This document shows, piece by piece, positions 1-33,501 of a stretch of DNA of 33,501 nucleotides; within the stretch, counting starts at the first letter, position 1; the number at the start of each line of letters is the position of its first letter. Location of the stretch: NCBI GenBank assembly GCA_944380845.1, contig CALWIU010000029.1, positions 1-33,501 on the forward strand, in the 5' to 3' direction. The stretch is from an uncultured Clostridia bacterium. GTDB taxonomy: Bacteria; Bacillota; Clostridia; Oscillospirales; Acutalibacteraceae. Below the pieces are notes generated by a model. It was not told the origin of the DNA. It did no database searches and saw only the letters and a program-made list of their open reading frames with translations. Both the position numbers and the translations under genes were made by a program.

Positions 1-386
1 AAATCCGCTGTCGCCTTGTTATTGGCGATGGGGATATCGAACACCTGCGCAATTCGCAAAAGCGCCTTGACATCCGGGTCATGGGGCTGGGCGGTCAGGG
101 GGTCGGAGAAAAAGATGACGATATCAATTTTGCCATCCACGATCATGGCGCCGATCTGCTGGTCGCCGCCAAGCGGGCCGCTGTTGAAGCCCCGGATGGG
201 CAAACGGGTGCGCTCGGCAATCATACGGGCGGTGGTGCCGGTGCCAAACAGAAAATGATGTTTCAAAATGTCGGCGTTCTTTTGACACCATTCGATGATT
301 TCTTCTTTTTTGTTATCATGTGCGATCAGGGCGATGTTTTTCTGCTTCCCGATCACAGCTTCCTGGTAGGAATAGGAAAATTCCAT
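1..386 (-). CDS. mgsA: Methylglyoxal synthase (partial, runs off left edge)
   Basis: Converts dihydroxyacetone phosphate to methylglyoxal and phosphate, a cytosolic bypass of lower glycolysis that relieves phosphate limitation. The 128 residues present contain the family core in order: a phosphate-binding GTGTTARMI segment, the SGPLGGDQQIGAMI loop carrying the catalytic Asp, and HDPDVKALLR with the active-site His and Asp. Length to the edge fits a protein of about 140-150 residues, so only the last 15-25 residues should be missing. The ATG at 386 is preceded by AAGGAGGA with 7-8 nt spacing, which fixes the start. It appears to be transcribed alone from its own promoter (420-448); no neighbour shares its pathway. 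Assignment is very secure. Confidence 0.96.
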   Translation of the reverse strand, partial: MEFSYSYQEAVIGKQKNIALIAHDNKKEEIIEWCQKNADILKHHFLFGTGTTARMIAERTRLPIRGFNSGPLGGDQQIGAMIVDGKIDIVIFFSDPLTAQPHDPDVKALLRIAQVFDIPIANNKATAD

Positions 387-419
387 GGTGCGCGTCCTCC
401 TTATTTTGTCTACAGAAAA

Positions 420-448
420 AGACTAACACAGCGGCAGAAAAAAAGCAA
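420..448 (-). promoter_or_regulatory. Candidate sigma-A promoter for mgsA
   Basis: On the minus strand TTGCTT (448-443) lies 17 nt from TAGTCT (425-420), about 35 nt upstream of the mgsA start. Both hexamers deviate from consensus, so this is moderate evidence only. Confidence 0.4.
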
Positions 449-640
449 TCGGTTTGTCGAAATTTCCCGCGGCACCGGCAAAAAAAGATGAAAAGGCGGA
501 GCACAAGAGAAAAACGGAAAGGAATGGATGGAACGAGGGGAAGATGTGAATAGGAGAAGAAAAAGCGCCGGGAATAGCGGAAAAAGTTTGTGCGGAGAAA
601 ACGCGGAGAAACCAGCGGCGAAGAGAGCGGCAAAAGGAGA

Positions 641-836
641 CAGCGGGCAAGAAGACAGAAAAAAGGCTTTGGCGAGTGGCGGCGTATAAAGGTAGAGCCA
701 TGTCGTCAAAGCCGTTCAGTCAGAAGTGGTTTGTTTTTATTTTTCCGGTTCGGCGGGAAAGGATCGTCTTTCAGATGGGGCTGAATCCTCTTTTTCTTTT
801 TATTTTGGCGGTTCATCCTACCTGATCGACGGGCTG
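641..836. repeat. Palindromic repeat element, copy A
   Basis: Starts with CAGCGGGCAAGAAGACAG. A 49-bp hairpin core lies at 665-713, where GGCTTTGGCGA pairs with TCGTCAAAGCC and an inner TGGC pairs with GCCA around a TAAAG loop. A less strict 3' part follows, including GGATCGTC, TTTTGGCGGTTCA and CTGATCGACG. Copy B follows 222 bp downstream and copy C is at 8310-8516. This copy has a G-to-T change in the right arm and a weaker central GTA stem. Confidence 0.8.
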
Positions 837-862
837 CTTTCTTCCGTTTTTGCGAAAGAAGG

Positions 863-1036
863 CAGCGGGCAAGAAGACAGAAAAAAGGCTTTGGCGATTG
901 GCGGCGTACAAAGGTACAGCCATTTCGCCAAAGCCGTTCAGTCAGAAGCGGTTTGTTTTTCCGGTTCGGCGGAAGGATCGGCTTTCAGATGATGCCGATT
1001 TCTCTTTTTTTGTTCATCCCACTTGATCGACGGACT
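863..1036. repeat. Palindromic repeat element, copy B
   Basis: A second copy in the same orientation, identical to copy A over its first 30 bp (CAGCGGGCAAGAAGACAG then A6 and GGCTTT). The 49-bp core at 887-935 is the best paired of the three. The outer stem is GGCTTTGGCGA/TCGCCAAAGCC, the inner stem TGGC/GCCA, and the tip is GTAC-AAAG-GTAC. It ends in CACTTGATCGACGGACTG, matching copy C. There is no U-tract after the core, so it is not a simple terminator. Confidence 0.82.
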
Positions 1037-1193
1037 GAAGGAGCTTGCCAGCCGCCGGTTTTCATGGTAAGATTTTTGCTAATTCGCAACTATTTTTTGA
1101 TACAGCCGCCGGTTTTGTCCGGAGGGTGTTTTCTTTTTTCTTTTGGCTGTGAGCCTTCGCCATCCGCGTTTTGGAGACGGGGCACGGGGAAAA

Positions 1194-2465
1194 TCAGGTG
1201 CGGGATTGCCGTTTCAGCACTTCTTCAGCGGCTCGGAGAATGCCGACCTTGGCGCTGTGGTAGTTCAGTCCCCCCTGCATCCAGACTGCATAGGGTTCGC
1301 GCAGCGGCGCGTCGGCGGACAGCTCGATGGAAGAGCCCATGGTGAATGCCCCTGCCGCCATGATGACCTGACAGGGATAGCCGGGCATATCCCACGGTTC
1401 CGGCGTGACAAAGGAATCCACCGGTGAACCGGACTGTATCCCCCGGCAGAACGCGATCAGGTTTTCGGGATTTTGCAGCCGCAGTGCCTGAATGATGTCG
1501 CGTCGGGGCTCGTCCACGGCGGGCGTGGGAGAAAAGCCCATCTGCTCAAACAGAGCGGCGGCGAAAACGGCAGTTTTCAGCGCTTCGCCGGTGACATGGG
1601 GCGCATTGAAAAAGCCCATGAACAGTTCCCGGTTGTTGCCCAGGCTTGCGCCGACTTCCCGTCCCAGTCCCGGAACGGTCATGCGGTAGGCGCATTGCTC
1701 GATCCATTCCTTTTTTCCGGCGATATAGCCGCCGCAGGGGGCAATGCCGCCGCCGGGGTTTTTGATCAGCGATCCGGCGATCAGATCGGCGCCGGTTTCG
1801 GTCGGTTCGACCGTTTGTACAAACTCACCGTAGCAGTTATCGACCATAACCACCGCGTCGGAAACTTTTTTGACGGCTTCCGCTGCGCGTCCGATCTCTT
1901 CCGCCGACAGGCTCGGGCGCAGGGTATAGCCCCGCGACCGCTGGAAATAGACCAGCCGGACGGTGGGGTCGGCGCGCAGGGCGTCCTGTATGCCGTCCAG
2001 ATCGAGTTTGCCCTCGCCTGTCAGGTCAACCTGCTTGTAATGAATGCCGAAATCCGCAAGACTGCCCTGTCCCTTTTCGCCGGCAATGCCGATCACCGGG
2101 CATATGGTGTCATAGGGACGGCCGGTGACCGAAAGCATGGTATCGCCCGGCCGCAGTACGCCGAACAGCGCCGTGCCCAGCGTGTGGGTGCCGCAGGAAA
2201 AGCTGTGGCGGATCAGCGCGTCTTCGGCGCCGAAAGATTCCGCAACGACTTTGTCAAGCGCCTCGCGTCCCCGGTCGCTGTAGCCGTACCCTGTGGTCGC
2301 GCCGAAGCAGGCTTCGTCAATGCGGTTATGGATAAAAGCGGAAAGAACCTTCTGCTGGTTGTATTCCGTATTCTTTTCGATTTGCTCAAAATAAGGTTTC
2401 GCACGCGTTTCCGCCTTTTCGGCAAGCTGTTGTACGGTTTCGGAAAAGGTAAAAAAATGTTTCAT
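1194..2465 (-). CDS. YnbB-like PLP-dependent protein (methionine gamma-lyase family)
   Basis: A 423-residue member of the Met_gamma_lyase/aluminium-resistance-protein family (B. subtilis YnbB type), a fold-type I PLP enzyme of unproven substrate. Visible features are the N-terminal YNQQKVLSAF segment, the family signature FGATTGYGYSDRGRE, the SCGTHTL substrate-side loop, MVDNCYGEF with the PLP-pyridine Asp, and SLIKNPGGG with the presumed Schiff-base Lys at about residue 235. The ATG at 2465 overlaps the upstream GNAT stop as ATGA, arguing for translational coupling. A GTG five codons further upstream would also be in frame but is less likely. It is the last gene of the minus-strand operon. 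Family is secure; the biochemical reaction is not known. Confidence 0.9.
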   Translation of the reverse strand: MKHFFTFSETVQQLAEKAETRAKPYFEQIEKNTEYNQQKVLSAFIHNRIDEACFGATTGYGYSDRGREALDKVVAESFGAEDALIRHSFSCGTHTLGTALFGVLRPGDTMLSVTGRPYDTICPVIGIAGEKGQGSLADFGIHYKQVDLTGEGKLDLDGIQDALRADPTVRLVYFQRSRGYTLRPSLSAEEIGRAAEAVKKVSDAVVMVDNCYGEFVQTVEPTETGADLIAGSLIKNPGGGIAPCGGYIAGKKEWIEQCAYRMTVPGLGREVGASLGNNRELFMGFFNAPHVTGEALKTAVFAAALFEQMGFSPTPAVDEPRRDIIQALRLQNPENLIAFCRGIQSGSPVDSFVTPEPWDMPGYPCQVIMAAGAFTMGSSIELSADAPLREPYAVWMQGGLNYHSAKVGILRAAEEVLKRQSRT

Positions 2466-3190
2466 AGGGTCAGTTCCCACCAGATGTTAAAATTTTGATA
2501 GCCGATTTTTTGATAGAGCGGAAAAACCGATTCGACCGCACAGAGATAACAGGTTTTTCCCTTTTCGATCAGATCGCGACTCAGGGCGCGGACAGTGGCA
2601 TCGGCAAAGCCCCGGTGCTGCCAGTTTGGCAGGGTCCGCACACTGCCCAGCACGGCGGTTTTTTCGCTTTCCGCCGCGCTCAGCGCCAGGGAAACAATTG
2701 TTTCATCCCGGCGGACGGCGCGTATATGGCAAAAATCATGCCGCAGGCGGTGTGACATTTCGACATACCAGTCCCCGTAAAGGGTGCGGTCTTCCGGCGG
2801 CAGGTTGTATTGCAAACAGGAATAAATATCCCGCAGGGTCTCGGCGGTGATGCTCTCCGTTTCCCCGCTTGCTTCAGGCGCGGTTTGCAGCACCCCGACA
2901 ATGCCCCGGCGATCCAGCCGGGAAAAGGCGCTTTGCGGTACGGCGTCCTGTAGGCAGAACAGGCGTTTGCAGGGCAGAAAGGACAAAAGCGTCAGGATCT
3001 CATCGTCTGCTTTTCCGCACAGGATCGCCCATTCGCCGTGTGCGCTCAGCGCTGCGTCGCCGGAAAAAAAGAAATGGGCGCCGGGGTCGTTTTCATACAA
3101 GCGGAATTCATTCAGAATGCGGCAGCCGAAATTGTCCCGCTCACAAAAGGACAAAAACGCCTGTCTGTTTTCGGATGCGGCTTTAACCAT
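2462..3190 (-). CDS. GNAT-family N-acetyltransferase
   Basis: A 242-residue protein whose C-terminal half looks like a GNAT acetyl-CoA-dependent transferase. The segment VRTLPNWQHRGFADATVRAL matches motif A, with the pyrophosphate-binding Q-x-x-G-x-A-type turn, and YQKIGYQNF matches the terminal motif B strand. The N-terminal 110 residues have no motif I recognise. The ATG at 3190 lies inside the last codons of the upstream M42 gene (8-bp overlap) and has GAGGAAT about 7 nt upstream. An upstream ATG at 3208 lies deeper in that gene and is less likely. The acceptor substrate cannot be read from sequence; position behind two aminopeptidases might suggest an amino acid or peptide, but this is inference. 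Confidence 0.85.
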   Translation of the reverse strand: MVKAASENRQAFLSFCERDNFGCRILNEFRLYENDPGAHFFFSGDAALSAHGEWAILCGKADDEILTLLSFLPCKRLFCLQDAVPQSAFSRLDRRGIVGVLQTAPEASGETESITAETLRDIYSCLQYNLPPEDRTLYGDWYVEMSHRLRHDFCHIRAVRRDETIVSLALSAAESEKTAVLGSVRTLPNWQHRGFADATVRALSRDLIEKGKTCYLCAVESVFPLYQKIGYQNFNIWWELTL

Positions 3191-4202
3191 GCGCCAATTC
3201 CTCCGCAAGCGCCCGCAAAAGGCGCAGGGTCGGCTGAAGATCGCTTTCCTCTATCACGCAGGCGGGGGAGTGCAGATACCGGCAAGGCAGGCTGACCGCC
3301 AGCGTTTGCACGCCGCCGCGGCTCTTATGCACCGCGCCGCTGTCGTTGCCGCCTGCTACGGCGGTTTTGGTCTGGGCGGGAATGCCCTCCTGCTTTGCTT
3401 TGGTCATTGCCATCCGGTAGAGCGCGGACGGATAGATCGTCGCGCGGTCCATAAAGGATACGACCGGGCCTTTGCCCAATTCGCAGACGCGCTTTTCCCC
3501 TTCGACGCCGGCAAGATCGGAAGCGGTGGTCGTTTCCACCACCAGTGCATAATCCGGCGCTACGGTAAAGGCTGCCGCTTCCGCGCCGCGCAGCCCCACT
3601 TCTTCCTGAACGGTGAAAACAAAGGTCAGATCATAAAGCGGTTCTTCCTGCATCATGGTCAGCAGCAGCGCGCAGCCGACCCGGTCATCCAGCGCTTTGC
3701 CCTTGATCTTGCCGCCGAAGCGCACAAAATCCGAGAGGAACACGGCGGTGTCGCCGGGCTGGACGCGAAGAAGCGCTTCTTCCCGGCTGCTTGCGCCGAT
3801 ATCAAGAAACAGGTCTTCTGCTTTCGGATAGTGCCGCCGGGCTTCTTCGGGAATCAGGTGGCAGGGCACGGCGCCGATCACGCCGGTATCGCCGTTTTCG
3901 AGACGGACGCGCTTGCCGCAGAGCGATTCCGGGCTGATGCCGCCCAGCGGGGCGAAGCGAAGCAGCCCGTTTGTTTCCAAATGGGTAATTATCATGCCGA
4001 CTTCATCCATATGCGCTTCGAGCATGACTTTTTTTGCGGCTTTGTTTTTGCCTTTTCGGGTCACGATGAGGTTCCCCAGCGGGTCAACATGGGCTTCGGC
4101 TCCCCTGGGCAGACGGTGCAGAATATAGTCGCGCACCGCACCTTCGTTGCCGGAGGGGCCGTTCAGCAGGCTGAGCTGTTCGATTTGTTCCAGCAGTTCC
4201 AT
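3183..4202 (-). CDS. M42-family metallo-aminopeptidase (paralogue 1)
   Basis: Cytosolic di-zinc aminopeptidase of the M42 (TET/glutamyl aminopeptidase) family, 339 residues, expected to trim N-terminal residues from short peptides in large assemblies. Metal and catalytic positions are visible: H64 and D66 in HMDEVG, bridging D172 in ALDDRVG, catalytic E200 and ligand E201 in QEEVGLRG, and H311 in RYLHSPA. The usual DVT ligand motif reads VETTTASD here, with Glu in place of Asp. The start at 4202 is one base after the upstream paralogue's TGA, with AAAGGGGG upstream. It sits in tandem with a diverged paralogue, suggesting complementary specificities or hetero-oligomers (inference). Confidence 0.94.
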   Translation of the reverse strand: MELLEQIEQLSLLNGPSGNEGAVRDYILHRLPRGAEAHVDPLGNLIVTRKGKNKAAKKVMLEAHMDEVGMIITHLETNGLLRFAPLGGISPESLCGKRVRLENGDTGVIGAVPCHLIPEEARRHYPKAEDLFLDIGASSREEALLRVQPGDTAVFLSDFVRFGGKIKGKALDDRVGCALLLTMMQEEPLYDLTFVFTVQEEVGLRGAEAAAFTVAPDYALVVETTTASDLAGVEGEKRVCELGKGPVVSFMDRATIYPSALYRMAMTKAKQEGIPAQTKTAVAGGNDSGAVHKSRGGVQTLAVSLPCRYLHSPACVIEESDLQPTLRLLRALAEELAHG

Positions 4203-4203
4203 G

Positions 4204-5214
4204 TCACAGCCCCCTTTCTATCGCGTCCGCCAGCAGACGCGCGGTGTTTTCGATATCGGAAAGCCGGACGGTTTCGACCGGGGTGTGCATATTGCGGATC
4301 GGAATAGACAGCAGGGCGGTTTTTCGGCCGCCGGCAGCTTTGGAAATCACATCCGCGTTGGTGCCGGTTGCGCCGCCCATGATCTCGGCGGTGTGCGGCA
4401 GGTTTTTTTCTTCGGCAAGGCTGCGCAGGGCGCGGCTCAGGTCATGATCCAGCGCCGGTGAAAAACCGATCATCGGTCCGCTGCCCTGCTCGGCGGTATG
4501 CTCTTCCCGCGCGCCGGGCTGACGGGCAAAACTGACATCTACCACAAAGGCTTTTTCGGGGCGGAGCTGAAAAACAGCGGGGGACGCGCCGCGAAGCCCC
4601 GCTTCCTCCTGCGCGGAGAAGCAGAAGGCGAGATCGGACAGCGCGCCTCTTTCGGAAAGCAGGAAAGCGGTCAGCAGCAGCACCGCCGCGCCCGCGCTGT
4701 TATCCAGATACGGTGAGGTCACGACGCCGTCGGAGAGCGTATGAAAAGACGGGCGGAACAGAAGCCGGTCGCCCGGCTCGATGTCCGGCGGGAGAGATTC
4801 GCCGCAAAATCCGATGTCAAAAAGCAGATCTTCCGCCGGGGGCGCGTCGTAAACGGTCTGTCCGCGCAGATGAGGCGGCACGCTGGCGGCTACGGCGAAA
4901 AATTCTTTCTTCGCCGTATAAACGGTCATGTCCGCCGCTGCCAGAACCCGCGTGTCGGCTCTGCCAACCGGGGCGGCGTGCAGAAAGCCCTGCGGATCCA
5001 TGCCGGTAACGACAAGGCCGATTTTATCGATATGGGCGTCCAGCAGGGTTTTACCGGTGCCGAAAACAGCAAGCACATTGCCGAAACGGTCGGCTTCTAC
5101 CGCTGCGCCCAGCGGCGAAAAATACGATTGGAGCCAGGGAAGAGCGGCTTCCTCCCGGCCGGAGGGGGTCGGCAGCGCCGTCAGTTCCCGCAGGCATTGC
5201 AACAGGTCAAACAT
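4204..5214 (-). CDS. M42-family metallo-aminopeptidase (paralogue 2, diverged)
   Basis: A second M42 peptidase of 336 residues, clearly homologous to its downstream neighbour but well diverged. The metal ligands appear intact: H61 and D63 in DAHIDKIG, the Asp of YLDNSAG, both Glu of QEEAGLRG, Asp in VVDVSF and His in NMHTPVE. Two positions next to the metal site differ from the family norm. HxDE has become HIDK, and the usual DDR has become DNS. I chose the ATG at 5214 because AGGAG lies 9 nt upstream; the ATG at 5223 is also in frame but directly abuts that AGGAG. The gene overlaps the 3' end of the upstream yfbR-like gene by 8 bp. Probably an active peptidase of different specificity. Confidence 0.92.
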   Translation of the reverse strand: MFDLLQCLRELTALPTPSGREEAALPWLQSYFSPLGAAVEADRFGNVLAVFGTGKTLLDAHIDKIGLVVTGMDPQGFLHAAPVGRADTRVLAAADMTVYTAKKEFFAVAASVPPHLRGQTVYDAPPAEDLLFDIGFCGESLPPDIEPGDRLLFRPSFHTLSDGVVTSPYLDNSAGAAVLLLTAFLLSERGALSDLAFCFSAQEEAGLRGASPAVFQLRPEKAFVVDVSFARQPGAREEHTAEQGSGPMIGFSPALDHDLSRALRSLAEEKNLPHTAEIMGGATGTNADVISKAAGGRKTALLSIPIRNMHTPVETVRLSDIENTARLLADAIERGL

Positions 5215-5815
5215 GGCTTTCATCTCCTGTTCGGTCAGAAATCTGATCCAGCGTCAAATCAAAGGCGGGCAGAAATTCGTCGATAAAGACCTGCACTTCT
5301 GCAAGATCCATCTTTCGCAGGGCTTCGGCGGTGGATTCTTCCGCTTTGCTGAATTCGGCGTTGCCCGCCCGCCGTTCTTCGCGGCATTTGATATAAGCGC
5401 AGAGCTTATCCGCCGCTTTCACCAGCGGCCGCAGGGCTTCGTCTTTTTTTTCAGGCAGGAAAAAGGGCGTCATTTCTTCCCGCAGATCCTGCGGAAGGGC
5501 ACTCAGCAGCTTTTGTGACGCGGCTTTTTCCACTTCGGCGTAGGCGCTTTTGATGACGGGATTATAATATTTTACGGGCGTTGGCAGGTCGCCGGTCAAA
5601 ATTTCCGGCATATCGTGGTAAAGCCCCAGTACGGCGGCGCGTTCGGGGTCGATCTCTTTCCCGAAACGGCGTTTGGCAATCAGCGCCAGCAGGTGTGACA
5701 GCGCAGCGACTTCAAAAGAATGGGTGCTCAGGTTTTCCGGATAGGTATTGCGCATCAGCGACCAGCGGTCTACATATTTCATGCGTGACAAAAAAGCAAA
5801 AAACGGACTGTACAT
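5207..5815 (-). CDS. yfbR: 5'-deoxynucleotidase, YfbR-type HD-domain phosphohydrolase
   Basis: Dephosphorylates deoxyribonucleoside 5'-monophosphates in the cytosol, feeding nucleoside salvage. The 202-residue protein aligns along its length with E. coli YfbR (about 199 residues). Shared features are the start FFAFLSRMKYVDRWSLMRN, ENLSTHSFEVA with the first HD-domain His (about H32), LYHDMPEILTGDLPTPVKY with the H67/D68 pair and the specificity loop, and KAADKLCAYIKC with the last metal Asp. The start at 5815 has GGAGAAGCC immediately upstream. It is the first gene of the five-gene operon, 35 nt downstream of a good promoter. Deoxynucleoside salvage genes deoC and deoD lie elsewhere in the window. 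Confidence 0.93.
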   Translation of the reverse strand: MYSPFFAFLSRMKYVDRWSLMRNTYPENLSTHSFEVAALSHLLALIAKRRFGKEIDPERAAVLGLYHDMPEILTGDLPTPVKYYNPVIKSAYAEVEKAASQKLLSALPQDLREEMTPFFLPEKKDEALRPLVKAADKLCAYIKCREERRAGNAEFSKAEESTAEALRKMDLAEVQVFIDEFLPAFDLTLDQISDRTGDESHV

Positions 5816-5849
5816 GGCTTCTCCTTTCCAGATAAAGGCTACGGCATCC

Positions 5850-5878
5850 AGTATACCGCAAAACGCGCGGCAATGCAA
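5850..5878 (-). promoter_or_regulatory. Sigma-A promoter of the yfbR-M42-M42-GNAT-ynbB operon
   Basis: Minus strand TTGCAT (5878-5873), 17-nt spacer, TATACT (5855-5850), 35 nt upstream of the yfbR start. Good fit to a sigma-A promoter. Confidence 0.7.
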
Positions 5879-6311
5879 CGGCGGGGCAAAAAAAGAAATG
5901 ATGTTTCCCGCAGGCGGGCGCGGCTTCGCTCTGGTTGCTGCCGGGCGGCAAACAGGGGTTTCCCGAACCGCCGGGGGATGGAAAAAATTTCATACGCCCA
6001 AAGAATCTTTTTTCTGCATTCCGGAGAGGGGAGAGAGGTACCGGGTGGGAAATTTTCCGAATGGTTGGAAAGGGAAAAAGATTCAGGAACCGGCGGGAAA
6101 AGAAAAATGTTCCGAATCGAAGCGCAAATGGTTATATTGCATCGTTCCGCGGGCAGAATAAAAAGGAAAAGACAGGCAGGCGCGCCCCCTTCCCCCCGGC
6201 GGGTGAGGGCGGTTCTTTTTGCGGAGAGCGGCAAAAGCAAAAGGGGTTGTTCCGTCTGACCGGTTCGGCGGCGGGAATTTTATCCGGTTCGTTAATTTTG
6301 GCGAAAATCCC
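5879..6311. other. Purine-rich non-coding region between divergent promoters
   Basis: About 430 bp with plus-strand purine bias (runs such as GGGAAAAGAAAAA) and no credible gene. Competing frames on both strands reach 130 codons but are low-complexity, lack ribosome binding sites and resemble no family. I see no repeat element here. Confidence 0.5.
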
Positions 6312-6340
6312 TTGTATTTGCCCGGGCAATATAGTATAAT
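6312..6340 (+). promoter_or_regulatory. Sigma-A promoter of the 610-residue membrane protein gene
   Basis: TTGTAT (6312-6317), 17-nt spacer, consensus TATAAT (6335-6340). The gene's AAAGGAG lies at 6392-6398 and ATG at 6407, giving a leader of roughly 60 nt. Confidence 0.75.
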
Positions 6341-6406
6341 ATTTCCATTCCGCCCGAGGGCGGGTTCCGCACAGATTTACCGATCCCCATTAAAGGAGTT
6401 GTTTTC

Positions 6407-8239
6407 ATGGAACCGATCAAGGTCGATTTTACCAAAAAAGGCAAATCCGGTGTGAAAGATGTTTTTATTGCGCCGGAAAAATCCTGGCTGCGTATTTTGA
6501 TAAACATCGTCGTGACGCTGGTCGTGGCTCTGGTGGCGTATTATTTCCTGCTGCCGCCGATGAACCCGAAAGCGATGGAATTCTATTTGTATTTTGCCAT
6601 TGTTTTCGCGTCCTATATCGCCAGCGCTTTCCTTACCTCCAAGGCTTTCGCCAGACCGGAGTATATCCCCTATGTGAAACGGCAGGCGATTGTTCCTGTG
6701 GCGCTGATCCTGCTTCTGGTCGTGGTGCTGGGCATCGGTTATCTGACCAGTGCGGCGCTGTTCCGCGCGAAGGATTATGCGTCTTTGCTTCCGGTGGAGG
6801 AAGCGGAGTTTTCCGACAGCTTTTCCGCCATTGAGAGCATTGAGGATTTTAACAAACTGCCGCTGATCGACGCCGACGCTGCCGAACGCCTTGCCGACAA
6901 GACTTTGGGCGATCTGGCGCAGATCGGCAAAGAGTCGCAGTTTGAGGTTGCCAATGCTTTTTCTACGCAGATCAACTATAAAAATGCGCCGTACCGGGTC
7001 TTCCCGCTGCAATACGGCGATATCTTTAAATGGCTGACCAACCGTGCCGACGGCATTCCGGGCTATATCACCGTCAACATGAATACCCAGGTGGCGCAGT
7101 TTGTCCAGCTGGAACAGGGGATCACCATTTCCCCTGCCGAGCATTTTTCCCGCCATCTGAACCGTGTGCTGCGGTTCGCCTATCCGACTTATATTTTCGG
7201 CACCCCCTCTTTTGAAATCGACGAGACGGGTACGCCGTACTGGATCTGTGAGCGGATCGACAAAAAAGTCGGCCTGCTGGGCGGCGACGATGTGGTCGGC
7301 GTGGTCATGGTCAATGCCGTGACCGGCGAACACCACTACTATGACATAGAAGAGATCCGTCAGGGCGCCGGTGCGGACGGCACCGATCTTGCGTGGGTCG
7401 ATCAGGTCTATGATGCGAATTTGCTTTTGCAGCAGTATAATTACTACGGCAGATATTCGGGCGGCTTCATCAACGCCTATATCGGTCAGGCAGGCGTCAA
7501 GATGAGCACCGCCGGTTCCAATTTCTTTGCGATCGGCGACGATGTGTATCTGTACACAGGCGTGACCAGCGTAACCAGCGACGAGTCGATTCTCGGTTTC
7601 ATCGTCATCAACCAGCGGACAAAGGATGCGTTTTTCTACAGCGTATCCGGCGCGACGGAGCGTGCGGCGCAGAATTCCGCGCAGGGTATCGTTTCCGATA
7701 AGGGCTGGACGGCGACTTTCCCGATTCTGCTGAATCTGGACGGCGAGGCGACCTATTTAATGTCGCTGAAAGACGCCACCGATGTCATCAAGGCGTATGC
7801 GATGGTCAATGTCAGCCAGTTTTCCGACGCGGTGCGCAGCCCCGACGACGATAACCCCGACCTGCGCGCGTGCTTGCAGGCGTATATCAACAAACTGTCG
7901 GCGCGCGGCGTGGTGATCGATATCGATATGAGCGGCAATGTGGCTGCCGATTCCGTGAAGCCGGACGGCGGGCAGACCGGTGACAGCCAGTCCGCCGAAA
8001 CCGTTTCGGGCGTGATCTCCGACATCCGCAGTGCGGTCATCAGTGGTACGACTTATTATTATATCGAGCTGGACGGCAACGGCGTGTATTACTATGTGCC
8101 CGCCGAGCTGGGCAGTGAAGTCGTGCTGTTTGCCGTAGGCGATCAGGTGACTTTGACGGTCAGCGGCGAGAGCAGCGGCGATTTGCTGTCTGCTTCCGAC
8201 CCGGTCTATTCCGAAGAAACCACCGCCGCAGCGGAATAA
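6407..8239 (+). CDS. Conserved three-helix membrane protein with large extracytoplasmic domain, unknown function
   Basis: A 610-residue protein. Hydrophobic helices lie at about 29-49, 57-76 and 95-117. With positive residues before the first helix (KSWLR) and the odd number of spans, the remaining 490 residues are probably outside the cell. The large domain has recurring landmarks: NKLPLIDADAAERLADKTLG, QINYKNAPYRVFPL, IFKWLTNRADGIPGYI, TPYWICERID, a GLLGGDDVVGVV segment and INQRTKDAFFY. I recall a conserved but uncharacterised family in Firmicutes with these features, so homology is likely but function is unknown. A small beta-rich, OB-like segment (about 530-590) ends the protein. It stands alone between its own promoter and a terminator. 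Confidence 0.8.
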   Translation: MEPIKVDFTKKGKSGVKDVFIAPEKSWLRILINIVVTLVVALVAYYFLLPPMNPKAMEFYLYFAIVFASYIASAFLTSKAFARPEYIPYVKRQAIVPVALILLLVVVLGIGYLTSAALFRAKDYASLLPVEEAEFSDSFSAIESIEDFNKLPLIDADAAERLADKTLGDLAQIGKESQFEVANAFSTQINYKNAPYRVFPLQYGDIFKWLTNRADGIPGYITVNMNTQVAQFVQLEQGITISPAEHFSRHLNRVLRFAYPTYIFGTPSFEIDETGTPYWICERIDKKVGLLGGDDVVGVVMVNAVTGEHHYYDIEEIRQGAGADGTDLAWVDQVYDANLLLQQYNYYGRYSGGFINAYIGQAGVKMSTAGSNFFAIGDDVYLYTGVTSVTSDESILGFIVINQRTKDAFFYSVSGATERAAQNSAQGIVSDKGWTATFPILLNLDGEATYLMSLKDATDVIKAYAMVNVSQFSDAVRSPDDDNPDLRACLQAYINKLSARGVVIDIDMSGNVAADSVKPDGGQTGDSQSAETVSGVISDIRSAVISGTTYYYIELDGNGVYYYVPAELGSEVVLFAVGDQVTLTVSGESSGDLLSASDPVYSEETTAAAE

Positions 8240-8260
8240 AGAACCTTCTTTTGGTAGAAA

Positions 8261-8280
8261 GGACTGCCTTCGGGCAGTCC
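8261..8280 (+). terminator. Hairpin after the membrane protein gene (first copy)
   Basis: Perfect 8-bp stem GGACTGCC/GGCAGTCC with a TTCG tetraloop, 21 bp past the stop codon. It lacks a following U-tract. The identical 20-bp hairpin recurs at 8518-8537, where a T-run follows. Confidence 0.6.
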
Positions 8281-8281
8281 C

Positions 8282-8314
8282 CAGCGGGTAGAAAAGCTTC
8301 TTTTCTACCCGCTG
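8282..8314. repeat. 15-bp perfect inverted repeat
   Basis: CAGCGGGTAGAAAAG (8282-8296) and its exact complement (8300-8314) around a 3-nt CTT loop. It sits directly after the first GGACTGCC hairpin and merges into the start of repeat element copy C. The CAGCGGG start echoes the left end of copies A and B. Confidence 0.75.
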
Positions 8315-8516
8315 CCAGACTGCGAGAAATGAGGCTGAAGAAAGGCTTTGGCGATTTGAGCCGTACAAAGGTACTGCCATGTCGCCAAAGCCTTTCAGCC
8401 AGTAAGATGCTTTTTTTGATTTTTTCTGTTTATCGATACAGGATCGTCGTTTCGGTTGTGCTGATCCCCCGTTTCCCTTGTGCTTTGGCGGTTCAGCCCA
8501 CTTGATCGACAGTCTG
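8310..8516. repeat. Palindromic repeat element, copy C
   Basis: A third copy of the element found at 641 and 863. The 49-bp core at 8344-8392 has the outer stem GGCTTTGGCGA/TCGCCAAAGCC and the tip GTAC-AAAG-GTAC, same length as the other copies. The inner arm differs (TTTGAGCC instead of TTGGCGGC). The 3' part keeps AGGATCGTCGTTTC, GCTTTGGCGGTTCA and CCACTTGATCGAC. It lies between two identical GGACTGCC hairpins. Confidence 0.8.
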
Positions 8517-8517
8517 A

Positions 8518-8545
8518 GGACTGCCTTCGGGCAGTCCTTTTGTAT
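8518..8545 (+). terminator. Rho-independent terminator (second copy of GGACTGCC hairpin)
   Basis: GGACTGCC-TTCG-GGCAGTCC (8518-8537) followed by TTTTGTATTT. This is a canonical intrinsic terminator and probably ends the transcript of the 6407 gene after reading through repeat copy C. Confidence 0.8.
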
Positions 8546-8632
8546 TTCGGTTTTCCTCCGTGAATTTTTGCGCCGTTCGGTTGTGGAATTGTTGGAACTT
8601 TCTTAAAAAATATATAAATTTTACAAATATAA

Positions 8633-8661
8633 TTGACAAAAAAAGGAAAAAAAGATAAACT
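8633..8661 (+). promoter_or_regulatory. Sigma-A promoter upstream of the 8994 gene
   Basis: TTGACA (8633-8638), 17-nt A-rich spacer, TAAACT (8656-8661). It predicts a leader of about 325 nt before the ATG at 8994, long for this window. The leader (8670-8990) contains no gene I can support. Confidence 0.6.
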
Positions 8662-8993
8662 GAAGGTACCGGATTTCATTTTTTAGAAAAAACGATCTTT
8701 GCCGCGTTCCGGTCAGGGACTGCATTCTGCGCAACAGGAGAATATCCGGGGCGTGAGGGAAAAAATCCCCCGATTCGGTTGTACGCATGGGGTTGCTCCG
8801 GAAGCAGGCGGCAGGGAACAGAAAGACGGCGGCGTGGTTTTTGTCTTTTTGTTTGCTTCGGAAGGGGAGCTGTCGCAGCGGCGGGATCGTTTGCTTTTTT
8901 TTGACCGGAAAAAAGGGGCGCGGGGTGGTACCCATGGTTTTGTAAAACCCAACAGTGAAAACGCCATTTGGAAACGGAAGGGGAAGAATTGCC

Positions 8994-9815
8994 ATGAAAC
9001 GAATAATGATCGCTTGTTTTCTTATTGGAATCCTTGTCTTTTGTGCCGTGCCCTGCGCGGCGGCGGACGCCGTTCCGGAAGAGCGCACCACATCCCTGAC
9101 GGTGGATCCGGGCAGTGTCGAGGATTTGTTGGCGCTCGGCTATCCGGAAGATTTTGTGCAGGACATGACGCAGCAAACCATCACCGCTGTGCTGGGTTCT
9201 CTGGAATCCGTGCCGGGCAGTGAGGTTCGGAGCGTCAGCACCCGGATGGGAGTTTGCAGCGTCAATCAGATGGATATGCAAATGCAAAGCGCGGCGGCGG
9301 TTATGGCGGATCCGCGAACCGGCCATTTGACCGGGCTTGCCGTTTGCGTGCGCTGGCAGTGGGCAGAGGGAAAGCCGTTTTTCCGCGGCGAGGATGCCAA
9401 TCTGCTCCAGGTATCCTGGAATCAGGAGGACTATGTTTATTTCCCGGATTCCTTTTTCTTTGTATCCGATTTCCGCTCGGATGACGCATCCCCCTGGCAG
9501 TGTTACCGCTCGAACCCAGTTTTGGCAGATGCCAACCAGGGAACCATCGGTGCCCAGACGCCGATGAAAACCTTTGCCCGGCAGGTCGGCGGCGCGGTGG
9601 TTTTTTATTTGCTGCCTGCCGACGCCACAAGCACGCCGGATCTGGATCCTCGCTTGCCGGTTTATTATGTCAATTATGAAAATCACCCGGAACCGCTGCG
9701 AATGATCGTGTGGTTTGCCCTGCGGGTTTTGCTCCCGATCGTGATCCTGCTGGTGCTGGTGCTTGTGATTCGGGCACTTGTCAAGCGCCGCAGAAAAAGA
9801 AAACAAGTTCAGTAA
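8994..9815 (+). CDS. Secreted/membrane-anchored protein of unknown function
   Basis: A 273-residue protein. Residues 1-24 form a typical signal peptide (MKRIMIACFLIG..., small residues before the CAAA-type cleavage region). A long hydrophobic helix near 240-262 is followed by the basic end KRRRKRKQVQ, so the predicted topology is type I: about 215 residues outside, short positive tail inside. The extracellular part starts with a short acidic repeat-like segment (DPGSVEDLLALGYPEDFVQDM) and then a mixed beta-type domain. I recognise no family. The ATG at 8994 has GGGGAAG upstream; an in-frame ATG at 8955 would put a basic 13-residue stretch before the signal peptide and is unlikely. The gene is monocistronic with its own promoter and terminator. 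Confidence 0.75.
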   Translation: MKRIMIACFLIGILVFCAVPCAAADAVPEERTTSLTVDPGSVEDLLALGYPEDFVQDMTQQTITAVLGSLESVPGSEVRSVSTRMGVCSVNQMDMQMQSAAAVMADPRTGHLTGLAVCVRWQWAEGKPFFRGEDANLLQVSWNQEDYVYFPDSFFFVSDFRSDDASPWQCYRSNPVLADANQGTIGAQTPMKTFARQVGGAVVFYLLPADATSTPDLDPRLPVYYVNYENHPEPLRMIVWFALRVLLPIVILLVLVLVIRALVKRRRKRKQVQ

Positions 9816-9820
9816 AAAAG

Positions 9821-9855
9821 AGAGCCGAGCCCATAGGGGTTCGGCTCTTTGCTGT
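9821..9855 (+). terminator. Rho-independent terminator after the 8994 gene
   Basis: AGAGCCGA (9821-9828) pairs with TCGGCTCT (9841-9848) around a 12-nt loop and is followed by TTGCTGTTT. It begins 5 nt after the stop codon. Confidence 0.8.
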
Positions 9856-9860
9856 TTCAC

Positions 9861-10060
9861 CGGGGCAGCGGCGGTTTTTCCCGGAGTTCCGGTGATTCCC
9901 TTTATGAAGTGCTGGCGGTTTCGTTTTGCGGGGCAGCGGCGGTTTTTGTTTTGCCGGGGATGTCACCGGTTTTCGTTGCGCGGGGGTGCCGGTGTTTCCG
10001 TTTTGCGAGAGTGCCGGCGGTTTCATTGTGGGGGACAGCGTTTTTTGAGGTGGCAGCGGT
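9861..10060. repeat. Degenerate tandem repeat, about 25-bp period
   Basis: Fills the space between the terminator at 9855 and the stop codon of the converging dehydrogenase gene at 10061. From 9909 onward about six units of 24-27 bp follow the pattern GTGC(C/T)GGCGGTTT(C/T)-GTTTTGCGGG, each with a G/C block, a T block and a G-rich end. The part before 9909 is less regular. No gene is credible here. Confidence 0.65.
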
Positions 10061-11176
10061 TTAATAAAGACTGCGGTAAATCTCCAGCACCTTTTCGCTG
10101 TCCAGCGGCACAAAGCTGTTTTTCATCAGCCGCTGCTGGGTCTGAATGACATTTTCGGCAAAGAGAGGAAGCTCTTCTTCCTTTACGCCGTATTCATGCA
10201 GGGCTTTTTTCGGCAGAAGCTGGTTCAGCAGGGCTTCCAGCTCGTCATACACGGCGTCCGTCCGGCAGTCCAGCAGGACGGCAAGCCGGTTGTTCAGCTC
10301 GGCAATCTCGCCGTCGGATTTGATTTTCTGATACATTTTCAAAACGCCGGTGAACATCGCGTAATTGCTTTCGCCGTGCGCCACATGGTATACGCCGCTC
10401 AGGGGATAGCTCATGGCATGAACCGCCGCGCAGCCAGCCGTTCCGAATGCCAGTCCCGCCAGCGTGGACGCAAACAGAAAACGGTCGGTCCATTCCGGCA
10501 GATGCTCTTTGCCCTTTTTCAAAAGAAGCCGGTAGGAAGACAGGATCTGCGTCATGGCTTCATAGCTGAGCGTCCGGGAAAAGGGCGTGGCGTTGGGGGA
10601 AAGGGCGGATTCCACGGCATGAACCAGCGCGTCGATCGAACTGGTGGCAAAAACCGAAAAGGGAATGCTTTTTAACAGTGCGGGGATCAGCACCGCGTCG
10701 TCCGCATAGGTCGCTTCGCCGGTCAGTCCCATTTTGGTGCCCAGTTTTTCACGGGTCATGATGGCAATATTGGTCACCTCGCTGCCGGTGCCGCAGGTCG
10801 TGGGCACCAGCACCAGCGAAACCGTGCGCGAAAGCGGCTCGCCGCTGTCGTACAGCGTATCGGTGTCGCGCCCGCCGCTGACGGCAAGCACCTTTGCCGT
10901 ATCCAGCACCGAGCCGCCGCCGATGCCGATGATGCGGCGGTACCGGTGTTTTGCCGTTTCGCGGATCACTTCGTTGACAACGCGGTCTGTCGGTTCGCCT
11001 TTGCCGTAATCGCCCAGAAAAATCGTTTGTACCGGGTGTTTCTTTACATCAAAGCGCCCTTCAAAAACAGAGCGCAGGGTCAAAACGAGATCGTTTTCGC
11101 CCAGCTCGAAAGCGTCGGCAAAGGCTTCCGGCGTGTCAAAGCTGTGCAGACGGGGACGGAAAATCAACTGTTCCAC
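10061..11176 (-). CDS. 4hbD: 4-hydroxybutyrate dehydrogenase (iron-containing alcohol dehydrogenase family)
   Basis: NAD(P)-linked interconversion of succinic semialdehyde and 4-hydroxybutyrate, a step in succinate or 4-aminobutyrate fermentation to butyrate. The 371-residue protein resembles Clostridium kluyveri 4HbD from end to end: GENDLVLT, GKGEPTDRVVNEVI, GIGGGSVLDTAKVL (dinucleotide loop, 86-90), VPTTCGTGSEVTN, and the ending QQRLMKNSFVPLDSE. The expected metal ligands are present: D182 and H186 in SSIDALVHA, H253 in AVHAMSYP, and H264/H268 in YHVAHGE. Start is GTG at 11176 with AAGGA 7 nt upstream. No other gene of the 4-hydroxybutyrate route lies nearby, so it is a pathway orphan here. 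Confidence 0.92.
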   Translation of the reverse strand: MEQLIFRPRLHSFDTPEAFADAFELGENDLVLTLRSVFEGRFDVKKHPVQTIFLGDYGKGEPTDRVVNEVIRETAKHRYRRIIGIGGGSVLDTAKVLAVSGGRDTDTLYDSGEPLSRTVSLVLVPTTCGTGSEVTNIAIMTREKLGTKMGLTGEATYADDAVLIPALLKSIPFSVFATSSIDALVHAVESALSPNATPFSRTLSYEAMTQILSSYRLLLKKGKEHLPEWTDRFLFASTLAGLAFGTAGCAAVHAMSYPLSGVYHVAHGESNYAMFTGVLKMYQKIKSDGEIAELNNRLAVLLDCRTDAVYDELEALLNQLLPKKALHEYGVKEEELPLFAENVIQTQQRLMKNSFVPLDSEKVLEIYRSLY

Positions 11177-11207
11177 TTCTTTTTCCTTCTTTCAGGTTGA
11201 TATCACC

Positions 11208-11236
11208 AGTGTAGCACAGAATGTTTCCGCGCGCAA
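11208..11236 (-). promoter_or_regulatory. Sigma-A promoter of 4hbD
   Basis: Minus strand TTGCGC (11236-11231), 17-nt spacer, TACACT (11213-11208), about 31 nt upstream of the GTG start. Confidence 0.6.
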
Positions 11237-11277
11237 GAGAACAGGCGTTTTCCGCCGCGGCGGCAGCTGCTCAGCCG

Positions 11278-11538
11278 CTACACGCCGGCAAGGGTATTCA
11301 AAAGAAGCAGCAGAACGACCCCCGGCGCGCCGCCAAGACCGGATACGGCGATGGTAAAGGGATTGGCGCCGATATGCACCCCGAAAAACGAGCCGATCGC
11401 ATTGACGGCGAAAAAGGCGCAGATCCCTTGCAGGGCGGTCAGGATAACACCGGTGAAAAACCGGTGGTTTTTGCCGTAATACACCCAAAGCCCCAGCGCC
11501 GAGACGCCGAGAAGCCCAAGAAAAACAGTGAAGCTCAT
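11278..11538 (-). CDS. BofA-family membrane protein
   Basis: An 86-residue integral membrane protein of the pro-sigma-K processing inhibitor BofA family. In B. subtilis, BofA inhibits the SpoIVFB protease in the forespore membrane. Two hydrophobic segments (about 3-20 and 25-50) are followed by the family C-terminal signature GLGGAPGVVLLLLLN. CAGGAGGG lies 6 nt before the ATG at 11538. No spoIVF or sigK gene is visible in the window. Because many clostridia that lack canonical SpoIVFB regulation also keep BofA-like proteins, a role in sporulation is plausible but not proven. Confidence 0.87.
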   Translation of the reverse strand: MSFTVFLGLLGVSALGLWVYYGKNHRFFTGVILTALQGICAFFAVNAIGSFFGVHIGANPFTIAVSGLGGAPGVVLLLLLNTLAGV

Positions 11539-11711
11539 AGGAACCCTCCTGACAAATGGACGAAAAATGTTTTTTTGAAAAAACAGCGCAAAACGCCCGT
11601 TTTCGGTTTTCCGTCCTGTTTCACCCTATGCCCGTCCCCGCTCAAAAATACCGATCGTGCGTTTATTTTCGCCTGCGCGCGAATATACTAACCTTGAAAG
11701 GGGAGATCGAG

Positions 11712-11903
11712 ATGGCAAGACATTCGAGAACCTATGAACAGTATTGCTGTGTCATGGAAAAAAATATCATGATAGAAGAGACCCGGACGCCGGACGGCGG
11801 ATACCATTTACACTGCGCCCATCATGTGATCTGCGCGCTGACCGGGGGGTGCAAAAACGATATTTTGCGCGGCAGTGTCGAAAAAGACTGCGTGGGAAAA
11901 TAA
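11712..11903 (+). CDS. Small Cys/His-rich protein, unknown function
   Basis: A 63-residue soluble protein with six Cys (12, 13, 35, 41, 47, 60) and His at 4, 32, 34, 37 and 38. The cluster YHLHCAHHVICALTGGCKN could bind a metal or form disulfides. Start at 11712 is supported by AAAGGGGAG 8 nt upstream. A TATACT at 11684-11689 could be its -10 box but the -35 is poor. The next gene, manA, starts 85 bp downstream with its own possible -10. I recognise no named family; the compact reading frame and strong ribosome binding site make it a real gene rather than a shadow. Confidence 0.7.
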   Translation: MARHSRTYEQYCCVMEKNIMIEETRTPDGGYHLHCAHHVICALTGGCKNDILRGSVEKDCVGK

Positions 11904-11929
11904 TCGGCAGGGCTTTTGGTAAAAAACTC

Positions 11930-11958
11930 TTTTATTTTGCCGCTCTTTGTGCTACAAT
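11930..11958 (+). promoter_or_regulatory. Possible promoter of manA
   Basis: TACAAT (11953-11958) is a good -10 box. The -35 at 17-nt spacing reads TTTTAT and is weak. It lies about 30 nt upstream of the manA start. Confidence 0.4.
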
Positions 11959-11988
11959 ACAGGCGAATCAACAGAAAGGGCGAGTGCA

Positions 11989-12942
11989 ATGACTGCGGTT
12001 AAACTGATTCCCGCGCTGAAGCAGACCATTTGGGGCGGCCAGCGGCTAAAGGATGTTTATGACGGAAAAGGAATGGAGAATATCGCCGAAAGCTGGGTGC
12101 TGTCCTGTCATCCGGCGGGGGAAAGCCGCATCGCGGAAGGCGATTTCGCCGGAAAGACCCTGCAGGAAGTCCTTGCGCAGAATGGGCGCGCCGTGTTGGG
12201 CGAAAAATGCCCGCCTGGCGCGTTCCCGCTTTTGATCAAGCTGATTGACGCGGCGGACGATCTGTCGGTGCAGGTGCATCCCGGCGACGAGTACGCCCGT
12301 CTGCATGAAAACAGCTTCGGAAAAACGGAATGCTGGTATCTTCTGGACGCTGCCGAGGACGCGCAGTTGATTTTCGGGATGAAAGACGAGCTGACGCGCG
12401 AGCAGTTCCGCAAGGCGATCGAGGATAACACCCTGCTTTCTCATGTGCGGCGGGTGAAGGTACACGCGGGGGATGTCGCGTACATTCCCGCCGGTACGCT
12501 GCACGCCATTGGCAGGGGAATTTTGCTGGCGGAGGTACAGCAAAGCTCCGATGTGACTTACCGCGTCTATGATTACGGCAGGCTGCAAAACGGCAAGCCG
12601 CGTGATCTGCATATCCGGCAGGCGATCGATGTCACGAATCTGACGCCGTCTAACGCGTCGCTTGCCCCTGCGGGACAGGAGGAGGACTGCGGCGGCTATC
12701 TGACACAAACGCTTTGCCGCTGTGAGCGGTTCTGCATGACAAAGCTGCTTGTCCGAAGCGCCTATGAAGGTTTTGCCGGAACCGATTCCTTCCTGTCGCT
12801 TGTGGTTTTGGCGGGCGAAGGCTCGTACCGTGACGGCAGCACCGCCTTTTCCCTGAAAAAGGGGGACAGCGTGTTTGTCCCCGCCGGTGAAGGCAAGTTC
12901 AGCATCGAAGGAAAGCTGACGCTGCTTTTGACGACTTTATGA
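11989..12942 (+). CDS. manA: Mannose-6-phosphate isomerase, class I
   Basis: Zinc enzyme interconverting mannose 6-phosphate and fructose 6-phosphate in the cytosol, for mannose use or GDP-mannose supply. The 317-residue protein is of the short bacterial type I form. Zn ligands are visible as Q95 and H97 in VQVHPGDEYA, E114 in GKTECWYLL and H172 in PAGTLHAIG; QQSSDVTYRVYDYGR carries the conserved active-site Arg. The C-terminal cupin half is intact (GDSVFVPAGEG). I chose the ATG at 11989, preceded by GAAAGGGCGAG. It is the first of three closely spaced plus-strand genes, 22 bp before the ABC-F gene. Confidence 0.95.
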   Translation: MTAVKLIPALKQTIWGGQRLKDVYDGKGMENIAESWVLSCHPAGESRIAEGDFAGKTLQEVLAQNGRAVLGEKCPPGAFPLLIKLIDAADDLSVQVHPGDEYARLHENSFGKTECWYLLDAAEDAQLIFGMKDELTREQFRKAIEDNTLLSHVRRVKVHAGDVAYIPAGTLHAIGRGILLAEVQQSSDVTYRVYDYGRLQNGKPRDLHIRQAIDVTNLTPSNASLAPAGQEEDCGGYLTQTLCRCERFCMTKLLVRSAYEGFAGTDSFLSLVVLAGEGSYRDGSTAFSLKKGDSVFVPAGEGKFSIEGKLTLLLTTL

Positions 12943-12964
12943 TTTTGTGAAAGAGTGAAACCAT

Positions 12965-14872
12965 ATGCCCATCCTTTCGGCGCATGAGATCAGCGCCGGA
13001 TTTCAAGATACCGTCCTGTTTCAGGGCGTCTCCTTTTCGCTGGAAAAAAACGACCGCGTCGGCCTGATCGGCGCGAACGGCGCCGGCAAAACCACGCTTT
13101 TCAAACTGATCCTCGGTCAGGCGGAGCCTTCGGAGGGCTCGATTTCTCTCAGCAGCGGTACCAGGGTCGGCTGCGTGGAGCAGCACGCCTGTTCCGATTC
13201 GTCCCGCAGCGCCTATGAAGAGGTGCTGACGGTCTATTCGGATGTCATTGCCATGGAAAAAGAGCTGGAACAGATCAACGCCCGTTTGTCGCAGGCACCC
13301 GATGAAGCGCTTTTGGCCAGGCAGGAGACCCTGCGCGAAGCCCTGGAGGCGCGCGACGGGCTGATTTACCGTTCGCTGGCGCAGTCGGCGCTGCGGGGAC
13401 TGGGCTTTACCTCGGAGGAAATTTCCCAGAGCGTCCGCACCCTGAGCGGCGGCCAGCGTACCAAGATCAGCCTGTGCAAACTGCTGTTGTCGGACGCTTC
13501 GCTGATCCTGCTGGATGAGCCGACCAACCATCTGGACGCGGACAGCATCGAATGGCTGGAAGAGTTTTTGCGAAAATACAGGGGCGCGGCGCTGATTATT
13601 TCCCATGACCGGTATTTTCTGGACAGAACCACCGAAAAAACCATGGAATTGACCGGCGGCCGTTTATTCTTTACCAAAGGAAATTATTCGGCTTATCAGA
13701 AATATAAGGCGGAACGCCTGCTGTATGAATCGCGCGAAAACGAGAAGATCGAAAAGGAAATCCACCGCATTGAACAGATGATCGAACAGCAAAAGCGATT
13801 CAATCAGGAACGCAACTATGTGACCATCGCGTCCAAGGAAAAGCAGATCGAACGGCTGAAAAAAGAGCTGCACCCCGTCGTCCGCCAGCAGGCGGGCATG
13901 AAGCTGCGGTTCCCCGTCGCTTCCGAAAGCGGGAACGAGGTGCTTTCGGTCACTGGGCTTTCCATGTCCTTTCCCGGCAAGACGCTGTTTTCCGATCTGA
14001 GCTTTGATTTGCGCAAGGGGGACCGGGTCTTTTTGCTCGGCGCGAACGGATGCGGCAAAACCACCCTGTTCAACATCCTGACCGGCAAGCTGACGCCGGA
14101 CAGCGGAACCTATCGTTTCGGCACAGGGGTTCGCATGGGCTATTTTGAGCAGACACAGGCGGCGCTTCGCACCGCAAAAACCGTGCTGGAAGAAGTCTAT
14201 GACCGGTTCCCGATGAAAACCGTCCCGGAGCTGCGCAAGATCCTGGCGGCGTTTCTGTTCCGCGGGGACGATATCGACAAACCAATGAACGCCCTGTCCG
14301 GCGGGGAGCGGGCAAAAATTGCCCTGCTGGAAATCATGCTGCGCGGGTGCAACCTGCTGCTGCTGGACGAGCCGACCAATCATTTGGATATCGAATCGCG
14401 TGAAGTGCTGGAAGAGGCGCTTGCCGGGTATGAAGGCACGGTTCTGGCGGTGTCGCATGACCGGTATTTCATCAACAGGCTGGCAAACCGGCTGCTTTAT
14501 TTTGAAAACGGGAAAATCAAATCCATGGAAGGCAATTACGACGACTATCTTGCCGGACGGGCAGCGCCCGAACAGGCGGTGGTTCGATCAGAAAAGAAAA
14601 AACCCAACGAATATCTTTTGAAAAAGGAAGCCGCCCGGGTATCGCGGATGCGAAAAAGCGAAATCGCCCGTCTGGAACAGACCATAGCCGGGCTGGAAGA
14701 AGAAAAAAACGAAATCCAGCGCGCCATTGCGTCGCCGGAAAACGCCAGCGATTATCAGAAAATCACCGAGCTGACGAACCGGCTGTCCGACCTTTCGGCA
14801 CAGCAGGACGAATGTACCGAGCGCTGGCTTTTGCTTTGTGAGCAGGAAGAGGGATCATCCCTGATTCAATAA
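12965..14872 (+). CDS. ABC-F family ATPase (YdiF/Uup-like)
   Basis: A 635-residue soluble twin-ATPase without membrane spans, hence ABC-F: ribosome-associated translation factors that act on stalled or drug-bound ribosomes. Each half has a full cassette. Domain 1 has Walker A GANGAGKTT (about 37-45), signature LSGGQ, Walker B LILLDEPTNHLD and switch His SHDRYF. Domain 2 has GANGCGKTT, LSGGERAKIAL, LLLLDEPTNHLD and SHDRYF. An inter-domain linker rich in K/E/R (about 240-310) carries the P-site tRNA-interacting region, and the C-terminus (about 555-630) is a coiled coil as in YdiF/Uup. The ribosome binding site is weak (AAAGAG). No evidence specifically points to antibiotic resistance. Confidence 0.93.
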   Translation: MPILSAHEISAGFQDTVLFQGVSFSLEKNDRVGLIGANGAGKTTLFKLILGQAEPSEGSISLSSGTRVGCVEQHACSDSSRSAYEEVLTVYSDVIAMEKELEQINARLSQAPDEALLARQETLREALEARDGLIYRSLAQSALRGLGFTSEEISQSVRTLSGGQRTKISLCKLLLSDASLILLDEPTNHLDADSIEWLEEFLRKYRGAALIISHDRYFLDRTTEKTMELTGGRLFFTKGNYSAYQKYKAERLLYESRENEKIEKEIHRIEQMIEQQKRFNQERNYVTIASKEKQIERLKKELHPVVRQQAGMKLRFPVASESGNEVLSVTGLSMSFPGKTLFSDLSFDLRKGDRVFLLGANGCGKTTLFNILTGKLTPDSGTYRFGTGVRMGYFEQTQAALRTAKTVLEEVYDRFPMKTVPELRKILAAFLFRGDDIDKPMNALSGGERAKIALLEIMLRGCNLLLLDEPTNHLDIESREVLEEALAGYEGTVLAVSHDRYFINRLANRLLYFENGKIKSMEGNYDDYLAGRAAPEQAVVRSEKKKPNEYLLKKEAARVSRMRKSEIARLEQTIAGLEEEKNEIQRAIASPENASDYQKITELTNRLSDLSAQQDECTERWLLLCEQEEGSSLIQ

Positions 14873-14912
14873 CAAAGGTTCGCCGGAAGGCGGCAAAGAG
14901 AGGAAGGATTGT

Positions 14913-16091
14913 ATGGACAAAATTCGGATCGGCATTGTCGGTGTCGGCAATATGGGTTCGGGACATCTCAAGCGCTTCAAAAACGGGGAATGCCCGGAAA
15001 TCGAGCTGACCGCCGTTGCGGATATCGATCCGGCGCGGCTCGCGTGGGCGAAAGAGCAGATGCCGGAACTGGCAACCTATGACACCGCTGACGAGCTGTT
15101 CCAAAGCGGCAAGGTGGATGCGGCCCTGATTGCCACGCCGCACTATTTTCACCCGGAAATGAGCCGTGCGGCGCTTTTGGCGGGGCTTCATGTGCTGTGT
15201 GAAAAGCCCGCAGGCGTTTACACCAAAAATGTCAACGAGCTGAACGCGTTCGCCAAAACGCAGGACAAGACCTTTGCCATTATGTTTAACCAGCGCATGA
15301 ACCCGCTGTATCAGAAAATGCGCGAAATCGTCCGCGGCGGCAAATACGGCGAACTGAAACGCGTGAACTGGATCATTACCGACTGGTTCCGCACCCAGCA
15401 GTATTATAATTCCGGCGGCTGGCGCGCGACCTGGAGCGGAGAGGGCGGCGGCGTGCTGCTGAACCAGTGCCCCCATCAGCTGGATTTGTGGCAGTGGATC
15501 TGCGGAATGCCTTCGTCCGTGCGTGCTGTCTGCCGCGAAGGACAGTGGCACGACATCGAGGTGGAAGACGATGTGATGATTTATGCCGAATATGCAAACG
15601 GCGCATCCGGCGTGTTCATTACCACCACCGGCGACTGCCCCGGCACCAACCGGCTGGAAATCACCTTGCAGCGCGCCAAGCTGGTCTGTGAGGGCGGCAA
15701 GCTCCTGATGACGGAACTGCCGATGAATACCGATGAATTTATCCGCACCGCCGAAAACGGCTTTTCCAAAATGGAATACACCACAAAAGAAGTGGAATGC
15801 CCCGGCGAAAACACCCAACATACCGGTATCTGCAACGCCTTTGCGTCGCATATCCTCCATGGAACGCCGCTGGGGGCGATGGGCGAAGAGGGAATCAACG
15901 GTCTGTCGATTTCCAACGCCGCGTTCCTGTCCTCGTGGACGGGAAAAACCGTCACCCTTTGCGAGGGCAGTGATCCGATGAAGGAGCATGAGGACGAATT
16001 CCTTGCCCTTTTGCAGGAAAAAATTGCCCATTCCAGAAAAAAAGACGCGCCTGCCAACGCTTCGGTCGCCGATCTGTCGGGAACCTATTAA
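14913..16091 (+). CDS. Gfo/Idh/MocA-family NAD(P)-dependent oxidoreductase
   Basis: A 392-residue sugar- or inositol-type dehydrogenase. The N-terminal Rossmann domain shows GVGNMGSGH (10-18), the acidic ADID after strand two that favours NAD, and CEKPAG with the family Lys (K98). The C-terminal half contains the substrate-side motif NQCPHQLDLWQW with the catalytic Asp/His region. RBS is AGAGGAAGG, 5 nt before the ATG at 14913. It follows the ABC-F gene by 40 bp and is the last gene before a strong terminator. The preceding manA suggests carbohydrate metabolism, but the substrate is not readable from sequence. Confidence 0.9.
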   Translation: MDKIRIGIVGVGNMGSGHLKRFKNGECPEIELTAVADIDPARLAWAKEQMPELATYDTADELFQSGKVDAALIATPHYFHPEMSRAALLAGLHVLCEKPAGVYTKNVNELNAFAKTQDKTFAIMFNQRMNPLYQKMREIVRGGKYGELKRVNWIITDWFRTQQYYNSGGWRATWSGEGGGVLLNQCPHQLDLWQWICGMPSSVRAVCREGQWHDIEVEDDVMIYAEYANGASGVFITTTGDCPGTNRLEITLQRAKLVCEGGKLLMTELPMNTDEFIRTAENGFSKMEYTTKEVECPGENTQHTGICNAFASHILHGTPLGAMGEEGINGLSISNAAFLSSWTGKTVTLCEGSDPMKEHEDEFLALLQEKIAHSRKKDAPANASVADLSGTY

Positions 16092-16113
16092 GGGCAGCCG
16101 CAGCAGAAAAAAT

Positions 16114-16157
16114 CACCCCCGAAGAAGTCAAACCGCTTCTTTCGGGGGCTTTTTTTG
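16114..16157 (+). terminator. Strong rho-independent terminator after the manA-abcF-Gfo genes
   Basis: CCCCCGAAGAAG (16116-16127) pairs with CTTCTTTCGGGGG (16136-16148) with one bulge, then CTTTTTTT. It sits between the converging Gfo/Idh/MocA and radical SAM genes and could serve both strands. Confidence 0.88.
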
Positions 16158-16171
16158 TTCTGTTTCGTTTT

Positions 16172-17050
16172 TCAGTCGCAGCCGGTGCCGTCGAATGCCG
16201 GGATGTATTCTTCTTTGGCGGAGGAGAGTTCCTGCACAAATCCGTTCCGGATGCCGCAAAGATACAGATAGCCGGTCGCTTTTTCGTATTCTTCCCGGGT
16301 CAGGCGGCGGCAGAGCGCGGGGATCGAATCGCAAGCGCCGTTGGGCGTAAACTGGCTCATCAGGCTGAAACCGGCTTCGCCTTTGGGGAATCGGGACGAG
16401 AACCAGTCCAGCACGCCGTAGGTGTTTTCCAGATGTCCCGGCAGAACCAGATGACGCACCCATACGCCCCGCTGCAAAACGCCGTTTTCGTTATACACCG
16501 GCGCGCCGGTCTGGCGGTACATCTCGTTGATCGCCGCCTGCGCGACTTCGGGATAATCCGGCGCAGCGGACAGGTTTGCCGCTGTTTGCGGGTCGGAATA
16601 TTTCATGTCGGGCAGATAAATATCGACCAGCCCTTCCAGAAGGCGTAAGGTCTCGACGCTTTCATAGCCGCCGCAGTTATACACCACCGGCACGGTGGGC
16701 TTTCTTTGGCGGAACGCTTCGGCGATTTGCGCGGCGAAATGGCTGCCGGTCACCAGATTGATGTTTTCGGCGCCCTGCTCGATCAGCCGGTCACACAGGG
16801 AAAGAAATTTTTCGGTGCTGATTTCTCTGCCGCCCTCGCCCCGGCTGATCTGCCGGTTCTGGCAGTAAATACAGCCGAAAGAGCAGCCGGTGAAAAAGAT
16901 CGCGCCGCTGCCGCCTTTGCCCACAAGGCACGGTTCTTCCCAAAAATGAAGGGCGGCGCGGGCAACGCGCATGGTTTCGCCGCTGTGACAGCGTCCCTGC
17001 TGACGCGCCCGGTCAACGCCGCATTGGCGGGGACAAAGATGGCAAATCAT
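16172..17050 (-). CDS. PflX-like radical SAM protein (COG1313 type)
   Basis: A 292-residue radical SAM enzyme related to pyruvate formate-lyase activases. The cluster motif CxxxCxxC is at C56, C60 and C63 in TGCSFGCIYCQNR. An N-terminal Cys set (C3, C6, C10, C21 in MICHLCPRQCGVDR and the following GRCHSG) is typical of the PflX/COG1313 subgroup and may hold an extra cluster. Other landmarks: NLVTGSHF, YNCGGYESVE, DIYLPDMKYSD, LVLPGHLENT. Substrate unknown. Its ATG overlaps the upstream methyltransferase gene stop as ATGA (17047-17050). It ends the minus-strand transcript near the terminator at 16114-16157. Confidence 0.9.
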   Translation of the reverse strand: MICHLCPRQCGVDRARQQGRCHSGETMRVARAALHFWEEPCLVGKGGSGAIFFTGCSFGCIYCQNRQISRGEGGREISTEKFLSLCDRLIEQGAENINLVTGSHFAAQIAEAFRQRKPTVPVVYNCGGYESVETLRLLEGLVDIYLPDMKYSDPQTAANLSAAPDYPEVAQAAINEMYRQTGAPVYNENGVLQRGVWVRHLVLPGHLENTYGVLDWFSSRFPKGEAGFSLMSQFTPNGACDSIPALCRRLTREEYEKATGYLYLCGIRNGFVQELSSAKEEYIPAFDGTGCD

Positions 17051-17610
17051 GGCTGATCCCCCGCAAAATTCGCCCGGAACCGTTTTTCCAGTTCCAAAAG
17101 CGCTTGCTGCTGACGGGGCGAGCCGGCAAAAAACGGTTCGCCGCCTTCGTCTTTGACGCGGTGGCAGGGAATCACGATGGGCAGCGGATTATAAAACAGC
17201 GCGCCGCGCACCGCGTCCGCCAGGGTGATGGAGGGATCCGGCGTTTCCACATCCTCGACAACGGGCGGCAGGGTATCGGCAATTTCCTGCGCGGTAACGG
17301 TTTCGCCGTAGGGGATGTGCATGACGACAAGAAGCACCTGCCCCAACAGCCCTCTGCCGACCACGCCGTGACAGGGAAGGGAAAAATCAGATCGCTTTCC
17401 GGCAAAATATTCCGCAAACTGTTTTTTGGCTTCCAACAGCACCGGATCGTCTTCGCCGGAGGGCAGGGGAATCATGCGCAAAATGCCGGGGCGCAAAAAA
17501 ACATTGGTCAGCATATTGTCTCTTTCATCCACGCACAGACCGATTTCACCGATGGGCGACGGGATAATCAGCGCTTTTTTTTCGATGGCGGCATGAATTT
17601 GGTTTGGCAT
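17047..17610 (-). CDS. Ogt-like O6-alkylguanine-DNA alkyltransferase homologue, atypical
   Basis: A 187-residue protein with the alkyl-acceptor motif IVIPCHRV (Cys149) and an NPLP lead-in, the hallmark of O6-methylguanine-DNA methyltransferases that remove alkyl groups by suicide transfer. The DNA-binding part is abnormal. Where E. coli Ogt has about 29 residues between IP and NP, this has 40. The usual YGE after IPxGxT reads AQE, and RAVG with the base-flipping Arg finger reads DAVR. The post-motif glycine loop is also changed (EPFFAGSP). Start at 17610 has TTGGAGAAAA upstream; an in-frame extension reading into the U32 gene is spurious. Stop overlaps the radical SAM start. It may be a diverged repair enzyme or an alkyltransferase-like protein. 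Confidence 0.82.
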   Translation of the reverse strand: MPNQIHAAIEKKALIIPSPIGEIGLCVDERDNMLTNVFLRPGILRMIPLPSGEDDPVLLEAKKQFAEYFAGKRSDFSLPCHGVVGRGLLGQVLLVVMHIPYGETVTAQEIADTLPPVVEDVETPDPSITLADAVRGALFYNPLPIVIPCHRVKDEGGEPFFAGSPRQQQALLELEKRFRANFAGDQP

Positions 17611-17632
17611 CGCTTTTCTCCAATCTATCTGT

Positions 17633-19675
17633 TTAATAGAGCGTTTTTTCAAAAAGGCCGGTCGTGTGGCGCGCGGCGGCGGTTTTGCCCGCTTTGGCGC
17701 AGTCGTAGACAAAACGGCAGGTCTCCCGGGTCTCGCCGGTGAAATACAGCAGTCCTTCATCCGCAAACGAAAAATCCTTTGCCAGAAGATCCAGCGGCAC
17801 CGAGTTGTACAGCACCGAAAACCGCTTGTCCTCACACAAAACGCGGAATTCCATTCCCTTGCGGTCGGTCAGGACGCCTTCTCCTGGACAGCCGGCACAG
17901 CCTTTTTCGCTTTGCAGCGGACAGGCGCGCAGCTTCATCAGCGGCAGAAAACCGTAGACCGCCAGGCGCAGCCGCAGGTCGGTTCGGATTGCCCGCGCCG
18001 CTTCTTTTCTGAGTTCGATCGAAAGGGTCGCCGTGGTCAGCCCCTGCTGTGCGCAGGCTGCAAGCGCTGCCGAATTCATCAGGTTCATGCCGAACCCGCC
18101 TTCGGCGCAAAAGCCCTCTTCCCGCAAGAGCCGCAAGCCGCCGATGTTTTCGCAGAGTCCCCGGGTAAAGCCATATTCCCGGAGCGTTTGCAGCTGCCGC
18201 CGGCAGTCCTCTTCCTGAAACGGGAAAAAGAGCGCGGGCAGTTCGGCAACGATTTTATCCCGGTCGGGCAAAAAGCGTTCCGGTTCGCGCAGCAGCTCTT
18301 TGACGGGCAGGATCGCCGTCCGGTAATCGCCGCGAAAATACCGCTTTTCATCGGGAAAGCGCAGGGCGAATCCGGAAAACGAATGGGGGGACGAGGGGTA
18401 GGTTTCGTGTACGGCATGAAAGGTTCGCGGGTTCGGCGCGCGGCGCTCTTCGGCAAGGCAGGCAAGCGCATCCCGCCGCAGTGCGTTCAGGGCGGACGCG
18501 CCGGCATACAGCCCGTCGGGATTTTGCAGGCGGAACGAGGCGATCCGGTAGGGGGTGCCGCCGGTTTTTTCGATCGAGCGGCGGGCGTTTTCCGCAGAGA
18601 GGGGCGCGGTTTTCGGGGGTTCGCCGCCGCGCCCCGTTTGGGTGACAGTGTGGTTCCCGTCGGATATGGTCAGCCGGTTTTCCTTTGCCCCGATGGTCAG
18701 TTCCGCAGACAGCGGGACGCGGGGCGTTTCTTTTCGCCAGCTTTCGCGGATAGCGGAAAGCAGTTTTTCATCGGCGGCGGCAACATCTTCCCGGGTGCGG
18801 AACCCGAACATGGACAGATCGCGTTTGCCGGTCAAATAGCCGTCGGTAAAGCCGCTGCGGGAAAAGACCCGCCGCAGGGTATCTTCATCATAAGGTAGCC
18901 CGTCCCGGGCATTTTTGCAGGCGGTGACCGCCGCGGCGACATATTCCGGGCGTTTCATCCGTCCTTCGATTTTCAGCGAATCGACCCCAGCCGCCCGCAG
19001 TTCGCCGATATGCCCGATGGCGGACAGGTCTTTCAGGGAAAGGGCGTGGCTGCGTCCGTTGCAGGTGAAAGGCAGGCGGCAGGCCTGTGCGCAAAGCCCC
19101 CGGTTGCCGCTTCTTCCGCCCAGCATCGCGGACAGATAACAGCAGCCCGAAACGCTCATGCAAAGCGCGCCGTGAACAAAGACTTCGGTTTGCATATCGG
19201 TGCTTTTCGCCAGCTCGGCGATTTCGGCAAGGGTCAGCTCCCGCGCCGGGACATAGCGGCAAAAGCCCAGCTCTTCCAGCGCCCGCAGTCCCGCCCGGTT
19301 GTGAATGGTCATCTGGGTGGAGGCGTGCAGGGGCAGGTCGCTGCACTGGCGCAGGATCCTTGCGGCGGCAAGATCCTGTACGATAACGCCGTCGGTTCCC
19401 GCCCGGCACAGCAGCTCCGCCGTCTGCGAAAGATCGGCAAGTTCGTCTTCTTTTATCAGAATGTTGACGGCGGCGTATACTTTGACATCCCGTTCATGGC
19501 AAAAGGCGGCGGCTTCCAGAAACGCCTGATCGGTGAAATTTTCCGCGTTGCGGCGGGCGTTGAATTTGTCCAGCCCCAGATAGACCGCGTCCGCTCCGGC
19601 AAGAACCGCCGCTTTGACCTGTTCGGGTCCCCCTGCCGGCGCCAGAATCTCCGGCAGGTTCTTTTTTCCGCTCAT
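17633..19675 (-). CDS. U32-family peptidase with DUF3656-type C-terminal region (RlhA-like)
   Basis: A 680-residue U32-family protein. Such proteins are now known to include tRNA and rRNA hydroxylation factors: E. coli RlhA (about 650 residues, 23S rRNA C2501) and TrhP. The length and the long second half favour the RlhA type. N-terminal TIM-barrel landmarks are EILAPAGGPEQVKAAVLAGADAVYLG (residues 9-34), VYAAVNILI, HASTQMTIHN and the U32 signature EVFVHGALCMSVSGCCYLS, then CAQACRLPF. These Cys probably hold an iron-sulfur cluster. A further Cys set lies near the C-terminus (RACPLQSEKGCAGCPG). The start overlaps the deoD stop as ATGA. Collagenase activity implied by old names is unlikely. Confidence 0.9.
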   Translation of the reverse strand: MSGKKNLPEILAPAGGPEQVKAAVLAGADAVYLGLDKFNARRNAENFTDQAFLEAAAFCHERDVKVYAAVNILIKEDELADLSQTAELLCRAGTDGVIVQDLAAARILRQCSDLPLHASTQMTIHNRAGLRALEELGFCRYVPARELTLAEIAELAKSTDMQTEVFVHGALCMSVSGCCYLSAMLGGRSGNRGLCAQACRLPFTCNGRSHALSLKDLSAIGHIGELRAAGVDSLKIEGRMKRPEYVAAAVTACKNARDGLPYDEDTLRRVFSRSGFTDGYLTGKRDLSMFGFRTREDVAAADEKLLSAIRESWRKETPRVPLSAELTIGAKENRLTISDGNHTVTQTGRGGEPPKTAPLSAENARRSIEKTGGTPYRIASFRLQNPDGLYAGASALNALRRDALACLAEERRAPNPRTFHAVHETYPSSPHSFSGFALRFPDEKRYFRGDYRTAILPVKELLREPERFLPDRDKIVAELPALFFPFQEEDCRRQLQTLREYGFTRGLCENIGGLRLLREEGFCAEGGFGMNLMNSAALAACAQQGLTTATLSIELRKEAARAIRTDLRLRLAVYGFLPLMKLRACPLQSEKGCAGCPGEGVLTDRKGMEFRVLCEDKRFSVLYNSVPLDLLAKDFSFADEGLLYFTGETRETCRFVYDCAKAGKTAAARHTTGLFEKTLY

Positions 19676-20424
19676 GCTTCCGCCTCGGTTCCCAGCGAAA
19701 GCGCCAGGGTAATCATATCGGAAAAGCTTTCCTGCCGCTCGGCGGCGGACAGGGCTTCGCCGGTGACAAGGTGGTCGGAAACGGTCAGGATCGCCAGTGC
19801 CTTTTTCCGGCAGCGTGCCGCTGTGGCATAGAGCGCCGCCGCTTCCATTTCCACCGCCAGCACGCCCATCTTTCCCCAGCGGGCAGCGGCGGTTTCGCTT
19901 TTGGGCAGTCCCTCTTCATCCGGGTAAAACACATCGGAGGAAAGGACATTGCCTACATGAAACGGGATTTTTTGCTGCTCTGCCAGCTCGGCGGCTTTGC
20001 GCAGCAGGGAAAAATCGGCGATGGGCGCAAAGGTGCCGCCCAGCCGGTACTGTGCGGGAAAGTGTGAATCGGTGCAGGCGCCCTGCGCCAAAATCAGGTC
20101 GCGCACCCGCACTTCGGGGTCATAGCCCCCGGCGGAGCCGACCCGCAGGATGGTTTCGACCCCGAAGGTGGTAAACAGTTCATAAGAATAGATGCCGATC
20201 GACGGCATACCCATGCCGCTTGCCATGACCGACACGCGCTTGCCGGCAAACAGGCCGGTGTATCCCTGCACGCCCCGCACATTGTTGACCGCGACAGGGT
20301 CTTGCAGAAACCGTTCGGCGATCCATTTCGCCCGCAGGGGGTCGCCCGGCATCAGCACCGTTTTGGCAAAATCTCCCGGCGCGGCGTCAATATGCGGCGT
20401 GGGATAAGACGGAACGAACATCAT
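19672..20424 (-). CDS. deoD: Purine-nucleoside phosphorylase, DeoD type
   Basis: Cleaves purine (deoxy)ribonucleosides with phosphate to base and (deoxy)ribose 1-phosphate. The 250-residue protein follows E. coli DeoD closely: TPHIDAAPGDFAKTVLMPGDPLRAKWIAE at the N-terminus (phosphate-binding GDP), NNVRGVQGYTG, VGSAGG, VLAVEMEAAALYA (ribose-binding Met-Glu) and TVSDH with the catalytic Asp, then ERQESFSDMI. Two adjacent ATGs (20424, 20421) follow AAAGGAG; I use the first, 5 nt from it. It lies 45 bp downstream of deoC and overlaps the U32 gene by ATGA. Its (deoxy)ribose 1-phosphate product feeds deoC via a phosphopentomutase not seen here. Confidence 0.95.
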   Translation of the reverse strand: MMFVPSYPTPHIDAAPGDFAKTVLMPGDPLRAKWIAERFLQDPVAVNNVRGVQGYTGLFAGKRVSVMASGMGMPSIGIYSYELFTTFGVETILRVGSAGGYDPEVRVRDLILAQGACTDSHFPAQYRLGGTFAPIADFSLLRKAAELAEQQKIPFHVGNVLSSDVFYPDEEGLPKSETAAARWGKMGVLAVEMEAAALYATAARCRKKALAILTVSDHLVTGEALSAAERQESFSDMITLALSLGTEAEA

Positions 20425-20439
20425 AAAAACTCCTTTCGG

Positions 20440-20453
20440 GACCCGCAAGGGTC
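20440..20453 (-). other. Small hairpin between deoC and deoD
   Basis: GACCC-TTGC-GGGTC on the minus strand, in the 45-bp deoC-deoD gap, just upstream of the deoD AAAGGAG. No U-tract follows, so it is not a terminator. It could tune deoD expression or mRNA stability (inference). Confidence 0.4.
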
Positions 20454-20469
20454 TGGTTTTTGCAAAAGA

Positions 20470-21105
20470 TCATTCATCCAGATGGGACGCGCCGATGCGG
20501 TCCGCGCCCGCTTCCAGAAATGCCTGCGCCTGCGCAAGGGTGCGTATGCCCCCGGCGGCTTTGATTTTGGTGCCGTTTTGTATCAGGCTTTTCCACAGCC
20601 GGACATCTTCGATCTGCGCGCCGGCGCTGCCGAAGCCGGTGGAGGTCTTGATGTATTCGGCGCTCGAGCGATCCACGATCGAAAGCACGCGTGTTTTTTC
20701 GTCCGCATGCAGCAGGCAGGTTTCGACGATGACTTTCAGAATCGCCTCGCCGCAGGCTTCGCGCACGGCGTTGATCTGCCGCAGAAGCGCTTCGTCCCTT
20801 CCTTCGCGCAGCAGGCCGGTGGTGATGACCATATCGATTTCGGACGCGCCGTTTCGGACGGCGTCTTCCGCTTCAAAGCATTTGACCGCATCGGTGGAAT
20901 AGCCGTTGGGAAAGCCGATCACCGTGCAGACCGGCAGCATCCCCTCGCTATATGCCGCCGCTGTTTGTACAAAGCAGGGCGGCACGCAGACCGACGCCGC
21001 CGAAAGGCGGAGCCCCTCACGCACCGTATGGCGGATATCCGTTTCGGTCGCGTCCCGGCGCAGCATCGTCAGATCGACCCGCCGGAAAATTTCCTGTGCC
21101 GTCAT
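20470..21105 (-). CDS. deoC: Deoxyribose-phosphate aldolase
   Basis: Splits 2-deoxyribose 5-phosphate into glyceraldehyde 3-phosphate and acetaldehyde through a Lys Schiff base. The 211-residue protein has the family length and landmarks: RVDLTMLRRDATE at the N-terminus, SVCVPPCFV, CTVIGFPNG, EIDMVI, LKVIVETCLL, EYIKTSTGFG (Schiff-base Lys) and IKAAGGIRT (second active-site Lys), and ADRIGAS at the phosphate site. GAAGGGGG lies 8 nt before the ATG at 21105. First gene of the deoC-deoD-U32-ogt-pflX minus-strand run. Confidence 0.95.
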   Translation of the reverse strand: MTAQEIFRRVDLTMLRRDATETDIRHTVREGLRLSAASVCVPPCFVQTAAAYSEGMLPVCTVIGFPNGYSTDAVKCFEAEDAVRNGASEIDMVITTGLLREGRDEALLRQINAVREACGEAILKVIVETCLLHADEKTRVLSIVDRSSAEYIKTSTGFGSAGAQIEDVRLWKSLIQNGTKIKAAGGIRTLAQAQAFLEAGADRIGASHLDE

Positions 21106-21132
21106 AAAATGACCCCCTTCTGTTTTGTGAAC

Positions 21133-21161
21133 AGTATAACATAAAACCGCCGGGAAAGGAA
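21133..21161 (-). promoter_or_regulatory. Candidate promoter of the deoC operon
   Basis: TATACT (21138-21133) about 27 nt upstream of the deoC start, with TTCCTT (21161-21156) at 17-nt spacing. The -10 is good and the -35 weak, which could mean activator dependence. Confidence 0.5.
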
Positions 21162-21195
21162 GCGCTGTTTTTCCGTTTCTGCGGCGGTTTGCGGC

Positions 21196-21240
21196 AAAAA
21201 AAGGGCTGCCGCCAACCGGACGGCAGACCCCCTTTTGCTT
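21196..21240 (-). terminator. Rho-independent terminator after the GPH transporter gene
   Basis: On the minus strand CTGCCG (21226-21221) pairs with CGGCAG (21211-21206), extended by flanking G/C pairs, and is followed by CCC and a T7 run (21202-21196). It insulates the transporter from the deoC operon downstream. Confidence 0.85.
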
Positions 21241-21243
21241 TGC

Positions 21244-23598
21244 TTATTTTCTTTTTTTGTTTTTCTTTTCTTCCCGCAGGCGTGCTTTTTCGGCAGCGCG
21301 CTCAGCCAGAAGCTGTTCTTCCTGCTCGCGGGCAGCCTGTTCGGCTGCTTTCAACCGGGTTTTCGCCTGCTCGTACTGGGCGGATATTTCATCCAGATGC
21401 TGGTAGTTTTCCGCCTGCACCACCATGCGGCGGGCGTTGAGGAAGGGGGCTGCGGCGTTGCTGAACCGGCTGTATTCTTTGTTCAGCGCGGCGATTTGCT
21501 TTTTTACTTCTTTTCGTTCGGCGGTGCGCTGTCTGATCAGCGCGCGGATCTCGGAATCATCTTTTTTCGCCTTTCTGGTGTCGCGCATCGTCTGATACAG
21601 GTCGGTGATTTCCAGATCCAGTTCATCGTCTTTGGCAAAAAGGGTGTCAAAGCGGCTCATGTCAAATTCTTCAATGCCGTTCGGGTAAAAGCGGTTTGCC
21701 AGCTTTTTGGCGTGCAGGGCGGTTTTGGCTTCCTGAATGGCGTCCTTGCGGCGCAGCTTTTCCGCCGGTGTATTTTTGGAAAGGGCGCGGGCGCGTTCTA
21801 CGGCGCTTTCGTCGGCATCGTATACCGCCGCGTAGCCTTTTTGGTAGGTTTCCTTTGCCAGCTGAAGGCTCAGAATGCCTTCTTCTGTTTCAAACTTATG
21901 TAGTTCCTCCACCACGAACCGGCAGATTTCCAGTTCCTTGTTATGGTCTTTGGCTTCTTTACGCGCTTTTTTTACCGCTTTCTTTTCTTCTTTGCCTGCG
22001 GCGCTTTTCAGTTGTTGGTTCCAATATGGTTTGCTGACATTGGCAGGCTCCTGCTTCACATATTCTTCGGCGTGGTTGATGATGTCCACCGCCTCGACAA
22101 TGGTTTTGTCTTCCAGAACGCCGTTGCCGTAGTCCTCAAACATGGCGCGGATCTTCAGCACCCGGACGATGCCTTCCTGCGTCGTTTCTTTCAGATCATA
22201 GAAGAACAGCGGAATCAGGTTGAGCGTTGCGCCCAGACCGGCAAAAAGGATCAGGGCGGCGATGATCCGGTCAAAGGACGCCTGGTCATACAGAATGTCG
22301 TACGGGTTGGGGTAGCCGTTGCCTTCGCGGATGCCGAGGCTCTCATACAGCGCGGGCAGCACGCCGCTGGTCGCCATGGTGACAAAGCTGCCGATCAGGC
22401 CGACGGCGGCAAACATACCGTCGATCCGCTCGCCGGTGCGCCAGTGCTGGTAGTCGCGGATATCCGCCTGAATGCCGGGGTTGAAAATCAGGGCGAACGA
22501 CCCGGCGAAATAGTTCAGCCAGAAGCAGATCGCGACATACCACAGCGATTCACGCGCGGGATAGATCATTAAAATAAAGACGATATTCAGGATATTGGAT
22601 GCGATCAGCACCCAGCGCTTGCCCATTTTGCGCACCAGGAACGGCGCCGCCAGCATGCCCCAGAACGAGGCGTTGCCGACGATTATCGTAATCAGCGAGT
22701 ACTGCGCGTCGGTACAAAGATCCTGATAGTTATACAGCCATTGCAGGATATTGCCCTGCGCGCCTTCCAGAAATCCGATCCAGCTGGACAGGGAGATGAT
22801 CCAGAAATATTTGTTTTTGGCGACGGCTTTCAGGGCGGTAAAAAAGCCGATTTTGATGGCGTGGGTCTTAGCCTGCACGATTTTTTCGCGCGTGTTGGCA
22901 TAGACGATGATGGTCAGCACAATGCCGAGAATGGAAATCGGGGGGAAGGCGATGCGGTAAAGCCGCAGGTCATACAGGTTGCCGTCGGTGAAGGCGCCCG
23001 CCAGCAGGGGCATGACCGCATTGATCACCGAAGGGGCGAAGGAATAAAAAATCGCTTTGAGCGCCGTGACATCGGTACGCTCGATGGTGTTGGGTGACAG
23101 AACATAGACCAGCGATTCGTACGCGTCATAGAAAAAGTTGTAAAAGAACATCAGGGTAGTGGAGAAAAAGAAGACGGTCAGGCATTTTGCCAGATACCCC
23201 ATGCTCTCGTAAGGCATATAGACGAACAAAACGCAGAGAATCGCCGAGGGAATGCCCATCGACAGAAGGTACGGCCGGTATTTGCCGGCGCGGTTCTTGA
23301 CATTGTCAACAATGCTTGCGCGCAGTGCTGTCAGCGGGATGTTGATGAGCGACGCGATCACATACATAATATACAGATCCGACGGGGTAATCCCGATGGT
23401 ATTGCCCAAAAACAGACTGGTGGCGGTCAGCGTCACATAGTTGAACATACAGGTGACAAAATAGGTACCGTTCCCGCCGATCGAGTACGCCAGGATCTCG
23501 CGGAAGTTCATATAGCGGCCTGTTGGCGGCCGGTTCCAGAAGACCTTAACATCGGTCAGTTTCTCTTTGACCTGCTGCAACTGTATCATGGCATTCAT
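21244..23598 (-). CDS. GPH/MFS-type sugar:cation symporter with long cytoplasmic coiled-coil tail
   Basis: A 784-residue protein. Residues 1 to about 465 form a polytopic transporter of roughly 12 helices like glycoside-pentoside-hexuronide:cation symporters (MelB relatives), for example the N-terminal REILAYSIGGNGTYFV and the mid-protein QADIRDYQHWRTGERIDGMF segment typical of that family. Most GPH proteins stop soon after the last helix. Here about 318 more residues follow FYDLKETTQEGIV: charged, helical, Lys/Glu/Ala-rich, ending in the basic EEKKNKKRK. Start at 23598 has AGGAAAGG close by; the ATG at 23589 (AAAGGA, 8 nt) is an alternative. It is transcribed divergently from the secreted phosphatase and ends in its own terminator. 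Substrate unknown. Confidence 0.85.
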   Translation of the reverse strand: MNAMIQLQQVKEKLTDVKVFWNRPPTGRYMNFREILAYSIGGNGTYFVTCMFNYVTLTATSLFLGNTIGITPSDLYIMYVIASLINIPLTALRASIVDNVKNRAGKYRPYLLSMGIPSAILCVLFVYMPYESMGYLAKCLTVFFFSTTLMFFYNFFYDAYESLVYVLSPNTIERTDVTALKAIFYSFAPSVINAVMPLLAGAFTDGNLYDLRLYRIAFPPISILGIVLTIIVYANTREKIVQAKTHAIKIGFFTALKAVAKNKYFWIISLSSWIGFLEGAQGNILQWLYNYQDLCTDAQYSLITIIVGNASFWGMLAAPFLVRKMGKRWVLIASNILNIVFILMIYPARESLWYVAICFWLNYFAGSFALIFNPGIQADIRDYQHWRTGERIDGMFAAVGLIGSFVTMATSGVLPALYESLGIREGNGYPNPYDILYDQASFDRIIAALILFAGLGATLNLIPLFFYDLKETTQEGIVRVLKIRAMFEDYGNGVLEDKTIVEAVDIINHAEEYVKQEPANVSKPYWNQQLKSAAGKEEKKAVKKARKEAKDHNKELEICRFVVEELHKFETEEGILSLQLAKETYQKGYAAVYDADESAVERARALSKNTPAEKLRRKDAIQEAKTALHAKKLANRFYPNGIEEFDMSRFDTLFAKDDELDLEITDLYQTMRDTRKAKKDDSEIRALIRQRTAERKEVKKQIAALNKEYSRFSNAAAPFLNARRMVVQAENYQHLDEISAQYEQAKTRLKAAEQAAREQEEQLLAERAAEKARLREEKKNKKRK

Positions 23599-23632
23599 CC
23601 TTTCCTGTGCAAGCGGGTGCTCGCATCTAAAT

Positions 23633-23661
23633 AGTATAGCACATCCGGACGAAAAAACCAA
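23633..23661 (-). promoter_or_regulatory. Candidate sigma-A promoter of the GPH transporter
   Basis: TTGGTT (23661-23656), 17-nt spacer, TATACT (23638-23633), about 35 nt upstream of the start codon. The -35 lies within the left arm of the inverted repeat at 23653-23714. Confidence 0.6.
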
Positions 23662-23714
23662 TCTTTTTTAAAAGAAAAAGATTTTTTGTAAGTTTTGCAT
23701 AAGGATTGGTTTTT
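23653..23714. promoter_or_regulatory. 11-bp perfect inverted repeat in divergent promoter region
   Basis: AAAAACCAATC (23653-23663) and GATTGGTTTTT (23704-23714) are exact complements separated by 40 bp. Inside, AATCTTTTT and AAAAAGATT form a second dyad. The left arm covers the transporter -35 box, so a two-site operator or looping repressor site is plausible. Confidence 0.5.
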
Positions 23715-23806
23715 ATATTTGGTAAAATAAACAGGGAAATGCTGTCCGTTTCGGACGGTGCGCCGCGCCCGCTTGCCGGTTTTTTTGGGAAATTCACGGG
23801 AACGGA

Positions 23807-23835
23807 TTGACTGTTTGTATAAAATATGGTATACT
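23807..23835 (+). promoter_or_regulatory. Sigma-A promoter of the secreted phosphatase gene
   Basis: TTGACT (23807-23812), 17-nt spacer, TATACT (23830-23835), 41 nt upstream of the ATG at 23877. Near-consensus. Confidence 0.78.
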
Positions 23836-23876
23836 AACTCTGTCTATTTTAGACATTTGCTATAGGAGGTTTTGGT

Positions 23877-25328
23877 ATGAAAAAAACAGGTCTGCGCTTT
23901 CTGGCGGTACTGCTGGTACTGGCAATGCTTTGTGCGGGCGGAACGGGAATGGCTGCTGCCGCCGGTTCCGATAACGGCATTTTGCGGATCGCCAGCGTGA
24001 TGAACGGCGATACCGAATCGTCGCGCGGCATCAGCTGGGCGACAGAAGAAAAAAGCGAAAGCGTGGTTTTGGTTTCGCAGAACGAAGACATGAGCGGCGC
24101 GGCGGAATTTACCGGCTCATGTGAGCGGTTCCAGGGGTATTATATGCACAAGGTCACCCTCAGCGGCCTTGCGGCGGGCACAACCTATTATTATACCGTC
24201 GGCGACCGCACCAACCGCAGCCGTGTTTGCAGCTTTAGCACCGACCCGGGACGCGGCGAAAAAGTGCGTTTTCTGGCTTTTGCCGATGTGCAGGCCAGCA
24301 GCGAGGCGAATTTTGCGCAGGCGGCGAATGTCGTGCGCACGGGATATGAAATGTTCCCCGATACGGCGTTTTCGGTCGCGCTGGGCGATTTTGTCAACGA
24401 CTGTACCAACGAGGAGTGGAACTGGTATTTTGAACAGTTCGCGTTCCTGAACGATTATGTTTCCATGGCGCCGGTCGCCGGCAACCATGAGGGGAACCTG
24501 AAATGGTTCTGGTTTGATTCCATGTTCAACATCGGCAAGGCGGAAAATTCCGATTCCGTGACCGGCTGTTATTATTCCTTCGATTACGGCGACGCGCATA
24601 TTGCCGTGCTGAACTCGAACGATATGTACCCCATGAGCCAGCAGCAGATCAACTGGCTCAAAAACGATATGAACGAAACGGATGCAACCTGGAAAATCGT
24701 CATGATGCACCGTTCGCTTTATTCGGCGGGCAAGCACACCAACAAGCCGGATTCCACCATCATGCGCCATATGCTGCTGCCGGTCATCGATGAATTGGAT
24801 ATCGATCTGGTGCTTGGCGGTCACGAGCATATGTACCTGAGAACCTATCCGGTCACCGGCGAAGGCGTGGTTGACACCGATACGACCTATGTCAGCGAAA
24901 TCGTGGACGGACAGGAAACGCTGTTTGCCGTTTCGCCCGAAGGCACGATCCATGTCATGCCTTCGACTGCTGGCACCAAGCGCTATTCTGTGAACGAAAA
25001 CGCCCTTTCGTATATTCAGAACGCTGCCGCAAAGATGGAATCGACCAGCGGCAAGGGCGGCATTTTCACCAGCATCAGCATTGATGGCGGCGAGCTGGTA
25101 TATCAGGCGTATCTGGTGGACGACGAGACCGGAGAGGTTTCGCTCTTTGATTCCTTCGGCATCAAAAAGGACGCGGGCGGCGCCGTCAACGAGGATTGGC
25201 AGGAGCTGCCGACCGACGCGGAAAGCAATTTTGCAGCCAACATCCGCAACCTGTTCTATGAGATCCTGTGGGTATTGCAGCATTATCTGACCGAGGTACT
25301 GCCGCAGCTGATCGGCAGTCTGCTGTGA
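23877..25328 (+). CDS. Secreted purple-acid-phosphatase-like metallophosphoesterase
   Basis: A 483-residue exported phosphoesterase. A signal peptide (about 1-29) leads to a fibronectin-like purple acid phosphatase N-terminal domain (about 31-122, with GLAAGTTYYYTVGD), then the calcineurin-like catalytic domain. Its dimetal motifs are in order: FADVQ (D137), GDFVND (D171, D175), GNHE (N203/H204), MMHRS (H278) and GGHEHMY (H316, H318). It should release phosphate from organic phosphates outside the cell. AGGAGG lies 8 nt before the ATG. After about residue 455 the protein ends in a hydrophobic amphipathic helix (NLFYEILWVLQHYLTEV and on), with no LPxTG motif; it resembles the tail of the 31242 gene product. 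Confidence 0.9.
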   Translation: MKKTGLRFLAVLLVLAMLCAGGTGMAAAAGSDNGILRIASVMNGDTESSRGISWATEEKSESVVLVSQNEDMSGAAEFTGSCERFQGYYMHKVTLSGLAAGTTYYYTVGDRTNRSRVCSFSTDPGRGEKVRFLAFADVQASSEANFAQAANVVRTGYEMFPDTAFSVALGDFVNDCTNEEWNWYFEQFAFLNDYVSMAPVAGNHEGNLKWFWFDSMFNIGKAENSDSVTGCYYSFDYGDAHIAVLNSNDMYPMSQQQINWLKNDMNETDATWKIVMMHRSLYSAGKHTNKPDSTIMRHMLLPVIDELDIDLVLGGHEHMYLRTYPVTGEGVVDTDTTYVSEIVDGQETLFAVSPEGTIHVMPSTAGTKRYSVNENALSYIQNAAAKMESTSGKGGIFTSISIDGGELVYQAYLVDDETGEVSLFDSFGIKKDAGGAVNEDWQELPTDAESNFAANIRNLFYEILWVLQHYLTEVLPQLIGSLL

Positions 25329-25540
25329 TAACCCGTTATAAAAGGACTGCGCCCCCGGGCAGGCGGTAAAAATGCGCTGTCCGGTCAGGCGGGATAAAAA
25401 GCACGCCCCGGTGAGACGGTAAAAACGCCTCCCGCGCGGCAGGAAAAAAAGAACGCGATTCCGGTCAGCTCCCGATCAAATGGGAACGGCTGGAACAGAA
25501 CCGGCGCTTCTGTTCGCCGGTGCAGGCGGCAAAGAAAACA

Positions 25541-25587
25541 CCCCCAAAGGAAAGCCGATCGGCTTGCTTTTGGGGGTTGCTTTTTTG
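25541..25587 (+). terminator. Rho-independent terminator after the phosphatase gene
   Basis: CCCCCAAA (25541-25548) pairs with TTTGGGGG (25569-25576); an inner AAGCC/GGCTT pair closes on a GATC loop. GCTTTTTT follows the GGGGGTT. It starts 213 bp past the stop codon, just before the 40-bp tandem repeats. The gap 25329-25540 holds no gene I can support. Confidence 0.75.
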
Positions 25588-25820
25588 GGAACTGCCGCTT
25601 TGTCCTTGCGTCCGGCAGCATTTTTCGGGAACTGCCGCTTTTTTCTTTATGGTCGGCGGCATTTTTCGGAAACTGCCGCTTTTTTCTTTATGGTCGGCGG
25701 CTTTTTTTGGGAACGCCGCCTTTTCCTTGCGTTCATCGGCGGTTTTCGGGAGCTGTCGCCTTTTTCTTCCGGTCGGCGCTCCTTTTTCCTGATCGCTGCC
25801 AACTTTTGCCGGTCAGCGGC
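25581..25820. repeat. Six-unit tandem repeat, about 40-bp period
   Basis: Units start near 25581, 25621, 25662, 25702, 25743 and 25783. Each has a T5-7 run, GGGAACTGCCGC, a second pyrimidine run and a GGTCGGCGGC end. The second and third units are nearly identical and the outer ones diverged. Within each unit GCCGC can pair with GCGGC, so each copy can fold a small hairpin. The array lies between converging genes, ending 6 bp from the stop of the DtxR-type gene. Confidence 0.82.
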
Positions 25821-25826
25821 AAAGGC

Positions 25827-26201
25827 TCAGGCGGTTTCCTCGGGTTTGGCGATTTTTTTAATGGCGGCAAAACTTTCCGGGCTGATGACGTGTTCGATCC
25901 GGCAGGCGTCCTGCACGGCGGTTTTCGGGTCTACGCCCAGCCCGATCAGCCAGTCGGACAGCACGGTATGCCGTTCGTACATCGCCAGGGCGATTTTTTC
26001 GCCTTTTTCGGTCAGGGTAATCAGCCCGTTCGGCGCCATGGAGATGTAGCCGTTTTCACGCAAATGCTTCATGGCTACGCTGACGCTGGGCTTGGAGAAG
26101 GAAAGCTCATTGCCGATGTCCACTGAGCGCACCTGACCGTTCCGGCGCTGTAAAATGTAGATGGTTTCCAGATAATTTTCCGCTGATTCACGAATCTGCA
26201 T
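25827..26201 (-). CDS. DtxR/MntR-family metal-dependent transcriptional regulator
   Basis: A 124-residue repressor of short MntR-like length. It has an N-terminal winged helix-turn-helix (about 5-65, with SVDIGNELSFSKPSVSVAMKHL as recognition region) and a metal-binding dimerisation domain. It lacks the SH3 domain of DtxR. The metal site is mixed. AENYLETIY has Asn where MntR has Asp8 and DtxR Met10. ERHTVL keeps the conserved His. DACRIEHVIS has Cys-x-x-Glu-His as in DtxR, where MntR has Glu-x-x-Glu-His. Iron or manganese sensing cannot be decided. GGGAGG precedes the ATG at 26201. No metal transporter is adjacent, so it acts on its own promoter or distant genes. Confidence 0.92.
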   Translation of the reverse strand: MQIRESAENYLETIYILQRRNGQVRSVDIGNELSFSKPSVSVAMKHLRENGYISMAPNGLITLTEKGEKIALAMYERHTVLSDWLIGLGVDPKTAVQDACRIEHVISPESFAAIKKIAKPEETA

Positions 26202-26230
26202 GGGGTTTCCTCCCTTCCGGGTTTGGTCTT

Positions 26231-26259
26231 ATTATACAGGATTTTTTCTGTTTTTTCAA
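26231..26259 (-). promoter_or_regulatory. Sigma-A promoter of the DtxR-type regulator gene
   Basis: TTGAAA (26259-26254), 17-nt spacer, consensus TATAAT (26236-26231), 30 nt upstream of the start. The -35 box lies in the dyad at 26251-26274. Confidence 0.78.
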
Positions 26260-26274
26260 GGAATCTTGAAAAAA
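26251..26274. promoter_or_regulatory. Perfect 10-4-10 dyad, candidate autoregulatory operator
   Basis: TTTTTTCAAG (26251-26260) and CTTGAAAAAA (26265-26274) are exact complements around GAAT. The left arm contains the -35 box of the regulator promoter. It does not look like the published MntR or DtxR boxes as I know them, so assigning it to this regulator rests on position. Confidence 0.6.
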
Positions 26275-26320
26275 TTTCCCGTTTTGGTGTGTTTCATTTG
26301 TTTTTGGGAATAATCAACCG

Positions 26321-26349
26321 TTGCCAAGGGCTGTTTTTTGTAGTAAAAT
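26321..26349 (+). promoter_or_regulatory. Sigma-A promoter of the GDPD-mutS2 genes
   Basis: TTGCCA (26321-26326), 17-nt spacer, TAAAAT (26344-26349), 21 nt upstream of the ATG at 26371, leaving a very short leader. Confidence 0.65.
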
Positions 26350-26370
26350 AAAGGCCATGGAGGGATACTT

Positions 26371-27129
26371 ATGAAACTGATCGCTCACCGGGGCGCCAAC
26401 AAAAAAGCGCCGCAGAATACGCTGGCTGCTTTCCGCGCTTCGCTTGCCATGCCCATTGACGGCGTGGAAACCGATGTCCATTTGACAAAAGACGGCAAGG
26501 TGGTGCTTTGCCACAACCCCAATATCGACGAAACCTCCGACGGGAAGGGGTACATCAACGATCTGACCCTTGACGAGCTGTTGCAGCGCGATTTCGGCGG
26601 GTACTTCAGCGCGGATTTCAAAGGGGAAAAAATTCCGCTTCTGACCGATTTTCTCGATCTGGTCAAGGATGTGGAAATCATCAATATCGAAATCAAAACA
26701 CCGTATAATAAGGATTATGCCGTGGTGGATGAAACGCTGCGGATCTCCCGCGAAAAGGGACTTTTGCCAAGGGTGCTGATTTCGTCCTTTGATCCGGTGG
26801 TCCTGCGCCGCGCAAAGGATGTTGCGCCCGATGTCAGGACGGCGCTGCTGTATGATTTTACCAAAAAGGCATACTGGGAAGTGCGAAGCAATCTGCTTGC
26901 CTTCGCCGCCGGTCTGGGCTGTTCGGCGCTGCATCCGTATAAACACATGATTACCGAAGACAAGATCGCCAAAGCCCATGCGCTGGGTATGAAGGTCAAC
27001 TGCTGGACGGTCAACGAACGCTCCATCGCCGCAAAATTGCAGGCGGCAGGCGCGGACGGGCTGATTACCGATGTGCCCGACGAAATGGCGTCTTTCGGCG
27101 GGAAAGAGGAAAAAAAAGAGAATGAGTGA
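26371..27129 (+). CDS. Glycerophosphodiester phosphodiesterase
   Basis: Hydrolyses glycerophosphodiesters to glycerol 3-phosphate and an alcohol, recycling phospholipid head groups or teichoic-acid debris. The 252-residue protein has no signal peptide, so it is cytosolic. Catalytic residues of the TIM barrel are visible: H6 and R7 in IAHRGA, E33 and D35 in GVETDVHLTKDG, H48 in VLCHN and E107 in INIEIKTP. The C-terminal NCWTVNE and GLITDVPDE are standard. GGAGG lies 7 nt before the ATG. Its stop overlaps the mutS2 start by 8 bp, so the two are one transcript without an obvious functional link. Confidence 0.94.
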   Translation: MKLIAHRGANKKAPQNTLAAFRASLAMPIDGVETDVHLTKDGKVVLCHNPNIDETSDGKGYINDLTLDELLQRDFGGYFSADFKGEKIPLLTDFLDLVKDVEIINIEIKTPYNKDYAVVDETLRISREKGLLPRVLISSFDPVVLRRAKDVAPDVRTALLYDFTKKAYWEVRSNLLAFAAGLGCSALHPYKHMITEDKIAKAHALGMKVNCWTVNERSIAAKLQAAGADGLITDVPDEMASFGGKEEKKENE

Positions 27130-29509
27130 ATGCAATCGACAGGAACGGGCGCTGGAATTTGATAAAATTCTGACGCTGCTGAGTTCCTTTACCTCCTGTG
27201 AGGACAGCCGGGAGGCGGCGCTGGCGCTGCGTCCCGAAACGGAGCTTGCCGCCGCGGAAAAGCTGCTGCGGCAGACCGACGATGCGCATCGTCTGCTGGC
27301 GAAGTTCGGCGGTCCATCCTTCGGCGGGCTGTGCAATGTAGATAACGCGCTGGCGCGCGCTTCGGCGGGCGGGGTGCTGAATCCCGGCGAGCTGCTGCGC
27401 ATTGCCGAGGTGCTGCGGGTGATCCGCGCGCTGAAGGAATGGTACAATCGTCAGGCGGGCGTGGAAACCTGTTTGGACGGGCTTTTCTGCGGCCTGCTGC
27501 CCAACCGCTTTCTGGAAGAAAAAATCAACGGGGCAATCCTTGCCGAAGATAAAATCGCCGACGGCGCTTCGGCGGAGCTGTCCCGCATCCGGCGGGAAAT
27601 GCGCCGCAAAGCCGATTCGATCCGCCAGAAACTGGATCAGATGATCCATTCCCAGACCTATCAGAAATATTTGCAGGATTCCCTTGTGACCCAGCGCAAC
27701 GGCCGGTTTGTCGTGCCGGTCAAAAGCGAGTACCGCAGTGAGATCGGCGGTCTGGTGCATGATACTTCGTCAAGCGGCGCGACGGTTTTCATCGAGCCGG
27801 CGGCGGTGGTCGAAGCGAACAACGACATCAAGGTTCTGCAAAGCAAGGAGCGCGATGAGATCGAGCGCATCCTGACCGCACTGTCCGCCGAAACCGGTAT
27901 GGAAAAGGACAGCATTCAAAATTCCTACCGCTGTGCGCTGCGTCTGGATCTGATTTTTGCCAAGGCGCGCATGGCTTATGCCATGAACGGGGTCTGCCCG
28001 GCGCTGAACGACCGGGGCATTGTGGATCTGATCGACGCAAGGCACCCGCTGCTGCCGAAAGAGTCGGTGGTGCCGGTGCATATTTTTCTGGGAGAAGATT
28101 TTGACACATTGATCATCACCGGACCGAACACCGGCGGCAAAACCGTTTCCATTAAAACCGTCGGTCTGCTGACCCTGATGGCAAGCGCCGGGATGATGAT
28201 CCCTGCCGCCGAACGCAGCCGGGTTTGTATTTTTTCATCCGTTTATGCGGACATCGGGGACGAACAGAGCATTGAACAGTCGCTGTCCACCTTTTCTTCC
28301 CATATGGTCCATATCATTTCCATCCTGCAACAGGCGGGGCCGGGCAGTCTTGTGCTGATCGACGAACTGGGCGCGGGCACCGACCCGATAGAGGGCGCGG
28401 CGCTGGCTACGGCGATTTTGGAGCGCCTGCGCGCGCAGGGCTGCAAGGTGGCAGCCACCACCCACTATGCCGAGCTGAAAGCCTATGCCTTACAGACGCC
28501 GGGCGTTGAAAACGGCTGCTGTGAATTTGATGTGGCGTCTTTGCGCCCGACCTACCGGCTTTTGATCGGCGTACCCGGCCGCTCGAACGCCTTTGCCATC
28601 ACCGAACGGCTCGGAATGGATCCGGCGGTCGTGGAACGGGCGCGTGAACTGGTTTCCGCAGAAAACACCCGCTTTGAAGAGGTGGTGGATTCGCTGGAAA
28701 AAAGCCGCGTCGAAATGGAAAAACAACAAAAGAAAACCCAACAGGATTCCCTGCTTGCCGAACAGCTTTTGCGGCAGGCGCGCGAAGAAAAGGAAAAAGC
28801 GCGTCAGGAAGCCGAACGCGAAAAGGAACGGGCGCGCGGAGAGAGCCGGCGCCTGCTGGAAAACACCCGCCGTCAGGCAGCGGCGCTTGCGGAAGAGATC
28901 CGCCAGCTGCAAAAGCAGGCGGCGGATAAAAACCAGCTCCGCGAGATTGCCGCCCGGGCGAAAAAAATGCTGCGGCAGGATATTCCGCTGTTGGACGCCG
29001 ACGCCGATCCGGTCAGTCAAAATGGCGAGGATGAAAATTACCGGCTGCCGCGCGCACTGCAAATCGGCGACCGGGTTCGGCTCAGCGATTTGGGAAGCGA
29101 AGCGGAGATCGTATCGCTTCCCGACAGCAAGGGCATGGTCGAGGTACGAAGCGGTATGCTGAAGACCCGCGTCAAGGTCGCCAATGTGCGGCTGATCGAG
29201 GGTAAAAAAAAGAACGCCGCCCGGGCGACGATCCACACCCAGCGCGAAAGCCTGAAAACGGCAGCCGTTTCCAACCGCTGCGACCTTCGGGGAATGAGCG
29301 CGGACGAGGCGATTTTGGAACTGGATCGGTTTCTGGACGCGGCGGTCATGGCAAAGCTCGAAGAACTGACCGTGGTGCATGGCAAGGGAACGGGCGTCCT
29401 GCGCGCCGCCGTTGCGAAGTATTTGAAGGGCAATCCCGCCGTCAAATCGTTCCGTTCCGGCAGGTACGGCGAAGGCGAAGACGGCGTGACCATTGTAACG
29501 CTGAAATAG
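27122..29509 (+). CDS. mutS2: MutS2: MutS-family ATPase with Smr endonuclease domain
   Basis: A 795-residue MutS2. In Bacillus this protein acts on collided ribosomes and it has been linked to recombination suppression; it is not a mismatch repair factor. Order: N-terminal core and lever helices (1-320, with FDKILTLLSSF at the start), ATPase with Walker A TGPNTGGKT (about 333-341), Walker B LVLIDELGAGTDP (about 410-422) and TTHYAELKAYA, a long Glu/Arg/Lys coiled coil (about 520-620), a KOW-like basic segment with IGDRVRLSDLG, and the C-terminal Smr domain (about 720-795) with DLRGMS and VHGKGTG. The DLR and HGKG motifs needed for Smr nuclease activity are intact. ATG at 27122 follows GAGGAAAAAAAAGA. 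Confidence 0.95.
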   Translation: MSECNRQERALEFDKILTLLSSFTSCEDSREAALALRPETELAAAEKLLRQTDDAHRLLAKFGGPSFGGLCNVDNALARASAGGVLNPGELLRIAEVLRVIRALKEWYNRQAGVETCLDGLFCGLLPNRFLEEKINGAILAEDKIADGASAELSRIRREMRRKADSIRQKLDQMIHSQTYQKYLQDSLVTQRNGRFVVPVKSEYRSEIGGLVHDTSSSGATVFIEPAAVVEANNDIKVLQSKERDEIERILTALSAETGMEKDSIQNSYRCALRLDLIFAKARMAYAMNGVCPALNDRGIVDLIDARHPLLPKESVVPVHIFLGEDFDTLIITGPNTGGKTVSIKTVGLLTLMASAGMMIPAAERSRVCIFSSVYADIGDEQSIEQSLSTFSSHMVHIISILQQAGPGSLVLIDELGAGTDPIEGAALATAILERLRAQGCKVAATTHYAELKAYALQTPGVENGCCEFDVASLRPTYRLLIGVPGRSNAFAITERLGMDPAVVERARELVSAENTRFEEVVDSLEKSRVEMEKQQKKTQQDSLLAEQLLRQAREEKEKARQEAEREKERARGESRRLLENTRRQAAALAEEIRQLQKQAADKNQLREIAARAKKMLRQDIPLLDADADPVSQNGEDENYRLPRALQIGDRVRLSDLGSEAEIVSLPDSKGMVEVRSGMLKTRVKVANVRLIEGKKKNAARATIHTQRESLKTAAVSNRCDLRGMSADEAILELDRFLDAAVMAKLEELTVVHGKGTGVLRAAVAKYLKGNPAVKSFRSGRYGEGEDGVTIVTLK

Positions 29510-29547
29510 CGCGTCAAAATTTTCTTGTATATTTTATCAAAAATCTA

Positions 29548-29577
29548 TTGAAATCCCGCTCATTTCTGTGCTATACT
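29548..29577 (+). promoter_or_regulatory. Sigma-A promoter of the dockerin-like gene
   Basis: TTGAAA (29548-29553), 18-nt spacer, TATACT (29572-29577), 50 nt upstream of the ATG. It shows the gene is not part of the mutS2 transcript. Confidence 0.7.
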
Positions 29578-29627
29578 GTGTACAGCAAGTTTTCTTTGCG
29601 TTCGACTTTTCATCGGAGGTAATGTAA

Positions 29628-30104
29628 ATGACGAAAAAAATCAAAATACTCTCAGCCGCCGTGCTGGTCTGCGCTTTGCTTATCAGCGCCATGTCAATGT
29701 TCGCCGGCGCCGCAACGATTCTTTTGGGCGATGTGGACGGCGACGGCCGCGTTTCGTCCGGCGATGCCCGTTTGATTTTGCGCCATGCGGTCAATATTGA
29801 GGATCTGCCGGAAGAATTCCTGATTGCCGCAGACATCGACCAGAACGATACCATCAACACCAGAGACGCCAGAACGACGCTGCGTACCGCTGTCCGTCTG
29901 GAAGAGCAAATCACCATCGAAACGGAAGACCCGACCCAGCCGAGCACGGAGCCGAGCACAGAGCCGACCCAGCCGACTCAGCCTTCGACGGAACCCACGC
30001 AGCCGACCCAGCCGACGGTTCCGGTTGAAACAACCGAGCAGCCGGTGGAGTTTTTACCCGATGACGGCGACGCCGGTTCGGTAGATGTCGGTCAGTTGAA
30101 CTGA
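29628..30104 (+). CDS. Small secreted dockerin-like protein with Thr/Pro-rich tail
   Basis: A 158-residue exported protein. A signal peptide (about 1-29) is followed directly by one type-I-like dockerin (about 33-92) with two calcium-loop repeats, GDVDGDGRVSSGDARLILRHA and DIDQNDTINTRDARTTLRTA. A low-complexity linker of TQPSTEP-type repeats (about 101-138) and an acidic end (FLPDDGDAGS) follow. Dockerins bind cohesins and normally anchor catalytic modules; none is attached here, and no cohesin is seen in the window. GGAGGT lies 8 nt before the ATG. Either a stand-alone calcium-binding adaptor or the remnant of a larger protein. The clean terminator after it argues against simple truncation. 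Confidence 0.85.
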   Translation: MTKKIKILSAAVLVCALLISAMSMFAGAATILLGDVDGDGRVSSGDARLILRHAVNIEDLPEEFLIAADIDQNDTINTRDARTTLRTAVRLEEQITIETEDPTQPSTEPSTEPTQPTQPSTEPTQPTQPTVPVETTEQPVEFLPDDGDAGSVDVGQLN

Positions 30105-30130
30105 ACAAATTTAAATAGAAGCAAAAAAAA

Positions 30131-30159
30131 TCGCGTCCTGTGGGGCGCGGTTTTTTTTG
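30131..30159 (+). terminator. Rho-independent terminator after the dockerin-like gene
   Basis: CGCGTCC (30132-30138) pairs with GGGCGCG-type arm (30143-30149), with one T-G pair and a TGTG loop, then T8. A preceding A8 makes it usable on both strands. Confidence 0.85.
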
Positions 30160-30640
30160 TCAAAATCCATGGATTGTGAAAAGTTGGGAAAGGAACAAGC
30201 CGGAGCGGGGGGAAAGGGCAGGGCATAAAACCGTTCGGAGACTGAAAAAGGGAAGAGAGAGAAAGACAGGGGAAGCCAGAGAGAAGGGGCAGAGGGAAAA
30301 GGTGACAAAAAATAAGGTTCGGGGTTGGAAAATGGTTCAGAGTTTGCGGAAAGGCAACGAGGAGCGGAAGAAGGGAAAAAGAAACAAGCCGGAGCGGGGA
30401 AAGGGCAGGGCATAAAACCGTTTGGAGATTGTGGAAAAAGCAAAGAGGGGCGGAAGAGGAGGGAAGGAAGAGCGAGGGGAAAAGGTTGGCGGCAGACCTT
30501 TTTTGGTGCGGGGGAAAGCCGGGGAAGGCAGGCACGCAGTGGGTTTGTGATAGAAAATGGTTGCCTGTGCGGGTTTGTAAGAAAGGCAGAGCGAGGGAAG
30601 AGCAGGGAAAAAGATAGCGAGCGGCAGACGCAAAGGCCAA
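30160..30640. repeat. Purine-rich non-coding DNA with a 50-bp direct repeat
   Basis: Nearly 500 bp dominated by G and A on the plus strand. A 49-50 bp block starting AACAAGCCGGAGCGGGG and ending near CATAAAACCGTT(C/T)GGAGA(C/T)TG occurs at 30194-30243 and 30383-30431. Long reading frames on both strands (180-200 codons) result from the low complexity and are rejected as genes. Confidence 0.7.
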
Positions 30641-30649
30641 CAGAGGCGA

Positions 30650-30890
30650 AAGCCGGGAAAAACAAGCTTTGCTTTTGCGTGTCTGCGCGAAGGATGCCCG
30701 GAGGGAGAAGCCGAAAAATCAAGGTTTATTTTTTCGCGCCTGTGGTAAAGGACGCCCGGAGGGGGAAGCCGGGAAAACAAGCTTTTCTTTTCCGTGCCTG
30801 TGGTGAGGGGACGACAGACGGGGAAAAGTCGGGAAATCGGATTTTTCTTTTTTGCGCCTGTGGTAAGGATGACGGCATGAAATCGGCAAA
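30650..30890. repeat. Degenerate tandem repeat, about 60-bp period
   Basis: About four units with landmarks GCGCCTGTGGTAAAGGA, CGCCCGGAGGGGGAAGCC, GGGAAAACAAGC and a T-rich end, starting near 30677, 30736, 30794 and 30854. Units differ by many substitutions and small indels. The last unit is partial (GCGCCTGTGGTAAGGATGAC). Confidence 0.7.
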
Positions 30891-31153
30891 AAATCGTTTT
30901 TGATCTTTCCGCTGCTGAGGCTGCCGGCGGCGCGAACAGCCGGTTTGCCTGAGGAAGCACGATTTTTTCTTTTTTGTTTTTTATTCTTGTAAACAAGAGC
31001 CGTTTTTTTCGATTTTTTTGCAGGATGTTTCATTCTTATCTGACACCATATTTTACATTTATCACACATAACAAGCGTACAAAAAATGAATCGCGGCATT
31101 TTGATATAAAAAGCGAAAATAGATAATTTTTTACACATTTTTCTTAAAATGTA
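30891..31153. other. AT-rich stretch upstream of the 31242 gene
   Basis: About 260 bp, increasingly AT-rich toward the promoter, without a credible gene or a recognised riboswitch. It may contain binding sites for regulators, but I see no clear dyad. Confidence 0.4.
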
Positions 31154-31182
31154 TTGAAAGCGCGAATTTGACTGTTTATAAT
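31154..31182 (+). promoter_or_regulatory. Sigma-A promoter of the large secreted protein gene
   Basis: TTGAAA (31154-31159), 17-nt spacer, consensus TATAAT (31177-31182), 60 nt upstream of the ATG at 31242. One of the best promoters in the window, so high expression is likely. Confidence 0.8.
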
Positions 31183-31241
31183 TATACATACAAGGATCGT
31201 GTGTTCGTTTCCTTGAATTATGAAACAGGGGGTTCCCAAAC

Positions 31242-33473
31242 ATGAAAAAGCACAGACTTTTCCTCCGTGGTACAGCGGTTGTGGCCATGCTGGTCATGCT
31301 GTTTACCGCGCTCTGTGTGCCCGCTTTTGCGGATGGAATTTACTCTCATTTGGACGGTTCCAAATATGTTTTGCAGAAAGTATCCAACCCCGACCGGCTG
31401 GAAGGCGAAGTTGACGGCCTTTTGCCCGGCGGCGACCGCGCGTCAAGCTATTGCTGGGCGATGGCGGAAAATAACGGATACCTTTACATCGGCACCTGGG
31501 CCAACGGCCTGTGGCAGATGGTCGAAGCCATTGCCGCCGGTGCGAAAAACGCCGGTATCGAAGTGACCGATGAGCTGGTCGATTCCATTGTCGATCTGGC
31601 GACCCGCGGCGAAATCGATCGCTGCGAGGATGACTCCTACTACACCGCGAAAATCTTCCGTTACAGCGAAGAGACCGGCGAAATGGAGCTGCTTTTTGAT
31701 CCCGGCGACCATGCCGGCGATCCGGATTACGGCGTAATCACCGGTTTCCGCGCCGCTGTGGAATTCAAGGGCGATGTGTATATGGACGCGCTGCTCAGCG
31801 GCCGCTGCCTGCTGTACAAGGTAACGGATGAAGATCCCTATGCGCTGCCGGAGATCGTTTTTGAAAACGGCACCCTTCGCGCCATGTGTGTCAGCGTGGA
31901 CGGCGAGACCATGTATGTCGCCGGTAAAACGAATATCCCCGAAGGCTATAAGAGCGCTGCCGCTATTTTCGCCACCACCACCGGTGAGGCGGGCAGCTAT
32001 GAAGTGATTGCCGACGCGGAAGATTTTGCTTATTACACCAAGAGCGGCACCACCGCCGATTTCAGCGACATTACGACGATGGCGAATCCCGCTTACAAAG
32101 ATGGTTATGAATTGATCGGCTCTCTGGGCACCTCCAAGGGCATCGTGATCGTTCGCGGTCACGCCGCTTCCGATGAGGAAATCGCTGCCGGTCTTGCCAA
32201 CCGTCACGGCTGGGTCTGGACGGAGTTTGCCGGCGACAACGGCGAATACCCGATCAGCTTCGGCAACCTGTATCATGTCAATCTGAACCCTGTGGTCTTT
32301 AACGATGAACTGTATTTCCTGACCATGACCAACCCGATGACGCCTTTGCTTCAGCTGTTCACCGGCCTTGTGACGGGCAATATGACACAGTTCTACAAAG
32401 GCCTTGACACCGTTGCCAAAGACTGCGACATCGAAGGCACGATTTACCGCCTGACCAAAGACGGCACTTTGCAGATGGTCATGGGCGATAAGGAATACTG
32501 CGACGACAGCATTGAATATGTCGCCAAGGTGGGCGCCGGTTTCACCGATGAAAAATACGGCACGACCATGTATATCTGGCGCGGCATCACCTATAACGAC
32601 AGACTTTATGTCAACACCATCGACTACTGGAACCTGTTCGGCTATGTAACGCAGCTGACCAACGGCGAGCTGCTGGGCATGAGCAAGGACGGTCTGAAAA
32701 CCGAACTGGGCTATCTGGTCACCTTTATGGATCAGGTCATGGGCTCGAAAACGCTGATGGATAAACTGTCCTCCTTCCTGCCGGTCATCAACCAGGTTCT
32801 GAACGAGGATGTCAAAGCCGCTGTCGAAAATCTGGCTTCTGAGCCGATGTTTGATATGCTGTATCTGCTGTACAGCGGTCTGGATCAGACCACCACGACG
32901 GAATATCTGGGCGAAGTGGTCGATCTGGTAACGGCGAATGCCGAGGATCTTGCCGCGTTCTGCGACAAGGCGATTGCGGTTCTGAGCGGCGGCATCTTTG
33001 CCGAAAGCGCTTCCGCGAAAAAAATGGTGGAGAGCATCAGCTCGGTGAAATCCGCTGTTTTGATGATCGCTGAAAACAAAGAGCACATCGAAAACTATAT
33101 GATCATTTCTGACACCGTCGCCAAAGAAAAGAACCCCGGCGGCGAGGTCTGGTGCACAGAAGACGGCATCAACTGGGAGCCGATCACCCGCAACGGCTTT
33201 AACGATCGTTACAACCACGGCGTTCGTACCTTTGCCATCGGCGACGACGGCAGCCTGTACTATGGCTGCGCCAACCCCTATTACGGCGCTCAGCTCTGGA
33301 AGCATACGGATGTAGCGGATGACTATGAGTACACCGGCCGTCAGGATCCCACCCAGTATGAAGAGCCGGAAGAAGAGCAGGGCGTATCCGGATTCTTCGA
33401 TCAGCTGATGAACTTCCTGCGTTCGATTCTGGATATGATCAAGAATCTGCTGAATACGATCTTTGCCAACTAA
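31242..33473 (+). CDS. Large secreted propeller-like protein with amphipathic C-terminal tail, unknown function
   Basis: A 743-residue exported protein. A signal peptide (about 1-30, ending VPAFA) is followed by repeated beta-strand pairs of propeller type: NNGYLYIGTWANGLWQM, TAKIFRYSEETGEM, FKGDVYMDALLSG, VDGETMYVAGKTN, VFNDELYFLTMTNP, GTIYRLTKDGTLQMV, YNDRLYVNTIDYW and a final GDDGSLYYGCANPYYGAQLW. Helical insertions break the pattern, the largest at about 480-630. An acidic linker (EEPEEEQGV) leads to a strongly amphipathic helix in the last 28 residues (SGFFDQLMNFLRSILDM and on). There is no LPxTG, SLH or transmembrane anchor. AGGGGG lies 9 nt before the ATG. I recognise no named family; surface sensing or binding is only a guess. 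Confidence 0.82.
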   Translation: MKKHRLFLRGTAVVAMLVMLFTALCVPAFADGIYSHLDGSKYVLQKVSNPDRLEGEVDGLLPGGDRASSYCWAMAENNGYLYIGTWANGLWQMVEAIAAGAKNAGIEVTDELVDSIVDLATRGEIDRCEDDSYYTAKIFRYSEETGEMELLFDPGDHAGDPDYGVITGFRAAVEFKGDVYMDALLSGRCLLYKVTDEDPYALPEIVFENGTLRAMCVSVDGETMYVAGKTNIPEGYKSAAAIFATTTGEAGSYEVIADAEDFAYYTKSGTTADFSDITTMANPAYKDGYELIGSLGTSKGIVIVRGHAASDEEIAAGLANRHGWVWTEFAGDNGEYPISFGNLYHVNLNPVVFNDELYFLTMTNPMTPLLQLFTGLVTGNMTQFYKGLDTVAKDCDIEGTIYRLTKDGTLQMVMGDKEYCDDSIEYVAKVGAGFTDEKYGTTMYIWRGITYNDRLYVNTIDYWNLFGYVTQLTNGELLGMSKDGLKTELGYLVTFMDQVMGSKTLMDKLSSFLPVINQVLNEDVKAAVENLASEPMFDMLYLLYSGLDQTTTTEYLGEVVDLVTANAEDLAAFCDKAIAVLSGGIFAESASAKKMVESISSVKSAVLMIAENKEHIENYMIISDTVAKEKNPGGEVWCTEDGINWEPITRNGFNDRYNHGVRTFAIGDDGSLYYGCANPYYGAQLWKHTDVADDYEYTGRQDPTQYEEPEEEQGVSGFFDQLMNFLRSILDMIKNLLNTIFAN

Positions 33474-33486
33474 GGTTTTGATCTGA

Positions 33487-33500
33487 AACAGGAAACCTGT
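33487..33500 (+). other. Small hairpin at the right edge
   Basis: ACAGG-AAA-CCTGT immediately after the 31242 gene stop. It may be the stem of a terminator whose T-run lies beyond the window. Confidence 0.35.
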
Positions 33501-33501
33501 C

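Follow-up and report, generated by a model that had tools for sequence, protein, structure and literature searches.

An IS1182-associated MITE with a conserved core hairpin that appears to enter and duplicate transcription terminators in Clostridia

What is the palindromic repeat that occurs three times in a stretch of DNA from an uncultured Clostridia bacterium, and how does it come to lie where it does? A sequence-only reading of this stretch (the window, 33,501 nucleotides at its full length) had left three answers open, namely a selected RNA fold, a MITE-like element or a protein-binding dyad. We consider it highly probable that the repeat is a MITE whose relative, and putative mover in trans, is an insertion sequence of the IS1182 family; this insertion sequence would choose the terminator hairpin by shape. 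The basis for this is comparative: shared ends, spread in many copies, hairpin repeats at many of the junctions and unduplicated hairpins at orthologous sites free of the element.

Copies 1 and 2 are direct repeats in the same orientation with a spacing of 222 bp, their repeat units starting at 641 and 863, just as had been read. The third had been correctly located at 8310-8516, but its left part, with a palindrome at 8282-8314, had been missed. All three contain the core of exactly 49 bp that had been proposed (665-713, 887-935 and 8344-8392); the tip GTAC-AAAG-GTAC and the sequence TTGATCGAC, both assigned to every copy, are present in copies 2 and 3 but are replaced in copy 1 by GTAT-AAAG-GTAG and CTGATCGAC, respectively. 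The similarity between copies is far above chance; with copy 2 as query, copy 1 was recovered at E = 1e-49 and other contigs of the same genome from E = 1e-19.

Copy 3 is the intact one, a complete non-autonomous element of about 235 bp (8282-8516, plus strand, as are all parts of the three copies and their hairpins) with inverted ends CAGnnTGTCGAnAAAG; its left end is palindromic, its right end matches, and the core hairpin lies between them. The element sits inside a terminator whose 21-bp hairpin is found at both of its sides: the left copy of this target-site duplication (8260-8280) is a perfect direct repeat of the right one (8517-8537), which is followed by TTTTGT and coincides with a terminator-like site called at 8516-8539 by a simple scan. 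These duplicated hairpins had been overlooked in the earlier reading, and they point to the mechanism. Between them come the left-end palindrome P1 (8282-8314), made of a transposon end and, next to it, the same end inverted, with arms that change compensatingly between copies and genomes; TIR2 (8316-8339), an internal copy of the end motif that is imperfectly complementary to the right end; the core (8344-8392), supported by folding and cross-lineage comparison; a pyrimidine-rich stretch; and the right terminal inverted repeat, TTCAGCCCACTTGATCGACAGTCTG (8492-8516). Together with its flanking hairpins, copy 3 folds with z = -10 against dinucleotide shuffles. Copies 1 and 2 stand in tandem, are older and have lost the clean form of their ends: copy 1, which is degenerate, occupies 638-836 with its right end at 822-836, copy 2 occupies 863-1037 with its right end at 1023-1037, a hairpin lies between them (837-862), and no clean target duplication was found for either. 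Elsewhere in the window, two clusters (25599-25760 and 30646-30866) each consist of four imperfect repeats, spaced by about 41 and 58 bp.

The expectation that three copies meant many more was borne out: DNA and covariance-model searches of the same genome (an assembly of 2.01 Mb in 79 contigs, 87% complete) found 21 sense-strand copies on 15 contigs. The covariance model was built from 14 sequences, 13 from this genome and one from G006, all of which match by construction; its search returned 38 rows, the remaining 17 being the palindromic cores of the same copies on the opposite strand. Within the family, model R1 had matches in 12 of 200 genomes, our own included; the match in G029 (L089) looks like an ordinary terminator and is discounted, and the locus in G040:C51 (L082) has no P1 and looks partial. 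At the level of the order, a core model, R2, for which 13 genomes supplied 15 sequences and which was run on the genomes of the order alone, matched 84 of 394 genomes at E <= 0.001, the E-values being rough. Counted from at most ten scored candidates per genome, 43 of the 84 have a single match, often weak, and 41, from 12 families, have two or more.

The ends of the element are terminal inverted repeats, CAGC(G/T)TGTCGAAAAA on the left and CTTTATCGACAGTCTG on the right, plus variants; copy 3 begins with CAGCGGGTAGAAAAG, an imperfect match to the left-end motif. Since the end motif recurs about four times per full element, a protein-binding dyad suits the ends, but it suits the core less well. 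The element is non-coding and too short to hold a transposase of 492 residues, and with its inverted repeats, its target-site duplication, its short length without a transposase gene and its many copies it has the hallmarks of a MITE; additional copies, target duplication and covariation, three of the checks that the sequence-only reading had named, all gave a positive result. One hallmark, an autonomous element that shares these ends and lies alongside in the genome, was not found in this 87% complete assembly, in which searches with PF13751 and with a related transposase (see below) detected no IS1182 transposase. Many MITEs outlive their autonomous partner, and for this reason we still file the element as one. 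Searched as an exact pattern in four genomes, P1 gave zero matches, the pattern being too strict, and Rfam 15 gave none at the gathering cut-off either in the window or over the elements of ten further loci, all its weak matches in the window and in relatives falling below that cut-off. Two other forms were seen. In L117 (G024:C64, position 1501), a solitary P1-like palindrome of about 38 bp, an end plus its inverted copy, lies between hairpins and is perhaps a minimal element. In L240 (4614-4818), L190, L199, L258 and L293, the last four among the loci of rabbit-gut Oscillospiraceae MAGs, there is a second class of about 204 bp with similar ends and hairpin duplications.

Is the duplicated hairpin of copy 3 an isolated case? 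In its own genome, 7 of the 17 copies tested (L021, L023, L025, L026, L027, L028 and L030) have a palindromic direct repeat at, or no more than 4 bp from, both ends, the repeat of L030 overlapping the nominal left boundary; the other four of the 21 copies (L037, L038, L041 and L042) were dropped as their right end could not be placed. For L025 a single cross pairing scored higher, namely that with the right side of L024, a tandem neighbour in which the same hairpin is found. L024 and L025 (C75:18976-19445) form an array of element, hairpin, element and hairpin, with one terminator sequence common to both. No clean hairpin repeat was found in the remaining 10 of the 17, copies 1 and 2 included, nor in the G006 copy. 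The sequence of the flanking hairpin varies from copy to copy. An automatic search over the collected loci yielded distinct end repeats for 35 insertions, and the score used rated 33 of these repeats as palindromic; ten permuted sets of end motifs, as a control, gave 5 end pairs and zero repeats. Across the order, 23 of 27 R2 loci were read (the four omitted come from genomes already read) and two of these were cut before the right end; 16 of the 21 testable loci outscored the best of 420 mismatched left/right pairings, and among the five that failed, L331 and L336 are truncated by contig ends at the right end or close to it. The duplications range from 17 to 40 bp.

Sites without the element tell the same story from the other side. 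The gene 5' of copy 3 (6407-8239) has orthologues in five of the six congeners searched, and at all five sites, read by eye, an unduplicated hairpin stands soon 3' of the stop codon and the element is absent; the site in G005 has an additional, different hairpin downstream. At one site in a different genus, the element lies between two hairpins in G078 and G204, while the orthologous site of G188 has one hairpin and no element. The sister genomes G078 and G204 carry it in the same terminator in opposite orientations (L114 in G078:C5 and L313 in G204:C93), with 267 identical positions of 273-274 and a compensating pair change in P1. Because the two are nearly identical and have a rarer tip variant in common, one of them was probably inverted in place between its flanking hairpins, which act as inverted-repeat flanks.

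The proposed link to IS1182 comes from longer relatives. In G154, at least six longer elements, with ends reading CAGCCTGTCGAAAAAG and CAGCCTGTAGAAAAAG, terminate contigs; for four of the six left ends there is a right end with the same hairpin, repeated identically over 25-31 bp, and all six left-end places are contig ends, so that no transposase was seen in their interior. Named genomes, when scanned for the pattern CAGCCTGTMGAAAAAGSC, contained at least 120 matching stretches, and a strict first screen among the stretches listed gave two complete elements with hairpin duplications. Papillibacter cinnamivorans carries a complete element of 205 bp with such a duplication, and Gemmiger sp. An120 one of 1583 bp with near-identical 16-bp ends and a 29-bp hairpin repeat. 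The An120 element encodes a protein of 492 residues that scores 396.8 bits against the NCBIfam model for IS1182 (NF033551, cut-off 270) and also matches Pfam DDE_Tnp_1_6, DUF772 and DDE_Tnp_1 (PF13751, PF05598). The element has an IS1182-type DDE transposase and, like some members of the family, a palindromic target. A hairpin adjoins the left end in all six copies examined that contain related transposase sequence (An120, An87, an Oscillospiraceae MAG, a Clostridia MAG, Candidatus Fournierella, internally deleted, and Acetivibrio), and further partial transposase matches lie at Fournierella contig ends. The congener G005 has a 1517-bp copy with the same ends, hairpins at both of them and an IS1182-type transposase, 55% identical and split over two frames. 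Among the transposase-type copies with both flanks readable, the hairpins match in one of four (An120); in L266, L304 (internally deleted) and G005 the left and right hairpins are not the same, which calls for recombination between copies or another mode of insertion. At the ends of L252 (3666-5248) and at the G154 contig ends, terminator-like hairpins lie directly inside both ends of the element.

Could the elements instead be moved by other hairpin-recognising machinery, such as a REP-associated Y1 transposase, a group IIC intron-like reverse transcriptase or a recombinase, the ends shared with IS1182 being secondary? The lack of IS1182 transposase matches in our genome and in most of the element-bearing genomes searched speaks for this: PF13751 matched in 3 of 12 and the An120 protein in 3 of 16. 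The PF13751 matches in G024, G043 and G002 were considered as partners and rejected, as in the stretches around them the end motif occurs with at best two mismatches and inside other sequence. Against other machinery stands the complete IS1182 element of An120, with its near-identical ends and a hairpin duplication of the same kind; moreover, we know of no target duplication by Y1 transposition or by group IIC introns. We therefore regard such machinery as an improbable mover and keep to the IS1182-related MITE.

In 15 representatives of the core a similar fold plan is kept across lineages: an outer stem of about 15 pairs, broken in some of them, is followed by an asymmetric internal loop and two further pairs; the tip region begins, in most, with a one-by-one mismatch and has GTAC/GTAC (or GTAT/ATAC) around four loop bases. 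Between lineages the arms can fall to 27-38% identity. Native cores have a mean energy of -30.8 kcal/mol against -16.6 with swapped arms, although 39 of the 210 swaps are at least as stable as the least stable native core. RNAalifold, run on 17 own copies and one of G006, found the core helix alone, in which both partners had changed in 2 of 15 pairs; since the own copies are too alike for a covariation test, other genomes were compared, and pairs were indexed by how far they lie from the tip, as the register changes at the internal loop from lineage to lineage. Among 48 pair positions found in at least three representatives, both partners had changed at 32, one partner at 3 and neither at 13, with the pairs, taken from individual folds, being standard pairs by construction. 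The mismatch is pyrimidine-pyrimidine in 14 of the 15, and in other families loop bases around the tip recur (GTCGGC, GGYAGAG). That the arms differ between lineages and yet pair suggests a selected fold, and the kept mismatch and the recurring loop bases would be more in keeping with a folded single strand than with a plain DNA palindrome. The RNA fold that had been proposed therefore survives in part: its architecture is kept through double-sided changes, but it could act as DNA. The tip motif was absent from all five transposase-bearing elements checked (the right boundary of L219 being approximate), and the GTAC tip pattern occurred in 1 of the 120 end-pattern stretches listed. In L099, L087, L093 and L084, from other genera, an extra terminator-like hairpin lies just 3' of the core.

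The conserved fold with its double-sided changes, the presence across the order and the location 3' of gene ends would also be expected of a host regulatory RNA (an attenuator, a stabiliser of mRNA ends or a small RNA) multiplied because it is useful, with the flanking hairpins as tandem terminators. We find this very unlikely for four reasons: (i) as judged with a simple ORF rule, the element shows no preferred direction among tandem genes, pointing with them in 10 cases and against them in 12; (ii) the flanking hairpins duplicate each other and differ between loci; (iii) five orthologous genes do without the element; and (iv) in one member of a pair of sister genomes the element is inverted. 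The rule, which sometimes errs (for example to the right of copy 3), was applied to 49 loci, 15 of the 21 own copies among them, and gave 21 convergent, 22 tandem, 4 divergent and 2 unclassed. This setting agrees with the targeting of terminators, and nothing in it points to the element being selected as an oriented component of host mRNAs. IS1182 is listed in PMC9208149 among the families over-represented between convergent genes. Because the orientation of the element does not follow that of neighbouring genes, we take the core as a structure that the element itself needs, as RNA or as folded DNA. We add a tentative extension, which on balance we doubt: the order-wide core, with its tip helix GUAC-N4-GUAC, kept mismatch, purine-rich internal loop and freely rebuilt outer arms, might be a functional RNA or folded single strand needed by an IS1182-type transposase or a host factor for mobilisation into terminator hairpins.

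A mere local duplication, a 222-bp tandem repeat plus one stray copy, which the sequence-only reading had tied to there being only three copies with neither covariation nor a transcript and which the tandem arrangement of copies 1 and 2 could suggest, has practically no chance of being right, refuted as it is by 21 copies on 15 contigs and opposed by relatives in other genera; within what the analysis covered, the outcome named in that reading did not arise.

We are thus brought to an IS1182-associated MITE that enters and duplicates terminators and carries a conserved core. The IS1182-family enzyme would pick its targets by shape, namely the palindromic hairpin of an intrinsic transcription terminator, perhaps recognised as a cruciform, and would also mobilise the short elements; repair would then copy the entire stem-loop to both sides of the inserted element. 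The genes at both sides probably retain a complete terminator, and insertion would therefore cost little.

Among known systems, REP sequences and BIMEs, with the insertion sequences that target REPs, also involve hairpins and palindromic targets, but the elements described here target terminators of unrelated sequence and duplicate the whole hairpin. Bacterial MITEs in general, as described in PMC10969869, are likewise short, non-coding, multi-copy and mostly intergenic, with inverted ends; ours differ in their hairpin-shaped targets, their duplications of 17-40 bp, their extra palindromic end and a core that varies in sequence between lineages and is conserved in fold. BOX, RUP and SPRITE of Streptococcus pneumoniae are small interspersed repeats too, one of them terminator-like, and are set apart here by their descriptions in PMC10969869, in which whole-terminator duplication does not figure, and not by sequence. 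The closest parallels are IS1272 and TnSha1 of staphylococci, which share an IS1182-family transposase and hairpin targets, often terminators, without primary sequence preference (PMC4923244, PMC5678879). In these accounts, however, IS1272 replaces or partly deletes the hairpin that it enters, with no target duplication, and TnSha1 leaves its terminator hairpins partially deleted and not duplicated (PMC4923244), whereas our hairpins are duplicated at filled sites and unduplicated at empty ones, so that stem-loop replacement of the IS1272 type was not observed. In Fig 13 of PMC5678879, pathway a, proposed for IS1272, loses the stem-loop, and a hypothetical pathway b duplicates the whole hairpin; our elements look like the duplicating counterpart of IS1272-type insertion. 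No insertion sequence or MITE with whole-terminator duplication was found in the literature covered, ISfinder and most subscription journals lying outside its scope.

These elements provide dozens of natural cases of the duplication of an entire target stem-loop, which in the scheme of PMC5678879 is drawn just as a hypothetical pathway, and they make testable both the recognition of cruciform DNA by a DDE transposase and the role of the conserved core. If the functional reading of the core is true, core and terminator duplication together would amount to a transposition that recognises structure at donor and at target and leaves the flanking genes insulated. In Oscillospiraceae and related families, the element accounts for a common type of intergenic repeat, one that would otherwise look like an orphan RNA and that can break genome assemblies, and it suggests how a parasite may multiply in compact genomes while its neighbours keep their terminators.
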